A DNA stretch of 64,000 nt from Firmicutes bacterium HGW-Firmicutes-2 (GTDB taxonomy: Bacteria > Bacillota > Clostridia > Lachnospirales > Vallitaleaceae), in contig PGZV01000003.1 of assembly GCA_002841495.1 (NCBI GenBank), positions 186,001 through 250,000 of the forward strand, given 5' to 3'. The translations under genes were made by a program, and so were the position numbers. The notes beneath the pieces were generated by a model. The model did not search any database. It had not been told where the DNA came from and saw nothing but the letters and a program-made list of their open reading frames with translations. Positions 1 through 64,000 of the stretch are shown here, in pieces. The number at the start of each line of letters is the position of its first letter. The first letter of the stretch is position 1.

Positions 1-736
1 TGTCATTTTCATCATAATCTTCACCATATTTTGATTTTAACCCTTTTAAGATAACTTCGTAATCTACCGCTAGAACAAACACACAGTTTTCAATGACAAA
101 AAGATTTTTGAGTACTTCAAGCACTTTAATGGCGAAACTTGGTTGAATCCGGTCCAAGTCGTCAATAAAAAATACAAAACCCTTTTTTGATATGCCATTT
201 TCGGAGTGAACTAATATATCAATTACTTTAGCAATCTTATTTCTAATCTGACTCACATAAGTATGCTCACCTTGATTAAACATACCAAGTGCTTGCTTTC
301 TCGCTTCTTCATCTGCACCCGTCATGCTCATAAGTATGTCTGAAGTTTTGAAAAAGTATCTCTTGAAACTTGAAAAGATATCATCAAATTCCTTTTCTAA
401 TATAATATTCTTTGATTTCGCTATTCGATTAATTTCTTTCAAAATCAAATAGGATAGGTGTTCAATAATGTCTTTTTCTTCACCCTGAAGGTATAACTCC
501 CATGTATTAATCCATATCGCTTCAAATTTTTCATCGCTGTCATGATCACACAACTTTTTCTTAATAATGTTCATGAGAGATGATTTTCCGCTCCCCCATT
601 CACCTTGGAGGGATATGGTAATGGGGGTATCTGAAGTCACGATAAATCTGGTTAAAGCATCAGCATATTTCTCAATATTTAAGTAATCATCTTCTTCATG
701 AATAATCGGAATGTCTCTAATGTCAATTCGGCTCAT
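1..736 (-). CDS. KAP-family P-loop NTPase, 5' part (cut by window edge)
   Basis: The open frame runs without a stop from ATG at 736 to the left edge, giving 245 N-terminal residues. A Walker A motif GEWGSGKSS lies at residues 45-53 and a Walker B motif FVFFIDDLDR near 187-196. This pairing, with the long helical insert between the motifs, is typical of KAP NTPases, which are often membrane-associated or defence-linked ATPases. The start is supported by GAGGG about 6 bp upstream. Nothing to its left is visible, so partners and C-terminal domains are unknown. The family call is firm; a cellular role cannot be given. Confidence 0.8.
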   Translation of the reverse strand, partial: MSRIDIRDIPIIHEEDDYLNIEKYADALTRFIVTSDTPITISLQGEWGSGKSSLMNIIKKKLCDHDSDEKFEAIWINTWELYLQGEEKDIIEHLSYLILKEINRIAKSKNIILEKEFDDIFSSFKRYFFKTSDILMSMTGADEEARKQALGMFNQGEHTYVSQIRNKIAKVIDILVHSENGISKKGFVFFIDDLDRIQPSFAIKVLEVLKNLFVIENCVFVLAVDYEVILKGLKSKYGEDYDEND

Positions 737-989
737 TTCATTCCCTCTCTTTATACCACTTTTTATACAAATATATGTTAGTTGGCTAAGTCAAACTACC
801 ATTGGTATTTAATATATTTCTTAAATAAGTATACACTTTGATGCTATTATTTTCAACAAATCATAAGTACTATTCATCTTTAATAATAAAAATATATTCT
901 CTAATTTGTTATAACATATATTTTTCTGATTTCACACTGTATAACTTTCAGGTTATCCAAAATCTCTTCAAGTAGTGATTCAATAGCTC
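737..989. other. AT-rich intergenic gap without recognised genes
   Basis: This stretch separates the KAP ATPase start from the end of the GNAT gene. It is very AT-rich. I see no convincing small gene, hairpin terminator or repeat in it. It presumably holds the promoter of the ATPase gene. Confidence 0.4.
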
Positions 990-1382
990 CTAGCTATTGT
1001 TTACTTCAAATATGGATCCTTCTCTCTTATATCCAAGCTTTTCATAATATGGATCTACATCACTCATAACATACACCGGTTGATCTGAAAAGTCTTTGCA
1101 CGCTTGTTCTATCAGCCTTTTTCCAATTGAATTTCCACGATACGCTTTTTTGACCAATAAATCATAGACATAGATTCCAAAGCCATCATCATCACGACAA
1201 CGGGCATACCCACATAGAATGTTCTCCATATAAGCCACATAAGTGATGCTGGAGGCCAAAGCTATTATATATTTTTTATAACCTTCAGAGCTATAGTAGT
1301 CAAGCCATTCTTCTCCCTCTTCTTCAATCATGTCAAACAATTGTTGTTCATCTTCTTTACTATATCTTTTTATATCCATCAT
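990..1382 (-). CDS. GNAT-family N-acetyltransferase
   Basis: A 130-residue protein with the GNAT fold signature. The acetyl-CoA binding motif A is visible as VKKAYRGNSIGKRLIEQA near residues 76-93, preceded by a beta strand (GIYVYDLL) and followed by YYEKLGYKREG, the usual C-terminal aromatic stretch of small acetyltransferases. The substrate cannot be inferred. The protein begins MMDIKRY, so either of two adjacent ATG codons could serve as start. It stands alone between the KAP ATPase and the EAL gene. Confidence 0.8.
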   Translation of the reverse strand: MMDIKRYSKEDEQQLFDMIEEEGEEWLDYYSSEGYKKYIIALASSITYVAYMENILCGYARCRDDDGFGIYVYDLLVKKAYRGNSIGKRLIEQACKDFSDQPVYVMSDVDPYYEKLGYKREGSIFEVNNS

Positions 1383-1450
1383 AAACGCCTTTCTATTTTT
1401 TATGCACTGTCAATATTTTTTAAGCGCAGTCAATCTCATTATATTCCTAG

Positions 1451-2509
1451 TCATAGCAATCGTATTTTGGTTACGGGCACTTCCTCAGGTTTTCCAAATA
1501 GGTACCCTTGCATGAGGTCCACTTTTTTTGTTAGTAGATATTGGTACTCCTCAACGGTTTCAATACCTTCTGCTAATATCTTTAATCCTATTTTTTGACC
1601 ATGTTCTATAAACATATCCAGTAGTGCTTGTTTTTTTTCGTCAATATGAATATCACGTATAATGGTCATATCGATTTTCATATAATTCGGTCTTAGTTTG
1701 AGAAGGGAACTTATATCAGAATATCCTGTGCCAATATCATCCAGTGCCGTAGAATAACCTTTACTCTTATAATAATCCAGAATTTGATTTAGATGGCCAA
1801 AATCCACTACTTTTTCAGTCTCTACCACTTCAAAAACTACCTGATCTGGATCTATTGACTCTTCTTCTAAAACTTTTACCGTAGATTGTAGACACAAAGA
1901 AGGTTCGTAAATGGCCGTAGGTATAAAGTTAATGAAAAGTTTTTTTGTTATGCCTTGACTAGAAGCTGATCGTATAGAAGTCTCACGGCAAAGCCGATCC
2001 AGATAAAACAGCAAATCCATCGCTTTTGCCTTTGAGAATAGTTGCTCCGGATTCATCATGGTGTCATCTTTTAGTATGCCTCGGCTTAATGCCTCATAAC
2101 CGTAGATTTCTCCGGTTTTTGACTCAACAATTGGTTGAAAAAGTGTTTTTATGCGAGACTCCTTAATAATAGATGCTACTTCCTGTCCTTGATAGAGTAC
2201 TTGCCACTCTAATAGACTTCTATAATGCTTTAGAGACGAATACTTCAGTTCATCTCCCTTTTTCAATGCTAGAATCTTAACATCCTTTTGTTCTATAGAA
2301 TTAAAGACAAAAGTACTTAAATAATTAATCAAATCCTCGAATTCTACCTGTTTTAACAAGTAGCCTTCATCAACTTGTTCGAAATGATAACCTTTTTTTT
2401 CAAGTGCATGTTCAAATAATTCTCTAAGATGATCGGTTGGAAGATTCATATATACATCCGAATTGGTAAAGAAGAGTTCCGGTAGTTTTTCGCATCTATT
2501 ACAACTCAT
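1451..2509 (-). CDS. EAL-domain cyclic-di-GMP phosphodiesterase
   Basis: A 352-residue cytoplasmic protein. Residues 1-110 form an uncharacterised N-terminal region beginning with a CNRC cysteine pair; the rest is an EAL domain that should hydrolyse c-di-GMP to pGpG. The active-site set appears intact: EAL at 139-141, NFIP, FEVVE, DDIGTGYS, YMKID, LAEGIE and QGYLFGKP. The ATG overlaps the stop of the upstream AlkC-like gene by 4 bp, so the two are probably translationally coupled. That coupling to a DNA repair gene is unusual and its meaning is unknown. The N-terminal CxxC could bind metal or sense redox state, which is speculation. Confidence 0.92.
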   Translation of the reverse strand: MSCNRCEKLPELFFTNSDVYMNLPTDHLRELFEHALEKKGYHFEQVDEGYLLKQVEFEDLINYLSTFVFNSIEQKDVKILALKKGDELKYSSLKHYRSLLEWQVLYQGQEVASIIKESRIKTLFQPIVESKTGEIYGYEALSRGILKDDTMMNPEQLFSKAKAMDLLFYLDRLCRETSIRSASSQGITKKLFINFIPTAIYEPSLCLQSTVKVLEEESIDPDQVVFEVVETEKVVDFGHLNQILDYYKSKGYSTALDDIGTGYSDISSLLKLRPNYMKIDMTIIRDIHIDEKKQALLDMFIEHGQKIGLKILAEGIETVEEYQYLLTKKVDLMQGYLFGKPEEVPVTKIRLL

Positions 2510-3297
2510 AAAACACCTCCTTCTGTCAATTCATTATGATCTGTATCACTAAAAATGCTGATTTTTCTTGTTGCCCGTTTAATAATCCATTTTGTGTTTT
2601 TGTTATTTGAATGATTCCATTCTTCTATTAGTGCTACCGTTGGCGTCTTGTTGACTTTTAACCAATCGGTTAAGTGGTTTGCTACTGATTTCTTAACAAA
2701 CATTACGTCATCTTCTTTTAACTTTTCTAATATCTTAAATACCGGTTCCGGATGATCAATGAATGTATCCAGTTTTGTAGCCCAGGGAAGCTTTGGTCTT
2801 AATCCTTCACTGGACAATCTTCTAAGGTGAAAGTTATCAGAATCTGCCCATTTTGTCATTTTCTCTATTGCCTGCTCCGGATACAACCTTATAAAAGGTC
2901 TTACCGCATATTCACCTGTATTTCTTTTTGTAATCTCTTCAATCATAAACATAGACGTATCAAAATAATCTAAGCCATATTTCTCAACATACTTTCCAAG
3001 TGGTAGAATCCAATAGAACTCTTTGAACATGCCTGTTTCGTTCTTGTTTTCTTCACCCAAAATAGCTACAAGAATCTTTGCTGCTTCTTCAAATGCCTCG
3101 GGCAAGTATCTATAGAGCTCATCTGCATGTAATTCTACTCTTTTTGAATAGCTAAGGCCCTCACACTTTCTACTAATAGCCTGGATATATTCTTTTTTAG
3201 GAAACTCTTTATAAACATCAAGAATTCTAACCGCCAAGAACTCTGCTAGATTTGTACCATAATACTTTGAAATACTTCGATCATTATCTTTTTCCAC
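2506..3297 (-). CDS. AlkC-like DNA alkylation repair protein (HEAT-like repeats)
   Basis: A 263-residue, all-helical protein. It carries a block resembling the AlkC/AlkD family, HLRRLSSEGLRPKLPWA near residues 157-173, followed by a HEAT-like helix pair ending VKKSVANHLTDWLK. Members of this superfamily are DNA glycosylases that remove alkylated bases such as 3-methyladenine. The SEGLRPKLPW and SVANHL signatures look more like AlkC than AlkD. Length is normal for the catalytic HEAT core. The gene overlaps the downstream EAL gene by 4 bp. Confidence 0.75.
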   Translation of the reverse strand: MEKDNDRSISKYYGTNLAEFLAVRILDVYKEFPKKEYIQAISRKCEGLSYSKRVELHADELYRYLPEAFEEAAKILVAILGEENKNETGMFKEFYWILPLGKYVEKYGLDYFDTSMFMIEEITKRNTGEYAVRPFIRLYPEQAIEKMTKWADSDNFHLRRLSSEGLRPKLPWATKLDTFIDHPEPVFKILEKLKEDDVMFVKKSVANHLTDWLKVNKTPTVALIEEWNHSNNKNTKWIIKRATRKISIFSDTDHNELTEGGVL

Positions 3298-3390
3298 TTT
3301 TTCACATCCTCATGTCGTAATTCTAATATCATTCCTTTAATGTTTATTCTACCATAGTCTTAAAAGATAAATCAATTTTAGCTAAGAAAA

Positions 3391-3438
3391 GCCCCTTATA
3401 ATAACAGTTCTACTATTTGCACTGTCAATATAAGGGGC
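3391..3438 (-). terminator. Hairpin terminator after the merR gene and tandem repeat
   Basis: On the minus strand GCCCCTTATA pairs with TATAAGGGGC across a 28-bp loop and is followed by TTTTCTT. The loop itself can form an inner ACAGT/ACTGT stem. It lies downstream of the merR gene and of the 125-bp repeats. Confidence 0.65.
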
Positions 3439-3474
3439 CTATATTTTTATATTAGTTTCATTCGTGTTGCTATT

Positions 3475-3732
3475 TTTTCTTGTTCTCTAGGAAAGTCGTA
3501 CTACAGTTTTCAGCCTTGAAACATGGCTGAATACGTCAAGGACATTTCCTGTCGAACCGTTCAGAAATATGAGCAGAGCTCATAACGAAGCGGGGCTTCT
3601 TTTCTTGTTCTCTAAGAAAGTCGTACTACAGTATTCAGCCTTGAAACATGGCTGAATACGTCAAGGACATTTCCTATCGAACCGTTCAGAAATATGAGCA
3701 GAGCTCATAACGAAGCGGGGCTTCTTTTCTTG
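3475..3732. repeat. Two 125-bp tandem repeat units plus an 8-bp partial third
   Basis: Copy 1 spans about 3475-3599 and copy 2 about 3600-3724; I count three mismatches. Bases 3725-3732 begin a third copy. Each unit holds two small stem-loops, TTCAGCC/GGCTGAA and ATGAGC/GCTCAT, and ends in CGAAGCGGGGCTTCTTTTCTTG on the plus strand. The right end of copy 2 forms the last codons of the merR gene. No function is known to me. It may be a dispersed intergenic element or a local duplication of the merR 3' end. Confidence 0.85.
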
Positions 3733-4538
3733 ACTGGATAGCATACTTCCGTTACCCATTCATCAGCATTTGGTGTCTGTGCCGGACTTACATGATAAAT
3801 GCAAAACATAGCGCCATCAAACTCATACTTATTGTCATTGACCCAATTTGCTACGACTTGGTTAACTTCTGTGATTTGATCATAGCTACCCTTGTAGATT
3901 GCTGAAGCGATTTCTATAGCAGGAACCGTTTTGAACACTACATTCTCTGTATTTTGATATTTGTCTTTAAGGGCCATTTGTATCTCAACATCTACATCCT
4001 GCTCTTTATAGTCTTCATCATGAAAAATTGCAAGGCTATAACATGGGTCATCTGGTTGTAAATGCATTCCACCTGTCTCAGCCATCATTGTATTCCATAG
4101 TAGACCCTCTTGATCGTATGATGGAATAACCTTTCTTACACTGGCAACATATCTTTCCGGCAATGTCTTTAATACTACATTATAATTCATAAATGTGTCA
4201 TCCTTTCTCAACCGATTAATGGTTGTTTCAAGGAGTCGTAAACGATGCTTGTTTTCTTCTGCTTGAGCTTCAATTTCTATCATTTTTATTGATAAAAACT
4301 CGGCTAGTGCTTTCGTATCATCATATTTAATCAATATTTCCAAGATTGTCGAAAGACCAAATCCCATATCCTTAAGTGCTATGATTCTAGCAGCAATTTG
4401 CAACTGTTCCTCACCATAGTACCTGTAATTATTAGAAACATCAATACTTTGTGGTACTAACAAACCTAGGGCATCATAATGCCTCAGCATCCTTATACTA
4501 ATCCTTGATAATTTTGAAAAATCACCTATTTTTAACAT
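3705..4538 (-). CDS. MerR-family regulator with GyrI-like effector domain
   Basis: A 277-residue protein. Residues 1-70 are a MerR winged helix, starting MLKIGDFSKLSRISIRMLRH and containing the YRYY wing. A dimerising coiled coil occupies about 75-115. The rest resembles the GyrI-like/AraC effector-binding domain (MLKTLPERYVASVRK-type strand, ICYP-like end). Such proteins usually respond to small hydrophobic ligands and activate efflux or detoxification genes. The last six residues after CYPVKK come from the adjoining 125-bp repeat, so the native C-terminus may have been altered. Its targets are not evident. Confidence 0.88.
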   Translation of the reverse strand: MLKIGDFSKLSRISIRMLRHYDALGLLVPQSIDVSNNYRYYGEEQLQIAARIIALKDMGFGLSTILEILIKYDDTKALAEFLSIKMIEIEAQAEENKHRLRLLETTINRLRKDDTFMNYNVVLKTLPERYVASVRKVIPSYDQEGLLWNTMMAETGGMHLQPDDPCYSLAIFHDEDYKEQDVDVEIQMALKDKYQNTENVVFKTVPAIEIASAIYKGSYDQITEVNQVVANWVNDNKYEFDGAMFCIYHVSPAQTPNADEWVTEVCYPVKKRSPASL

Positions 4539-4670
4539 TTATTTTACCTCACATATATGTGTTTTCTTGAGCTCATCTTTATTATAAAGTGTACCATAAT
4601 GTGAGGGTCAATATAAATATTATATTTTTCGAAAATTAAAGAAATTAGTACCGATGCTCGAACCACAAGA

Positions 4671-4702
4671 ACCGTCCCCGGTTAGAAGACCGCCCGGTTA
4701 GA
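4671..4702. repeat. Short imperfect direct repeat over the GH94 stop codon
   Basis: ACCGTCCCCGGTTAGA at 4671-4686 is followed by ACCGCCCGGTTAGA at 4689-4702. On the minus strand this contains GGGGACGGTTCTTGTG, a string that from memory resembles palindromic repeats scattered in clostridial genomes. The second copy supplies the stop codon of the GH94 gene. Confidence 0.5.
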
Positions 4703-7100
4703 CAACAACCACATGAATTTTTCCATCATCTGTTAATTTAATCCTATTACCTTCAATCTTCTCTCCGTCAAGGAGGAGTCCTTCAGCCACCATAACCCCT
4801 TTACTACGACTCTCTACTCTTATTTCATAAACCGTCGTTTTATACTTATATGTTATCGTATAGTCACCAAAACTTGTAGGCGTTGTCGGATCAATGATCA
4901 GCTCATCCTCTTCTTTTCTAATACCCAAAAACCAGTGAACCAATCCTTGATACATCCAACCCGCCGAACCCGTATACCAACTCCATCCACCCCTACCTGT
5001 ATAAGGCGCGCTTAGAGAAATGTCAGCAATCATAACGTAAGGTTCTTTTTCATACTTGAGTGACTCTCTCTTACTCGAAGTGATATGGATCGGATTGAGT
5101 ATGGTAAAAAGTGTGTCCGCCAGACTATAATCACGAATCATCGTACTGGCTATAGCCAGCCAAACCGCTGCATGGGTATACTGACCTCCATTTTCCCTAA
5201 TCCCTGGGTAGTAATTTTTGATATACCCCGGGTTTTTGTCTGTTTTATCAAAAGGTGGTGCTAGTAGTAGGGAAATACCGTCTTCTTCTCTGACCAGATA
5301 TCGTACTGCTGATTGCATTGCAACTTCAGACTTGTCTTTCTGTGCGCCTTTTGATATCACACTCCAAGACTGACTAATGGAGTCAATTCGGCATTCAGTG
5401 TTTTCTTTTGAACCCAACTTACTATAATCATCATAAAAGGCTCTAAGGTACCAATCACCATCCCATGAATGTTCCTCAATATTTGCAAGTAGTGTCTTTC
5501 TCATTTCCTCAAATTTTTCAGCACTATCAAGGTCCCCTTCATAATGACAAAGCGGTATAAAATCACCTAATACAGTATATAGAAACCAGGCCAACCAAAC
5601 ACTTTCTCCTGTTCCCTCTATACCTACCATGTTCATACCATCGTTCCAATCACCGCCGCCCATTAAAGGAAGTCCATGCTTGCCAAACTCTGTATGAAGA
5701 ATTGTAAGTTTACAATGTTCATAAACACTGGCAGAAATCTCAGATTTTTCAGCTGTAACCATGGCTTCATGCTGGCCATCTTCAAGAAATGGTCCTTTGA
5801 TGTAATGCACGTTCTCTTTTAGGATCGTATAATCTCCAGTGCTACGGATATAAGCCGAAGTTGTGTAGGGTAACCATAATAAATCATCTGTTATTTTCGT
5901 ACGAACACCTACACCCATGGGCATATGCCACCAATGTTGAACATCCCCCTCCTCAAACTGCCGACTACAAGCAATTAAGATTTGATTTTTTAGTGCTGTT
6001 GGATCCGTAATTAAAAGAGAAAGTGCATCTTGAAGTTGATCTCTAAATCCGTAAGCACCACCACATTGATAAAAGGCAGCTCTTGCATTAATCCTACAAG
6101 ATATTGTTTGATATAATAGCCAACCGTTAACCATAATGTCGATTGCCCGGTCATTTGTCTTGACTTGAATGGTTCCAAGTATCTCTTCCCAGTAATCGTT
6201 TACTCTTTTTAGCTCCTTTGTAACTTTGCTTAAATCTTTATACTTATATCTTAGTTTGCTGATTTCTTCTAGATGAACACTTTGTCCTAGCCCAAAAATG
6301 ATGGTTTTACTCTCATTTGGCTTCATTGATATGGATACTTGTATAGCACCACAAGAGTCGTAAGACACACCGGTATTGTTGGATAATTTGATGTCAAGAC
6401 CTTCCGGATTCAATATCGAACCTTTTCGACCTAAAAATTCATGTCGATCACCTGTATATCCTATAATCATCTCACTGGTAAACATAAAGGCGTTGTGTTT
6501 GCGAAAGTGATAGTTATAAATACTTTTTGCACTCAAGTATTCATGCTCATTGTTATATTCTGTTAAAATATAGGGATTGGTTTGCTCTCTTTCAGTTCCA
6601 AGAACCCATTCTACATAATAGGTAAGACCCATAAACCTTTCTCTATCAGAATGATTTGTAAGTTTTAGTTCCCAAATCTTAACAGGTTCATCCAGTGGTG
6701 TGAACACTGTTAATTCCTGTTCAATGCTTTCCTCTTCATGATAAAACTTTGAGTACCCAAAGCCGTGTCGAACCAAATAGGTTCCCCTGTCCGTTTTACC
6801 TAATGAGGTGGGTGTCATGACCTTTCCGCTTATTTCATCTTTTATGTATATGGCTTCTGATGCTTTGTCAATGACAGGATCGTTGGACCAAGGTGTTATC
6901 TTATTCTCCCTGCTATTCGTTGCCCAAGTGAATCCGGCACCAGACTCCGATATATGAAATCCGAAGTTCTTGTTTGCAATTACATTAATCCAAGGCGCTG
7001 GTGGCTTGTTTTTACCTTCAAGAAGAATCTCATATTCACTTCCATCTTTTACAAACCCACCAAAACCATTAAAAAATTCATATTCATTATCAAGATTCAA
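4698..7100 (-). CDS. GH94 phosphorylase-type domain, C-terminal partner of a split cyclic beta-1,2-glucan synthase
   Basis: An 800-residue GH94 (alpha/alpha)6-barrel protein. It opens with FNGFGGFVKDGSEY and PAPWINVIANKNFGFHISES, sequences typical of the C-terminal GH94 region of NdvB/Cgs proteins rather than free cellobiose phosphorylases. The catalytic acid region is GGGDWNDGMN near residue 480 and the barrel ends with GGQYTHAAVW. In full-length synthases this domain phosphorolyses beta-1,2-glucan and sets chain length. The start is TTG at 7100, with AAGGAGG nine bases upstream. The gene begins 25 bp after the stop of the 2035-residue partner and in another frame. A stand-alone 1,2-beta-oligoglucan phosphorylase role remains possible. 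Confidence 0.88.
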   Translation of the reverse strand: MNLDNEYEFFNGFGGFVKDGSEYEILLEGKNKPPAPWINVIANKNFGFHISESGAGFTWATNSRENKITPWSNDPVIDKASEAIYIKDEISGKVMTPTSLGKTDRGTYLVRHGFGYSKFYHEEESIEQELTVFTPLDEPVKIWELKLTNHSDRERFMGLTYYVEWVLGTEREQTNPYILTEYNNEHEYLSAKSIYNYHFRKHNAFMFTSEMIIGYTGDRHEFLGRKGSILNPEGLDIKLSNNTGVSYDSCGAIQVSISMKPNESKTIIFGLGQSVHLEEISKLRYKYKDLSKVTKELKRVNDYWEEILGTIQVKTNDRAIDIMVNGWLLYQTISCRINARAAFYQCGGAYGFRDQLQDALSLLITDPTALKNQILIACSRQFEEGDVQHWWHMPMGVGVRTKITDDLLWLPYTTSAYIRSTGDYTILKENVHYIKGPFLEDGQHEAMVTAEKSEISASVYEHCKLTILHTEFGKHGLPLMGGGDWNDGMNMVGIEGTGESVWLAWFLYTVLGDFIPLCHYEGDLDSAEKFEEMRKTLLANIEEHSWDGDWYLRAFYDDYSKLGSKENTECRIDSISQSWSVISKGAQKDKSEVAMQSAVRYLVREEDGISLLLAPPFDKTDKNPGYIKNYYPGIRENGGQYTHAAVWLAIASTMIRDYSLADTLFTILNPIHITSSKRESLKYEKEPYVMIADISLSAPYTGRGGWSWYTGSAGWMYQGLVHWFLGIRKEEDELIIDPTTPTSFGDYTITYKYKTTVYEIRVESRSKGVMVAEGLLLDGEKIEGNRIKLTDDGKIHVVVV

Positions 7101-7125
7101 GTTTATTCGCCTCCTTCTGTTTTTT

Positions 7126-10100
7126 CTATATTTCTACAACTTCTTCAATAATCTCTTTTAATGTCTCTTTAATATTTCTAAAGTAAATACCAGTTTTTTC
7201 ATTAAAGACAACTCTTGCAACTGTGAACAGTAAATCCAGCTCAGCTGGGATGACTTGATTCGAGTGTAGTATGAAAAGACTGGGTCTGTCTCTACTTTCA
7301 TCATAGATTCTAAGTGAGGATGTCATATCATTTAACAAATCATGTAGTTCTTGTATATAGCCATGCTTTGCCTCACTGAGGATAATCAAGTCAACTTTGA
7401 CCTGGTTGATTCTTAAATATTCATAAGCCTTTAATACATCTCGTATGACACTTGCCGCTTCAATCGATTTGACCGTTAACAACATAATTGGATTATCACC
7501 TGACACGCCAAATTTCCATAAGAAGCTTTGGTTTTTCCAATTCCGTCTAATATTTTCTGCTGGCCCCCTGTAATAGCCTGAAGGATAGAATAAAGGACTA
7601 ATTAAATCTTGGAAAGCATTTAATTGTTTTCTTGAAATATCTAAGTATTTGAGCTCGATTGCACTTTGAAGTCTGAACTTTTCAAACATATTATCTATTC
7701 TATAATCAACACTTAACTCGTCGCTTATGGCGATGGCCTCTTCTTTGCTTTTACTCACTCCCGTTATAAAGGAAACACTTGTTGATTCTCCTTCTGCTAG
7801 AGCAATATTTACCCGTAGACTCATAATGGGATCATTACAAAATCCTGTGCTATTAGAAAGTAATATGCTATCTACAACGGTAACCGGGTTCATTAAAGTA
7901 TTATTTCTACCTATGAATTTCAATCGGTCATTCTCATATGCTACATTCTTCGATAGATTTACATCGGTTTTTACCATATGCATTAAGTATGGATTATTGC
8001 CCTCTTTATTGCTTCGTCGTCTAGATAAGAAAATACCATGTTCTTCGATATACTCGCTTTCTATAAAAAGCTTATTAAAGGCAGGGTGACTCAGTTCAGC
8101 AAGAAAACGATCGCCAACGACTTCCATATAACTTGTTAATTCAAGTTGTTTTAGATCGTGCCCATTATTGGTCAAAGTCACTTTTCGAATCTCCAGATTA
8201 TAATTTGGAGAAAGACTCACTTCTGTATGTGTAATTATATCACCATCTGTTCTTTTGAATTCAGCCTTATGAGGGTGAAAAATGGCTTCATAATCTTCAG
8301 GTTCTTTTTTTGTAGGGTTATAAGTTGTGCTCCATACTGAATTTTTATTCATATCTTTGATATAAATGTAATTACCTGTATTGGCATAAAGATCTGATCG
8401 CCATCTATAAAGCATCATATCATCATAACTGCTAAAGCCATCCCCATCCGAAGTGATCATAAGAGAATAGTTGTTATTGCTAAAATATCTGGCTACGGCT
8501 ATTTTAGGTGCAACACTATTAACATAACGATTGCTAAGTACATCTTCTTCCAATTCCATTTTTCTGATTTTTATCGTGTAGCCTCTCTTGGCTATAGATA
8601 TAAAGTGGGATTGACGTTTTTCCTCAAGCAATACCTCTGTGGCTTTTACCATAGCTTCTGCATGGAATCTCGTACGCATGATGCCATTATTCAAATAATT
8701 ATTAATAGCTACAAGATTCATACCTTGATGATGGGCCATAAATGATCGAACGATACAATAGGGTGTCTCGTACTCCGGATCCGGACCATTAAAGTCTATA
8801 GCTTCATAGTACCCATAAGTACCGAAAGCACCCAAATCTGACATTCTCCTAAGATTCGACATGGCTTCCTCACTCACATACTCAAGTGCAAGAAATGTAG
8901 CATATGGCGCTACTACTAAGGGCTCTTTGAGAGCCGGTTGCAGACGTAGCTTAGGTATACCAAATGCCTTGTATTGATAATTGGCATCTAAATCAAACCG
9001 ATAGTACTGAGACTCAGATATGCCCCATGGTATGGACATATGTTTAGCATAATTCATATGTTGTAATACTGCTGCTTTAGATGTTTCAGCATATACTGAG
9101 CCATCATATTCCTTCATAACTAGGTTTGGCATGAGGTATTCAAACATGGTGCCACTCCATGAAACAAAACAAGGTAAACCATCAATCATGGTAAAAGGGC
9201 GGCCCAACTTGCTCCAATGTTTTAACGGCACCTCACCTCTAGCAATGGCTATAAAACTTGTTAGTGATGATTCTGAAGCCATTAAGTCGTAACATCCTGC
9301 ATCTTTTGTTTGAGACGATACATGATAACCGATGTGAAATAGTAACCGTTTTTCATTGTATAAAAATCTAAACTCAGCTTCTTTAAGCATCGTATCTATT
9401 GTATGTCTAATCGCTTCAATTCTGTTAACCATATCATTTGCAGCGTCATTATCTTCTAGTGCCAGCTGTCCTAAGGTAGGACAATCCGAGAAGGGCATAC
9501 TTTCCAAGTTAAATACCTCTGCCTCGTTTATGATTATATCTAAACTACTTAGCAGTTCTCCTATTCTATGAGAACTCTCACCCAATTTCTGTTCATTGCT
9601 TTTTATAAGCGCTCTTATGTCCGAAAGATCAGCCGAGAATTCTCCTATTGTACTGTAGTTTTCTTTTAATAACATATTTGTTTGACTCGTTTTTAATGTG
9701 TGCCTAAGCTCCGAGACTAGGTCGGAAGTAAAGATAGGTGTATCTATTTGTTCTAGAATACCATTCTTTAAGGCTATTAGGTGACCAAAGAAGTTCCCGC
9801 TGTCTACCGTAGATATATAATCCGGATGTAATATTTCAAGGGTGCTCGTGTTGTACCAATTATAAAGATGTCCTTTCCATTTTGGCAGAGCGCCTAAAGT
9901 CTCCAGTAGTCTTTCCTCATCAGCAATCATGGAACTTAAAGTCTCAAAACCAAAGTCTCTTGCTGAAAGTGTGGCCAGAAGTTGGAGACCAATATTTGTT
10001 GGAGACGTTTTATTTGATAGCTTTTCTTTAGGTGCGTACTGATAATTATCCGGACATAAATAGTTATTGTCTTTTGTTGCATGATCTTTGAAAAAGAGCC

Positions 10101-13100
10101 AGGTTCTTCGTGCTGTCTCCAGAAGAAGTTCCCTATCTTCTTGCGCTCCCTTTATGAATCGGTCTTCTCTTGGTTGGCTCATACGATAGGCCATCCAAAA
10201 AGACATACCCCAAGCAAGTGCTAAAGTACCATAGATGGCAGTTCCTATAGGATGAACTGACTGTACTGTTAATAATCCCACTAAGACAATCGCTGACAAA
10301 AGAGCACTCCACATATTCAGGAAATAACCTCTTAATGAATTTACGACAGATGCATCTTCATTCTCTGATGTGTTCCATCTTAACATTTTTTCTTGACTGA
10401 TGAGCACTCTAAAGACAGTCCTCATAATCGCATCTGTAGCTATCTGAGCCCTGTAAGGGGTTATCACAAGTTCCATAAGTGCTCTTTCAAACATTAACCC
10501 TATCTCTTTAAATAAACCCTTATAAACAATGGTAAACTGTGGCCTGTTGATTTTTTGTGAAATGATACCATAGAGTAAAGAAGCCAAGTTAAGAGCGTCA
10601 GAAAAGAATACCAAGGGCAACCACAAATAAAACACCTGTGGCATGACAGCTAAATTTATGATAATGAAAAGTGTTTTGGATATGGGTACGACACTACGTC
10701 TTAGATTATCCATTATTTTCCATTTGGATATCACGTTTAAACTAGCACCATTTTTTGGCTTCTTTTTAAACAACCATGGTATCAGTTGCCAATCTCCACG
10801 AATCCACCTATGCTCTCTTTTTACATAAGAAAGCACACTACTTGGAAATGTGTCCATTATTTTAACAGAACTGGAGAATGCCGTTCTGACATAGCAACTC
10901 TCTAGTAAATCATGACTGAGTACACTATTATCAGGTATGGTTTTATTTAAGATTATATGAAAAGCCTCTACATGATAAATACCTTTACCGGTATATACAC
11001 CTTCATTGAATACATCTTGGTAAATGTCGGACAGAATAGACGCATAGTGCGCTAACCCTGATTGACCACCGAAAACTTCAGGAAAATGACTGCTTTTCTT
11101 GTCCACAATATGATTGCTAATGGAAGGTTGGATAATGGCATAACCTTCCTTCACCCTTTTGGTAATAGGGTCAATAACCGGCTGATTAAGGGGATGAGCA
11201 ATGAGCCCCACAAGCTTCGACGCATTGTCCCTAATCAGATTCGAATCCGCATCAAGGGTTATAACATATTTGAAAGTTTCTAATAATTCCTCGTCGCATA
11301 ATAATGTAGAAAAACTTGTATCTTCTTTCCTAATCCCATTTAATAGATTATTAAACTCCTCCAGCTTCCCTCTTTTTCTTTCCCAGCCCATATAACAATT
11401 TTCTGACGCATTCCATAGCCTTTCTCTTATAAACAGAGAAAAGCGTTGATGGGTTGATGGGTAGAGTTCATTTAAGTCTTTGATTTGCTTGATTAGAACC
11501 TTCTCAAGGCTCACATCCTTAGGCATATCCTTATTGGGTCCATCCTCAAAGTCTGCTAATAATGCAAAGTAAAGATTATCTTGTCTGTTGGCCAAATAAT
11601 GCTTTTGTAACCTTTCAAGATACTCGATACATTGATCTTTTGATGACACAAGTACAGGCATAACTAAAAATGTTCTGGCATCATCCGGTATTTCTTCTAG
11701 AAAATGTAAGGAAGGAATCTTTGTTACCGCCATGCGTCTTGTAAAAATATGATTGGTGATCTCTATGGCAATTCCGGTCAACATCGGCAACCCTACGACC
11801 AAGACGATAACATATTTACTGAGTTCCTCAATAAAACCAAAGCGCTTCATCATAAAAATTACAAAGAAAGATACAGCAATAACAAGCAAGAAGCCGGTTA
11901 AAAAATAACTGATACCTTTTATATTCTGTTTCTTTTCCAGATGCTTAGGTGCCTCTTTATTTAGTACTTTTGCTTTAAGAAGGGGGTAACCCTTACCTAT
12001 CAAATAGGTACCTACATGATGAGGACAATTAAGATCATCACGACCCTCTATGGCGAGTTGTAAAGCGTACTCTGCTATTATTCCTTCTTCGATATGATGT
12101 TTAAGGGAAAGCTTTACAATAACCCCTCTGTACATACCTTTACTCTCAGAATCCATTTTGGCATATACCCCATCAGGATCATTAATAAGGATGCTTTCAA
12201 GAAGTGAGAATGCCTCAAAAAACTTTTCTTCATCCACTTCACTAATCCCTTTAAGACTGACTATAAGAGCGCGGATATCGGATTCCAAGTAGGACTCTAA
12301 CTTACTTTCCTCTAAGAATACTTTGGAAGGCTTAATCCGCTTATTGACTGATTTTGATTTGTAATGATACGCTACATATCTTTGGATCGATTCTTCTTCA
12401 AAAGACATGTTTTTTAACTGGTAAATAACATGAGCGTGAAAAGAGAAGTTTTTTTTGCAGTCTGCATCAACTTCACTTAGAAAGGATGCTATATCAATAA
12501 CACCTGGTTGTACCCCAAGCTTTTCTTTAACAAACCTTTCTGCCTTTGCCTTAATCTTTACAATACTTACAACTTCTTCTGCTACTTCTATGATACTCTC
12601 TAATAGGCAAAACCCAATCATCTCAGGTAGCACCCATAATTCCTTGTCCAGTAAGTGTATTTCTTTTTGATACGCTTGAAGCATAATCGCAATATTATCT
12701 TCGTTTAAGTGGCCGCCGGAAATAGCCACCATTTTTTTCGCCACGACATAAATTCTTGGATAGCCATGGTATTCTTTTGTTCTAAGTATCGGTAATATCT
12801 CATAACTTGTACCTGTCGTTCTGACTTTCTTAATCTCTCTGTACAACATTTGGTAGTTGTCAAACAACCAACGTGCCGCAGGAATTAAAGCAATCAAGTC
12901 TGATGATATTTCAGAAATACTGCTACGTATTTGGTTTAATTTTTTGTATGCAATTTGATTGTAGTCCCCAAGGACAAAATTATAGCGCATTAACTTGACA
13001 TTCTGGTGATTCTTCGCCAAATCCAACATCTGTTGTTCCCACTCAATCGGTCCAAGTATATCATCCAACCCTATTGGCTCTATGGGTAAAATGACCCTCT

Positions 13101-13233
13101 TTCTAATATGAATGTATCTAACATAAAGAAAAATCGATATACTGATGATTAGAATTATGACCAATACGATATTGAATCCAACGGATCTATTGAATAAAAA
13201 ATTATTTAGTATCCCTATCCTATTTAATATCAT
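7126..13233 (-). CDS. Cyclic beta-1,2-glucan synthase, GT84 and glycoamylase-like part (NdvB/Cgs-like)
   Basis: A 2035-residue membrane protein. One TM helix lies near the N-terminus, followed by a large soluble region, two TM helices near 440-495, and a GT-A-like glycosyltransferase with VITLDADS (DxD) and EHRWIRGDWQ (QxxRW-like). Four or so TM helices follow near 830-1000. A glycoamylase-like domain near 1290-1520 (CFVSWSGTMFEYLMP, MAHHQGMNLVA) is of the type recently shown to cyclise the glucan (GH189). The C-terminal 450 residues are a first GH94-like beta-sandwich region without the catalytic barrel motif. Canonical synthases are about 2800 residues; here the final 800 are a separate gene. 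SD AGGAAGG precedes the ATG. The product would be osmoregulatory or surface cyclic glucan. Confidence 0.88.
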   Translation of the reverse strand: MILNRIGILNNFLFNRSVGFNIVLVIILIISISIFLYVRYIHIRKRVILPIEPIGLDDILGPIEWEQQMLDLAKNHQNVKLMRYNFVLGDYNQIAYKKLNQIRSSISEISSDLIALIPAARWLFDNYQMLYREIKKVRTTGTSYEILPILRTKEYHGYPRIYVVAKKMVAISGGHLNEDNIAIMLQAYQKEIHLLDKELWVLPEMIGFCLLESIIEVAEEVVSIVKIKAKAERFVKEKLGVQPGVIDIASFLSEVDADCKKNFSFHAHVIYQLKNMSFEEESIQRYVAYHYKSKSVNKRIKPSKVFLEESKLESYLESDIRALIVSLKGISEVDEEKFFEAFSLLESILINDPDGVYAKMDSESKGMYRGVIVKLSLKHHIEEGIIAEYALQLAIEGRDDLNCPHHVGTYLIGKGYPLLKAKVLNKEAPKHLEKKQNIKGISYFLTGFLLVIAVSFFVIFMMKRFGFIEELSKYVIVLVVGLPMLTGIAIEITNHIFTRRMAVTKIPSLHFLEEIPDDARTFLVMPVLVSSKDQCIEYLERLQKHYLANRQDNLYFALLADFEDGPNKDMPKDVSLEKVLIKQIKDLNELYPSTHQRFSLFIRERLWNASENCYMGWERKRGKLEEFNNLLNGIRKEDTSFSTLLCDEELLETFKYVITLDADSNLIRDNASKLVGLIAHPLNQPVIDPITKRVKEGYAIIQPSISNHIVDKKSSHFPEVFGGQSGLAHYASILSDIYQDVFNEGVYTGKGIYHVEAFHIILNKTIPDNSVLSHDLLESCYVRTAFSSSVKIMDTFPSSVLSYVKREHRWIRGDWQLIPWLFKKKPKNGASLNVISKWKIMDNLRRSVVPISKTLFIIINLAVMPQVFYLWLPLVFFSDALNLASLLYGIISQKINRPQFTIVYKGLFKEIGLMFERALMELVITPYRAQIATDAIMRTVFRVLISQEKMLRWNTSENEDASVVNSLRGYFLNMWSALLSAIVLVGLLTVQSVHPIGTAIYGTLALAWGMSFWMAYRMSQPREDRFIKGAQEDRELLLETARRTWLFFKDHATKDNNYLCPDNYQYAPKEKLSNKTSPTNIGLQLLATLSARDFGFETLSSMIADEERLLETLGALPKWKGHLYNWYNTSTLEILHPDYISTVDSGNFFGHLIALKNGILEQIDTPIFTSDLVSELRHTLKTSQTNMLLKENYSTIGEFSADLSDIRALIKSNEQKLGESSHRIGELLSSLDIIINEAEVFNLESMPFSDCPTLGQLALEDNDAANDMVNRIEAIRHTIDTMLKEAEFRFLYNEKRLLFHIGYHVSSQTKDAGCYDLMASESSLTSFIAIARGEVPLKHWSKLGRPFTMIDGLPCFVSWSGTMFEYLMPNLVMKEYDGSVYAETSKAAVLQHMNYAKHMSIPWGISESQYYRFDLDANYQYKAFGIPKLRLQPALKEPLVVAPYATFLALEYVSEEAMSNLRRMSDLGAFGTYGYYEAIDFNGPDPEYETPYCIVRSFMAHHQGMNLVAINNYLNNGIMRTRFHAEAMVKATEVLLEEKRQSHFISIAKRGYTIKIRKMELEEDVLSNRYVNSVAPKIAVARYFSNNNYSLMITSDGDGFSSYDDMMLYRWRSDLYANTGNYIYIKDMNKNSVWSTTYNPTKKEPEDYEAIFHPHKAEFKRTDGDIITHTEVSLSPNYNLEIRKVTLTNNGHDLKQLELTSYMEVVGDRFLAELSHPAFNKLFIESEYIEEHGIFLSRRRSNKEGNNPYLMHMVKTDVNLSKNVAYENDRLKFIGRNNTLMNPVTVVDSILLSNSTGFCNDPIMSLRVNIALAEGESTSVSFITGVSKSKEEAIAISDELSVDYRIDNMFEKFRLQSAIELKYLDISRKQLNAFQDLISPLFYPSGYYRGPAENIRRNWKNQSFLWKFGVSGDNPIMLLTVKSIEAASVIRDVLKAYEYLRINQVKVDLIILSEAKHGYIQELHDLLNDMTSSLRIYDESRDRPSLFILHSNQVIPAELDLLFTVARVVFNEKTGIYFRNIKETLKEIIEEVVEI

Positions 13234-13577
13234 TTAAACACTACCTTCCTAATTAAGCTTAACCCCTTATTTTTATATCATGACAATCATTTTAAGTTCA
13301 ATTATACTCACTAAAAATAAGAATCACATTCATTATACCATTAATAACTGAAAATTACTTTCATTTTCAGTTATATCGTCTTTGGATGACCTCTACTGGA
13401 TAAGTGATGTATGATTTTATAGTAAATGTTGGTATATTCATTATACGCTTTATAAGATAGACATACATTAGTTAATGTGTTCCAGTTTCACCTAGTCGTA
13501 TACTCAGATGTGGATAAATCTAATAACGTCTATTCAGACACACGCTATTAAATTTATTGTCCTTTCAAATATATGAC

Positions 13578-13608
13578 AAAAGGAATCACCAGTATTGTGA
13601 TTCCTTTT
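13578..13608 (-). terminator. Terminator after the namA-like gene
   Basis: AAAAGGAATCAC (13578-13589) and GTGATTCCTTTT (13597-13608) form a perfect 12-bp stem with a 7-base loop. The stem ends in a T-run on either strand. It lies about 80 bp after the namA stop. The rest of the 450-bp gap (13234-13685) shows no gene. Confidence 0.85.
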
Positions 13609-13685
13609 CATGTTCGTTTATTATAAGTCAAGTTGTAATGCCTACTCTTACTTACTAGGTTTACTTTCAGAATTTAATATAGGTA

Positions 13686-14699
13686 TCAAAAACCTCTCTT
13701 ATATGCCTTTGGAATCCCATCTTCAACGCCTGATTGGTGGTACACCTTCAACGGAAAATAAGGGTCGCGCAACAATAGTCTTCCAAGTGCAATCAGGTCA
13801 CTCCGATTGTTATTAAGTATTTCTTCGATCATCTCAATACTGGTTATTAAGCCAACTGTTATCGTAGCCACTTGACATTCATGCTTAATTTGCTCAGCGA
13901 ATTGAATCTGATAACCGGGATAAACACGCATAGCAACCGGAGCCAAACCACCGGAACTTGTATGAACGATATCTAGTTTCCCCTTCACTTGGTCGATAAT
14001 CTTGACCATCTCGTCACCATCAATGCCACCATCGACATAATCAGAAGCTGATACTCTAAGACCTAAGGCTACATGTTCAGGAATAGAAGCCTTGACCTGA
14101 TCAATAATCCAATTAAGGAGTCGACATCGGTTCTGTAAGCTGCCACCAAACTGATCTTCTCTTTGGTTGGTAATTGGAGAGAGGAACTCATGGTTCAAAT
14201 AACCATGAGCACCATGAATCTCAATATAATCAAAACCTGCTATTACGGCTCTCTTGGCACCATCTACAAAAGCCTGAACAACCTGTTGTATTTGGTTTTC
14301 ATCCAGAACCTGCGGCATCCTATAATCCTCACTGAACTTAAGGGCACTGGGTGCAAAAGGTTCAGTTTTTGTTGCCTCACTTTTCCTTCCGGCGTGGGCA
14401 ATCTGAATCCCTGCACGAGCGCCATGTTTTTTTATTCTGGAGGTAATTTCTCTAAGCCCTTCAATCTGTTCATCACTCCAAATACCAAGGTCTTGATCCG
14501 ATATTCTTCCATTAGGCATGACCGCTGTGGCCTCCACTATAATCAAACCAACGCCACCAATGGCTCTGGTTTCATAGTGAATGAAATGGAAGTCATTGGC
14601 TTTACCGTCATCTTTTGCTGAATACATACACATTGGCGACATGACCAACCGATTTTTTAATTCAATATTCCCTAGCTTATATTTGTCTAACGCTTTCAT
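13686..14699 (-). CDS. namA: NADPH dehydrogenase / Old Yellow Enzyme, YqjM type
   Basis: A 337-residue TIM-barrel flavoenzyme that reduces activated C=C bonds (enones, nitro compounds) with NAD(P)H and FMN. The YqjM-type N-terminus MSPMCMYSA is present, with Cys24 and Tyr26 at the positions that tune FMN and substrate binding. The substrate-binding histidine pair is seen as HGAHGYL (His162, His165). FMN phosphate contacts are seen in SSGG and ALGRLLLRDPYFP, and the protein ends PKAYKRGF. Length is normal. SD GAGGAG precedes the ATG. It appears to be a single gene, with a terminator downstream. The physiological substrate is unknown. Confidence 0.9.
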   Translation of the reverse strand: MKALDKYKLGNIELKNRLVMSPMCMYSAKDDGKANDFHFIHYETRAIGGVGLIIVEATAVMPNGRISDQDLGIWSDEQIEGLREITSRIKKHGARAGIQIAHAGRKSEATKTEPFAPSALKFSEDYRMPQVLDENQIQQVVQAFVDGAKRAVIAGFDYIEIHGAHGYLNHEFLSPITNQREDQFGGSLQNRCRLLNWIIDQVKASIPEHVALGLRVSASDYVDGGIDGDEMVKIIDQVKGKLDIVHTSSGGLAPVAMRVYPGYQIQFAEQIKHECQVATITVGLITSIEMIEEILNNNRSDLIALGRLLLRDPYFPLKVYHQSGVEDGIPKAYKRGF

Positions 14700-14726
14700 A
14701 GGATCTCCTCAATTTCTGTTTTCTTT

Positions 14727-16652
14727 TTATTCGTGTTTTGTAATATATTTCATGGCAAAATCAATTTGTGCAGGTGCTAATGCTTTTTTCAAAGCTAACT
14801 GGTAGTATTTCACTGCTGAATTAATATCGTTTTTCTGATAATGGGAATAGCAAACGGCTGCTCCGTAATATCCAACACCGGAACTTGGAACCATTTCATT
14901 ATAAATTAAAAACATATCAATGGCTTTTTCTAATTGCATATTGTCGTAATATGCCCAAGCCAGTGAGGCAACATTTGCTGCATCCTTAGGGTCTAATTCA
15001 TAAACTTTTTCATAGTACTTTATGGCATTTATTTTATCCGGAGATAAACTTGCATAAATCACTGCTAACCTTTTTGCTGCAAATATATTATTTGCATCCA
15101 TCTCCAAAATCGCCTTATATTTTTGCTCTGCTTCTTCATATTGATTTGCCGCTTCATATTGTTTAGCTTGCTCTATCCACTGGGTTGTATCATTGATCGT
15201 CAGCTCTACGGTTTTTGATTCTTGTATCCACTTAACGTCCCCTCCAAAATACTGTGTGATAAAACGAAGTGGCACATAGGTTCTACTATCTTTTAATAGT
15301 ACGGGTACATCCATCATTTCACTTTTTCCGTTCACCAAAACAGAGGCACTTCCCACTTTTAGCTCAAGCTTCGTGTCAGAACGTGTTATAGTAATAGAAG
15401 AAGTGGCTGCATTCCAGCCTACAGAAGCGCCAAGTGCTTCTGTAATGCCTCTTAGTGGCACAAGGGTACGATTATAGCTCTTGTTAACATAGGGTTCGGT
15501 ATCAAAAAACAAAGGCTTATTATTTAATAAAATCGTCATAGGAGATTCATTCAGGATCTTAATAACAACTGCATTCGATAAAAGTCTTCCCGGTGTGGTC
15601 ATATAGCTCCCATTGTAATATAGACCACTCGATCCGCCACCATCTAAGTTCATGGCTTCAACCATACCTAAAGATAGTGCAATCTCACCTAACTGTTTAA
15701 CTGTAACCCCTGAAACAACGGTCATACCCAGTCTGTTGTCTGCTGTTATACCGATCAAGCTTCTCGTCGCTGCAGAACTTGTAATCTTACCTTCGGTAAA
15801 GCCTTCTGCACCGGCATCCGCTTTTAACTTACCATTTTTAACCAGTGTAGGGCCCGCTCCAATTACTGTTCGTATGTTATCATAATCAAGGCTGACACCA
15901 GCATGGCCAGTCGTCGTATAGTTATTAACGTAATATTCCGTTTTATAATCAGCCGTTTTCCCAATCTCAAATACTTTGCTAACATTCACATCTTTGGTTA
16001 GTACCAAAAAGCCGTCAACAGGTATGTTAAAACTGCCCGTACTTTTCTTTATAACCACACCCTTATCCACCTCTATTGAGGTAAAATCATGGCTTGGTCT
16101 AGGACCCGCATATTCAGGTGTAAAAATCATAGTTGCAGCAGAATCGGAATAATAGTGATTAATATTCCATGAATACCAACTATATGGCCAGTCCCATTGG
16201 CCATTGGTTCCACCAACAATCTTTACAAAAAGAGGATCAACGCTAACCGTATTGTCGCCAGAAATAGCTAGCACCGAACCTGTATTTGCCATATGCAACA
16301 CTTCTCCATCTAACATCAGAGTTCCTGAAGGTTGCATATCGGCATAAGCATTAAAAAAAGTACCATTGATGCCCCCAACAGCAGTTCCATCCGAATTGCT
16401 AGCTGATTGAACAATCGTTGATAAGGCATCGGTAGCGCCAATCTTTCCACGAGCTAATACTGCGTCAATACGAATCTTATCATCTTTCAAATCAGCCCAA
16501 AGAACTGAAATGTTTTTATTGCCACCTGTATAAGTAACGGTTCTGTTTTCTTTCCACACACTGGATTGTGCTTGAACTGGAGATGTAAATGGAATGCTGA
16601 TTATCACAAATAGAGTTACAAATAATATGCGCATTGCTTGTTGTGATTTCAT
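14727..16652 (-). CDS. Exported phosphodiester glycosidase (NAGPA-like) with stalk and TPR domains
   Basis: A 641-residue secreted protein. A signal peptide (about 1-29) ends in PVQAQS. Residues 35-370 match the NAGPA/DUF2233 phosphodiester glycosidase fold, with GGINGTFF, GAGPTLVKNGK and EAMNLDGGGSSGLYYNG. Two copper-amine-oxidase N-terminal-like modules follow at 380-490 (RTLVPLRGITEALGA, RTYVPLRFITQYFGG); in Clostridia these are common cell-surface modules, not oxidases. Residues 495-641 form about four TPR units. The enzyme may cleave sugar phosphodiesters in wall polymers or glycolipids outside the cell. A GerMN protein at 31833 carries the same stalk module. Confidence 0.85.
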   Translation of the reverse strand: MKSQQAMRILFVTLFVIISIPFTSPVQAQSSVWKENRTVTYTGGNKNISVLWADLKDDKIRIDAVLARGKIGATDALSTIVQSASNSDGTAVGGINGTFFNAYADMQPSGTLMLDGEVLHMANTGSVLAISGDNTVSVDPLFVKIVGGTNGQWDWPYSWYSWNINHYYSDSAATMIFTPEYAGPRPSHDFTSIEVDKGVVIKKSTGSFNIPVDGFLVLTKDVNVSKVFEIGKTADYKTEYYVNNYTTTGHAGVSLDYDNIRTVIGAGPTLVKNGKLKADAGAEGFTEGKITSSAATRSLIGITADNRLGMTVVSGVTVKQLGEIALSLGMVEAMNLDGGGSSGLYYNGSYMTTPGRLLSNAVVIKILNESPMTILLNNKPLFFDTEPYVNKSYNRTLVPLRGITEALGASVGWNAATSSITITRSDTKLELKVGSASVLVNGKSEMMDVPVLLKDSRTYVPLRFITQYFGGDVKWIQESKTVELTINDTTQWIEQAKQYEAANQYEEAEQKYKAILEMDANNIFAAKRLAVIYASLSPDKINAIKYYEKVYELDPKDAANVASLAWAYYDNMQLEKAIDMFLIYNEMVPSSGVGYYGAAVCYSHYQKNDINSAVKYYQLALKKALAPAQIDFAMKYITKHE

Positions 16653-16679
16653 TGTCTTTTTTCCTCTCGTTTATAGTTT

Positions 16680-17585
16680 CTAATCCGGTTTTTTTGATTT
16701 CAGTTCCATGGAAGGCATTTTTGTCAATTCAAATGTTGCAGAAGCAAGCTCAACTTGATTGGAACTGTTTTCCACCTTCTCAAGGATTTTTGTAAAAAGT
16801 TGATCTTTTACACCCACTCGTTTTTTATAATCTACTACATATCTAAGGGTAAATTCCACCCAGTTATCATTGGCAATAAGACTCACCATAGGATGGGTTG
16901 AGGCGTCTTCAATCAAAAACTTTCGAACCATAATCTTCCATTGTTCTTCTGCTTCATCTGAGTAATCACCCACTACCTCTTGAGCTACATCATAGAGGAT
17001 TTCTCTCGCTAATGTATAGTTGCTACCGAATTGAATCGGAACTTTAATCTCATCCCAAAGAAAAGGGAAATCTGCTGAATAATTATATACAGGCTCTTTA
17101 AATACAAAGCTGTTGGCGACTCTTACGATTCTTCCATTATATAAGTCACCTTCCACCCAACCTCCGATTTCCATAATGGTGGTTCGCAATACACCAATAT
17201 CAATGACGTCACCTTTGATACCGCCCATCAACACCCTGTCACCGGATTTATAGATGTCTGTAAACAAAATAGCAATCCAACCGGCTATGCTAACAATAAC
17301 TTCCTGCAAAGCAAAAGCAATCCCTGCTCCGGCGATTCCGAAAAATACGGTCAAAGTTCCGAAACTTTCTCTATAAATTGTGGATATTAATAGGACAATA
17401 AAAAAATATCCCACAGCATTTATGGCTTTCTTGCTTCGATAGGCATTATTATAATCTTTGAAGTGTCTACTCAGACGAGACCGAATAAGATTTTTCACAG
17501 TTAAAATAATCATGATCCCTACTACAACAAAGATCAGTTTTATAAAATGAGGGTTTTCTATCACCTTATTGAGATATTCTTCCAT
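16680..17585 (-). CDS. MscS-family mechanosensitive channel
   Basis: A small-conductance mechanosensitive channel of about 301 residues. Three TM segments lie near 15-110; the pore-lining TM3 is visible as FGIAGAGIAFALQEVIVSIA. A beta domain (GDRVLMGGIKGDVIDIGVLRTTI) and an alpha/beta C-terminal domain follow. It would release solutes on hypo-osmotic shock. I choose ATG 17585, because GGGAGG lies 6-7 bp before it and inside the longer frame that begins at 17606. Its position near a cyclic glucan synthase, another osmoadaptation system, may be meaningful but is not proof of a link. Confidence 0.9.
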   Translation of the reverse strand: MEEYLNKVIENPHFIKLIFVVVGIMIILTVKNLIRSRLSRHFKDYNNAYRSKKAINAVGYFFIVLLISTIYRESFGTLTVFFGIAGAGIAFALQEVIVSIAGWIAILFTDIYKSGDRVLMGGIKGDVIDIGVLRTTIMEIGGWVEGDLYNGRIVRVANSFVFKEPVYNYSADFPFLWDEIKVPIQFGSNYTLAREILYDVAQEVVGDYSDEAEEQWKIMVRKFLIEDASTHPMVSLIANDNWVEFTLRYVVDYKKRVGVKDQLFTKILEKVENSSNQVELASATFELTKMPSMELKSKKPD

Positions 17586-17855
17586 ATTACGCCTCCCGTT
17601 CTTCATAAAAGTGGCGAATCGTGTGAACTGTAAGTAATATTATTCCACAATACTTTACTAAGATTTCTAGACATCTTATTTAGATTCTAACATTTAACAC
17701 AATGGGGTTCAACAAAACAATTTTTTCAAGAAGCGTGACTGCTGTTCGCTTTGAGCTGATTTGGTATTTATGGTATAATAAATGATATCATTGATATTCA
17801 TTATCAATACAGTCTATGGCAATCACGATTCTATTTGAGATTAGGAGATGAATAT

Positions 17856-18374
17856 ATGGGTATCGTTTTTGATTCAAAACTTGAAATAATTGAAGCCTAC
17901 TATATCATAAGGATTCCTTTGGCTTCTAGTGAAAAGCTCCCTTCCCGAGGCATGGTCATGATTGAGGGCACACTTAATGGTGTAGCTTTTCATACACCAT
18001 TAGAACCGGATGGTAAAGGGAGTCATTGGTTTGAATTAGAAGGGGCTTTCGTTAAAGATGTGGAAGTATCTGTTGGTGATCCTGTATCTTTAAGTATTGA
18101 ACCAATCAATGATTGGAATGAACCAGATATGCCTGAGGATTTTATGAAAGCTATTCATGATGCAGGTCTTGTGAATCGATGGCGTGAGATTACACCAAAG
18201 GCAAAATGGGATTGGCTGCGCTTTATTCGTTCAACAAAGAACCCCTCGACCCATCAAAGAAGAATTGAGGTAGCATGTTCTAAATTGCAAAAAGGAGATA
18301 CAAGACCATGTTGTTTTGACAGAAACCGTTGTACCATTATGGATGTATCTAAATCCGGTATACTCATTGATTAA
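17856..18374 (+). CDS. DUF1905 / YdeI-OmpD-associated domain protein
   Basis: A 172-residue cytoplasmic protein and the only convincing plus-strand gene here. Residues 1-85 are a DUF1905 beta-barrel (IIRIPLASSEKLPSRGMVMIEG). The middle part, with PEDFMKAIHDAG and TPKAKWDWLRFIRSTKNPSTHQRRIEVA, matches the YdeI/OmpD-associated helical domain. The ATG at 17856 follows AGGAG at about 8 bp; an in-frame TTG at 17835 is less likely. The C-terminal extension contains CCFDRNRC, a possible metal-binding cysteine cluster. Homologues have been linked to antimicrobial peptide tolerance, but the biochemical activity is unknown. Confidence 0.8.
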   Translation: MGIVFDSKLEIIEAYYIIRIPLASSEKLPSRGMVMIEGTLNGVAFHTPLEPDGKGSHWFELEGAFVKDVEVSVGDPVSLSIEPINDWNEPDMPEDFMKAIHDAGLVNRWREITPKAKWDWLRFIRSTKNPSTHQRRIEVACSKLQKGDTRPCCFDRNRCTIMDVSKSGILID

Positions 18375-18455
18375 TCATAATATAAGAACTGCATTTCAAA
18401 TTAGCACGTATGTTGGCAATGGTTGAAAGTAATGAAACTCTCTAGAAATTATAGA

Positions 18456-18509
18456 AGCATTATTACTCAGAAAGAGTTTAAACTCATTCTTGATTAATAA
18501 TGCTCTTTT
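18456..18509 (+). terminator. Terminator after the YdeI-like gene
   Basis: AGCATTATTA (18456-18465) pairs with TAATAATGCT (18495-18504), followed by CTTTTA on the plus strand. The loop contains a second palindrome, GAGTTTAAACTC. The plus-strand gene and the kduD gene converge here, so the element may serve both. Confidence 0.65.
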
Positions 18510-18564
18510 AATGATTATTTCTAGTTTTGTCCTTGAATTTGCCGCTTACTACAAAACTCTATAT

Positions 18565-19326
18565 CTATCGTGCCAACCATCCACCATCAACAGCAATGGT
18601 ATAACCATTCACATATGATGAAGCTTCCGATGCTAAGAAAACAATCGGGCCTTTTAGATCTGATGGTAGTCCCCAACGGTTTGCTGGGATTCTCTCGAGT
18701 ATTGCTGCATTTCGGTCTGCATCGGCACGTAGTGCTTCTGTATTGGCTGTTGCCATATATCCCGGTGCAATGGCATTGACATTGATATTGTCTTTTGCCC
18801 ACTCATTGGCCATTAGTCTTGTTACACCCATAACACCACTTTTTGATGCTGTATAAGAGGGTACTCGAATGCCGCCTTGGAAGGATAACATGGAGGCGAT
18901 GTTGATGATTTTGCCGCCTGTTTCTTGCTTCATAAACTGTCTTGCAACGGCTTGACTGAAGAAGAATACGGTCTTTATGTTGAGATTCATGACATCATCC
19001 CAGTCTTTTTCACTGAAATTAATGGCGTCTTCACGTCGTATGGTGCCTGCATTGTTGACCAGGACGTCCACATGACCAAATACTTCTACGGCTTCTGCCA
19101 CAATGGCTTCTAGTTTGTCAATCTTCATCAAGTCTGCTTGTATATGATGGAACTTGCGACCTAGGTCTTCAACTAACTGCTGGGTCTCGCCACCAGCGCT
19201 GTAATCCACACCAACGATGTCTGCGCCTGCTTCTGCAAGGGCCATTGCCATGCCTTGACCAAGTCCTTGACTACTACCGGATACAATTGCTACTTTGCCT
19301 TCTAAACTAAAGTTTTCTAATATCAT
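18565..19326 (-). CDS. kduD: 2-dehydro-3-deoxy-D-gluconate 5-dehydrogenase
   Basis: A 253-residue short-chain dehydrogenase. It interconverts 2,5-diketo-3-deoxygluconate and 2-keto-3-deoxygluconate with NAD(H), a late step in uronate breakdown. It shows the cofactor motif GSSQGLGQGMA, NNAG, the catalytic Ser-Tyr-Lys set (IINIAS, PSYTASKSG) and the KduD-typical tail ATANTEALRAD, NRWGLPSDLKG and YTIAVDGGWLAR. SD TAGGAG precedes the ATG. The kduI gene ends only 10 bp upstream, so the two form an operon. The following steps (kinase and aldolase) are not in the window. Confidence 0.93.
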   Translation of the reverse strand: MILENFSLEGKVAIVSGSSQGLGQGMAMALAEAGADIVGVDYSAGGETQQLVEDLGRKFHHIQADLMKIDKLEAIVAEAVEVFGHVDVLVNNAGTIRREDAINFSEKDWDDVMNLNIKTVFFFSQAVARQFMKQETGGKIINIASMLSFQGGIRVPSYTASKSGVMGVTRLMANEWAKDNINVNAIAPGYMATANTEALRADADRNAAILERIPANRWGLPSDLKGPIVFLASEASSYVNGYTIAVDGGWLAR

Positions 19327-19336
19327 CTAGACGCTC

Positions 19337-20179
19337 CTATCTTAGATCTTTCATTGCTATGTGATCCATGTCTGTAAATGTCTTGTTCTCACCGACCATA
19401 CCCCATATGAAGCTGTAGGCTGATGTGCCGCAACCGGAGTGTATGGACCAACTGGGTGCTATGACAGCTTCTTCATTCCTAAGGACAATATGTCTGGTTT
19501 CTGACGGCTCTCCCATTAAATGAAAGACGACGCTGTCTTGTGGTAAATCAAAATAGAAGTAAACTTCCATACGTCTTTCATGGCTGTGACATGGCATGGT
19601 GTTCCACACGCTGCCTGGTGCCATTTTTGTAAGTCCCATGCTGAGTTGGCAGGTTTGCAATACTTCCGGGTGTAAGAATTGGAATATGGTTCTTTTATTG
19701 GCTGACTCTGCATCACCCATTGGCACTTGCTTGGCTTTTGTGATGTCAATGTGGACGGTCTCATAATGCATATGTGCTGGTGCACTCAAGGCATAATATT
19801 TACTGGGGTTGTTAACGTCATCACTTGCAAAAATAATCTCTTTGTTGCCTTTTCCTACATAGAGGCCATCTTGAGACTTCATGGTGTGTACGGTACCGTC
19901 TACTGTAATGGTACCCGGTCCACCGATATTAATAACACCCAGTTCTCTGCTTTCTAGGAAATAATTGACACCTAAGGTTTTCATGACATCCATGTTTTCA
20001 TCTAGTTTTTGGCTGTGCTCATCCGGACAAAATCCCATGGTGATGATTCTGTCAATATGACTATAGACACGTTGTATCTTTCCGGGAGTAAATAGTTCCT
20101 GAACTAAAAACTCTTCTCTAAGTCGATCTGTTGTATAATGCTTGGCATCTTTTGAATTTGAGGGTTCTCTTACAATCAT
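19337..20179 (-). CDS. kduI: 5-dehydro-4-deoxy-D-glucuronate isomerase
   Basis: A 280-residue cupin-type isomerase. It converts 5-keto-4-deoxyuronate, released from unsaturated uronides, to 2,5-diketo-3-deoxygluconate. Zinc ligands are visible in PCHSHERRMEVYFYF (HxH...E) and SIHSGCGTSAYSF (His). The sequence is full length and colinear with the family. SD AAGGAG lies 5 bp before the ATG. Transcription starts at a near-consensus promoter about 145 bp upstream, overlapped by LacI-type operators. It indicates growth on pectin, alginate-like or glycosaminoglycan-derived uronides. Confidence 0.95.
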   Translation of the reverse strand: MIVREPSNSKDAKHYTTDRLREEFLVQELFTPGKIQRVYSHIDRIITMGFCPDEHSQKLDENMDVMKTLGVNYFLESRELGVINIGGPGTITVDGTVHTMKSQDGLYVGKGNKEIIFASDDVNNPSKYYALSAPAHMHYETVHIDITKAKQVPMGDAESANKRTIFQFLHPEVLQTCQLSMGLTKMAPGSVWNTMPCHSHERRMEVYFYFDLPQDSVVFHLMGEPSETRHIVLRNEEAVIAPSWSIHSGCGTSAYSFIWGMVGENKTFTDMDHIAMKDLR

Positions 20180-20225
20180 CTTTTCTCCTTTTTTGTCTTT
20201 ATATGAGACTTAACTGTAGTTTTGA

Positions 20226-20237
20226 TAAATCGGTTTA
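20226..20237 (-). promoter_or_regulatory. LacI-type operator, site 1 (leader of kduI)
   Basis: TAAATCGGTTTA, a palindrome with one mismatch, lies in the kduI leader. The central CG step is typical of LacI-family operators. It differs at one base from the perfect site at 20302. Confidence 0.7.
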
Positions 20238-20301
20238 GTAAATGACTATAAATTTATTGCCAAACATAAAAATCAGCAATTTATATACACAAATAAATTG
20301 A

Positions 20302-20313
20302 TAAACCGGTTTA
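20302..20313 (-). promoter_or_regulatory. LacI-type operator, site 2 (at kduI transcription start)
   Basis: TAAACCGGTTTA is a perfect 12-bp palindrome. It begins about 8 bp after the -10 box, so a bound repressor would cover the transcription start. Confidence 0.8.
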
Positions 20314-20321
20314 TTAACTCT

Positions 20322-20350
20322 ATTATAAACCCTATAAATTATAACGTCAA
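20322..20350 (-). promoter_or_regulatory. kduID promoter
   Basis: On the minus strand TTGACG (20350-20345) is followed after exactly 17 bp by TATAAT (20327-20322). This is a near-consensus sigma-A promoter, consistent with control by repression. Confidence 0.8.
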
Positions 20351-20389
20351 CATTATTTAACAATTTTCTTAGCATTTGCGACTTTACAG

Positions 20390-20403
20390 TTAAATCGATT
20401 AAT
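20390..20403 (-). promoter_or_regulatory. LacI-type operator, site 3 (upstream of the kdu promoter)
   Basis: TTAAATCGATTAAT is a palindrome around CG, placed about 90 bp upstream of site 2 and just after the lacI stop codon. With sites 1 and 2 it could support DNA looping. Confidence 0.55.
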
Positions 20404-20415
20404 AAATCTTAAAAG

Positions 20416-21429
20416 TCATTCATTTTTAAACCCACATGATTCTCTAACAATGAGTTCGCAAGGAAAAACATGTTGAACATATTTGTCAATCTTCTTCTCT
20501 TCAATACGACGAATCAACAGTTCAGCAGCTTTCATACCCATTTCATAGGTGTGCTGTCCAACAACCGTTAGTGGGGATTCCAACAAATTTGCGGCAGGAA
20601 AATCATCCACACCAATCACCGCAACATCTTCAGGAATCTTTATTTTTTTCCTCTTGAGACAAGTCAATACTTCCAATGTCGCTAAATCATTGATACAAAA
20701 AATAGCCGTAGGCGGATCATCGATTCTGAATAAATCGTCTATTTTTGAATCGATATTATCTTCAGATACATATACAATTAACTTCTCATCTTTATCGATT
20801 CCATTTTTCTCTAATGCATCGTCATAGCCTTTGATTCTTGAAACCCTTGAACTGTTAAGATGCTCATCCGGAATTACCACTAAAATCCTTTTATGACCCA
20901 TCTTAATCAAATGCGAAATGGCTTCAAAAGCACCTGCTCTGTGATCTGAACAAACCAAATCGATTTCCATATCCTCAAATATACGGTCCAACAACACAAG
21001 AGGTAGTTCTCTTATAATCTCTTCTTTGAGGAGCTCATTATTTTGACCTGTACTAGAAATAATAATGCCATCCACTTGTTTCATTTGAAGCATCTGAATA
21101 TACGCATGTTCTTTTTCAGGATTGTCATCACTGTTACAAATGATGACGCTATAGCCATGTTTTTGGCAATAATCTTCTACACCACGGCTAACTGCGGTTG
21201 AGAATGAATAGTTAATATTAGGGACTATAATGCCAACCGTATTGGTCTTCTTTAGTTTCAAACTTCTTGCTACTGAGTTGGGCTTAAAACCTAATTCTTG
21301 GATGACATCCGAGATGCGCTGACGCGTATCTTTAGACATAAACTCATATCTTTTATTCAAATATTGGGATACTGTGCTTTTTGAAACACCGGCTTTATTT
21401 GCCACGTCTATCATTCTTATTTTTTCCAT
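20416..21429 (-). CDS. LacI-family transcriptional regulator of the kdu genes
   Basis: A 337-residue repressor. Residues 1-55 hold the LacI helix-turn-helix (MIDVANKAGVSKSTVSQYLN) and hinge helix (NSVARSLKL). The rest is a periplasmic-binding-protein-like effector domain (TNTVGIIVPNINY, CNDLATLEVL). It sits directly upstream of kduI, and three operator-like palindromes lie between the genes. It is therefore probably the kdu repressor, relieved by a uronate catabolite. It may be expressed from its own promoter; no equally clear operator was found upstream of it. Confidence 0.9.
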   Translation of the reverse strand: MEKIRMIDVANKAGVSKSTVSQYLNKRYEFMSKDTRQRISDVIQELGFKPNSVARSLKLKKTNTVGIIVPNINYSFSTAVSRGVEDYCQKHGYSVIICNSDDNPEKEHAYIQMLQMKQVDGIIISSTGQNNELLKEEIIRELPLVLLDRIFEDMEIDLVCSDHRAGAFEAISHLIKMGHKRILVVIPDEHLNSSRVSRIKGYDDALEKNGIDKDEKLIVYVSEDNIDSKIDDLFRIDDPPTAIFCINDLATLEVLTCLKRKKIKIPEDVAVIGVDDFPAANLLESPLTVVGQHTYEMGMKAAELLIRRIEEKKIDKYVQHVFPCELIVRESCGFKNE

Positions 21430-21529
21430 AAAAGCCCTTTCTTTAAAGCTATTTATACGTTGATCAGAAGCTCGTATTTAAATAGACACTTGAATGTTTG
21501 ATATTTAACATCTTACCATAATTTTGTAT

Positions 21530-21607
21530 TTATTCATATCTAAGGGCTTCAATAGGATCAACTTTTACCGCATTATTTGCCGAGTTAATATCCATAAAAT
21601 TTGCCAA
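21530..21607 (-). pseudogene. Relic of the 3' end of an FtsX/MacB-type ABC permease
   Basis: The minus strand reads LANFMDINSANNAVKVDPIE followed by ALRYE and a stop at 21530-21532. The ending DPIEALRYE is the conserved C-terminus of FtsX-like/MacB permeases. A TGA stop precedes this frame immediately, so only about 26 codons survive and no transporter remains. It lies in the gap between the lacI gene and the PAS-GGDEF gene; the rest of that 390-bp gap shows nothing I recognise. Confidence 0.6.
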
Positions 21608-21818
21608 TCATTAGCTAATGTTCATTAATTGACATATTGATAGATATTGTACAGTTTGATCTGGTTTAATCATTAAAGTGTTTTGACATTGTTCTTTTAT
21701 ATTCTGACTAAGATTTTAATGCAAAAAGATAACGTCTTTAAGTCTTTAAGTTGACCTAAAAACGTTACCTCTAACTTTTGATACCGGTATTTTAATATTG
21801 TCTATTTGATAGTGCATT

Positions 21819-22751
21819 TTAAATTTTACTTAGTTCATGTTTCCTTTTTGTCAGTATATGCCTACAGCTCTCGGCTTTTTTAAAAATATACATCTGCTCA
21901 TCTGCATCACGAATGAATGCATCTACTGTTTTATGCTTATTCTGGTCAAAGCTAACAATACCATAACTGAAATGAAGAATGTCATTTTTTTGATTTCCGA
22001 AAATGACTGGGTTGCTTATTAGGTTATGTGTGCTTTCTTTTATAACTTTTTCAGATTGGTTTAGTATCACGCATAAAAACTCATCACCACCCAAGCGTAT
22101 CAAATATGTTGATTTTGGCATATATTTATTGAGTTTTTTACTAAATTCTTGTAAAGTTTGGTCTCCAATAAAATGTCCATACGTGTCATTAACGTATTTG
22201 AATTTATCAATGTCAATATAAATAATTCTCACAGATTCAAATGTTTCAACATCTTTTTCCAGTTTTAGCAAGCCACTTCTTCGGTTATATGCATGTGTGA
22301 GTCCATCATAATCCGCCAAGTATTTAAGACTTTCTATATTGGCTTTCTCTTGTGTAATATCTCTAAGTAAGCCCACTAGATGCTTGTCATTTGTACTTGG
22401 ATGATAGCTTAACGTTCCTGAATATTGTAGCCACACAAGACTACCATCCTTTTTATAAACCCTTGATTGTAAATCAAACCGATCGATTTCACCCTCTATA
22501 ATACGTTTGACTTCCCTGATATTTTTCTTATAGTCGTCAGGATGAAACAGAGCACTTATTTTTTCTATGGTATTATACTCCTTAGGTTGTAGCCCTAGAC
22601 TTTTTCCAATTACCACGCTCTGCATTGCTTCACCAGTGTCAAGGTTAATGTCATAATAATCAAAGCCCGATTCCGCAATCGCTCTTCTATACTTACTAAT
22701 TTCATAAGATAATGCATCGATTTTCAGCTTGTAATATTCATCAGAATTCAC
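21819..22751 (-). CDS. PAS-GGDEF diguanylate cyclase under a LytTR-type promoter
   Basis: A cytoplasmic protein of about 310 residues. A PAS fold-3 domain spans about 25-135 (ALFHPDDYKK, YKKDGSLVWLQYSG, GLLRDITQEK), followed by GGDEF (IDIDKFKYVNDTYGH, RLGGDEFL). The GGDEF signature is intact, so it should make c-di-GMP. The position of the inhibitory RxxD site reads PKST, so product inhibition is probably absent. I prefer GTG 22751, which has GAAGGAG 9 bp upstream, to the TTG at 22772. A GGGGTAATTG direct repeat and a -10 box lie upstream, matching those before the AgrC-like kinase gene. Confidence 0.88.
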   Translation of the reverse strand: MNSDEYYKLKIDALSYEISKYRRAIAESGFDYYDINLDTGEAMQSVVIGKSLGLQPKEYNTIEKISALFHPDDYKKNIREVKRIIEGEIDRFDLQSRVYKKDGSLVWLQYSGTLSYHPSTNDKHLVGLLRDITQEKANIESLKYLADYDGLTHAYNRRSGLLKLEKDVETFESVRIIYIDIDKFKYVNDTYGHFIGDQTLQEFSKKLNKYMPKSTYLIRLGGDEFLCVILNQSEKVIKESTHNLISNPVIFGNQKNDILHFSYGIVSFDQNKHKTVDAFIRDADEQMYIFKKAESCRHILTKRKHELSKI

Positions 22752-22868
22752 TATAATTGGCTCCTTCAACAATAAATATCGCGTTGTGGCAACTTGACAG
22801 GTTATTTAACTTATAAATTCAAACTTCTCGATATTGTCTTCTTTATTCAAATATGCTCTTCACTATAT

Positions 22869-22933
22869 ATTGTAATACAAAAAAATGGAGAAAACCGTTT
22901 TTGGGGTAATTGCCATGGTTTTAGGGGTAATTG
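22869..22933 (-). promoter_or_regulatory. LytTR-type direct repeats and promoter of the PAS-GGDEF gene
   Basis: GGGGTAATTG occurs at 22903-22912 and 22924-22933, a period of 21 bp. LytTR regulators such as AgrA bind 9-bp direct repeats with 12-bp spacers, which also gives 21 bp. Exactly 28 bp beyond the inner repeat lies TACAAT (22874-22869) as -10; the -35 region is poor, as expected of an activated promoter. The arrangement is the same as at 24337-24401. Confidence 0.8.
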
Positions 22934-22943
22934 CATATTTTTT

Positions 22944-22979
22944 AAAAAAGCAGCTGTCAAAAATGATCGACAGCTGCTT
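22944..22979 (-). terminator. Terminator after the AgrC-like kinase gene
   Basis: AAGCAGCTGTC (22948-22958) pairs with GACAGCTGCTT (22969-22979), followed on the minus strand by a T-run (22949-22944). It ends 10 bp before the LytTR repeats of the next gene. Confidence 0.88.
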
Positions 22980-23000
22980 AGATCTTATTTATAGATGATT

Positions 23001-24305
23001 TCATTTTCCATTAAGTACAATTTGTGTGATGAATTTACCGTCTAATACTGAGAAGCCCGCCGTACCGTCGTAACGTTCTGCAGTGTAAAGGATGCTTTTT
23101 GTACCTGTTCCACCGCCCTGTTTTTGAGTTACCGGTAGTTCGCCATCAAAGATGATACCTTTTTTACATGTATTTTCCACTTGTATACGCAAGCGGTTAT
23201 CAATAAATTTGACGGTTACGATGATTTCTCTATCGACATCCTTAGGTAGCCTTTGGCAACCTTCTAGCGCATTCTCTAAAGCATTTCCAAGAACACAAGT
23301 AAGGTCGACGTTATCGATCCCAATGTCTTTGGGCACGGTTACACGAAACGTCGTCTTAATCCCTTCCTTCTCTGCTTTACGAACGTATACATTAAATATG
23401 CTGTTGGCAATTGGGTTTGAACAAAAAGCGTTGGTATAGTGTTCATCTATTGCTGCATCAAAACTTTTCATATATGTTTTTAGTTGATGCGTCTCATCGT
23501 TTTTCAACATCTCAATAATAACTGCATTATGATGATGCATATCATGACGTTGCTGAAATACCAGAGCTGCTGTTATCTTCTGACGATCAAGTTCTGATTC
23601 CCACAACTTTTCTTGTTGTGCCATAAGAAGTTGTCGCTTTTCAAGTGCATATTTTTCAACAATGGTATTGGCTTGATTATAGAAGAGGTAATACACCGCC
23701 AGAAAAAACATGTAGGCTGTGCTAATAATGAATCTATACCAATTATCTTGGCCCCAATACCAATAGGGTTCCGGATAGTATAGCACAATAATTTGCATAA
23801 ATAAAAACATCAGTGGTACAAGCGTAGCAGCTCGCCATTCCCGATCAAGCGCCTCCACCAGCCTTCTAAAACGTGGTCGCACGTATGTATACAGCAGTGG
23901 TAGAATAACAATATATATGACCAATCGAATGATAATCCGTTGTATAACAAAAGCTGTCCCAACCGCATGTATTGCCAAAGTATCACTCATATAGCTAATC
24001 GACACATAAATATTAACAAAAGTTAAAAAGCTGAAAAGTGACACAAAAAAATCATCATCCGAGCATATCAAAAACCATGAAAGTTGGATGACTAAAATAA
24101 TCAGAATGGCATATCGATTTACAGAATCAATGCCTTGTGTATATAATTGATAACTTAAGAGACTTATCCCACAAATCATAACAAATAGCCCTGCTATAAT
24201 CCTCTTTTTCAGAGGTTCCCGAAAACGCATAACAGCAGATGACATGAGCGTAAAACCGATGACTGATTGCAAAAATGAGAAAAACACGGATATATTGTAT
24301 AACAT
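23001..24305 (-). CDS. AgrC/VirS-like sensor histidine kinase (HPK10, GHKL ATPase)
   Basis: A 434-residue kinase. Six or seven TM helices fill residues 1-210 with no large extracellular loop, as in peptide-sensing AgrC-type kinases. A coiled linker leads to the phosphorylation region QRHDMHHHN (His254 by homology to RHDxxNH), the N-box LGNALENALEGCQ and the G-box GGGTGTKS. Its partner is the LytTR regulator at 24409-25140, 103 bp upstream. Between the two genes lies a LytTR-type direct repeat with its own promoter, suggesting autoactivation. No agrD-like peptide gene or AgrB was found, so the ligand is unknown. Confidence 0.9.
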   Translation of the reverse strand: MLYNISVFFSFLQSVIGFTLMSSAVMRFREPLKKRIIAGLFVMICGISLLSYQLYTQGIDSVNRYAILIILVIQLSWFLICSDDDFFVSLFSFLTFVNIYVSISYMSDTLAIHAVGTAFVIQRIIIRLVIYIVILPLLYTYVRPRFRRLVEALDREWRAATLVPLMFLFMQIIVLYYPEPYWYWGQDNWYRFIISTAYMFFLAVYYLFYNQANTIVEKYALEKRQLLMAQQEKLWESELDRQKITAALVFQQRHDMHHHNAVIIEMLKNDETHQLKTYMKSFDAAIDEHYTNAFCSNPIANSIFNVYVRKAEKEGIKTTFRVTVPKDIGIDNVDLTCVLGNALENALEGCQRLPKDVDREIIVTVKFIDNRLRIQVENTCKKGIIFDGELPVTQKQGGGTGTKSILYTAERYDGTAGFSVLDGKFITQIVLNGK

Positions 24306-24336
24306 TTATGGACTCCTTGTATAACTTTATTCCATT

Positions 24337-24401
24337 ATCCTAGCACAAAACTGCTTGAAATAACTTTTTTGGGGTAATTGACATCATTTTAGGGGTAATT
24401 G
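24337..24401 (-). promoter_or_regulatory. LytTR-type direct repeats and promoter of the AgrC-like kinase gene
   Basis: GGGGTAATTG lies at 24371-24380 and 24392-24401, with 21-bp period. Counting from the inner repeat, 28 bp separate it from TAGGAT (24342-24337), a plausible -10. Flanking bases (TTTTTGGGG and TTTTAGGGG) match those of the copy at 22903-22933. The site lies between the regulator stop and the kinase start. Confidence 0.8.
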
Positions 24402-24408
24402 ACATGTT

Positions 24409-25140
24409 CTATTCCTCAGTGAACATTTGAAAACGTAAAAATGCCTCCTTGAGTTTTTGATAAGCACGGTAAGGATATGTTACATGTTCACCAGTATCAA
24501 AAGTTATGGTGTCTTTAGATATCTGGCGAATGTATTTGAGATTTAGGTTTATGGAAGCACCGCACCTAATGAAAAATTTATTCTGTGAAAGTAACTCAAA
24601 AAGTTCCGTTGCAGTCATGCGCACCTCCATCTTCTTTCCTTGGATGGTGTGAACAATCTGGTAGTTATTTCGCCCTGTTTCCGTAAATACAACATCTCGT
24701 ATAGCAAGGCGTGTCATACCCTCTAATGTCTTAATGTTAACAACAACGCGCCGATCTTTATTTGCACGTTCCATAACTCTATCAAGTGCACTAAAAATAG
24801 CCACCTCAGTATAGGGCTTAACAAGATACTGTGTAGCTTCTACTTCAAAAGCTTCAATAGCATGATCTCTTGAGGTGGTAATAAATATAAATTCCCCTTG
24901 ATCACCTAGCTGCCGTAATTCTCTTGCCACATCAGTGCCAAGCATTCCGTCCATGTAGATATCCAGGACCAGTATGTCAAACCCTCCGTTCTTTGATACA
25001 TAAGATAGCAGTTCTAAGGGGGCAGAAAAGGTATATATTGTTAGTTCATATTGAGAATGCTCTTGAATGTACTTTGTTATATAACTATGGGTGCGCTCAA
25101 GTTCTTGTAATTCATCGTCGCAGATAGCTAGTCTTATCAT
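24409..25140 (-). CDS. LytTR-family response regulator (AgrA/VirR type)
   Basis: A 243-residue regulator. The receiver domain (1-125) has the acidic pair DD at 8-9, phospho-acceptor Asp60 (LVLDIYMDG) and Lys107-like LVKPY. The LytTR DNA-binding domain (140-240) shows FTETGRNNYQIVHT, FFIRCGASINLNLKYIRQI and YPYRAYQKLKEAF. It is predicted to bind the two GGGGTAATTG direct-repeat sites at 22903-22933 and 24371-24401, activating its own kinase gene and a diguanylate cyclase gene. SD AAAGGTGG precedes the ATG. It closes a run of genes that starts with the serine hydrolase at 27341. Confidence 0.92.
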   Translation of the reverse strand: MIRLAICDDELQELERTHSYITKYIQEHSQYELTIYTFSAPLELLSYVSKNGGFDILVLDIYMDGMLGTDVARELRQLGDQGEFIFITTSRDHAIEAFEVEATQYLVKPYTEVAIFSALDRVMERANKDRRVVVNIKTLEGMTRLAIRDVVFTETGRNNYQIVHTIQGKKMEVRMTATELFELLSQNKFFIRCGASINLNLKYIRQISKDTITFDTGEHVTYPYRAYQKLKEAFLRFQMFTEE

Positions 25141-25150
25141 ATGTCCACCT

Positions 25151-25588
25151 TTATTTTGATACTTTTTCTTTCAATTTCCCTTTATATATCTTCAGCTTAC
25201 TTTGAGCTCTTAGAAACAGGATGTAATCTCCCAAATTTGCCACGAAAACAATAACCAGAACAATTCCTAGGATTGGTAAAAATTCACTTATATTGTTCAA
25301 CTCGCTTCTTATCGTAGCTAATGCAAATAGCATTATACAAGTCGTGACGATTAAGGCAATCATGTTATTAATCAAAAAGTAATTAAGAGGTTTTGCCAAG
25401 CTAATCGGGATTTTAGATGTTATCCATTCTGTAACAAAACCGATACTTAATCCCATCATTCCGCTGCTTAGGACTAACAGGATTCTATCAGATCCTGTTA
25501 GTTCGATATCATTAAACTGCAGGACGATGCCGATAAAGATACCTAAAAAAAATGATTTTATAATATTTTGAATGTGAATTTTCTCCAT
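25151..25588 (-). CDS. DUF3021 membrane protein paired with LytTR
   Basis: A membrane protein of about 145 residues with four predicted TM helices (near 11-26, 38-55, 72-94 and 103-124) and a basic cytoplasmic tail KLKIYKGKLKEKVSK. It matches the DUF3021 family, whose genes usually follow a small LytTR regulator. In such LytTR regulatory systems the membrane protein restrains the regulator. I choose the second ATG (25588), since AGGAGG is 6 bp before it and only 3 bp before the first. It ends 10 bp before the AgrA-like gene, so two different LytTR systems share one transcript. Confidence 0.85.
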   Translation of the reverse strand: MEKIHIQNIIKSFFLGIFIGIVLQFNDIELTGSDRILLVLSSGMMGLSIGFVTEWITSKIPISLAKPLNYFLINNMIALIVTTCIMLFALATIRSELNNISEFLPILGIVLVIVFVANLGDYILFLRAQSKLKIYKGKLKEKVSK

Positions 25589-25598
25589 CATGGCCCTC

Positions 25599-26135
25599 CT
25601 ACATTTTTAGTGTACTTCTAAGTCTTTTTGAATACATTTTTGACACTTCCAACTCAAGACCACTAACCATCCTAAGAATATATCTTGAATTGAACCACGG
25701 AATAATCTCTTTCACATGCATAAGATTAATCAACTGGGACTTATTTGCTCGAACAAATCCTCTCTCTATCCATAATGTTTCATAATACTGCAAAGTCTCT
25801 TTCATACTATATGTATGTGAGAGTGTATGTGCAACAATACAGTCAGAATTTGTTTCCAGGTATAGAATATCCTTCGGTTCAATTACAATGTATTTATTAT
25901 CGCTAAAGCCTGTCACAGTGTCTTTATGTATATTTTTCTGAATCCCTGAGACCAACAACTTCACCACATCCATATAATCAATGGCATCAAAAACAACACA
26001 GAGCTTATCGCTTGGTACCTCATGACCTCTTTCAACCAATATCAACTCATATTCTATATTATAATCAAGCTGATACTTGGATAGCTCGACTTTTAGTTTT
26101 TCACTGACTTTGCTAGAACACACCAATTGAATCAT
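25599..26135 (-). CDS. Stand-alone LytTR DNA-binding regulator
   Basis: A 178-residue protein without a receiver domain. Residues 1-75 are an uncharacterised alpha/beta region. The LytTR domain spans about 80-178 (FSDNKYIVIEPKDILYLETN, GFVRANKSQLINLMHVKEI, LEVSKMYSKRLRSTL). This layout, with a DUF3021 gene immediately downstream, is the usual LytTR regulatory system, in which activity is controlled by the membrane partner rather than by phosphorylation. SD GGAG lies 5 bp before the ATG. Its targets are not evident; the inverted repeat upstream of the operon at 27366-27423 is not of LytTR type. Confidence 0.88.
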   Translation of the reverse strand: MIQLVCSSKVSEKLKVELSKYQLDYNIEYELILVERGHEVPSDKLCVVFDAIDYMDVVKLLVSGIQKNIHKDTVTGFSDNKYIVIEPKDILYLETNSDCIVAHTLSHTYSMKETLQYYETLWIERGFVRANKSQLINLMHVKEIIPWFNSRYILRMVSGLELEVSKMYSKRLRSTLKM

Positions 26136-26159
26136 TATTTCTCCTAAAATAGCAGTCTC

Positions 26160-27341
26160 TTATTCGATTATCATTCTGTCATAAATCATTCTGATTTTGA
26201 TGAGTTCCTCAATACTTTTTTCCATAAACTCAAGGGAGCCGTAATTGGCAATGAAGTAAGTGTCATTATTTTGATCATAAAACATATAGACACCTGTAGA
26301 CCCCATCCCACCATACACTTCCGACATTGAACCTAACAAAAAGGATAACTCACTAAAATCAAAAAGCATCATGCCCATTCCGTAATAAATACCCTTATCA
26401 TATTTCTCATTAAAGTCCTTCATCTGATTATACACTTCGTCTGACAAAAAATCGCCGCTTTCCATAGCCATCATAAATGTCAATAAGTCATCCATAGTTG
26501 TTACAATACCACCACCGGACCAATCCAGCGACAATGCATTTTTATTTTTATAATCAACGCCATCAATATAAATTCCAAGTATATCCGTCTGTACATCCTG
26601 ATAAAACATTAGATAACTATCATCCATACCCAAAGGTTCAAATATTCTTACTTCGAGAATCTCAGAATACGTCATTTGCTCAATCTCTTCAAGAATAAGA
26701 CCCAATAAAATATATCCAGTATCCGAATAATGAAATTGCTCACCCGGTATGCCTACAGGTTTTTGATAGTCTCTTGTGAAAGCAATCAAGTCTTGTGGCG
26801 TAAACACATGATCCGGATTCTCTTTAATGAATTCAAACATTGTTTTACCGTTTGCAACAGGGTCTAGAAAGAAATCTCCAACGCCCGATGTATGGCGAAG
26901 CAACTGCTCAATCGTCACTTGATTACGATAATCTTTGCCATCAATAACAAAAAGCCCTTCAAGACTTTCATCACCAAGCCAATGACTAATCTTATCATCA
27001 AAGCGGATTTTTCCCTCTTCGACTAATAAACCAAATACTGTGGCGCACATCGTTTTACCAACACTTGCAGAATGAAATTGACTATTTTTATAAACAGGTT
27101 GTTCTGAAAACATATCCATCGTACCAACAGCAAACTGACCTAAGTAATCCGTTTCATTTGAGTATATTGTTAGTAAGATACTGGATAATGAATCGTTTTT
27201 ATCCAGTACCTTTCTCAGATGCTTATTAATTTCATCATGAGTGACCTCTCTTGATATCGGCCTATTCAGATAAACTATAACGCTAAAGCTAATCATTATC
27301 AAACTTATAATGCCTAATAATATTTTATATCGTAATTTCAT
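26160..27341 (-). CDS. Membrane-anchored serine hydrolase (class C beta-lactamase-like)
   Basis: A 393-residue protein. One TM helix (about 5-25) anchors an extracytoplasmic PF00144 domain. The SxxK motif is SVGK (near 96-99). The YxN motif is altered to YSD (YSDTGYILLG), and the third motif reads GGMGSTG, with no clear HTG. Such proteins are carboxypeptidases, esterases or peptidases; the altered motifs argue against true beta-lactamase activity. It starts an apparent operon with the LytTR, DUF3021 and AgrA-like genes (gaps of 24, 10 and 10 bp). It could act on a wall fragment or signal sensed by these systems; that is inference only. Confidence 0.85.
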   Translation of the reverse strand: MKLRYKILLGIISLIMISFSVIVYLNRPISREVTHDEINKHLRKVLDKNDSLSSILLTIYSNETDYLGQFAVGTMDMFSEQPVYKNSQFHSASVGKTMCATVFGLLVEEGKIRFDDKISHWLGDESLEGLFVIDGKDYRNQVTIEQLLRHTSGVGDFFLDPVANGKTMFEFIKENPDHVFTPQDLIAFTRDYQKPVGIPGEQFHYSDTGYILLGLILEEIEQMTYSEILEVRIFEPLGMDDSYLMFYQDVQTDILGIYIDGVDYKNKNALSLDWSGGGIVTTMDDLLTFMMAMESGDFLSDEVYNQMKDFNEKYDKGIYYGMGMMLFDFSELSFLLGSMSEVYGGMGSTGVYMFYDQNNDTYFIANYGSLEFMEKSIEELIKIRMIYDRMIIE

Positions 27342-27365
27342 TTTTGACCACCTTCCTAATTCTTA

Positions 27366-27423
27366 TTAACGGATAAATACATTCTACTTCAGATTATAAA
27401 ATGTATATAGGTTTGTCCGTTAA
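27366..27423 (-). promoter_or_regulatory. Inverted repeat around the serine hydrolase-LytTR operon promoter
   Basis: TTAACGGA (27366-27373) and TCCGTTAA (27416-27423) form perfect 8-bp arms 42 bp apart. On the minus strand a TATAAT box lies between them, 25-50 bp upstream of the serine hydrolase gene. The arms could be half-sites for a repressor that loops across the promoter. Confidence 0.5.
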
Positions 27424-27489
27424 GTGGTCAAAATTGAAGCTTAAGATGTCATTTTTATAGGATTAAGCATCCCTTGACTCTATCCTGCA

Positions 27490-28203
27490 TTAATACAAAA
27501 GCTTATACATGCTTATGTTTCCAATCACTTCGTCTTTTACATGAAAAATCATACCGTCAACATAATTCACCGGAAGATATATATATTGATCTTCTTCATT
27601 GGGCGCTCCATTTCCGGACATGTTGCCTTCAGGGTATACTGACTTAAGCTTCGTCACAGTGTCCCCGACTTTTATGTTTCGAATAGTAGCGTACTTTGTG
27701 TCTGTGATTAGGATTTGAAAGATATAGAACTTATCATCTTCAGGTGCTTTTATGGTTCTTATTTCAAGTCCATTAAACACATACTGTTTTTCTGTAAATC
27801 CAATCAGTGGATCCATGTTTAAACCATCATCTATCGCGTATGTATGGGACTTAATTTCAACAGCCGTTCCCAGAATACCTTCAAGTTTTTCATCATCCAC
27901 CACATCATAAATAGTAACGGTATTATCGTTATAAACAAAGGCCAACTCTTTTAGAATTACATTTCCGTCCTTTTTTATTGTACCTTGTTTAATCACTTCG
28001 GAATCGGTACTATTATCATCTGGGTCTTCTTCAGAAACATCTGTAGTAGGATCTGTAGTTGGATCTGCTGCAACCTCATTTTCATTTTCTACCGTTGGTG
28101 GCGTCGTTGATGTGTCAACTTTATTAGTCTTACATCCCACCAAAACGATCACACAAAATGTCAAAACCATACCTAATATAATTAATTTATTTAAAGCTTT
28201 CAT
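27490..28203 (-). CDS. Lipoprotein of unknown function
   Basis: A 237-residue protein. A lipoprotein signal peptide ends in LVGC (Cys24). An acidic, threonine- and proline-rich linker (about 30-68, with repeated DPTTD) holds a domain of about 165 residues away from the membrane. The domain contains LVIGFTEKQYVFNGLEIRTI-like strands and VGDTVTKLKSVYP, reminiscent of small outer-surface folds found in clostridial lipoproteins. No catalytic motif is evident. SD GGAGG precedes the ATG. It lies between a two-component pair and the serine hydrolase operon, with no clear functional tie. Confidence 0.75.
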   Translation of the reverse strand: MKALNKLIILGMVLTFCVIVLVGCKTNKVDTSTTPPTVENENEVAADPTTDPTTDVSEEDPDDNSTDSEVIKQGTIKKDGNVILKELAFVYNDNTVTIYDVVDDEKLEGILGTAVEIKSHTYAIDDGLNMDPLIGFTEKQYVFNGLEIRTIKAPEDDKFYIFQILITDTKYATIRNIKVGDTVTKLKSVYPEGNMSGNGAPNEEDQYIYLPVNYVDGMIFHVKDEVIGNISMYKLLY

Positions 28204-28326
28204 TGTTATTCCTCCGTCATTTGCATTATTTGGCTTTTGGTGATTAGGGTATCCACCTTTATCCTAAGCTCATTATAATGTATATCTTTGACGGAGTCAT
28301 AACAGACTTGTATCATTCTTGTAACT

Positions 28327-29727
28327 TCATACTAATGGAAGTATCAATGAAACTGTTGTTCCTACCTCTATTTCACTTTCAAACACCAATTCCCCATTAA
28401 ATTTTTCAATAATCTCTTTGCAGATAGAAAGTCCCAGACCTGAACCTTTGATTGTATTTGAATTCTTCGCTCTATAAAACCGCTCCTGAACGTGTGAAAT
28501 ATCACGCTCATCGACACCAATACCTTCATCACTTATGGCTAAAACCGCTTCCATTTGCTGAGCAAAAACTTCTATCTTTATATGTCCTTTAGGATTGGAA
28601 TACTTAATAGCATTATCTAGTATATTCCCAATCGCGTGTGACATCAATATTTTATTTACACGAACGTAAACCGACTGATCTAAACTAACTTCTAAAGTGA
28701 TTTCATTTTTATCTGCTTTTGGCATCATTTCCAAAATAACAATCTGTGTTAATTCAGATACATCCGTCTTCTCCATGCTCAGTTCCTCCTGATCTATTTT
28801 GTCAAAACGAGAGAGCATCAAAAGTTCATTGATGAGAATCGTAAGTCGCTCTGATTCATTTACAAGATGGAAGTATATCTTTTGTAAATCTTCATCTTCA
28901 TTTTCTTCTTCATAGAGATACTGTGAAAAGCCTCTGATTGCAGCAAGGGGTGTTTTTAATTCATGAGAAACATTTGAAACAAACTGTTTCTGATACTGTA
29001 TATAGTCGTTTAATTGAATACCCATCCTATTCAATCCCGCTGCAAGCATCCCCAATTCATCCTTCCGCTTCAGCTGGATTGGCTCGAATTGCTGTTTTGA
29101 GAACCTTTCTGTAGCATCTAGAAGATATTGAATCGGTTTTGTTGTTTTACGAGCTATGTATAAGCTTGAAAGTGTAATAAGAATAATAAAACCGCCTGCC
29201 CCTACAAACAATATATATCTTATTTGATCCATAATGTCATAAAAATAAGAGATATTCTCTACAAGTTCAAAAACATAGATATTTTGATAATATTTGTCTT
29301 GAATGGGTATGGCAAAATAGATTAATTTATCTTTCGTAACCGTATAAGAATAATCTCCCTTGAGGGCATTTTCAATGTTCTCTTTATAAATACGTGGCGT
29401 TCCATTATCTATACTAATGCCATTCACCGCTAAACCTATAAGATTCAGGTTATGATCATAGATGCGCACTTCCTTACCGGAAGCTTTTAAAACCTCCAGT
29501 GCATTTTTTGATACATCCGATGTGAGTCCCTGTTCCGTTAGCCTATCCTGTTTTGAGAGTACCTCTCTAAACAATAATTCAGACAAATCAACTTTTTCCA
29601 TCATTTGCTTTTCTATCGTCACAAAACTAAAGTAGTCAATGGCTTTATCAACCGATACAATAATTATAGCAAAAGATAATACCGAGAAAAATAAATAGTT
29701 TAAAAGCAACCTCGTTGCATATTTCAT
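28327..29727 (-). CDS. Sensor histidine kinase with HAMP domain
   Basis: A 466-residue kinase. TM1 (about 7-27) and TM2 (about 170-190) flank an extracytoplasmic sensor of about 140 residues. HAMP follows at 192-243, then the H-box VSNVSHELKTPLAAIRGF (His255), N-box IGNILDNAIKYS, G1 ISDEGIGVDE and G2 IKGSGLGLSICKEI. It is a complete HisKA/HATPase kinase. Its ATG overlaps the stop of the OmpR-type regulator by 4 bp (ATGA), so the two are a translationally coupled pair. The stimulus is unknown. Confidence 0.93.
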   Translation of the reverse strand: MKYATRLLLNYLFFSVLSFAIIIVSVDKAIDYFSFVTIEKQMMEKVDLSELLFREVLSKQDRLTEQGLTSDVSKNALEVLKASGKEVRIYDHNLNLIGLAVNGISIDNGTPRIYKENIENALKGDYSYTVTKDKLIYFAIPIQDKYYQNIYVFELVENISYFYDIMDQIRYILFVGAGGFIILITLSSLYIARKTTKPIQYLLDATERFSKQQFEPIQLKRKDELGMLAAGLNRMGIQLNDYIQYQKQFVSNVSHELKTPLAAIRGFSQYLYEEENEDEDLQKIYFHLVNESERLTILINELLMLSRFDKIDQEELSMEKTDVSELTQIVILEMMPKADKNEITLEVSLDQSVYVRVNKILMSHAIGNILDNAIKYSNPKGHIKIEVFAQQMEAVLAISDEGIGVDERDISHVQERFYRAKNSNTIKGSGLGLSICKEIIEKFNGELVFESEIEVGTTVSLILPLV

Positions 29728-30422
29728 ATGGATTCACCTCCCATTTGGTAACCAAATCCATAGATGGTCTTAACATACTTTGGGCTCTCAGTATCATCTT
29801 CTAACTTCTTTCTAAGCCTCATAATGGTCATATCCACACTTCGGCTGTCACCTAAATAATCATAACCCCATACAATATCCAAGATTTCATCTCTGGTAAA
29901 AATCTTTTTGGGTCTTAGTAGTAGCGTTTCAAGAATTTTGTATTCCTTTGCAGTAAGAAATACGCGCGTTCCGTTTTTTAGCACCATTCTCGTTTCCAAA
30001 TCAAACTTTAATTCCCCATAAAGAATTTCATTAGTTTCATCATCTTGGCTCAACCCGTTATGTTCATATCTTCGCAGAACAACTTTGATTCTCGCAAGAA
30101 GCTCTCTATTGTCAAAAGGCTTTGTAACATAATCTTCTGCACCAAGCTCAAGACCCAATACTTTATCTATGATTTCATTCTTTGCTGATAATATGATTAC
30201 TGGAATCACGTACTTTTTTTCAATTTCTTTGCACAAATCATATCCGGAGTAGTCTGGCAACATTAAATCCAGCAAGACCAGATCCGGTTGAAAGACATCC
30301 ATCGCTGCAAGTCCTATGCGACCATTTTCGGCGGTTTTCACTTGATAATTTTCGCTTTTTAGGACAAACTCAAGTAAATCTCTTATCGCTAGCTCATCAT
30401 CAATCACCAGAATCTTTTTCAC
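29724..30422 (-). CDS. OmpR/PhoB-family response regulator
   Basis: A regulator of 232 residues. The receiver has VIDDE, phospho-acceptor Asp52 (VLLDLMLPDYSG) and TKPFDNRELLARI. The winged-helix output domain follows (LTAKEYKILETLLL, GYDYLGDSRSVDMTIMRLRKKL). A longer open frame reaches 30575 but would overlap the GGDEF gene. I place the start at GTG 30422, giving KKILVIDDE at the N-terminus, the usual family length, and GAAGAAGG 6 bp upstream. The kinase gene follows with a 4-bp overlap. Confidence 0.9.
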   Translation of the reverse strand: MKKILVIDDELAIRDLLEFVLKSENYQVKTAENGRIGLAAMDVFQPDLVLLDLMLPDYSGYDLCKEIEKKYVIPVIILSAKNEIIDKVLGLELGAEDYVTKPFDNRELLARIKVVLRRYEHNGLSQDDETNEILYGELKFDLETRMVLKNGTRVFLTAKEYKILETLLLRPKKIFTRDEILDIVWGYDYLGDSRSVDMTIMRLRKKLEDDTESPKYVKTIYGFGYQMGGESI

Positions 30423-30450
30423 TTGAAACCTTCTTCCATCAAACTTTGAT

Positions 30451-31569
30451 CTACTGATCCTGTTCTCTTCTGCCGTATAAACCTTTTGATTTTGTCTTGT
30501 TTGTATACATCGCTTTGTCCGCTTCACTGAATATAGAATATATACTTTTAATTCCATTTTTATTATAAAAAGCATGTCCGTACGCCAATGTTAATTTTAT
30601 TTCTCTATTTTCATTTGTATCCATTAATAAGTCATCAAACTTGGCTAGAGCCTCATCAACCATCTTCTTTGAACCCTCTTTGCAAATAACACAAAACTCA
30701 TCGCCACCGATTCTATAAGGCGTTCCAATATCCGTAAAAATTTCTTTTATCAGATTTGCTGCTGCAAAAATCAAATCATCTCCATACTTATGTCCATATC
30801 TATCGTTGGTGACCTTCAAGTCATTGATATCAAAAATAACAATGGATGCATTATTATTGCCATTCGTATATTGTTGCATCTCCTCTTCAAAAGATGCTCG
30901 ATTTTTTATTTTGGTCTGAACATCATACCTAAATTGTATCTCAAGTAAAAAGATATAAAATAGTAATAAAGATATCGATGTACAACTCCAAATGAGCAGG
31001 AGGTCTTTAAACAGAATCTGAACTAGAATGCCTAATACAGGTAAGAAAAAAATACCAATAATTACCTTCTTATCACCTAATTTATATTCAGTACTATTTC
31101 TTATTACAACAATTAGAAACATTATGTAATAAAACATGCTAATAACCGTTGGCAGCAAAAATAGATTGCCTCGTGTATATTGACTTTGAGCATCGACTAA
31201 AAAAACCAGGCCTGTATTGAAACTTAGAATGCAAATGAATGCATTGAGATATAAAGGCAGTGTTAATAAGAAGGTCTGTAGTTTGTTATTATTATCTCCA
31301 AATAGTAATAATAGAAAAAATGGCACTACGGGGCTTAAAGAAAACCCTAAGACGTTGATGAACCGATAAGGGATCATAAGATTGCTATTACCTGAGTATT
31401 CAATATAAATCGTCCCGATTTCCAATAGTAATAGGATAATTGTCGTCACGACTGCATAAGTATACACCTTATTTTTCTCATTATTTATAATAATATTGCG
31501 CTTGGCTAAATTCATTAGAAATAAAAGCGCAATCATTGCAAGCAAATTCGTACTGATTAAAGTTATCAT
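30451..31569 (-). CDS. Membrane-bound GGDEF diguanylate cyclase
   Basis: A 372-residue protein. Seven or eight TM helices (1-215) form a compact sensor, followed by a GGDEF domain (FDINDLKVTNDRYGH, YRIGGDEFCV). The active-site motif is intact. The expected RxxD inhibitory site is not present upstream of it. The gene ends 28 bp before the OmpR-type regulator, so the three may be co-transcribed, linking c-di-GMP synthesis to that two-component system. A clear SD is lacking at the ATG, suggesting modest translation. Confidence 0.88.
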   Translation of the reverse strand: MITLISTNLLAMIALLFLMNLAKRNIIINNEKNKVYTYAVVTTIILLLLEIGTIYIEYSGNSNLMIPYRFINVLGFSLSPVVPFFLLLLFGDNNNKLQTFLLTLPLYLNAFICILSFNTGLVFLVDAQSQYTRGNLFLLPTVISMFYYIMFLIVVIRNSTEYKLGDKKVIIGIFFLPVLGILVQILFKDLLLIWSCTSISLLLFYIFLLEIQFRYDVQTKIKNRASFEEEMQQYTNGNNNASIVIFDINDLKVTNDRYGHKYGDDLIFAAANLIKEIFTDIGTPYRIGGDEFCVICKEGSKKMVDEALAKFDDLLMDTNENREIKLTLAYGHAFYNKNGIKSIYSIFSEADKAMYTNKTKSKGLYGRREQDQ

Positions 31570-31691
31570 ATTAGCTATTCCACTTCTATTTTATTCTTAA
31601 TCCTCTTGATGATTCAGAATTTTTACATCCTCGACTCATAGTTCAAGTATAAAATAAGCCCAATAATATTACAACCACATTTGAAAAAGAA

Positions 31692-31731
31692 AAACACATC
31701 CGCGGAACATGGTTGCCCAGTAGATGTGTTT
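31692..31731 (-). terminator. Terminator after the GerMN gene
   Basis: AAACACATC (31692-31700) pairs with GATGTGTTT (31723-31731), and a T-rich tract follows on the minus strand. The 22-base loop has an imperfect inner stem. It lies about 100 bp after the GerMN gene. Confidence 0.75.
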
Positions 31732-31832
31732 ACTCTATTTTACGAAATACCTTTACCGCCATAAATGGTTATAGCAGTGACAACTATTATATTCTCCATT
31801 TCGTTTGCCGCTTCCAATAAATACTTCATCAC

Positions 31833-33089
31833 TTAAAGACCAATCAAATCTTCGAAACGGTTTAAGGGTTCATCCAATAGGATGTTTCCTATTGTTTCAC
31901 CGATTTGACCCTCAACCAAAATTTGTACCCTTTCTATTTCAGGAAACTCAGTCAAGGTATTTACTATAGAACTTAGCGTCATAAGTTCACCCGCACTTCC
32001 GCCTGGATGGTTTTCTACAAACGCCCTTGAAAAATCAACCGTACATAGCCCATTCTCCAGGTTGATACTAAGAAGCCTTGTTCCTTCAGGTATGGATGAG
32101 GACAAGATGGTGTTATTTGTACCTGCAATCAAGCCTAAAACAGCTGCTTTGGCTATCCCATTATCATAAACTGTTAGTGTCCTTACTTCTTTCCATACTT
32201 TTAATGCATCCAGATCAGGAAAATATAATGTCACTTCATTTTGTGTTATATTCATAGCGCTGGACAAAAAATAGCCTGCTGAAAAAGGTTCATCTCCTAA
32301 TTCAAATAATTTTTCAAAAGTCACGACCCCAATGTTTTCACGAATAACCCGTTGCTCGTAATAGTCACGACCTTGTTGCCTATGTAAAACCGTATATTCT
32401 TTAAGACCTGTGTCTTTTTCTTCTACTTTCGTAATCTGTCCGCTGATCGACTGAAGCACACCGTCTTGGTCTCTTACATTTTCAGTCCAGTAAGTTCCGA
32501 TTACTAAAGGTGTCTGAATCAAGGTAAGCTGATTATACTTAGAATCCATCATAACTTCTTCTGTTTTTGTTTGTATGAGTCTATTGCCTTCAATCGTATA
32601 GCTTAATTCTATCGAAAAATCTTTGGTACTTTCGCCATCTGACATATCATCTACAGTTCCACTTACCATGTACATGCGTTTTGTTGGTTCACTCATTACT
32701 AAATCCAGTTGTGCCCTATGGCCGTATTCTGCAAATCCTTCGTATTTCCACTCATAGCCAACCCTATCCGGTAATAATTTAGACAATGCATCGACTTGAT
32801 AGATTGGTTCATTGATGCTTGCCACTTTTGTTAATGCATTCCAACCCACCTCTTTTCCAAATAACTCTGTGACTGCGCGAAGAGGTATATAGGTCGTACC
32901 ATCGACAACAAAATTATCTGTGGAAACCGGTGTATTATCCACTTCTACCGTCACTGTGTTTCTGTAAACTTTTATCAACTCACTTAAATCATTACCCATC
33001 AGTGTTCCTGATAAAAAAGATAGGGACAATAAAACTATAAACATGGATATCCATGTTTTTTGTGTTAAAGTTATCGGCTTGTTTTTCAT
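31833..33089 (-). CDS. Secreted protein with copper-amine-oxidase-N stalk and GerMN domain
   Basis: About 418 residues. A signal peptide or signal anchor covers about 10-35. A stalk module follows (TYIPLRAVTELFGKEVGWNA, 65-90), then a central beta-rich region of about 160 residues. A C-terminal GerMN domain (near 290-410) shows VTLYFPD and SSIVNTLTEFPEIERVQILV. GerMN domains occur in GerM sporulation and LpqB-type lipoproteins and are thought to bind peptidoglycan or partner proteins. I choose ATG 33089 (AAGGAG at 8 bp) over GTG 33098. The stalk suggests a cell-surface location, consistent with a spore-forming Clostridium. Confidence 0.85.
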   Translation of the reverse strand: MKNKPITLTQKTWISMFIVLLSLSFLSGTLMGNDLSELIKVYRNTVTVEVDNTPVSTDNFVVDGTTYIPLRAVTELFGKEVGWNALTKVASINEPIYQVDALSKLLPDRVGYEWKYEGFAEYGHRAQLDLVMSEPTKRMYMVSGTVDDMSDGESTKDFSIELSYTIEGNRLIQTKTEEVMMDSKYNQLTLIQTPLVIGTYWTENVRDQDGVLQSISGQITKVEEKDTGLKEYTVLHRQQGRDYYEQRVIRENIGVVTFEKLFELGDEPFSAGYFLSSAMNITQNEVTLYFPDLDALKVWKEVRTLTVYDNGIAKAAVLGLIAGTNNTILSSSIPEGTRLLSINLENGLCTVDFSRAFVENHPGGSAGELMTLSSIVNTLTEFPEIERVQILVEGQIGETIGNILLDEPLNRFEDLIGL

Positions 33090-33278
33090 AGCATTCACTC
33101 CTTTTTTATTAAAGTTGTAAGGTTGTCATGATTTTAACAGCTGTTTTAAAATTTAATAATTAAAACGTTTCCTCAAAAAGATAGTTATACTATTTATTAT
33201 ATACTTTATTTGGCATCAATAATAGTCATATCAATTCTTTATAAAAGTCTAAATGATTGCTAAATACCATAGTTTATA

Positions 33279-33372
33279 TAAAAAGTACGCCTTAATCAGA
33301 GCTCTACAGGTATGTAGAATTTCCTTCATTTTCACATGGATGTAAAACGAAAGGATGACTAAGAAGTACTTT
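33279..33372 (-). terminator. Long imperfect hairpin after the manC gene
   Basis: AAAAAGTAC near 33280 pairs with GTACTTTTT near 33366, and CTTAATCA pairs, with one mismatch, with TGACTAAG inside it. The loop is about 50 bases. It lies just after the manC stop and probably ends the sulfur-manC transcript. A structured RNA cannot be excluded. Confidence 0.45.
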
Positions 33373-33379
33373 TTGACGA

Positions 33380-34453
33380 TTAAATATAATGTTCCATTTT
33401 CTGCTCTTTAACCTGTTGGACCAGATCTCTTACTTCTTGGGTACGACTTTTATCGCACACCAAAACGACATTGCCGGATTGCACGATTACAAGATCATGA
33501 ACACCCAAAGCGGCTATTAAAACATCCTGTCCATGAATGAAACAGTCTGTATTGTCAATCCCAACATAATCACCCTTCACAACCATACCCTGTATATCTG
33601 AAGCTGAAGTATCTGCCAGTGCACCCCAACTACCCAAATCATCCCAACCAAAATCACCCTGGACCAGAAGAATTTGATCACTCTTTTCCAGAATACTGTA
33701 ATCAATGGATATTGCCTCAAGGTTGTGAAAAACAGTCCTCATGACGACATCTTCACTATCGGTTCCGATGTTTTCTTCAATTTGGATTAACCCATTATAA
33801 AGTTCCGGCAAATATAGCTGAATTTTATTAAGGATCGAGTCTACCTGCCAGATAAATATGCCACTATTCCAATAATAACGACCCGATTTTACGAACGCCA
33901 TTGCGGTGTCTAAGTCCGGCTTCTCGACAAAGCGTTTTACAGAATATACTGGAGGGCCATTATCAATTGGGACCTCTTCGCGCTCCACATAACCATAGCC
34001 TGTATCGGGACGGCTGGGCATGATGCCAATTGTTACAAGATAATCCGAGTTCGATGCCCATTGAATACCCTTATCTAAGCAGAGATGAAAGTCAGTCAGT
34101 CCTTGAATCATATGATCAGCCGGAAACACAAGCATTGTTGCACTGGGATCTCGTTTTCGAATATGGACAGCAGCAAGACCAATACAAGGCGCAGTATTTT
34201 TGCCAATAGGTTCCACTAGAAAATTCTCAAGCGGAAGATCTGGCAGCTGTTGTTTCGCTAAATCCAAATGTTCGGAACCGACAACAACCAATACTTGATT
34301 CGGTGGGAATAAATCTAGCAAGCGGTCATAAGATTGTTGGATCAAAGAGCGGTTTCCAATCAGGGTCAGAAATTGTTTCGGTTTATTGCTTCGACTCTCA
34401 GGCCAAAAACGTGTACCTTGACCTCCCGCCAAAATTACAGCATATCGCTTCAT
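33380..34453 (-). CDS. manC: Mannose-1-phosphate guanylyltransferase
   Basis: A 357-residue nucleotidyltransferase that makes GDP-mannose from mannose-1-phosphate and GTP. The signature LAGGQGTRFWPESRSNKPKQ opens the protein (8-27). It also shows FVEKPD, YYWNSGIF and the metal/product region FGWDDLGSWGAL. It lacks the C-terminal isomerase domain of long ManC/AlgA proteins. It lies downstream of the decayed GH130/toroid genes, suggesting that a mannose-handling locus once included all three. It appears intact, so GDP-mannose synthesis is probably still used. Confidence 0.92.
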   Translation of the reverse strand: MKRYAVILAGGQGTRFWPESRSNKPKQFLTLIGNRSLIQQSYDRLLDLFPPNQVLVVVGSEHLDLAKQQLPDLPLENFLVEPIGKNTAPCIGLAAVHIRKRDPSATMLVFPADHMIQGLTDFHLCLDKGIQWASNSDYLVTIGIMPSRPDTGYGYVEREEVPIDNGPPVYSVKRFVEKPDLDTAMAFVKSGRYYWNSGIFIWQVDSILNKIQLYLPELYNGLIQIEENIGTDSEDVVMRTVFHNLEAISIDYSILEKSDQILLVQGDFGWDDLGSWGALADTSASDIQGMVVKGDYVGIDNTDCFIHGQDVLIAALGVHDLVIVQSGNVVLVCDKSRTQEVRDLVQQVKEQKMEHYI

Positions 34454-34499
34454 CCTTTGTCATCCTTTCATAAATAAACTGTTAAACTACCCATTCTGA

Positions 34500-35485
34500 T
34501 CATCGATGTGCAGATTCTAAAGCTTTTTCTAACTGGATTTTAGCACCTCCATCATATAATTTTGGAGCACTAAGGACCGAATCATTAATACTACCGATTA
34601 ACTCCCATCGATAGAGTGCGCATTGTGCAAGTACGTATGAAATGGTTGACTCGGCACCGCGATTTTCATTTGGGCCGTCTGGATCAAGGCCATCCGAACA
34701 GGAACCTATCAATGGGTTAAACAATGATTTACCCTGAAGATTTCTACCCAAATACCACTGAAATGCTGCGTAAGCCATTTCCAGATATTTTTGATCCCCG
34801 GTCAGTTCCATGGCTAAGATACATGTTTCCGTCATAGCCCCCGCATCCACCGGTTGTTGGCTATAGAGAGCCTTCTCTTTTCCCTTGTGATACCATCCTT
34901 CATTGCCGATCATATCAAAGTAACCCTTATTATACTGCGTATTCAGTAAGAAATCCAGTGATGCCATGCCTACTTCCAAATAACTAGGGTCGCCTAGGTG
35001 GCGATACCCGAGCAGCAACGCTTGAGACAATCGAGCGTTATCATAAGACAAAAAGTCTTTAAACCAGTTCCAGGTACCGTTTGCAAAAGTTGGATAGCGA
35101 TTCAAGCAACGCATCACAAATGTGTTTCAGGCTATCTTTCGCAACGTTATGGTCATGATGTAAGGTCAAAAAGGATGCGAGACCACAAGCTGTAAGCCTG
35201 TGCACGCGGGAAAACCAGTTGATCGATCATAGGCAGATGCTCTTCCAAAATAAGCTTTGCCAATAGACCAGGTGCCCGGTTCCAAACTAAGCTGGTAGCT
35301 TCCCCAAGCCCCCACATGCAACGACCGAAGGTATCCTAGCTGATGCTCTGCGGATGAAATTCTTTTTTAAAGTTCATAAAATTGTTGAACCAACCATCAT
35401 CGCGCTTGCAATGGATTAGAAAAGACATATATTTATCCACCATGATTAAGGCGGACTCATCATGAAACAAGTTGTAATATTGTGC
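34500..35485 (-). pseudogene. Decayed alpha/alpha-toroid glycan-processing gene
   Basis: Reading three frames in order gives one colinear protein: AQYYNLFHDESALIMVDKYM, then DTFGRCMWGLGEA and VFPRAQAY, then ACGLASFLTLHHDHNVAKD, then TFANGTWNWFKDFLSYDNAR onward. It is broken by an in-frame TAG at 35336-35338 and by frameshifts near 35190-35195 and 35100. The last 205 codons are open from a GTG at 35117. The pattern matches the helical toroid proteins often encoded beside GH130 phosphorylases and mannosyltransferases. Its N-terminus is missing where it joins the GH130 fragment. Confidence 0.75.
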
Positions 35486-35720
35486 AAATGCAACGATCAA
35501 TACCGTTCTCGCTAATGGCTTTTGTTAGATGAGAAAAACCTCTGCGATCTTCGACACGCGCTAAAAGAAGTGTCTTATTTTCGAAAATTACAGCTGCAGG
35601 ATTAAAGACTGTATTTGCTGGGTAAGGCCAGTCAGATGCCTGAAAGATTGGATTGTTTGGATGCCTTTCAAATAATTCGCTGAAACTTTCATGACTACCT
35701 GCTGCATTCTTAATAAACAT
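35460..35720 (-). pseudogene. N-terminal fragment of a GH130 mannoside phosphorylase
   Basis: An 86-codon frame starting at ATG 35720 with SD AAGGAAG. Residues 1-76 match the N-terminus of GH130 enzymes (RHPNNPIFQASDWPYPANTV, LLARVEDRRGFSHLT). A complete enzyme has about 300-350 residues. After about residue 76 the sequence runs into the toroid gene in another frame, so an internal deletion removed the rest. The palindrome TTTGGAT-A-ATCCAAA at 35736-35750 just upstream may have been an operator. The frame is very unlikely to encode an active enzyme. Confidence 0.8.
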
Positions 35721-35766
35721 GATGGTCTTCCTTTATTTGGATAATCCAAATGTGCTATTTGTTAAT

Positions 35767-37215
35767 CTAAACAGGGACATATGTTCCAAGTAGTTCTGCA
35801 GACATAGGGTTATTTTTCTTTAAATATGCTTGCATCGCCTCAACTGCATGAATGTTCATTTCACTTCTTTCACGCCCGTATTTTTTTGAGACGCCTTGCT
35901 CGGTTACAAATGCCGCATGGTAGGTGCGATTGAGCTCCAAAGGTTCGTTACCAATAAACACTTCTTGAATACGTTGTCCGACCGGATTTTCAATTTTCAA
36001 ATAGACGGTTAGTCCAAGGCCTCGTTTGATATATCCACCCATCTGTTCATATGGATCAGAAGCAAATGTCCGTTCCAGATTTTCTTCCAGCATTCGAATC
36101 AATTCTTTGCCGGTGAGTTCAACTCTACCAATAGGTGGGTCCATTGGAATCATATTATAAAGATCGTTTAATGTAACCGGTCCGGGGATAACTGGGGCGC
36201 CGTATCTCCAACCGTTTGAAAATGCCAGCTCGGCACCTGAGGCGTCCAGTATGGATTGTAATAGAAAATTATCCATCGTTGATTCCAACATTGTGTAACG
36301 GTTCAACGCTGTCGCTGTCTCCCCAACAATCGTATCCAGCTTATTCTTAAATGGTGCGCGTACACGTTCGATGATCTCTATCATCGCCGGATCAGGAATG
36401 ATGCTTGATTCAATTTCAATTAATTGATGTTCATAGCTTGTGATTTTTCCATTGGTTATCTCCAGATCGATTCTACCAAGAAAAGAACCATGACAACCGG
36501 ATTGCATGATTAGCGTATCGCCCTGATTTATAGGTTGTACTATTCGGTTGTGTGTATGACCACTCAGACAAAGGTCTACACCTTGCACTTGTGACATAAG
36601 CTTCATATCTTGTGGAAAGCCTAGATGGGAAATGAGAATAATGAGATCCACATGTTCTTCTGTACGTAGTTGCTTAATGACGCTAGGCAGTTCATCTTTG
36701 CCTAGGGTAAAACGAACCCCCTCACTAAAGGAAGGTGGCATGGTCTTGTCAACAATATTGGAAGCAATTCCAATCAGTCCCACCTTCAAATCGCCGATCT
36801 CCTTTACTATATAGGGCGGAAAAATAAGATCATTTGTTTTTTTATCGAAAACATTAATAGCAAGTACCGGGAAATTCAGTTCGGATGCACGTTTTTTATA
36901 TTCCGATGGGCCATAGGCGAATTCCCAGTGAGACGACATGGCATCAATGCCCAGAGCATTTACGACAGGCACCATTACGCCTCCCTGCGTCTTGACAGCA
37001 GGATAAGTGCCGTTAAGTGTATCCCCATTGTCGCATAGCAATACATGGTCGCCTTTTTCTTCGCGTATTTCCTTAATGCGTGTTGCGATGCGTGCATATC
37101 CACCTACTTGACGATAAACTGCCTGATCGCCTTGCCAGAACATTTCCTGATGCAAATCAAGATAGGCATGGCTATCATTTATTTGAATGACCGTCAGTGA
37201 CGTTTTATTGTTCAT
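35767..37215 (-). CDS. SoxB-like metallophosphoesterase / 5'-nucleotidase family hydrolase
   Basis: About 482 residues with no signal peptide, so probably cytoplasmic. The N-terminal two-metal domain shows INDSHAYLD, CDNGDTLNG, HWEFAYG, ILISHLG and SGHTHNR. The C-terminal substrate domain shows AFSNGWRYG and DPYEQMGGYIKRG. In ordinary 5'-nucleotidases the third motif is GNHEFD; the HWEF(T/A)YG form and DPYxQxGG are, from memory, hallmarks of SoxB thiosulfohydrolases. ATG 37215 has AAGGAGG 7 bp upstream. The gene follows two YeeE/YedE sulfur transporters, which favours a sulfur role, yet a nucleotidase or UDP-sugar hydrolase remains possible. Confidence 0.8.
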   Translation of the reverse strand: MNNKTSLTVIQINDSHAYLDLHQEMFWQGDQAVYRQVGGYARIATRIKEIREEKGDHVLLCDNGDTLNGTYPAVKTQGGVMVPVVNALGIDAMSSHWEFAYGPSEYKKRASELNFPVLAINVFDKKTNDLIFPPYIVKEIGDLKVGLIGIASNIVDKTMPPSFSEGVRFTLGKDELPSVIKQLRTEEHVDLIILISHLGFPQDMKLMSQVQGVDLCLSGHTHNRIVQPINQGDTLIMQSGCHGSFLGRIDLEITNGKITSYEHQLIEIESSIIPDPAMIEIIERVRAPFKNKLDTIVGETATALNRYTMLESTMDNFLLQSILDASGAELAFSNGWRYGAPVIPGPVTLNDLYNMIPMDPPIGRVELTGKELIRMLEENLERTFASDPYEQMGGYIKRGLGLTVYLKIENPVGQRIQEVFIGNEPLELNRTYHAAFVTEQGVSKKYGRERSEMNIHAVEAMQAYLKKNNPMSAELLGTYVPV

Positions 37216-37266
37216 TTTAAAACCTCCTTGTTTCATAGTCGTACTAAGTTCTCTTCATATCAACAT

Positions 37267-37812
37267 CTAAAATCCCGCTTTTTCTATGATATACATCACA
37301 AGTACAAGTGCAGCACCTATTGGTAATGTTATCTTGAACGGATTTCCGGATATCTTGTGGAATAAGCTATACTCACTGAACTTGTCTATGGTAAGAACAC
37401 CACTTTCTTTCAATTTTTTATACATCATTGCATAGATTACCGTACCCAGCACGATCCCAACGAACCCACCAGTTATCGCATCTATAGAACCATTACCGAC
37501 TGCACCGGCTATTGTGCCGGGACAATAACCCAATAATCCGAAGCCAATACCAAATAAAAGGCCACCGATAATCGCATTTTTAATAGACCCTTCTTTTGTT
37601 TCTACCGGAACTTTGCCCTTCGGATATAAATAACTCACACCAAGCATAGATACTATAATCGCTGTAAGGATTACTTTTAATACAGTAAAATCTGTAAGTC
37701 TTAGCTGCCCCATCAAGACCTCGTACCTGGTTACACCACCTTTTTGAAGGAAGAAACCAAATAATAGACCAATTACAAGACCTTGTATGAGCTTTTTATT
37801 TTTTTTATACAT
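37267..37812 (-). CDS. YeeE/YedE-family sulfur transporter half (C-terminal type)
   Basis: About 181 residues with four or five TM helices. The family motif is present as GYCPGTIAGAVGNGSIDA, with the conserved cysteine thought to handle thiosulfate or other sulfur species. Full-length YeeE/TsuA transporters contain two such halves; here each half is a gene, and this one follows its partner by 11 bp. I choose ATG 37812, which has AGAGGTGA upstream, over GTG 37821. Together the two halves probably form an inner-membrane importer for a sulfur compound. Confidence 0.88.
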   Translation of the reverse strand: MYKKNKKLIQGLVIGLLFGFFLQKGGVTRYEVLMGQLRLTDFTVLKVILTAIIVSMLGVSYLYPKGKVPVETKEGSIKNAIIGGLLFGIGFGLLGYCPGTIAGAVGNGSIDAITGGFVGIVLGTVIYAMMYKKLKESGVLTIDKFSEYSLFHKISGNPFKITLPIGAALVLVMYIIEKAGF

Positions 37813-37823
37813 ATTACTCACCT

Positions 37824-38336
37824 CTATATTCCATAAATGAGGAAGGCGACGGCTATGCCACCAATAAAAAATGCTATCGACGATACCCAGCTTATAACGG
37901 ACAACAAACTTGTACCACTAATACTGTGACCACTGGTACAACCATTTGCCCACCGTGAACCTATTCCAAGAAATATTCCGCCTGTAACAGCGACAAAAAA
38001 TCTTATAACAACACTGTCAGAAATTTCTCTAGCCCACATGTTCGGAACCGCAGTCAGATTGAAGCTTCCTGAAATCATCGCCGATACAAAGGCACCAAGA
38101 ATGATTCCAACTACTAACATAATTCCCCAATCTAACTTCAACTCGGTCTTTTGGTAATACGTATTATTCTCAACTTTTTCCTTATTAAAGTAACTGTAAA
38201 TGATGCCACCTAGCTTCATATAGCTGGTAGAGGCACCCAAAGCTTTTTTAGAAACCAGTAAGGCACCAATATTTAATAGTCCAATTAAAACACCTATAAT
38301 ATAAGGTGACCATCTATCTAACATTAAAAAATCCAT
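37824..38336 (-). CDS. YeeE/YedE-family sulfur transporter half (N-terminal type)
   Basis: A 170-residue membrane protein with four or five TM helices. The conserved motif is RWANGCTSGHSISGTSLLS, whose cysteine corresponds to one of those on the thiosulfate path in YeeE. SD AAGGGAG precedes the ATG by 8 bp. It follows the SLC13-type permease by 25 bp and precedes the second half by 11 bp, within one operon devoted to sulfur compounds. Confidence 0.9.
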   Translation of the reverse strand: MDFLMLDRWSPYIIGVLIGLLNIGALLVSKKALGASTSYMKLGGIIYSYFNKEKVENNTYYQKTELKLDWGIMLVVGIILGAFVSAMISGSFNLTAVPNMWAREISDSVVIRFFVAVTGGIFLGIGSRWANGCTSGHSISGTSLLSVISWVSSIAFFIGGIAVAFLIYGI

Positions 38337-38361
38337 ATTTCACACTCCCTTGCAAATCTTG

Positions 38362-40149
38362 TCATATATAGAAGAAATAAATGATTAATGATGATACAGT
38401 TAAAAATACAATGCTCATAATACTGCCCGCTTTCATAAAGTCAGAGTTCTTATAATCGCCTGCCCCTACTACATAAGCATTTACCTGATGTGTCGGTAAT
38501 ATAAATGCATTTGAAGCAGCTACACCAACCAACAACGCCAAGCCTCTAGGATCAATACCAAAACTCTCACCCATAATCAAGATGAGAGGTACCAGTAATA
38601 CAGTTGCAGCAACGTTTGACATAAACAATGAAAAAAAGGAAGTAATTAATCCTATTGCAAGTAGTATAAATAGCACATGCCAGGATTCGACCACGTTTAT
38701 AATGGCCTCAGCGACAAGTCTTGCCGCTCCGGTTTGTTCAAAAGCTATCCCTAGGGGTATAAGTCCGGCAAGTAAAAATACCGTCTTCCAATCAATGGCT
38801 TTATAAAGCTCTTCCTTGTAAATAACCTTGGTAAAAAGCATCAATACAGCTGCTGATAGGAAGCTTAGTGGCAAGGGTACACCCAGTAGAATTACAATAA
38901 TCGCTGCGCCCAAAATCAGCATGGCGTGTATTTTTTTATCCGCTCTTGAGATTTCATCCGGTGGCTTAATCTGACTGATGACAACAAAATCTTTTGATTC
39001 CCTAAGACTGGTAAGATCTTCCCATCTTCCAAAAACGATGGCCTTTAGTCCTGACACCAATTCCCAATCCATAAAATCCAATCTCTTGCCATCGTTGTTA
39101 ATATAAATAATCGGTTCAATTTTGTAGTTTTTTCTAAGAGCAATCTCTTCAATCTTTTTTCCTTTTAGATCTGAATCCGGTGGCAATATAATTTCAGCAA
39201 ATCCTGCTTCCTGATCATCTCCAAGTTCTCTAAAAACCATCAAATTTTCCTTAGGCTTCAAATCAAAAGCCTTAAAGAACTTCTCTATATGAATCTCTTC
39301 GCCAAAGATGGCCAATGTCTGCCCTTCCCTTAAAGTTGTTTTTCTCCAAGGTATATAGGTTTTGCTTCCCGAGTCCCAAAGAGCAAGAATATGAATCCCA
39401 AAATCTTTCCATATATCAAGTGCCTCTATGGTCTTTCCGATTAGTTCACCGGTGTTTTTTAGATCCACTTCGTAAATCTTATTCGGTAGATTATAGATAT
39501 CCAGAAGCTCGTCGTTTCTAACTCGGGTTTCTTCATCTCCACCAGGTAATACAATCTTTGAAAAAAAGAAAAAATACACGATCCCTGATATAAGGAGACC
39601 TAGTCCTATGGGTGTTACACTAAACATCCCATAACCATCATAGCCACCATCTGAAAGAAGATCATTTAGAATGATCAAGGGGCCTGACGCAACCATTGTA
39701 AGCGTGCCACCAAGAATTCCAGAAAACGCCATCGGTATAATCAGTCTTTGATGACTGATGCCTGTTTTGTTACCGATTTTCTTGACTGCTGGCAAGAACA
39801 ATGCAACCGCACCTATATTTTGCATAAAGGAAGAAATAATTCCGGTCACCCCCATGATTGTGCCTGTAATCATACGCTCTTTAGTTCCGATTTTTTTCGT
39901 AATGAACTGGGCCAAGTCATCCATGACACCTGTTTTTTCTATGCCATAACCCATAATCATAACACCCATGATGGCTATAACCGCATTGGATGAGAACCCA
40001 GAGAACGCTTGATTGATGGGTATAACTTCAGTCCAAGCCAAAGAAAGCATGATCATAATAGATGCCACATCATTCCTTATTTTTTCTATTGAGAACATCA
40101 CCACAGCTGCAAAAAGTATCACGAATACAATGATCACATCAGAATTCAT
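38362..40149 (-). CDS. SLC13-family permease with two TrkA-C (RCK_C) domains
   Basis: About 595 residues. TM bundles at roughly 1-185 and 400-595 carry SLC13/DASS features (MQNIGAVALFLPAV, SNVAATVLLVPL, LPTHQVNAYVVGAG). Between them, residues 205-385 hold two TrkA-C-like regulatory domains (TLREGQTLAIFG, DLKGKKIEEIALRKNYKI). Such proteins transport sulfate or other di-anions. ATG 40149 is chosen because GGAGGG lies 7 bp upstream; the longer frame starts 15 bp earlier. Its place between the MBL-rhodanese gene and the YeeE/YedE pair favours sulfate, sulfite or taurine-like anions, although the substrate is not shown. Confidence 0.88.
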   Translation of the reverse strand: MNSDVIIVFVILFAAVVMFSIEKIRNDVASIMIMLSLAWTEVIPINQAFSGFSSNAVIAIMGVMIMGYGIEKTGVMDDLAQFITKKIGTKERMITGTIMGVTGIISSFMQNIGAVALFLPAVKKIGNKTGISHQRLIIPMAFSGILGGTLTMVASGPLIILNDLLSDGGYDGYGMFSVTPIGLGLLISGIVYFFFFSKIVLPGGDEETRVRNDELLDIYNLPNKIYEVDLKNTGELIGKTIEALDIWKDFGIHILALWDSGSKTYIPWRKTTLREGQTLAIFGEEIHIEKFFKAFDLKPKENLMVFRELGDDQEAGFAEIILPPDSDLKGKKIEEIALRKNYKIEPIIYINNDGKRLDFMDWELVSGLKAIVFGRWEDLTSLRESKDFVVISQIKPPDEISRADKKIHAMLILGAAIIVILLGVPLPLSFLSAAVLMLFTKVIYKEELYKAIDWKTVFLLAGLIPLGIAFEQTGAARLVAEAIINVVESWHVLFILLAIGLITSFFSLFMSNVAATVLLVPLILIMGESFGIDPRGLALLVGVAASNAFILPTHQVNAYVVGAGDYKNSDFMKAGSIMSIVFLTVSSLIIYFFYI

Positions 40150-40186
40150 AGCTACCCTCCCCATGTTCTATGATAACTGATTGTTT

Positions 40187-41539
40187 TTACACAAAATTCC
40201 TGTACATTTCGGCACCACCCGTTATAACAACCACATCGTACCCTCTTACATTTAGGTATGCTGCAGCCGTCGTCGCTCGGTTACCTGAGCCACAAAGAAT
40301 ATATATTTTTTTCTCTTTATTCAGCTGATCTAGGTTCTGATAGAGACTTTTTAAAGGAATGCTTTCTTTGTTTTTGTCCGGATCTTCTTCCTCAACTTCA
40401 TTGTAATCTCTTATGTCTAAAAGTATAAAGTCGTCGCCCTTAGGCATTTCCTTATATGCTTTTGCAGAGATTGTAGCAAGCTGATCGACCTCGTGGCCAT
40501 TTTCCTGCCACATCTCTATACTATCCGGCAAGTATCCGACGATATTATCAAATCCTGTTCTTCTGCAATACCAGTAAATCTCTTCCATCTCACCCATAAG
40601 ACCGTCTATAATAAACGCCAATTTAACATCCGGAGCATATATGGCTCCTAGGAAAGCGGTTAGATTCCCTTTTGGTAGATAAATGGATCCAGGTATATGC
40701 CCTCCAATAAAGCCTTCTTTTGTTCTGGCATCAATTAGAAGCACATCCTCTTTCATTTTGGCTACTTCATCTACTGTCAGTGCATGAAGCACCACTTCGT
40801 TTCCAACAAAGTCTGCGCCTTCTACGTTAAGAACCTCCATCCGCTTAAAATATCTTGGTATGATTCTCATTTCCCCGAATTTCTTAATAAATGCTTCTTT
40901 TGAGCTTACCTGTAACAGCTTGTTTGTTACCTTCTCATAACCTAAAGTTGAATAAGGCCTATCATCCATAGCAAGACCGCATGCAGATCCCGCACCATGA
41001 GCAGGGCAGAGAAGCACATGATCACCCATTGGCAGTAACTTTTCAAATATACTCTCATATAAAAGTCCCGTCATTTTCTCAAGGTTCTCTTCTCCATAAA
41101 AGTCTGTTCTTCCAAGGTCCCCCATAAATAAGCAGTCTCCGGTGAATACCATATATGCCTTTTCTAAACCTTCTTCGAACACCCCGTAGCTCATATGACC
41201 CAAAGTGTGTCCTGGTGTATGAATGGCTTCTAACGTGATTTTCCCCAAATCAATCCGAAAACCATCCTGAATTTTTTCGCCATAGACATGACCCAGCTCT
41301 TCATGTCCGGATATGTATATGGTTGCCCCTGTTTTTTCTGCCAGTTCAATAGACCCGATAATGAAATCCTCATTTCTGTGTGTCTCAAAAATATACTTGA
41401 TTCTCATTCCGGCTTTTCTAGCTTCATGCATGTATACTTCAACATCCCTCATTGGATCAATCACAGCAATCTCGTTTCCGTCACCGATCATGTATGAATA
41501 ATGTGCAAGTCCTTCTGTTTCAATCTTCTTAAAAAACAT
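40187..41539 (-). CDS. MBL-fold persulfide dioxygenase-like protein with two rhodanese domains
   Basis: About 450 residues. The MBL domain (1-245) shows ETHRNEDF in place of the usual THxHxDH, then HTPGHTLGH, TGDCLFMGDLGR and CPAHGAG. The His/His/Asp ligands that hold the single iron in ETHE1-type persulfide dioxygenases are kept; two second-metal ligands are lost. Rhodanese domain 1 (about 250-345) lacks its cysteine; domain 2 (about 360-450) has the loop CGSGNRA. The enzyme would oxidise or transfer persulfide sulfur. ATG 41539 has AAGGAGG at 5 bp. It heads the sulfur operon. Confidence 0.88.
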   Translation of the reverse strand: MFFKKIETEGLAHYSYMIGDGNEIAVIDPMRDVEVYMHEARKAGMRIKYIFETHRNEDFIIGSIELAEKTGATIYISGHEELGHVYGEKIQDGFRIDLGKITLEAIHTPGHTLGHMSYGVFEEGLEKAYMVFTGDCLFMGDLGRTDFYGEENLEKMTGLLYESIFEKLLPMGDHVLLCPAHGAGSACGLAMDDRPYSTLGYEKVTNKLLQVSSKEAFIKKFGEMRIIPRYFKRMEVLNVEGADFVGNEVVLHALTVDEVAKMKEDVLLIDARTKEGFIGGHIPGSIYLPKGNLTAFLGAIYAPDVKLAFIIDGLMGEMEEIYWYCRRTGFDNIVGYLPDSIEMWQENGHEVDQLATISAKAYKEMPKGDDFILLDIRDYNEVEEEDPDKNKESIPLKSLYQNLDQLNKEKKIYILCGSGNRATTAAAYLNVRGYDVVVITGGAEMYRNFV

Positions 41540-41661
41540 AGTATCCTCCTTAAAATTCCACATTCCCATTTGTATTTGTCTCACTTACTACCTAAATTAA
41601 TTGTGCGCTTGCACATTTTAATGCGCAATAGGGTGATATTGCTATTGATTCACTAAAAAAC

Positions 41662-41701
41662 CACAAAAAACTAGGACCATTTCTAGTCCTAGTCTTTTGT
41701 G
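41662..41701 (-). terminator. Terminator after the RND operon
   Basis: CACAAAAAACTAGGAC (41662-41677) pairs, with a small mismatch, with GTCCTAGTCTTTTGTG (41686-41701). On the minus strand it follows the RND pump gene by about 180 bp and precedes the MBL-rhodanese gene. Nothing else is recognised in 41585-41883. Confidence 0.8.
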
Positions 41702-41883
41702 ATTATAGGGTTATATATCTAGTTCTTTCCCACTTCTTACCCATATTAATAATACGCTTAGGTAGGTTGAATTGCTGATTAGATATTATATGTAATAACA
41801 GCTTTTTGCCACATACGGTTTAATAAAATTTCTAACAAAGTCTATTGGCCAATTGCCCGACTTTTATTTTGATAATTAAAACA

Positions 41884-44800
41884 CTACATTTCATACTCAA
41901 CTTCAAGATAATCTTCTACTGGATTATTCGCCTGTTTTTCTGCAAGCTTTTCTTTTACCTTAATTTTCTTACCTTCAAACAAGGAATACATAGCAGGTAT
42001 AACGCCAAGGGTCAAAATAGTGGCCATACTCAGTCCAGAGATTAAGGCAACGCCCATCGGAGCAAAAAATGGGTCTGAAAGTGTAATCGGTAGAATACCG
42101 CCGGCCGTTGTTATGGTGGTTGCCATAACAGGGATGAATCTGGTAACACCTGTCTCTGTTATGGCTTCATTCATTTCATAGCCTTCGCCACGAAGATAAT
42201 TAATATAATCTAAGAAGACGATGGCATCATTCACTGCAATACCAACCAGTGCAACCACGCCGATAAAAGCAACAAATCCAAAATTATTACCGGTAATTAA
42301 TAATCCCAACATGACCCCAATAATCGAAAGAGGAACGGTAAACAGGATTATAAAAGGCTGGGACAGAGAGTTAAACTGCACGGCTAAAATGATATAAACA
42401 AACAAAGCAGCCATAACCATATTAAGCATCATCTCCCCAAAAGAATCTCCCATAGCTTCCATTTCTCCGCCAAAGCTCATAGATACACCCTCAATAAAAG
42501 GATAATCTATTGTAGCTTCTTGGAATGCAGCGGTGGCCTCAGCAGCGGTCCATTTGTCTTCATCAATATTGGCCGCTACGTGAACAATTCTTTTTCCATC
42601 TTCATGAGAGATGGACTGAACACTTTTTGTTTCAATAATTTCCGCTACCTGTGAAAAAGGTATAGCGACACCACTTCGATTATAAAAGGTTAGCTTTTCA
42701 AGATCATATATTGTCTCAAGTTTCTGCCTGGTTGTTCTAATAACAATATCAATATCATCCTGATTATCTCGATAGGTCGTAGCTACAATACCATTGATCG
42801 AACTTCTTAAGGATGCTGCAATGGACCTTTCATCAAGACCAAGTGTAGCCGCCTTAACCGAATCCACTTTTACTTCAAGCTCAGGAAAGTCTTCTCCAAA
42901 ACTGGTTCGTGGATCCCTGATACCTTCCATAGAAGCTAAAATATTTTTGATATCGGTTGCTGTTGTTTCTAAGTCTTCAAGATTGTCACCCTTTAGCTTC
43001 ACATAGACAGGGCTACCACTTGGAGGACCTGATTCTAATTCTCTAATCTCAATGTCTGCCCCTGGGATTAATCGAACGGCTTGACGAATGGAACCAACGA
43101 TTTGACTGCTTGTTCTTTCTCTTTCCTTCAAGTCTTTTAGATTGATTTCAATGGATGATTGGATTGGATTATCACCAGCGGTGGTATCTAAATCACTAAA
43201 GATGCTCAAACCACCCGTTCCGACATAACTTACGAAAGTATCTATCTCCGGTATGTCTAAGATAATCTCTTCCACTTGCTTTGTTATTGCTTTTGTTTGA
43301 TGTATCGAAGAACCGCTAGGTGTTTTTATAGATATTGAAAACTCCGGCATATCTTCACCACCAAACATCTCAACCGATAAGATCCCGGTAAAGGGCATAC
43401 TCACACATAAGACAAATATCAATCCAACTGAACCAATTAGGATGAGTTTACGGTGTGTCTTGGCGATAATGTGACTTAGTACCCTAGAGTAAATTTTAAT
43501 AACAATATGGTCCGTGTGTGATACCTTAGGTGCAAACTGCTTAATCGCCATGCCTCCACCAAAAAGAAATGCTCCAATATAAGATAATACTGTAAAGGAT
43601 CTAAATAATGGTTGATCAAAATCCGCAAAGGCGAATAAGGATAACAGGATGATGATGGCGACGGAGAGTACTTTAGTGATGAACTCAGAACGCTGACTTT
43701 TTTCCTTCTGACCACCCTTTAATAGGATTGCACAGATAGAAGGTGTAATCGTGATTGCCATGAAAAAAGAGCAACTGAGCGTAATAATGATGGTCATTGG
43801 TATGGACTTTATAAAATCACCAATTATACCTGACGTAAATAACATCGGTAAAAATGCAGCAACCGTTGTCAAGGTAGAAGCCAATATTGCCGGAGCTATT
43901 TGGTTTGTTGCAACTAAAGAAGCAATATCTGCTCTGAGGCCTTTTTTTCTTAATCGATCAATGTTTTCCATGACCACAATGGCATTATCCACTAACATGC
44001 CCACGGCCAAAACGAGAGAGAACATTGTAATTTCATTTAACGTATTACCTGTTAGCTTTAAGAATCCAAAGGATGCGAGTAATGACATTGGTATAACAAA
44101 GGACACAATAAGGGCTTCTCTTAAACCGATAAATAAGAATAGAACAATGACAACAAGGAATAATCCGGAGATTGCATTATTGGTAACGGATCCAAGCTGT
44201 TTGTCTACATAATCTGCTTTATCCGCAATTAACGATAACTCAAACCCTTTAGGGACAAGCTCGCTCTCTTTTTCGTCTAATACTTTCTCAATATCTTCTT
44301 TAATACGTACTTCATCAGAATTATCTTTTCGAAGTACAGCAAGAACTACTGTATTTTTATTCGTTAGCTCATCAATAGTCGTTGCTTTTCCGTTATATTC
44401 ATGAATAAACACTTTTCTATCTTCATAAGTATCTTCTATTGAAGCAACATTCTTTAAGATGATATTACTGCCAGGGTTAGATCTGATAATGACATTTTCA
44501 ATGTCCTCAATCGTTTCAAATTTTCCAGAGGTTCTAAGGCTATATTCTTTACCGTTTAGTTCTACTTTTCCCGCAGGAAAACTCACATTAGAAGCAGCTA
44601 AGGCATTATGGATATCATCAATTGAGATGTTATATATTGTGAGTTTTTGAGGATCTATAGTAATCTGAATTTCTCTATCGATATCACCTGAGATGACAAC
44701 TTCCTTTACGCCATAACTAAGTTCCATCTCTTTCTGAAGTTTTTTAGCCTTTTCCTGTAAGGTAAGGATGTCTTCATTTGTGGTTAAGGCGTAGATGAGT

Positions 44801-45267
44801 ACAGGACTTTGACCGGTTTTCATATCATAGACTTCAGGCGTGTTCGCATCACTTGGCAACTGAGCACTAATTCCTGAAAGCTTTTCTTTAGCTTCACGTA
44901 CCTTTTCATCTACATCTTCACCGGTTTCAAATTCTAAAAATACAATAGAGTTACCTATACCTGAACTTGAGGTTATGGTTTTAACCCCTTCAATTTCATC
45001 CAATCTTTTCTCAATGGGTTCTGTGACGAGTGTTTCGACTTCTTCTGGAGAAGCGCCGATATACATTGTTTGTACATAGGCAAAAGGTATCGTAACCTTA
45101 GGCTGTGCTTCTCGCTGTAAAGACATATAGTTTCCTGTTCCCCATATAACCAGTGCAATAATAATCAATAAGGTTATTCGAAAACGTTTAATAAATATTC
45201 CGGCCCATTTTCCTAGGGGATTCTTTTTTAAGGATAACTCAGGTATTGCTTTTTTATCTATATTCAC
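41884..45267 (-). CDS. RND-family efflux transporter (AcrB/SwrC-like)
   Basis: A 1127-residue inner-membrane pump with the expected 12 TM helices and two large extracytoplasmic loops. Motifs include EAQPKVTIPFAYVQTMYIGA (N-terminus), VGMLVDNAIVVMENIDR in TM4 and GIAVNDAIVFLDYIN in TM10. In AcrB the TM4 pair is Asp-Asp; here the second is Asn, as in several pumps of other subfamilies. The start is GTG 45267, after GGGGG. The adaptor gene ends 15 bp upstream. No outer-membrane factor gene is present, which fits a monoderm. The substrate may be an amphiphilic compound or peptide. Confidence 0.9.
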   Translation of the reverse strand: MNIDKKAIPELSLKKNPLGKWAGIFIKRFRITLLIIIALVIWGTGNYMSLQREAQPKVTIPFAYVQTMYIGASPEEVETLVTEPIEKRLDEIEGVKTITSSSGIGNSIVFLEFETGEDVDEKVREAKEKLSGISAQLPSDANTPEVYDMKTGQSPVLIYALTTNEDILTLQEKAKKLQKEMELSYGVKEVVISGDIDREIQITIDPQKLTIYNISIDDIHNALAASNVSFPAGKVELNGKEYSLRTSGKFETIEDIENVIIRSNPGSNIILKNVASIEDTYEDRKVFIHEYNGKATTIDELTNKNTVVLAVLRKDNSDEVRIKEDIEKVLDEKESELVPKGFELSLIADKADYVDKQLGSVTNNAISGLFLVVIVLFLFIGLREALIVSFVIPMSLLASFGFLKLTGNTLNEITMFSLVLAVGMLVDNAIVVMENIDRLRKKGLRADIASLVATNQIAPAILASTLTTVAAFLPMLFTSGIIGDFIKSIPMTIIITLSCSFFMAITITPSICAILLKGGQKEKSQRSEFITKVLSVAIIILLSLFAFADFDQPLFRSFTVLSYIGAFLFGGGMAIKQFAPKVSHTDHIVIKIYSRVLSHIIAKTHRKLILIGSVGLIFVLCVSMPFTGILSVEMFGGEDMPEFSISIKTPSGSSIHQTKAITKQVEEIILDIPEIDTFVSYVGTGGLSIFSDLDTTAGDNPIQSSIEINLKDLKERERTSSQIVGSIRQAVRLIPGADIEIRELESGPPSGSPVYVKLKGDNLEDLETTATDIKNILASMEGIRDPRTSFGEDFPELEVKVDSVKAATLGLDERSIAASLRSSINGIVATTYRDNQDDIDIVIRTTRQKLETIYDLEKLTFYNRSGVAIPFSQVAEIIETKSVQSISHEDGKRIVHVAANIDEDKWTAAEATAAFQEATIDYPFIEGVSMSFGGEMEAMGDSFGEMMLNMVMAALFVYIILAVQFNSLSQPFIILFTVPLSIIGVMLGLLITGNNFGFVAFIGVVALVGIAVNDAIVFLDYINYLRGEGYEMNEAITETGVTRFIPVMATTITTAGGILPITLSDPFFAPMGVALISGLSMATILTLGVIPAMYSLFEGKKIKVKEKLAEKQANNPVEDYLEVEYEM

Positions 45268-45282
45268 TATTAGTCCCCCTTT

Positions 45283-46560
45283 CTACTCAACAATTGTTAC
45301 TTTTTCTTGATCACTCACATATTCTTTACCCGATACAATCAATAGATCTCCCGCTTTAAGACCTTCAATAATTTCTACTTCTTTACCATTATCTAAGCCT
45401 AGCTTAACCTGTCGTATATGGGCTGTTTCTTCTTCTACAACATATGCATACCAAATGTCTTCTTTAAGCTCCAGGTGGCTACGGTTTACAACGATAACGT
45501 CCTTCACTTGATTTTTAACGACACGCACTTCGGCAAACATACCCGGTTTTATATGATGGTTAGCATTATTCACCTGTACTTTAACAGGGTAAGTAAAGTC
45601 CATGTCATTAGGTATAGGGCTTATTTCAGTAATCATTCCGGTGTATTCTTCTCCTGAAAGCGATTGAATCGTAACATAAACCTCATCGCCGATAGTTAGA
45701 CCATTAATCAAATCATCCGTAACATTGATAGGAATTAGAATCGTATCCATATCAATAACGCTATAAGCCGGAAAACTCGAATTATATATTTCTCCCGTCT
45801 GAATGTTTTTAGTAGCAATGATCCCACTTATGGGACTAGATACATTCAAATCGGATAAGGTTTCTTTGGCATTATTATATTGGACGGCCAATGCATCTCT
45901 AGAAGCAATGGCTTGCTGTAATCCATTTTTAGCCAGCGCCGTATTTTCAGATAATTGCTTTCCTGTTAATAAATTATAACTTTGTAAAACAGTGTCATAG
46001 GCATTTTTTGCTTGTAGATAAGCTTGCTCCATGCCGTCATACTCACTTTTGGATACTGCGCCTGATGCGTATAATGCTTTGGTATTATCATAGTTAATTT
46101 TTGCATTATCATAGGTTAATTTGGTACTGTTTAAAGAGGATTTCAGTTGATTGAGTTGGCTCTCTTGCTGACTTCCTGAAGCAATATTCACGTTTAACTT
46201 CGCTGAGTTTACAGCAGCTTCCGCTGACTTCACCTGACTTGCTAAGGTTTCAACCGTATGTCTCATATCGGTTTCGTCGAAGGCGAATAAGATATCTCCT
46301 TGTGAAACACTTTCTCCTACACTAAAATACGTTGCATTAATCTCACCGGAGAATTTGCCCATGACATCAACTTCCTTAACCGGTTTAACTTGACCGGTAA
46401 AAATAGATTCATCTCTCATATTACTGGCTACGACCGTTGATACTTTTACAGGGGTATACGTTTCACCTTCAGCGCCTATTACTTCCGATTCGCCTTGACA
46501 GCCAGTAAATATTATTGTGGATATAAGCAATACTGTTATTACTAAACTATACTTTTTCAT
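45283..46560 (-). CDS. RND membrane-fusion (adaptor) lipoprotein
   Basis: About 425 residues. A lipoprotein signal peptide ends in IIFTGC (near Cys21). Then follow a beta-barrel/lipoyl domain (VKPVKEVDVMGKFSGEI, SVGESVSQGDILFAFDE), a long alpha-helical hairpin (about 90-220, rich in Ala/Asn/Gln coiled coil), the second lipoyl half (LNVSSPISGIIATKNIQTGE) and a membrane-proximal domain. It is the partner of the RND pump 15 bp downstream. I use ATG 46560, preceded by GAGGAGG at 12 bp, instead of the TTG at 46581. Lipid anchoring to the outer face of the membrane fits a Gram-positive pump. Confidence 0.9.
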   Translation of the reverse strand: MKKYSLVITVLLISTIIFTGCQGESEVIGAEGETYTPVKVSTVVASNMRDESIFTGQVKPVKEVDVMGKFSGEINATYFSVGESVSQGDILFAFDETDMRHTVETLASQVKSAEAAVNSAKLNVNIASGSQQESQLNQLKSSLNSTKLTYDNAKINYDNTKALYASGAVSKSEYDGMEQAYLQAKNAYDTVLQSYNLLTGKQLSENTALAKNGLQQAIASRDALAVQYNNAKETLSDLNVSSPISGIIATKNIQTGEIYNSSFPAYSVIDMDTILIPINVTDDLINGLTIGDEVYVTIQSLSGEEYTGMITEISPIPNDMDFTYPVKVQVNNANHHIKPGMFAEVRVVKNQVKDVIVVNRSHLELKEDIWYAYVVEEETAHIRQVKLGLDNGKEVEIIEGLKAGDLLIVSGKEYVSDQEKVTIVE

Positions 46561-46756
46561 ACTGTGGTTGTTCCTCCTCAAATGGTCTATATGAATACAT
46601 TTATTGAATTAATCTTTTATTCAAACAATTATAGCATTGCTAGTGTGATAGAAGTATTAGATAATTATTAGATATTGATTAAAGCTAGAATTTACTGCTA
46701 TTTTATAACGAGGCTTAATACGTTATGAATTCGTCTCAAAATATTAACCTGTTAAC

Positions 46757-46791
46757 AAAAAAGTCCTACTCAACAAGAGAAGGACTTTTTT
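46757..46791 (-). terminator. Terminator after the GTPase gene
   Basis: AAAAAAGTCCT (46757-46767) pairs with AGGACTTTTTT (46781-46791). It lies 25 bp after the GTPase stop on the minus strand and is followed by a T-run. Confidence 0.85.
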
Positions 46792-46815
46792 TAGAATTTT
46801 GTATCTTCAATGCTA

Positions 46816-47949
46816 TTATTCAGATTTTGTACCAGTGATAATATTTTTCCCTTTTTTAAGTTGATCTTCATATGCTTTTTTCATCATGGTTATAATTTCA
46901 TTATTATCAATTTTCTTTCCTTCATATAACCGAACGGCAATCTTGTTCATAACTTCAATATAAGCATAGCCAAGAGCAGCCGTTAAGATTGCAGCTGTTG
47001 TTCCACTAATCACGCCGCCAACAGCAGTCCCAACACCTGGTATAAACTTGACAACATTTGCAACGATTGTCCTGCCAAGTGCAGTAGCGCCACCGACACC
47101 TCCAATTGCAGTGATTATTGATGTGATGAGCGTTTTTTCAACATTAATACCAAATATAACCGTCAAATGCGCAATCATAGCAATCTGGCTTGGCACTAGG
47201 ATTGTTGCATCCGCAAAGGGAATAGGGGTGAATCCGGTAACGAAATTCGTCGATACATAGGGTAATACAGCTAATCTTGCAGCCACTACCTTCTTCTCAA
47301 GATTAACTTTTTGAGCATTGATAAAGGCTTTTTTAGCTGCTTCATCTAAACAATTATAGGTTACATCGACGAGTTGTGTAAGGCCAAATGGTGGTATTAT
47401 AATATCTTCACTGATGACGATTTCTTCAGCCAGTGTGGGCACAACATTAATAACCGGCAAATTCAGATTTCTTATATAGCTTTCAAATGCCTTATATTGT
47501 AGACCCATACACTGGGTCATAACTATAATTACAGGTAATTTTTTAGAAAACTCATTGATCCAATCCACTTCGAAATCTTCAATTCTATTTGAACTTGAAT
47601 TAACACAATACCATGCTACGTGTATATAATCTTTTTCATTCTGGCTCAGTAAAGTTTGATCTATCTGTCCAACGATTTCTTTTTTTATTTCTTCTTGTAC
47701 TTCCGAATCCAACTCAAGTCCTTTTGTGTCATAGATGGTAAGAGGAACGCCTTTTTTCGTGATTTTGCTAATGTGTTGCGTCACCGGTTTACCAATTCCG
47801 GTTTCAACCAGTTTTTCTCTAAAAACATTATTAATGAGCGTGCTTTTTCCAACCCCGGTCTTGCCAATAATCATTATATTTGCTGTAGACATAGACTCAA
47901 CTTCCTCATTGTATTTTTTCATAAACATGTCAAACCAATTTTCACTCAT
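46816..47949 (-). CDS. Era/YcjF-like GTPase with glycine-rich membrane-associated C-terminus
   Basis: About 377 residues. G1 is GKTGVGKST (near 30-38), G3 is DTKGLE; the G4 position reads MTQC instead of NKxD, so guanine specificity may be changed. Residues 215-330 match the DUF697 type (TGFTPIPFADATILVPSQIA, then a Gly/Ala-rich hydrophobic stretch GVGGATALGR...GVGTAVGG) that inserts into or binds membranes. ATG 47949 lies 10 bp after GAGGG; a TTG at 47970 would overlap the upstream small gene. It forms an operon with a 44-residue membrane protein. A role in membrane remodelling or stress is conceivable, not shown. Confidence 0.82.
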   Translation of the reverse strand: MSENWFDMFMKKYNEEVESMSTANIMIIGKTGVGKSTLINNVFREKLVETGIGKPVTQHISKITKKGVPLTIYDTKGLELDSEVQEEIKKEIVGQIDQTLLSQNEKDYIHVAWYCVNSSSNRIEDFEVDWINEFSKKLPVIIVMTQCMGLQYKAFESYIRNLNLPVINVVPTLAEEIVISEDIIIPPFGLTQLVDVTYNCLDEAAKKAFINAQKVNLEKKVVAARLAVLPYVSTNFVTGFTPIPFADATILVPSQIAMIAHLTVIFGINVEKTLITSIITAIGGVGGATALGRTIVANVVKFIPGVGTAVGGVISGTTAAILTAALGYAYIEVMNKIAVRLYEGKKIDNNEIITMMKKAYEDQLKKGKNIITGTKSE

Positions 47950-47950
47950 G

Positions 47951-48085
47951 TTATTCATTCCCTCTATCAATTCTAGATTGTAATTTTCTACTTAATGCAT
48001 CGCCAAACTTAAATGCGGCAACTAATATAATAATGGATACGAGCAATTGATTTAAAAAATTAGAATCACCTTTATTCTTTCTCAT
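47951..48085 (-). CDS. 44-residue single-span membrane protein
   Basis: A short gene starting at ATG 48085 with GGAGGT close upstream and ending one base before the GTPase ATG. The protein begins MRKNKGDSNF, has one hydrophobic helix (LLVSIIILVAAFKFG) and ends in a charged tail SRKLQSRIDRGNE. Tight spacing and a good SD suggest co-expression with the GTPase, perhaps as a membrane anchor or regulator. No family is recognised. Confidence 0.7.
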   Translation of the reverse strand: MRKNKGDSNFLNQLLVSIIILVAAFKFGDALSRKLQSRIDRGNE

Positions 48086-48261
48086 AATACCTCCAATAAA
48101 CAAACTTAATTACAATTATGATAGCATATATAAAATTAAAAGACCATGATATATAGGTCATGATATGGCACAATCAAGCTTAGAAGTAAACAAATCAAAT
48201 CCAGGAATAGCAGCCTATAAGATTTTCTTAGGATGATACTTTCTCTGAAGATATTTTATAA

Positions 48262-49539
48262 CTATTTGGCACTTTTTTTCGACAAAAGTTGATCCAAATA
48301 GATGGATTTAAACTGTTTACGCGCCATCATCTGTTTTAACGGTGGTAATTTAAGTATAACGCCAAGTACAGCCGCCATCGCGCGATGATTGGCGAATGCT
48401 TGGTTGTCAAATATGAGATTCTGAAGGGTACCTTTTTCGATTGCTTGTAATACAAATCGATGGGTGCTGTTCACCGGTGTAATGACCCTAGCCGCTCTTT
48501 CCACGAGTTCAATGGCGTTTGTAGGACAACTTCGCACACATACACCACAACCCAGGCATACTTCCTTGTCAATTTTAGCAACCATCATACCCTCTTTGTC
48601 ATTTGCCATTGATATTGCTAATACAGGACATACCTTTTCACATTTGCCGCATCCTATACATGCTTTTGAAATCTTAGGTATATAGTTGGTCGTCGCCACC
48701 GGTTGCATTGGACTGAATTTTCTAGCGGCTTGTAAAGCTTCACAACAGCAACCACAACAATTACATATGAATGCCGGGCTCTCACGAACATTTTCACCAA
48801 TTTGTACCAGATTTGATGCATAAGAACGTTCCAAAACATCAAACGCCTCTTTTTTATCAATCAATCTTGCATGCTGGCCATGTTCTGCCAGAGAACGGGC
48901 AACATTTCCAAATGTGAGGCAAACATCCAGTGGGGCATTTATTTCACAGGGATGGTCTGCGTGTAACATCTTATGTCTGCAATAGCAAGTTCCAACACCT
49001 ATATGCGTTGCTTCCTCAATGATATGGCTTGCTCTTTCATAATCCAAAATATGAATTGTTTTCTCATAAATCAGACTTGGCTCCTGTACAAAAACGCGTC
49101 CAAGATGGGTTTCTGTTGCGAAGAATAAGTCTTTAATAAAATCCTCTTCAACATTCATATATTGATAATATAATTCGCTTAAAAACTTCTGATCAATATC
49201 GCCTCTTGTACGCATCAAGGCAAATTCAATAAAACCAGCCATTGGCGGTGGCATTACAAATTGACGTTCCCCTTTATAGTAAGAATCCACAAGTAATGCC
49301 TTCTCACAAAGATGCTCTAAAAAAATCTCTGCTTTTCCTTCACTGATATGCCATATTCTTGCTGCTTTTTTTGCAGTAAAAGGACGAATCGGCAACTTCG
49401 CGACCCATTTGGCTTCAGTTTCTGAATATAGAATTTGCAAGATTTTATATAAACTCTCCGATGGGTGGGCGCCTTGTGTAAACCAATTGATTCTTTCTTC
49501 TAGACTCTTATATGCATCTTTACTTGTTATATGTCCCAT
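48262..49539 (-). CDS. 4Fe-4S dicluster ferredoxin-like protein with extra cysteine clusters
   Basis: About 425 residues. A winged-helix-like N-terminal region (about 40-95) is followed by a helical region, a segment GTCYCRHKMLHADHPCE (near 185-205), the unusual cluster CNCCGCCC (near 265-272), and two 4Fe-4S motifs CIGCGKCEKVCP and CLGCGVCVRSCP (near 300-350). The C-terminus is helical. It is probably a cytoplasmic iron-sulfur electron carrier or oxidoreductase subunit. I choose ATG 49539 after GGGAGGGG over an upstream in-frame ATG at 49563. It appears monocistronic, and no redox partner gene is adjacent. Confidence 0.82.
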   Translation of the reverse strand: MGHITSKDAYKSLEERINWFTQGAHPSESLYKILQILYSETEAKWVAKLPIRPFTAKKAARIWHISEGKAEIFLEHLCEKALLVDSYYKGERQFVMPPPMAGFIEFALMRTRGDIDQKFLSELYYQYMNVEEDFIKDLFFATETHLGRVFVQEPSLIYEKTIHILDYERASHIIEEATHIGVGTCYCRHKMLHADHPCEINAPLDVCLTFGNVARSLAEHGQHARLIDKKEAFDVLERSYASNLVQIGENVRESPAFICNCCGCCCEALQAARKFSPMQPVATTNYIPKISKACIGCGKCEKVCPVLAISMANDKEGMMVAKIDKEVCLGCGVCVRSCPTNAIELVERAARVITPVNSTHRFVLQAIEKGTLQNLIFDNQAFANHRAMAAVLGVILKLPPLKQMMARKQFKSIYLDQLLSKKSAK

Positions 49540-49579
49540 AGATTCTCCCCTCCCAAATAACATAACCTAAGTTCAATAA

Positions 49580-49640
49580 ATAAAAAACTCCTCTGACTCC
49601 AATCTCTCTGCACTTTAAGAGAGTAGAGCCATTGGAGTCA
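49580..49640 (-). terminator. Terminator after the CheB-CheR / GGDEF-HD-GYP operon
   Basis: TGACTCCAAT (49594-49603) pairs with ATTGGAGTCA (49631-49640). An inner CTCTCT/AGAGAG stem closes the loop. On the minus strand the stem is followed by GAGGAG and a T-run at 49588-49580. Confidence 0.75.
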
Positions 49641-49700
49641 AGTTTTATTCACAACCACTTTATATCAAGCGTAAGTACATCCGCGCTACAGGCAATAAAC

Positions 49701-51359
49701 TTAATAATTGTTGTTTCCAGATAACACAAGCTCATTAAAAACTTCCACAACTGTTGGATCAAAATGGGTTCCAGAACATCTCACTAATTCCCTCAATGCC
49801 TCTTTTTTAGATAGCTTTTTATCAAAATTTCTCTCACTTGTCATTGCAGCATAGGCTTCAGCTACGGCAATAATTCTAGCTTCAATTTGTATAGCTTCGC
49901 CCTTAATGCCATCGGGATACCCAGTACCATCCCATTTTTCATGATGGTGAATAACAAATTGTGCGATCTCTGAAAATTCATTTGTAGAACTTAGAAGTCT
50001 CCAACCAATCTCCGGATGCTTTTCAATATCTACCCTTTCTGAACTGGTTAGGCTTTCCGCTTTATTCAGAATTTCTTCATCTACTCCGATTTTTCCAATA
50101 TCATGCATAAGTCCGACGACTCTCATTTGATTGACCGTGTTTTGGTCTAAATCCATTTCTACTGCAATGGCTTGGCAAATATTACTGACTCTATTAGAAT
50201 GTAGTTCTTCGCTATTGCTCTTCTCAAATAATGTATTCATAATGAGTTCTATCGTTTTACTTCTTATGCTGGTTCGCTCAAATAGCTTGTGCTTGTACAT
50301 ATGATTTTCAGCATTTACGGCAATCTCTGAAATGGATTGGTCCTCCATTTCCTTTGTGTCGTATCCATAGGAGATAGATAATTCTATATTGGAAACGATC
50401 TCTTTAGACGTCAGTTCTTTAATGTGATTTGCAATTTTTATCGTATCACGTCTTGAGGTCTTCGGTAACATAAGTACAAATTCGTCTCCTCCGATTCGAG
50501 CAATAATATCTTCATATCGGCATGCTTTTTTTATTGTTTCTCCTGCTTTTTTAAGAAGTACATCACCCATATCATGTCCAAAGGAATCATTGACCAGCTT
50601 TAATCCATTTAGGTCAAACATGATAATCGACAAGGGTAGATTCTCTTTTGTATCTAATTCTTTTAACTGTTGTTCGTAGTACCTTCTGTTATATAAACCG
50701 GTAAGATGGTCATGGGTGCTTAAATATTGTAACTTTTCTTCGCTCTCTTTCAGATCATTCTCTGCAGTCTTTCTAGGTGAAATGTCGCTTATTACCATAC
50801 GACAATTGTTCAGTCCACCTTCCTCTACAACGATGGATTTCATATGCCCCCAGAAAACCGTTTGATCACTTTTCAACATTCTCAGTTCACATTCGTGGGG
50901 TAACTTGGTATCGTACAGTTTTTTCCTATAGGTATAATATACATCTTGATCTTCCTTATAAATATATTCAGATATTCGTTTTTTAGCAAGACTATACTTG
51001 GATTCCCCAAACATCACTGCAGCTGTCAAATTGGACTCAATAATGAGTCCTTTTTCTGATAGTATCAAGTAACCTTCAGGTGCAAGATCGTAAATGTCAA
51101 AATATCTGGCTTTTGTTATTTCCAATTCCGATTGCGTTCTTCTAAGTTCATCATTCTGCATTTCAAGTTCAATTTGATACACTTTTAATTCATGAACAAT
51201 TGAATCCGTTTCTTCAAGTGATAATTTGTCCAACGCTTTATTCTTATTCTTGTCTTCTTCTATAATTAATGCTTCAGCAACCGAGCGTAAATCATTTTCG
51301 GTATTCGTCCCATGTTTTGAATTAGTATGCGTTTTATCTAATTCATTCTTTTTTCTCAT
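49701..51359 (-). CDS. PAS-GGDEF-HD-GYP dual cyclic-di-GMP enzyme
   Basis: A 552-residue cytoplasmic protein. A coiled coil (about 50-85) leads to a PAS domain (about 85-205), a GGDEF domain (LTGLYNRRYYEQQL, FDLNGLKLVNDSFGHDMGD, ARIGGDEFV) and a C-terminal HD-GYP domain (GLMHDIGKIGV, HHHEKWDGTGYPDGIKGE). Both catalytic signatures look intact, so it may both make and degrade c-di-GMP, with PAS input choosing the direction. Its start overlaps the CheB-CheR gene stop by 4 bp, coupling the two proteins. A terminator follows. Confidence 0.93.
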   Translation of the reverse strand: MRKKNELDKTHTNSKHGTNTENDLRSVAEALIIEEDKNKNKALDKLSLEETDSIVHELKVYQIELEMQNDELRRTQSELEITKARYFDIYDLAPEGYLILSEKGLIIESNLTAAVMFGESKYSLAKKRISEYIYKEDQDVYYTYRKKLYDTKLPHECELRMLKSDQTVFWGHMKSIVVEEGGLNNCRMVISDISPRKTAENDLKESEEKLQYLSTHDHLTGLYNRRYYEQQLKELDTKENLPLSIIMFDLNGLKLVNDSFGHDMGDVLLKKAGETIKKACRYEDIIARIGGDEFVLMLPKTSRRDTIKIANHIKELTSKEIVSNIELSISYGYDTKEMEDQSISEIAVNAENHMYKHKLFERTSIRSKTIELIMNTLFEKSNSEELHSNRVSNICQAIAVEMDLDQNTVNQMRVVGLMHDIGKIGVDEEILNKAESLTSSERVDIEKHPEIGWRLLSSTNEFSEIAQFVIHHHEKWDGTGYPDGIKGEAIQIEARIIAVAEAYAAMTSERNFDKKLSKKEALRELVRCSGTHFDPTVVEVFNELVLSGNNNY

Positions 51360-54325
51360 GATGTACCCTCCTTTTCAACTAAACCAGATTTCTTAAAGTC
51401 ATGGGTCACTCTGATGTTACATTGTATGATTTTTATCCGGTCGATTTCATAGGCATTGCTTATAAACTCAACAGCAATCTTTTCGCCGTTAGCCGTCTCA
51501 AGAGGTAAATCTTTATAGCGCATGTATTTCTTCTTTTTCAAATCCAAAAAAATTTCCTTGTTGGCAACGACATCTTTCAATAATCCAATATCCCATATTT
51601 GCTTTTCTAAGAGTTTTTCTTCCGAATAACCCAAAAGCTTTATTAAGAATGGATTCACATCCTTGATTTTTCCGGACATGCCATCTAAGATCAAAATGCC
51701 TTCCTGGGCCGTTTCAAATAATGTCCGATAGCGCATTTCAGATACTGCTAGCTTATCTTTGGCCGTTCTGGCTTCAGTTATATCAACAAAGGTTAGTACA
51801 ACACCTTCTATCACATTTTCAATGGTTCGGTAGGGTTGTATGATCATTTCATACCAATTGCCGTCTAACGTCTGAACCTCAATGTTTTTTAGTATCAACG
51901 TGTCTAGAACCGTTTTTACATCAACTGTCAATTGATTATACTCTACTAAATTAGAGGCAATATGAGTTACCGGTCGACCAATGTCGCTACTAATAAGATT
52001 AATGATTTTATTAGCTGTTGGTGTGAATCTTAAAATGTTTTGTTGATGATCTAAGAAAATCGTCGCAATATTTGTTCCTGATAGCAGATTATTCATATCG
52101 TTGCTGACTTGGGATAAGTCATGCACTTTAACTTGTAGCTCAGAGTTCACCGTTGTAAGTTCTTCGTTGATGGATTGCAACTCTTCTTTGGAAGTTTCAA
52201 GTTCTTCATTGGTCGACTGGAGTTCCTCATTAACCGATTGCATTTCTTCGACTGATGATTTGAGTTCTTCGTTTGATGTTTCAAGCTCTTCGTTTGCTGC
52301 CTGCAAATATTCATCTTTCAGACGTAACTCAGACTTTAATTCTTCTATATAGGCATCTGATTCAACCGTCGGATGCGCTTCATTCACTTCTACTTTTCTA
52401 TTGATTGCTTGCTCTTTTGCTTCCTCGAGCAATATAATATACAAAGTACGTTTTTTTGTAGAAATCGTGCCTATTCTTACTGGCTTTACCGTAAGATTCA
52501 CCTTTGTAAAATGTCCGTTTGTTCTAACATTGATCTCTTGTATGCGAACGGTTTCATTCTTCTCAATACAGTTCTTTAGAGCGTTTTTTAATTCTCGTCT
52601 TAAACCTTCTCTGGCCATCTTCAGTATATTGCTAACTCCTACTTCTCCTTGGCTTGGCTCCAAATACATACCTGTTCTACCATGAATGTATAAAGTATCA
52701 CCGTTATCATTCACCAAAATGCCTGATACTGAATTATCCTTTAGAATGGCTTGTTCTGTTATTTCCCTTAGAGTAGGCTTTGGCCTAAAATCGGTTTTAA
52801 CCCCTACTAAGCTATCGACTTCCTCTTTATTTACAGGCGCCTCTAGGATTTGACTCGGTATACTTCTTTGTATCCCTTGAGCATCTTCCTTACGTCGATA
52901 GAATTTTAGCTTACGGTCTACAACCTCAAATAACATTTCAAAATTACCAACAGTTTCAGAAACACCTAAAAACAATATGCCGTTAGGACTTAGTGCATAA
53001 TGGAATAAGGGTATGAGTTTTTTCTGCAGTTCACTGCTTAAATAAATCATGAGGTTTCTGCAGGAAATCAAATCAAGTCTTGAAAAAGGTGGGTCTTTAA
53101 TAATACTCTGCTCTGAAAAAATGAGCATTTCTCTGATGGACTTACTGATACGGTACGAAGAATTGCCGGGTTCCAGAATAAAAAATTTTTCAATTCTTTC
53201 TGAGCTCAACTCTTCAATGACACTGCTCGAGTAAATACCTGATCGAGCTATGGCTATAGCCTGTCGATCAATATCCGTTGCAAAAATTTGTACGTTATAC
53301 CGCATTTTAAGTTCTTCTAGATGCTCACGAAGCAAGATAGCAATAGAGTAAGCTTCCTCACCTGTCGAGCATCCTGCACACCATATTCTAACCGTTGAAT
53401 TTTCTGGTTTGCCTTCAAAAAGTTTCGGAATAATCTCTTTTTCTAACTTCTCAAAAGCATCTTTGTCCCTAAAAAAACTTGTCACACCAATCAGCATGTC
53501 ATTTAACAGAACCTCTATCTCTGCTGGTGTTTGTTGCAAAAATTTGATATAGTCCGCCATATTTTCTATTTGATTGACGGCCAATCGCCTTTCAATACGT
53601 CTGTTAATCATACTTGGCTTATATTTTGAGAAATCATGTCCCTTTTGGTTTCGAATCAGTAGAAATATTTTCTTCAGCAAATTTTCGTTATTCGATTCAA
53701 GCGTATCCACCGGATGGTCAGCAATCCTACTGGCATGGGATACATATGATATGAGGTTCTTCACCATCTCATCTGGCGCTAATTGATAATCCACCAAACC
53801 TGTTGCAATTGCACTTGAAGGCATGCCATTATATTCTGCACTCTCTGTACTCTGTGCAATAGCAATACCGCCTTCGTCTTTGATTGCTCTAAGGCCCAAA
53901 GTACCATCACTCCCTGTACCTGATAAAACGATACAAACAGCTCTTTCTTTCTGGTCGGTTGCCAAAGAGCGAAAGAAGTAATCGATGGGCATATTTTGTC
54001 CTCTTGGAGATGTGAAGTCTAATAGTTGGAGGCTGCCATTTATTAGAGCCATATTTTTGTTAGGTGGTATGATATAAATGCAATTGGGCTTTATGATCAT
54101 GCCGTCTTCTACTTCGAAAACCGGCAAATTTGTATAGCGTTCAATGATTTCCGTTAAAATACTTTTATGATCTGGTGCCAAATGTTGTATTAAAACGAAA
54201 GTCATATTAGGTTCTACATCTTTAGGCATTCCCGTAAAAAACGCTTCAAATGCAGCTAATCCACCTGCAGATGCGCCTATTCCCACAACCGAAAAATTCT
54301 GTTCTTCTTTTTCCTTGGTTCCCAT
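51356..54325 (-). CDS. CheB-CheR fusion protein with PAS domains
   Basis: A 989-residue signalling protein. The CheB methylesterase (about 10-190) keeps the triad region GIGASAGG, IQHLAPDH and VLSGTGSDGTLG. The CheR methyltransferase (about 215-480) has VTSFFRD, IWCAGCSTGEEAYSIA and DLISCRNLMIYL. A long coiled coil follows (about 645-730, repeated NEELETS/NEELQST), then two PAS domains (about 735-860 and 865-985). Such fusions usually act as membrane-independent sensory hubs rather than chemotaxis adaptors, and no che genes are nearby. SD AGGAGG is 5 bp from the ATG. It is coupled to the GGDEF-HD-GYP gene by a 4-bp overlap. Confidence 0.93.
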   Translation of the reverse strand: MGTKEKEEQNFSVVGIGASAGGLAAFEAFFTGMPKDVEPNMTFVLIQHLAPDHKSILTEIIERYTNLPVFEVEDGMIIKPNCIYIIPPNKNMALINGSLQLLDFTSPRGQNMPIDYFFRSLATDQKERAVCIVLSGTGSDGTLGLRAIKDEGGIAIAQSTESAEYNGMPSSAIATGLVDYQLAPDEMVKNLISYVSHASRIADHPVDTLESNNENLLKKIFLLIRNQKGHDFSKYKPSMINRRIERRLAVNQIENMADYIKFLQQTPAEIEVLLNDMLIGVTSFFRDKDAFEKLEKEIIPKLFEGKPENSTVRIWCAGCSTGEEAYSIAILLREHLEELKMRYNVQIFATDIDRQAIAIARSGIYSSSVIEELSSERIEKFFILEPGNSSYRISKSIREMLIFSEQSIIKDPPFSRLDLISCRNLMIYLSSELQKKLIPLFHYALSPNGILFLGVSETVGNFEMLFEVVDRKLKFYRRKEDAQGIQRSIPSQILEAPVNKEEVDSLVGVKTDFRPKPTLREITEQAILKDNSVSGILVNDNGDTLYIHGRTGMYLEPSQGEVGVSNILKMAREGLRRELKNALKNCIEKNETVRIQEINVRTNGHFTKVNLTVKPVRIGTISTKKRTLYIILLEEAKEQAINRKVEVNEAHPTVESDAYIEELKSELRLKDEYLQAANEELETSNEELKSSVEEMQSVNEELQSTNEELETSKEELQSINEELTTVNSELQVKVHDLSQVSNDMNNLLSGTNIATIFLDHQQNILRFTPTANKIINLISSDIGRPVTHIASNLVEYNQLTVDVKTVLDTLILKNIEVQTLDGNWYEMIIQPYRTIENVIEGVVLTFVDITEARTAKDKLAVSEMRYRTLFETAQEGILILDGMSGKIKDVNPFLIKLLGYSEEKLLEKQIWDIGLLKDVVANKEIFLDLKKKKYMRYKDLPLETANGEKIAVEFISNAYEIDRIKIIQCNIRVTHDFKKSGLVEKEGTS

Positions 54326-54485
54326 GAGGACCTCCTATTGTCTGAGCTTTGATATATATTTTAGTTGAAGAAGCTCATCTTCTCATTATATCCTTCTTAT
54401 TCAGAATAATCAAATTTTTCCTATTTCTTTCCAATTAATATATTAATACTTCTTCTGTGTTCAAGTTACAGCAAAATATAAGAAA

Positions 54486-54516
54486 AGCCACCAGATGTCC
54501 TATACACACGGTGGCT
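54486..54516 (-). terminator. Second hairpin downstream of the XRE-SOR gene
   Basis: AGCCACC (54486-54492) pairs with GGTGGCT (54510-54516), with a short T-run after it on the minus strand. It is one of two similar GGTGG/CCACC hairpins in the 397-bp gap 54326-54722, which has no recognised gene. Confidence 0.55.
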
Positions 54517-54625
54517 ATTAATCACTCAATAATTATCCGCAACCACATCATTAGTTACATTGTATTAGTTCCACTAGTTCAAATTATTTATAAATCTAAG
54601 GTTTTAAAAAATCTGAAAATTAAAA

Positions 54626-54661
54626 ACCACCAGTCAGGTGTATTGCTCCTTAATTGGTGGT
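54626..54661 (-). terminator. Hairpin terminator of the XRE-SOR gene
   Basis: ACCACCA (54626-54632) pairs with TGGTGGT (54655-54661), followed by a T-run on the minus strand. It lies about 60 bp after the stop codon of the regulator gene. Confidence 0.65.
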
Positions 54662-54722
54662 AGGTGGCGCATTATTTTTCTTCATTAGACGAATGGATCT
54701 CAAACGATAATGACAACTCAAA

Positions 54723-55313
54723 TTAGTCATTCACCCACAATCCATGTTTGCTACAACCAAAGAATAGTTTTCCACCATGATGTCTTGGAAGGCGCACATC
54801 TGTGCCTTGTTCCGGATACAACCTCACAAACAGGATACGGTCAACACTTATAAGCGCTACAAAATTCAGATAATGTTCCTTAGACATCTCGTGTGGAAAA
54901 GTTATATAGTAATCATTTTCAATATTTTCAACATTAAGATAATGCTCTTGGTTACTTGGTTTAGGAATAAGTGCTGCTAATTTTCTACCACAGCAAGATA
55001 CTTCCGCCTCCCCTGTAGCTGTTAAAACATTGTTACAGGTTGGACAATTATAAAACTTGATTCTTTTCATATTACCTCCGTCTGCACTGTTGGATCCTAA
55101 GTCACCTATCAGTATTTTTTCAATATTTACACCTAATACTTTGGAAAGTTCATGAAGCAAGGACACATCCGGACAACCCATTCCTCTCTCCCATTTTGAA
55201 ATGGTTCGATCGCTGATATTCATCGTATCCGCAAGTTGCTTCTGTGTTAGTCCCTTCTCTTTTCTTAATCCAAAAATCAGTTTTCCAACTTTATCACAAT
55301 CCAAGATGTTCAC
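54723..55313 (-). CDS. XRE-family regulator fused to a desulfoferrodoxin-like domain
   Basis: A 196-residue protein. Residues 1-70 form a Cro/C1 helix-turn-helix (LTQKQLADTMNISDRTISKW). Residues 85-115 look like a desulforedoxin metal centre (YNCPTCNNV, SCCGRK). The rest resembles the superoxide reductase fold: the His in EHYLN, PHEMSKEHY and CSKHGLW together supply four His and one Cys, as in the SOR Fe site. It may sense superoxide or redox state and change DNA binding, or combine regulation with detoxification. It appears single, with terminator hairpins downstream. Confidence 0.85.
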   Translation of the reverse strand: MNILDCDKVGKLIFGLRKEKGLTQKQLADTMNISDRTISKWERGMGCPDVSLLHELSKVLGVNIEKILIGDLGSNSADGGNMKRIKFYNCPTCNNVLTATGEAEVSCCGRKLAALIPKPSNQEHYLNVENIENDYYITFPHEMSKEHYLNFVALISVDRILFVRLYPEQGTDVRLPRHHGGKLFFGCSKHGLWVND

Positions 55314-55378
55314 CTCCTACTCATTTAGTATAATCACTTACGGACTTTATCACAACCAACGCTCCGTTGAGTTATTGG

Positions 55379-55801
55379 CTATCCTACCAGTTTTTTTAAC
55401 ATCTTTACAAATTCTTTTTTCTCGTTTTCTGAATCCAAACGATCTAGCAACGTCTCCATGATGTTTAGTTCTAGTACATAATGCTCATTAATTGTCTGCT
55501 TACCCTCATTAGTCAATTTTATTGAATAAGACCTTAGATCTTCCTTACAGATAACTCTTTCAATCCATCCGCTCTTTTCTATTCTCTTAATTGCACTACT
55601 CAAAGTACTTGAGTTAAGAGAAAGCTTCGTGCCAATATCTTTCAATATCATTGTTTCGTTTTCTTCCAATAACCTGAGTATATTTACATCTATTATTGAT
55701 GCACCTTTTAACTTCTCAGTACACACAGTAATATCGCCACTTATCATAATCTTGTGCCATAACTTTACCAGCTGCTCCGAATTCTTATTTATACTACTCA
55801 T
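55379..55801 (-). CDS. MarR-family transcriptional regulator
   Basis: About 140 residues with the MarR winged helix: dimer helices at both ends, recognition region TKLSLNSSTLSSAIKRIEKS and wing VICKEDLRSYSIKLT. ATG 55801 is preferred (GAAGGTG at 6 bp); GTG 55810 would lie almost against the SD. The nitroreductase gene ends 12 bp upstream, so both are one operon. Two CGTANNNTACG palindromes between the operon promoter and the nitroreductase start are the likely operators for autorepression. Confidence 0.88.
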   Translation of the reverse strand: MSSINKNSEQLVKLWHKIMISGDITVCTEKLKGASIIDVNILRLLEENETMILKDIGTKLSLNSSTLSSAIKRIEKSGWIERVICKEDLRSYSIKLTNEGKQTINEHYVLELNIMETLLDRLDSENEKKEFVKMLKKLVG

Positions 55802-55813
55802 AGTATTCACCTT

Positions 55814-56599
55814 CTAAAAAAATATACTTGCTACATATTTTGCTGCATTTTCTTGATTATAACCTTCTAAAGGGTGGCTCTCAATCGAAATACTAACCGT
55901 GTTACTGGTTTCACGTGCACATAAATAGAAATGTGACATAAAAATTCCAGCATCAATTCTACTATTACCTACCAGAAAAAAATCTGCTCTTTTCTCTTTA
56001 ATAATAACTCTTACTGGTTGCCCATTATTTGCAGACGGTGCTAATGTAGACATTTTTACTATCTCTAGAATCCCTTCGTCCAAGTTTTCTTCAGTGTAAT
56101 TCATCCATATTTCCTTAATATCTTTCCTCTTTGTGCTTCCGGCAATTTTTCTAAAATTATTATTTAGAAATCCTTCATCCTGAGCAATGCCAAATGCTAT
56201 AACTACGCCAATCCGTTCATTTTTCTTAATACTACATTTTAAATTCAATACCTTTCTATCATAAGTACCCAACCAGCAAGTTCCATATCCAGCATATGTA
56301 AGCTTCAACACTTCCGGTTCCAATGCGAATCCTAGTTCTTGCATTCCTAGGTCATCTTCACATATTCCGATTATACAATATGGCGCGTTAATCTTACCAA
56401 CCCCCCATAAAAAACCTAATTTTACATCCTCTGTATCATCTTTAGTCATTAATACTTCAAATCTCACCCTAGAATTACCGAATTTTGGTATGTATTTCTC
56501 CAAATTTTTCTGTATTTCTATTAGAATATTGCTTTCAACAAGTGTATCTTTATACTTTCTCACCGATTTTCTCTTTAACATACTTTCTATTATATCCAT
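55814..56599 (-). CDS. Nitroreductase-family protein
   Basis: A 261-residue FMN-dependent reductase of the putative-TM-nitroreductase type. It starts with MDIIESMLKRKSVRKYKD, the usual FMN-phosphate Arg-rich N-terminus, then shows a second half with STLAPSANNGQPVRVIIK and IDAGIFMSHF. These enzymes form a duplicated nitroreductase fold and reduce nitro compounds or quinones with NAD(P)H. It is the first gene of an operon with a MarR regulator. SD AAGGGAG precedes the ATG. The natural substrate is unknown. Confidence 0.85.
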   Translation of the reverse strand: MDIIESMLKRKSVRKYKDTLVESNILIEIQKNLEKYIPKFGNSRVRFEVLMTKDDTEDVKLGFLWGVGKINAPYCIIGICEDDLGMQELGFALEPEVLKLTYAGYGTCWLGTYDRKVLNLKCSIKKNERIGVVIAFGIAQDEGFLNNNFRKIAGSTKRKDIKEIWMNYTEENLDEGILEIVKMSTLAPSANNGQPVRVIIKEKRADFFLVGNSRIDAGIFMSHFYLCARETSNTVSISIESHPLEGYNQENAAKYVASIFF

Positions 56600-56611
56600 T
56601 GTTTCTCCCTT

Positions 56612-56638
56612 CGTATATTACGTTGTTCGTACTATACG
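56612..56638 (-). promoter_or_regulatory. Two palindromic operator candidates for the MarR regulator
   Basis: CGTATATTACG (56612-56622) and CGTACTATACG (56628-56638) are two CGTA-N3-TACG palindromes with 16-bp period. They lie between the -10 box and the nitroreductase start, suited for repression by the co-transcribed MarR protein. Confidence 0.7.
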
Positions 56639-56639
56639 A

Positions 56640-56668
56640 TATATAACATACTTTGACCTAATTGTCAA
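56640..56668 (-). promoter_or_regulatory. Nitroreductase-marR promoter
   Basis: On the minus strand TTGACA (56668-56663) is followed after exactly 17 bp by TATATA (56645-56640). The operator pair begins 2 bp after the -10 box. Confidence 0.75.
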
Positions 56669-56724
56669 ATATTCTGAAACATCAAAAATGTGCCACTAAT
56701 CCTCTTAAATTATGAATCAGCCTA

Positions 56725-57303
56725 TCAACTCTCCTCCATTAATTCTACTTCTAACGTCTCAAAAAGTTTCTTTGCTGCATTTAGATTAATGAGCAACCTG
56801 ATGTGCATAATGATACTTACGGCCATCAGAACAAAGAGATATACACCGCTGCCCTCTTTTGGCATATTCAGTGAAAAACTCATGACCAATAAAGACAATC
56901 CCTGTATCACCGCATACCGCTTGAGCTCAGACCCAAACTGATGAGACAAGGTTGCTTCTTCAAGCATGGTCATATGAACCGTCATGCCTTGATAGATATA
57001 AACCACCAGTAACAGTTCACTCAGCCATCCAACAATCATCACGGCATAGTTGAAAAAATCACCTATCTGTATCCATCCAAGCATCCCTGTAACAACATCT
57101 AGAATAGAAACACATATCATACTTACTGACAAGAATCTAGCAATACGAAAAACCCCAAAATCTGTTTTGGCATATAGATATCCAAGTCCAACAAACACAA
57201 AATAGTACCCAAGAACATCCGGTAATAGATCAAATCTGCCAATATTAATATCGATTAGGACCAGTAAGAACCCACCAAAAATATATTTATACCCGTTATT
57301 CAT
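56725..57303 (-). CDS. Small multi-pass membrane protein of unknown function
   Basis: A 192-residue protein with five or six predicted TM helices. It begins MNNGYKYIFGGFLLVLIDIN with a short glycine-aspartate segment (GRFDLLPDVLGYYFVFVGLG) that recurs in small clostridial membrane proteins. No catalytic residues are apparent. SD GGAGG lies 7 bp upstream. Its start overlaps the upstream gene stop by 8 bp, so it works with the 302-residue single-pass protein. Role unknown. Confidence 0.7.
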   Translation of the reverse strand: MNNGYKYIFGGFLLVLIDINIGRFDLLPDVLGYYFVFVGLGYLYAKTDFGVFRIARFLSVSMICVSILDVVTGMLGWIQIGDFFNYAVMIVGWLSELLLVVYIYQGMTVHMTMLEEATLSHQFGSELKRYAVIQGLSLLVMSFSLNMPKEGSGVYLFVLMAVSIIMHIRLLINLNAAKKLFETLEVELMEES

Positions 57304-58204
57304 GTTCCGTCCTCCATAACGCTACGAAAGATTCAACAGCGGTTTCGTTCATGCCGGTACCATAAAAAGGATAATAAATCCAAGTATCATACGATTGACC
57401 GTCTTTTTCATAGACCATGTCCAAGGATATCATATTAAAACGCCATTCACTTGAGACATCCTTATCCTTTGCCGTATAAGCCACCTCAAATCCTCTTTTT
57501 ACCTCTATGGGCTCTGTAAGGTTCATCAATGCATCATAAGTATATGTACGATCAAAGTCAACAATGAGGCTCATATCCAAATCATCCCTATGGGGCTCAA
57601 AAGATGATAAATCAAGAGATGTGATGCTAATTGGTGTCTCTGTCTCAAAATCAGCAGTAAAATGATCCCTACTCCCGCCACCACCTTTTCTTAATCTATG
57701 TTCCTCCCAATTGTCTTCCGTTCTTATTGTAATCCGCCCTAGAGATACCGGCATGATGGTGCCATCATCAAAGATAGCTGTACCCGTACCAAAAGTAAGG
57801 CTACCCTTCTCTTTCATTCGACTTATGTCTTCATCCGTCAAATAAAGATTGATATACCCTTTTTTTAAAGTATAATATCGCCCTATCTCATCATTGTAAG
57901 GATTGTTATTCATATCGCTGGTATACATGAAGCCACCGAAACCACCGCTTTGACTGACAGACTGTTTTACCTTTAGACCATAAAAACTTATGGATTTAAC
58001 TCTTCGTGTGTCACTATTATTCGTGATATACGATATGGTCAGTGTTTCATCCATCATCCCATTATAATAGATCTCATCATTGATTTCTGTAAATAAGGGC
58101 GCCTCAATAACCTGATAAGATGCATAGATAACATTACTTATAGCTGATAGCGTGACCAGCGCTGCTATGATCATGCTATATCGTTTTAGTTTTTTTTCTG
58201 ACAT
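57296..58204 (-). CDS. Signal-anchored extracytoplasmic protein of unknown function
   Basis: A 302-residue protein with an N-terminal hydrophobic segment (about 9-30) after a lysine-rich start, then a beta-rich exterior domain. It contains GGFGGF (near 90) and RKGGGGSRDHF (near 175), and no cysteine or catalytic motif. The sequence alternates strands with aromatic and charged residues, as in adhesive or immunoglobulin-like folds; this is only an impression. SD AAGGAG lies 7 bp before the ATG. It is coupled to a multi-pass membrane protein by an 8-bp overlap, so the pair may form a membrane complex. Confidence 0.7.
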   Translation of the reverse strand: MSEKKLKRYSMIIAALVTLSAISNVIYASYQVIEAPLFTEINDEIYYNGMMDETLTISYITNNSDTRRVKSISFYGLKVKQSVSQSGGFGGFMYTSDMNNNPYNDEIGRYYTLKKGYINLYLTDEDISRMKEKGSLTFGTGTAIFDDGTIMPVSLGRITIRTEDNWEEHRLRKGGGGSRDHFTADFETETPISITSLDLSSFEPHRDDLDMSLIVDFDRTYTYDALMNLTEPIEVKRGFEVAYTAKDKDVSSEWRFNMISLDMVYEKDGQSYDTWIYYPFYGTGMNETAVESFVALWRTEHE

Positions 58205-58381
58205 ACTCTCTCTCCTTTATCCTTTATAGAACGCCATCTGGATGACACCCATCCTACATATGTTGAAGGAAGTGTTTCTAACTATAATAACAATTAAAGC
58301 TAGGTTTTGTGACACTTTGTGTCCAAGTTTTTATCCAGATAATTTCCTTTTGCTTATATTTCATCATACTTAGTTAAGTTT

Positions 58382-59284
58382 CTAATAGTTTAGTTGTATT
58401 GAATGTCCTTCTGCAAAAGCACTTTCCTTAAAAAAGTAAATATGAAAATAGTCATCATTGATAATCTGTCTTTCTACGAGTGGCTTTCCTTCTTGATCAG
58501 TACCTATTTTTTCTAAGATCATATATTTTGTTTGATCACTGACTTCAATGCTACTTGGTACATCATGAGCGTATATTTTCTCTGCAATGACCTGATTGTC
58601 ATGATCATCCATCTGCTTCAAAACATAATATTTTACATCGTTAATACCTTCAACATTAATCTTGACTTTAAAGCTTTCAGTGGATTCACTGTTACATACC
58701 AAAACCGTACGATTCTCTGTTAAGAACATGGACATACTTCCACCACTACCATATTCACCACTCATAGATACGCCTGAACCAGAAGTGAAATAGATCTCAC
58801 CTTCATCCGTCATATATACCGGATTCAAAACAGCCAGTATCACAGGTGCATTTTTAGCAAAAATCGTGCCTTCTATTTCTTTTCCATCATCATTAAAACT
58901 TATATGAACCTGAGTCACTTGGTTACTGCTACCGACGCTGCTATAGCTTTCACCATTTTCTTCATAACTCGCATCAATAAACAAGACACCCTCATAACTC
59001 TCAAAGACAACATCCTCAGGATTAGCTTCATTTATTGTTCCATATACTCTTCCTTCATATTTAGATTCCATAACAACTTCTCCACCATGCATCAATTTGT
59101 TGCTATTTTCTGAAACATAGGCCTCAAAATCAAATAAATCAATATAGTCATCAGTTACAAAAACCCCCACGAGCTTATCCTCTTCCATTGTATTACCTGC
59201 TTCTGCTACCGCCAATTGGCATCCGGATAACATCACTAATATCATGGGTATCATAACTAAACTGGCCATTATTTTCTTATGCAT
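58382..59284 (-). CDS. Lipoprotein co-transcribed with an XRE regulator
   Basis: About 300 residues. A lipoprotein signal peptide ends in MLSGC (near Cys22), followed by a beta-rich extracytoplasmic region containing the glycine-serine run SMSGEYGSGGSMSM. No known domain is recognised. The ATG at 59284 lies inside the last codons of the XRE gene (GATGCATAA), with GGAGG 9 bp upstream; the longer frame from 59311 starts before that site. Translation is thus coupled to the regulator. The operon order is DUF2975-like, XRE, lipoprotein. Confidence 0.75.
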   Translation of the reverse strand: MHKKIMASLVMIPMILVMLSGCQLAVAEAGNTMEEDKLVGVFVTDDYIDLFDFEAYVSENSNKLMHGGEVVMESKYEGRVYGTINEANPEDVVFESYEGVLFIDASYEENGESYSSVGSSNQVTQVHISFNDDGKEIEGTIFAKNAPVILAVLNPVYMTDEGEIYFTSGSGVSMSGEYGSGGSMSMFLTENRTVLVCNSESTESFKVKINVEGINDVKYYVLKQMDDHDNQVIAEKIYAHDVPSSIEVSDQTKYMILEKIGTDQEGKPLVERQIINDDYFHIYFFKESAFAEGHSIQLNY

Positions 59285-59504
59285 CCTCATCATCCTCCAT
59301 TCTGCCGTCAAATTCCAATATATCCCCTAGTTCACAATCCAAATAATAACAGATTTTATTCATTGTATTGAACCTTATACCTTTTGCCTTACCACTACGT
59401 AATATTGATAAGTTTGCCTCTGTAATATTAATCAAAGAGCACAGTTCTTTTGATGTCATGTTTTTTTCCTTCAACATTTCTGTTAAGTGCACCCTAATTG
59501 CCAT
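59277..59504 (-). CDS. Small XRE-family regulator (YozG-like)
   Basis: A 75-residue protein that is essentially one Cro/C1 helix-turn-helix (KNMTSKELCSLINITEANLS, LRSGKAKGIRF) with an acidic tail EFDGRMEDDEDA. Small XRE proteins of this kind are usually encoded next to DUF2975 membrane proteins, as here (gap 9 bp). It overlaps the lipoprotein start. It is the likely ligand for the twin ATTATTG-N5-CAATAAT sites flanking the operon promoter. SD AGGAGG is 5 bp from the ATG. Confidence 0.9.
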   Translation of the reverse strand: MAIRVHLTEMLKEKNMTSKELCSLINITEANLSILRSGKAKGIRFNTMNKICYYLDCELGDILEFDGRMEDDEDA

Positions 59505-59513
59505 ATCTGCCTC

Positions 59514-60482
59514 CTACACAAACAAATCCATTTCTTCTTTGATTTTTGAGCTGTGTGCAAAATACTTTGCAAGCAACATGGTCATGATGACAATTAAAAT
59601 AGATGTAAGGGGTATATCAATATGATAATTACTGTGAATCAGCTTAGCACCTGCTATCAATTGCAGTAAGTTTATAAAAATGGATGCAATCACCGTTACA
59701 ATAATGGCTTGTTGACATTTATTTACGAGTTGAACGGCCTTATCCACAACGCTTTGACTATATCTTTCAATCTTCAATGCCTGCACCAGGTCATAACCTG
59801 CTAAAATAATACTTATTTGATAAAATAGCGGAATCATTTTAGTGATCGATCTTAATAGAATAAAATAATGTGTAAGCGTAAAATCAATGCCGGCCATAGT
59901 ATTAGCCGATTCAACCACTTTCATTTCCCTCATAATATCAAATGGCAATGCAAAGGTTAATGCAAGTACTGTTATAACTGCGAATATAATTAGCAGGGCT
60001 TCAAGATCAATGAGTAGTCTATCCGTCATCCCTGTTTGAATTCTGCGAAGCAGACGCATAATTACATACCCTATTAACACAATATATACAACGCTTGAAA
60101 CGCCTATTTTCCACGATCCTTTTAGAGTAGAAGGTGCTAAGATGCCTTCTGCAAACCCAGGGTTAATCATATAATACATACCGAAAAATAATAGAACACT
60201 TAGCAATAAAAGTAATAAATCCTCACTTTTTTGGATGCCTTTTCTTATTCTTGTACTTAGTACAATGAGTGGTGTCATACAAAACAACACATAAGCCATC
60301 CAAGCTACAACATTGCCAAGGGGGCCATCTAATGACATTATTCTAAGAAGATAACCCACTTGTACAAATGGAAAAGAAATGATACTGTCGTAACCAATCG
60401 CTTGATCTTTCATCAGATAAAAAGCGATGATACAAATTAATCCTATGCCTATTAAAATACTAACCAACCTCTTGTTATCCAT
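59514..60482 (-). CDS. DUF2975-like membrane protein (extended)
   Basis: About 322 residues with eight TM helices. The C-terminal half (about 160-322) resembles DUF2975, ending LLAKYFAHSSKIKEEMDLFV. Usual family members have about 150-200 residues, so the first four helices are an extension. It forms an operon with a small XRE gene, the standard DUF2975 pairing, and a lipoprotein. I choose ATG 60482 (AAAGGAG at 6 bp) over 60488, which touches the SD. It may act as a membrane sensor or sink for the XRE protein; this is inference. Confidence 0.8.
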   Translation of the reverse strand: MDNKRLVSILIGIGLICIIAFYLMKDQAIGYDSIISFPFVQVGYLLRIMSLDGPLGNVVAWMAYVLFCMTPLIVLSTRIRKGIQKSEDLLLLLLSVLLFFGMYYMINPGFAEGILAPSTLKGSWKIGVSSVVYIVLIGYVIMRLLRRIQTGMTDRLLIDLEALLIIFAVITVLALTFALPFDIMREMKVVESANTMAGIDFTLTHYFILLRSITKMIPLFYQISIILAGYDLVQALKIERYSQSVVDKAVQLVNKCQQAIIVTVIASIFINLLQLIAGAKLIHSNYHIDIPLTSILIVIMTMLLAKYFAHSSKIKEEMDLFV

Positions 60483-60495
60483 ATCCATCTCCTTT

Positions 60496-60514
60496 ATTAT
60501 TGTTTTGCAATAAT
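60496..60514 (-). promoter_or_regulatory. Operator candidate 1 of the DUF2975-XRE operon
   Basis: ATTATTG-TTTTG-CAATAAT, two perfect 7-bp arms with a 5-bp spacer. It lies between the -10 box and the start codon, about 10 bp after the -10 box. Confidence 0.7.
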
Positions 60515-60523
60515 TATTAATTT

Positions 60524-60556
60524 ATTATACCACCCAAATTATTGTTAATCAATAAT
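60524..60556 (-). promoter_or_regulatory. Promoter of the DUF2975-XRE operon with operator 2 over the -35 box
   Basis: TTGATT (60552-60547) and TATAAT (60529-60524) are 17 bp apart. ATTATTG-TTAAT-CAATAAT (60538-60556), the same palindrome as operator 1, covers the -35 region. Two identical sites around one promoter suggest autorepression. Confidence 0.75.
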
Positions 60557-60571
60557 TATTACAGGTACAAG

Positions 60572-60601
60572 TAAAAAATCCTTAGCATCGTGCTAAGGAT
60601 T
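60572..60601 (-). terminator. Terminator after the blaR1-like gene
   Basis: AATCCTTAGCA (60577-60587) and TGCTAAGGATT (60591-60601) form an 11-bp perfect stem with a 3-base loop. A T-run follows on the minus strand. It lies 12 bp after the BlaR1-like stop. Confidence 0.9.
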
Positions 60602-60613
60602 CATGTTTACATC

Positions 60614-62359
60614 TTATGGAATATATTGCTCTTCAATTATTTGTACAACACCATCTTTAGTGGTTACCCAGAAGGGTACATTTGCAGCTATCTCTAAATA
60701 AGTACTAAGATAGGCATTAAACTCATCCTTATCTGTTGTACTATAGAGAAGGCTACCATCCTCATTACTTGAGAAATCGTTTCTCCAGTCGATAAACCTG
60801 TATTCGGTTTTATCATCAACTTCATATGGTATTTGTTCAATCTCGGGATTATGTATATAGTACCCATTTGGCATATCCAGTTCTTCTATATCAAGTTCTT
60901 CTATTCGATCTGTATCCTCGAATGTTATCCATTCAACCGGATCAAATGTTATTCTATTTAAGTCGAATGCCTCAAATCCAGTAATATAACCTAAGTCCTG
61001 ATAAGAGCTACTCGTAACCTCGTCGCTTGCATTACCTCTTATGCTTGTTGATTCCTCATCATCCAGAGCCAATTCACCTGTCCGCCCATTTTTCAAGACA
61101 TAGCTTAGCAAATCAACATACACTTCTTCCGGAATTGTATAATATCTGTATTTTTCCTGGGTCTCTTCATTCATAATCATTGCAAAATTTTCATAGGAAT
61201 AAAAACGTATGTAATACCCATCATGCAAAACTATTTTAAGCGTTGGTGAACTTTCAAAAGGGGCATTCACCTTTTTCTCTTTCCATTTTCCGTGTTCAAA
61301 CGTTTCTAGAAAATTGGAATTAGGAGAAAGACTCAAGATGCCTTGATTTTCCGTTTCCACAGTAATATCTCCACCCGTTGCCATTGAGGACAAGAAATTG
61401 TCAATATTTAGTAGCGATAAGTCAGGCTCATCACGCCTAGGATTTGACAGTAATCCAAAGATCGCAATAATAAGAATCATAACTGCCACTATAATGATAA
61501 AAAACTTGGGTTGCTTAAAGCTTAATATGTTCTTAATCCGCCCTTTTGTATCCCCTTCTCCAAAAGCAAGAGGTGTCATTCCAATACGTCTTCTTCCTGT
61601 TGATAGATTCAGCAATGACTGTGAATATTCTTTTTTCACTCTGTGACCTAATTGACGGATCACCGATTCATCACAAGACATTTCCATATCTTTGCCACTT
61701 AACCAGAAAGCAATCCATACCAATGGATTAAACCAATGTATGCAAACTGCCAGATAACTTATGAATCTAATCGCATGGTCAAATCTCTTAATGTGGGTTT
61801 GTTCATGTAGGACGATATATTCTTTCTCAGACTCAGATAATGAATTTGGTAAATATATCTTCGGTTGAATCAACCCCAAAACAAAAGGTGTATCCACATA
61901 GTCAGACCGGTAAATATTATCCTTTTCATGGCTTGCATATTTTAATCTATTTTTTATTTTTATTAGCGATACCATTCCATAGATCAAAAGGACAACAAGG
62001 CCTGCAATCCAAAGCAATGATCCAAGAAATATCCAAACCTGCATTGGATTCACACTTGAAGCGACATCTGCCGCTGTACCACTTATAGATTGATCTATCG
62101 TAAAGATTTCTGCAGTCACATTCGGTGTTGTGTCGTATAAAACATCGTTAGAGATTGGCATAGGATTCACCGGAATTATGCTCAAAATGCTTTCAAATGA
62201 CATAGGTACAATGAGTCTAAAGAGCGCTACAGCCCACAATATATAGGCGAACTTTTTCGGTGCTTTTTTTAGAAGCAATCTTGCTCCTATAATGAATAGA
62301 ATCACAATACTACTCACATAGCTCATATTTATAATTTGTAAAAATATTTTCTCTAACAT
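60614..62359 (-). CDS. BlaR1/MecR1-family M56 metallopeptidase with non-penicillin sensor domain
   Basis: A 581-residue membrane peptidase. TM helices lie near 1-30, 35-60 and 105-132, followed by a cytoplasmic M56 peptidase domain with VLHEQTH (His185, Glu186, His189) and CDESVIRQLG, then a fourth TM near 283-305. The C-terminal 270-residue extracytoplasmic domain does not show SxxK or KTG penicillin-binding motifs, so it likely senses something other than beta-lactams. It would cleave or inactivate the BlaI repressor encoded 8 bp upstream. SD AAAGGTAGGG precedes the ATG. The lack of a linked beta-lactamase gene supports another signal. Confidence 0.88.
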   Translation of the reverse strand: MLEKIFLQIINMSYVSSIVILFIIGARLLLKKAPKKFAYILWAVALFRLIVPMSFESILSIIPVNPMPISNDVLYDTTPNVTAEIFTIDQSISGTAADVASSVNPMQVWIFLGSLLWIAGLVVLLIYGMVSLIKIKNRLKYASHEKDNIYRSDYVDTPFVLGLIQPKIYLPNSLSESEKEYIVLHEQTHIKRFDHAIRFISYLAVCIHWFNPLVWIAFWLSGKDMEMSCDESVIRQLGHRVKKEYSQSLLNLSTGRRRIGMTPLAFGEGDTKGRIKNILSFKQPKFFIIIVAVMILIIAIFGLLSNPRRDEPDLSLLNIDNFLSSMATGGDITVETENQGILSLSPNSNFLETFEHGKWKEKKVNAPFESSPTLKIVLHDGYYIRFYSYENFAMIMNEETQEKYRYYTIPEEVYVDLLSYVLKNGRTGELALDDEESTSIRGNASDEVTSSSYQDLGYITGFEAFDLNRITFDPVEWITFEDTDRIEELDIEELDMPNGYYIHNPEIEQIPYEVDDKTEYRFIDWRNDFSSNEDGSLLYSTTDKDEFNAYLSTYLEIAANVPFWVTTKDGVVQIIEEQYIP

Positions 62360-62367
62360 ATCTAACC

Positions 62368-62727
62368 CTACCTTTTGTATCCATCAATTAATTGTTGGAT
62401 TTCTTCAATTTCTTTGATACTCAACTTTTTTCGTTGCGTAAAAGCTGTTAAAAATCTGGGCAATGATCCTTCAAAAGATTCCTCTAAAAAGGCTTCACCT
62501 TTTTCTGCCAAAAAATCTTCCTTTTCAATTAAAACTATAACCGTTCCATTTTCATTTTGGAAAATTTCTCTCTCACATAAACGCTTCAACATGGTATAGG
62601 TTGTCGTTCGCTTCCACTGAAATTCTATTGCGCATATTTCAATCAGCTCACGAATTTTTGCAGGTGCTTTATCCCAAATAATATCAGCAAATCTTTGTTC
62701 CATTTCACCAAGCTTATATTTTTCCAC
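62368..62727 (-). CDS. BlaI/MecI-family repressor
   Basis: About 119 residues: N-terminal winged helix (GEMEQRFADIIWDKAPAKIR, WKRTTTYTMLKRLCERE), then the dimerisation helices where BlaR1 cleavage normally occurs (EDFLAEKGEAFLEESF). GTG 62727 is chosen because AAGGAGG precedes it by 7 bp and the N-terminus then fits the family; the frame is open to an ATG at 62778, which lies within the operators. It should repress its own operon by binding the GTCTAA-N5-TTAGAC sites. Confidence 0.9.
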   Translation of the reverse strand: MEKYKLGEMEQRFADIIWDKAPAKIRELIEICAIEFQWKRTTTYTMLKRLCEREIFQNENGTVIVLIEKEDFLAEKGEAFLEESFEGSLPRFLTAFTQRKKLSIKEIEEIQQLIDGYKR

Positions 62728-62742
62728 TAATAATCCTCCTTT

Positions 62743-62759
62743 GTCTAACAGCTTTAGAC
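62743..62759 (-). promoter_or_regulatory. BlaI operator candidate 1
   Basis: GTCTAA-CAGCT-TTAGAC, two perfect 6-bp arms. It lies between the -10 box and the GTG start, 24 bp from the second copy. Confidence 0.78.
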
Positions 62760-62765
62760 AGTCAT

Positions 62766-62794
62766 AGTCTAACACCATTAGACGTTGTTGTCAA
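62766..62794 (-). promoter_or_regulatory. blaI promoter with operator 2 inside the spacer
   Basis: TTGACA (62794-62789) and TAGACT (62771-62766) are exactly 17 bp apart. GTCTAA-CACCA-TTAGAC (62767-62783) overlaps the spacer and the -10 box, so bound BlaI would block RNA polymerase. Confidence 0.8.
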
Positions 62795-62878
62795 GAACTT
62801 CTGCCAAACCATATTGCTCCAGAACAATTGCTTTCATTCTAAACTTCCTTTATGGGTATTATAGAACTTTATAAATCT

Positions 62879-62912
62879 ATCGTGTAATCAAACTCTAATT
62901 TTTGATTACACG
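62879..62912 (-). terminator. Second hairpin downstream of the flavin reductase gene
   Basis: TCGTGTAATCAAA near 62879 pairs with TTTGATTACACGA ending near 62912. It is weaker as a terminator than the adjacent 62931-62968 stem and may be a second stop or a small RNA stem. Confidence 0.55.
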
Positions 62913-62930
62913 ATAAATCTAAAAATTAAG

Positions 62931-62968
62931 AAAACCCATGAAATTTAAAAGAAAATTTCATGGGTTTT
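62931..62968 (-). terminator. Strong terminator of the flavin reductase gene
   Basis: AAAACCCATGAAATTT and AAATTTCATGGGTTTT form a stem of about 16 bp with a short loop, 22 bp after the stop codon on the minus strand. It can work in both directions. Confidence 0.85.
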
Positions 62969-62990
62969 AAATACTATTTATTCTTAGATT

Positions 62991-63692
62991 TTAGTAACCT
63001 ACAAATGTGTCTTTTATTATATTCATTTTCTTAATACCTTTGCTTTTCAGCAAAGTTTCTATGGTATGAACCATGGTTTTTGCTCCAACAATAAAATACT
63101 CTGCTTCATTGTTATGCTTAGCCACAAATTCTTCTATTTCACTATTTAATTTTTCTCGTTTGACTAAATATTTAGTTTTAATAGAGGATATTCTGCTGGC
63201 TTCTTCTAGTTCCTCTGTATATATAAACGCTTCTCGACCGTCTAAATAAAACAATTTATCATCCGTTATTTCTGCAGAATTTAATAGAAGGTTTTTTATT
63301 AAGGCTCTATATGGTGTTATGCCTATACCAGCGGCTATATACAATCTAGGCTTACTATTTTTGGTATAAAAAGAACCAATTGGGCCCCTCATGGTTACTT
63401 TCATTCCTGAATCAAGGTTTAATAAGGCTTGTTTAAATTCACTTGGATCTTCACTGATTTTCAATGATATCTTTATGTGTCCCTCAGATGGTATTGAAGC
63501 GATGCTAAAAGCTCTTGTAGGTTTATTAATCTTTTCATGATTTATTGTGAATATCCCATGCTGACCAGCCTTCCAGGTTATTTGCTTCTCTGTCTCAAAG
63601 ATAAATGTATAAATGTCACCAACCTCTTTATATTTTTCCTTAAAGGAAACTTCATGTTTATTGAATATTGGTAAAATGTCTTTTAGTATCAT
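62991..63692 (-). CDS. Ferredoxin-NADP reductase-like flavoprotein
   Basis: A 233-residue FAD/NAD(P)-binding reductase. The FAD domain shows AGQHGIF and RAFSIAS (the RxYS-like FAD phosphate motif); the pyridine nucleotide domain shows IAAGIGITPYRALI. It ends KDTFVGY, with an aromatic C-terminal residue that can stack on FAD. It has no ferredoxin domain of its own, so it needs a separate partner. SD GAGAGG precedes the ATG. The NmrA-like gene lies 50 bp upstream and may be co-transcribed. Confidence 0.87.
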   Translation of the reverse strand: MILKDILPIFNKHEVSFKEKYKEVGDIYTFIFETEKQITWKAGQHGIFTINHEKINKPTRAFSIASIPSEGHIKISLKISEDPSEFKQALLNLDSGMKVTMRGPIGSFYTKNSKPRLYIAAGIGITPYRALIKNLLLNSAEITDDKLFYLDGREAFIYTEELEEASRISSIKTKYLVKREKLNSEIEEFVAKHNNEAEYFIVGAKTMVHTIETLLKSKGIKKMNIIKDTFVGY

Positions 63693-63741
63693 AATTTATT
63701 CCTCTCTTCAGTATTAGGCATATTTATGTTGCAGTTATTTT

Positions 63742-64000
63742 CTATACGAAACAATTAACATTTTCACTTGCAAACTCAAGAAAGGTTCTAGGTTTTTTCC
63801 CTGTAAGCTTATAAAATTCGTCTGTCACCCTCTTAGCTGTCCCCATTCTCGTCATGAAATAAAGGGCTACTGTTATATTGACATACTTTTTATCTAACCC
63901 TCTTTTCTTAATGTAGTAACTTCTATACTTAAAAAAGCCAGGTTTTCTATATGCTATTTTCTTCCCAGTTACTTCACTTAAAATTGCAGCTATTTGGTCA
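63742..64000 (-). CDS. NmrA-like NAD(P)-binding oxidoreductase, C-terminal part (cut by window edge)
   Basis: The last 86 codons of a gene that begins beyond the right edge. The segment (AAILSEVTGKKIAYRKP, RVTDEFYKLTGKKPRTFLEF) matches the C-terminal cap of NmrA/NAD(P)H-quinone-oxidoreductase-like SDR proteins. The catalytic or nucleotide-binding region is not in the window. It is followed by the flavin reductase gene, a plausible redox pairing. Confidence 0.75.
   Translation of the reverse strand, partial: DQIAAILSEVTGKKIAYRKPGFFKYRSYYIKKRGLDKKYVNITVALYFMTRMGTAKRVTDEFYKLTGKKPRTFLEFASENVNCFV

Follow-up and report, generated by a model that had tools for sequence, protein, structure and literature searches.

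The genome of Firmicutes bacterium HGW-Firmicutes-2 carries two promoters of the same design, one before a gene for a membrane sensor kinase and one before a gene for a putative diguanylate cyclase, which raises the question of which protein reads them and what is switched on together with the sensor. In the stretch of DNA analysed (64,000 nucleotides, hereafter the window), GGGGTAATTG-N11-GGGGTAATTG occurs in two perfect copies, against 0.01 expected in shuffles at up to 3 mismatches; because the kinase, regulator and PAS-GGDEF genes are all encoded by the minus strand, the motif is read as CAATTACCCC-N11-CAATTACCCC. Operator 1 (CAATTACCCC TAAAATGATGT CAATTACCCC; 24371-24401, minus strand) begins 7 bp past the stop codon of the regulator gene and faces the -10 box of the kinase promoter, TAGGAT (24337-24342), in an extended form (TGC-TAGGAT). 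Operator 2 (CAATTACCCC TAAAACCATGG CAATTACCCC; 22903-22933, minus strand), likewise a perfect direct repeat, faces the -10 box of the cyclase promoter, TACAAT (22869-22874). The initial annotation had described two repeat pairs of 21-bp period with the inner repeat 28 bp from TAGGAT or TACAAT, and this was borne out on both counts, both pairs being perfect and the distance exactly 28 bp each time. The promoters have extended -10s without a good -35. A strong terminator-like hairpin followed by a T run (22948-22979, minus strand; 22979-22948 folds at -21.5 kcal/mol, z -6.44) divides the kinase gene from operator 2, and the cyclase gene therefore probably has its own promoter. A consensus promoter and terminator scan reported neither the twin promoters nor this terminator, since the -35s are poor and the hairpin falls outside the criteria of the scan.

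A candidate reader is encoded next to operator 1. The 243-aa product of 24409-25140 (minus strand) has a receiver (Pfam Response_reg, 3.9e-14) followed by a LytTR domain (37.3 bits against a cut-off of 22.6), the domain order of LytTR (AgrA/AlgR/LytR) response regulators, and Pfam together with motif association makes it the predicted binder of the repeats. Its residues 132-223, in the LytTR part, gave a profile match to the solved chain 3d6w_A; a fold search with the whole regulator model returned receiver domains only and was uninformative on the LytTR part. The kinase (23001-24305, minus strand, 434 aa) is a membrane sensor histidine kinase of AgrC-like (HPK10/GHKL) architecture (HATPase_c_5, 3e-14), in which the RHDMHHH box and GGGTG are conserved across an alignment of 16 orthologues. 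Behind operator 2 lies a gene for a PAS_3-GGDEF protein (21819-22751, minus strand; GGDEF 6.1e-31, PAS_3 3.5e-8), for which GTG 22751, preceded by AAGGAG, is a more probable start than TTG 22772. Its LGGDEF motif is an intact GG(D/E)EF site, from which diguanylate cyclase activity is predicted, and the protein lacks an RxxD inhibitory site.

The initial annotation had called kinase and regulator an AgrC/AgrA-like pair, which holds at the level of domains. A stronger version, for which the GHKL/HPK10 build of the kinase and the AgrA build of the regulator speak, would make the locus a complete Agr quorum-sensing system with a cyclic peptide as its signal. Shared with AgrC/AgrA of staphylococci or the agr system of C. 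difficile are a GHKL kinase, a LytTR regulator and paired direct repeats upstream of a promoter. However, the locus has no AgrB or AgrD beside the kinase/regulator pair, the two AgrB genes of the genome are found close to other LytTR genes, the assembly of a congener contains the system but no AgrB, and the regulator reaches only 42 bits against the AgrA equivalog NF046049, whose cut-off is 400. The gene order differs as well, with the regulator before the kinase and an internal promoter that would drive the kinase, and the operator core is CAATTACCCC. We consider a peptide-responsive Agr system highly improbable here. The AgrB genes themselves (G000:C4:2112-2642 and G000:C7:140904-141413), near other LytTR regulators, belong to separate Agr-type systems of the same genome.

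A reference-genome scan placed regulator orthologues in some 15 other assemblies of scattered clostridial genomes, including Natronincola, Anaerotignum, Sedimentibacter, Fusibacter, [Clostridium] viride and Sporanaerobium. LytTR response regulators are characterised by binding to paired direct repeats of about 9 bp, spaced by 10-13 bp and upstream of the -35 region, and repeats of this kind are present at every orthologous regulator-kinase locus with sufficient flank. The common arrangement is regulator, site, kinase, site, cargo: in most members of the main clade operator 1 stands 5-10 bp past the stop codon of the regulator gene, a position kept in L053-L064, and operator 2 lies behind the kinase gene. 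A TANNNT box is found exactly 28 bp from the repeat in 25 of the 27 sites of 21-bp period (the next best offset accounts for 8 of 27), TG one base upstream, as in an extended -10, in about 85% of sites, and the A-tract of the spacer is nearly invariant. A divergent clade, composed of C. viride, Sporanaerobium and one MAG, has regulators of 43-48% identity and carries CATTTACGCC-N10/11-CAATTACGCC behind the kinase, likewise 28 bp from TATAAT; the divergent regulators thus have an altered motif, so that motif and LytTR domain change together. No such site was found beside about 50 paralogue loci (35% identity or less), apart from one weak chance match elsewhere in L074. Among 391 genomes sampled from the class, only that of the window has the motif at up to 1 mismatch and the 390 others lack it, and an exact copy occurs in just one other genome among 196 of the order, a MAG about 80% complete (G027). 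At this orphan site (L157:8244-8274), a TATAAT follows at 29 bp and then a reading frame with a signal peptide, broken by an early stop, and an SLH gene lies just upstream; a close regulator orthologue was not found in this incomplete assembly. No phage or viral contig with the exact motif was found, nor any plasmid-borne regulator orthologue above 31% identity. The one constant companion of the motif is the response regulator, and the motif is almost exclusive to its orthologues.

A second LytTR protein is encoded nearby, in an LRS-like operon (window 25151-27449, minus strand) for a beta-lactamase-fold protein, a single-domain LytTR protein fitting the LRS pattern (25599-26135; LytTR 75.6 bits) and a small membrane protein without a family match, in the position of an LRS inhibitor (25151-25591). 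Upstream of the operon (27341-25151) stands a typical LRS repeat, ACATCTTAA-N12-ACCACTTAA (27420-27449; cf. PMC6193735). The operon ends 10 bp before the regulator gene, with which it may be co-transcribed. In a congener, the small membrane-protein gene is reduced to its final ~100 bp in front of the regulator gene (L014:2270-2380, corresponding to window 25151-25260), and the LRS operon was therefore lost, or gained, at this junction.

Could this LRS-type protein bind the twin operators, leaving the response regulator to other targets? Its good LytTR domain and the place of its gene, directly upstream of the regulator gene and possibly on the same transcript, would allow it. Yet a counterpart is absent beside the orthologous motif-carrying systems, its operon has a repeat of its own of the ACCACTTAA type, a class published for LRS (PMC6193735), and the motif covaries with the LytTR domain of the response regulator. 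We judge this assignment very unlikely and rejected the neighbour as binder of the twin repeats. Nor does the response regulator itself belong to the LRS class, with which (as HdrRM/BrsRM) its system would share a LytTR activator and positive feedback through direct repeats: the regulators of that class have no receiver, are paired with a membrane inhibitor and use ACCxxTTAx repeats (ACCACTTAC-type, mostly with 12-bp gaps and about 10 bp from the -35; PMC6193735), whereas 24409-25140 has a receiver and other repeats. The likely binder of the twin repeats is thus the response regulator, because its orthologues share the operator, paralogues are without it and the adjacent LytTR operon has a different repeat.

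The same operator occurs once more in the genome. A genome-wide motif search, which the initial annotation had proposed as a check, returned just three sites in 3.52 Mb, all perfect and all with TANNNT at 28 bp, at a threshold of up to 3 mismatches beyond which more divergent sites could be missed. The third site lies on a contig other than that of the window (C5:17870-17900), with a degenerate copy of the kinase gene on one side and the gene for a 1560-aa surface protein on the other. The kinase copy, downstream of tyrS, has 67% DNA identity to the window kinase and a longest open frame of 184 aa; the operator is intact despite this decay. The 1560-aa protein has three SLH repeats (1.2e-28), InlB-like repeats and a YDG domain, and its N-terminus, read by eye, resembles a signal peptide, the combination of signal peptide and SLH repeats that marks an S-layer-anchored surface protein. 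A second copy of the regulator was not found in the genome, where the next match is 26% identical, so that the C5 promoter must be served in trans, presumably by the regulator of the window.

Taken together, we find it quite probable that the twin repeats serve a single two-component system as operators, through which it activates the sensor gene and a variable output slot. As the layout suggests, the membrane kinase (23001-24305) would sense a signal and phosphorylate the LytTR regulator (24409-25140), a dimer of which would bind CAATTACCCC-N11-CAATTACCCC cooperatively at about -71 to -41 and recruit RNA polymerase to the extended -10 promoter that has no good -35. Operator 1, just behind the regulator gene, would raise kinase expression, a positive feedback on the sensor only. 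Operator 2 would drive the output gene, here the PAS-GGDEF diguanylate cyclase and, across the family, usually a giant SLH-anchored surface protein, and the SLH protein on contig C5 would be induced in trans through the third perfect operator. Joint induction of sensor, c-di-GMP synthesis and surface adhesin could then favour a switch towards attachment. The sign of control might be the reverse, the regulator repressing from these sites or the sites merely silencing until a signal comes, as some LytTR proteins do repress, for example CoxC, whose operator overlaps the -35 box (PMC11347149). Here, however, the -35 region is left clear by the inner repeat, which ends upstream of it, and the extended -10s are not accompanied by a good -35, as in the layout of activated LytTR promoters. 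Repression is accordingly an improbable reading of the sites.

The output slot of relatives departs from the initial annotation, which had proposed that a LytTR circuit activates the kinase gene and c-di-GMP synthesis together. The promoter-operator look of the sites and the tracking of the regulator across species agree with that proposal, the layout for kinase autoregulation is conserved, and diguanylate cyclase genes are tied to the system in the subclade of the window. As the general output, c-di-GMP did not stand: the cargo kept most widely behind the second promoter is a giant SLH or surface protein, and the c-di-GMP link is lineage-specific. Such proteins are found behind operator 2 or extra operators in most genomes, with unrelated repeat types (BspA-LRR, InlB-like, beta-helix), and a search around the genes for these proteins gave no c-di-GMP riboswitch. 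In two Anaerotignum genomes the slot is filled by a gene for a 1009-aa MFS-domain protein, then condensation-like and AMP-ligase-like genes (L058:10404-16731 and L056:4089-10362), possibly a small lipopeptide pathway under the two-component system.

GGDEF genes stand behind operator 2 in the window and in Natronincola, where the gene is a different one; in L054 a dCache-GGEEF gene lies within the kinase unit, before operator 2 and the SLH gene of that operator. In the regulator and kinase tree these three loci and that of HGW-Firmicutes-3, all DGC-linked, group together (81/96). With flanks of up to 8 kb on each side, less on short contigs, a same-strand GGDEF gene within about 4 kb was found at 4/4 loci of this subclade and 0/11 others. 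Common to the cyclases of these loci are only the GGDEF part and a short stretch preceding it. The congener has an orthologue of the window cyclase (75% identity) upstream of the system and without an operator, and its operator 2 is missing; two tandem GGDEF genes, one of them this orthologue, lie directly upstream of its regulator gene (L046:7101-9534). The direct link to the cyclase thus arose, or was retained, in the lineage of the window, and c-di-GMP output is, by this comparison of loci, a predicted lineage-specific addition to the system. Operator 2 of the window may be a relic of a lost surface-protein gene behind which the cyclase landed, without meaningful control by the system, a view in keeping with the SLH and surface proteins in the slot of most relatives and with the operator-less cyclase of the congener. 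Against it, operator 2 retains 20/20 repeat bases as well as a good -10, whereas it is gone from the congener, which does not use the slot; moreover, operator 2 of Natronincola is followed by a GGDEF gene of another kind, and the kinase transcription unit of a third genome also includes a GGDEF gene. A relic is therefore unlikely, and we favour operator 2 as a working promoter element of the cyclase gene.

How the same operator may come to stand before such different genes is suggested by the remnants around it. In G201, a third operator is preceded by a kinase tail, the 375 bp of tail and promoter being 89% identical to the intact locus, and stands before a second SLH gene. The segment L158:10744-11072 holds an 84-aa C-terminal kinase fragment, of 89% DNA identity to the intact kinase tail, and an operator before the gene for a 1783-aa SLH protein, beside a gene for a subtilisin-like protease. 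Kinase remnants precede the operators both in G201 and on C5, which suggests that kinase tail, terminator and operator travel as a promoter cassette. Tentatively, such a cassette could be portable, copied before different surface-protein genes, its slot refilled with unrelated cargo such as SLH-LRR and SLH-InlB-like proteins, diguanylate cyclases and the MFS/ligase cluster; we put this forward as a possibility that is rather less likely than likely to be right.

Parts of this circuit have precedents. LytTR regulators, GHKL kinases and paired repeats are already known, and the remark of the initial annotation that it knew of no description of such a circuit does not hold for LytTR control of c-di-GMP enzymes: mucR of P. 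aeruginosa is stimulated by AlgR (PMC5812489, citing Kong et al. 2015), and inactivation of agrA in C. difficile changes transcripts for GGDEF/EAL proteins (PMC3754575). Since AlgR-MucR already provides such a link, LytTR control of a cyclase is itself not new. Among the closest known systems is AlgZ(FimS)/AlgR of Pseudomonas aeruginosa, whose LytTR regulator raises expression of the diguanylate cyclase MucR and also governs surface functions (PMC5812489). That system differs in being proteobacterial, with another operator and regulon, and is without the repeated promoter cassette, the sensor-only feedback layout or SLH cargo. In the literature searched, which covered few subscription journals, there appears to be no description of the operator sequence, the layout, the SLH regulon or the repeated use of the promoter cassette; there, the motif string gave only matches that looked unrelated, such as primers, and no papers linking LytTR with S-layer homology proteins were found.

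To conclude, we present here a new and exact operator code, a motif of 21-bp period set 28 bp from an extended -10, that belongs to a LytTR two-component family of scattered Clostridia, apparently not described before. From sequence alone this code yields a predicted regulon that links the sensor with giant S-layer adhesins and, repeatedly within one subclade, with c-di-GMP synthesis, a prediction open to direct test in cultured type strains from the environment. The system also provides an example of one promoter element reused with changing cargo. If the cassette reading is true, the 3' ends of kinase genes would serve as recombination arms, and adhesins or second-messenger output would be exchanged over evolutionary time under a single conserved sensor system.
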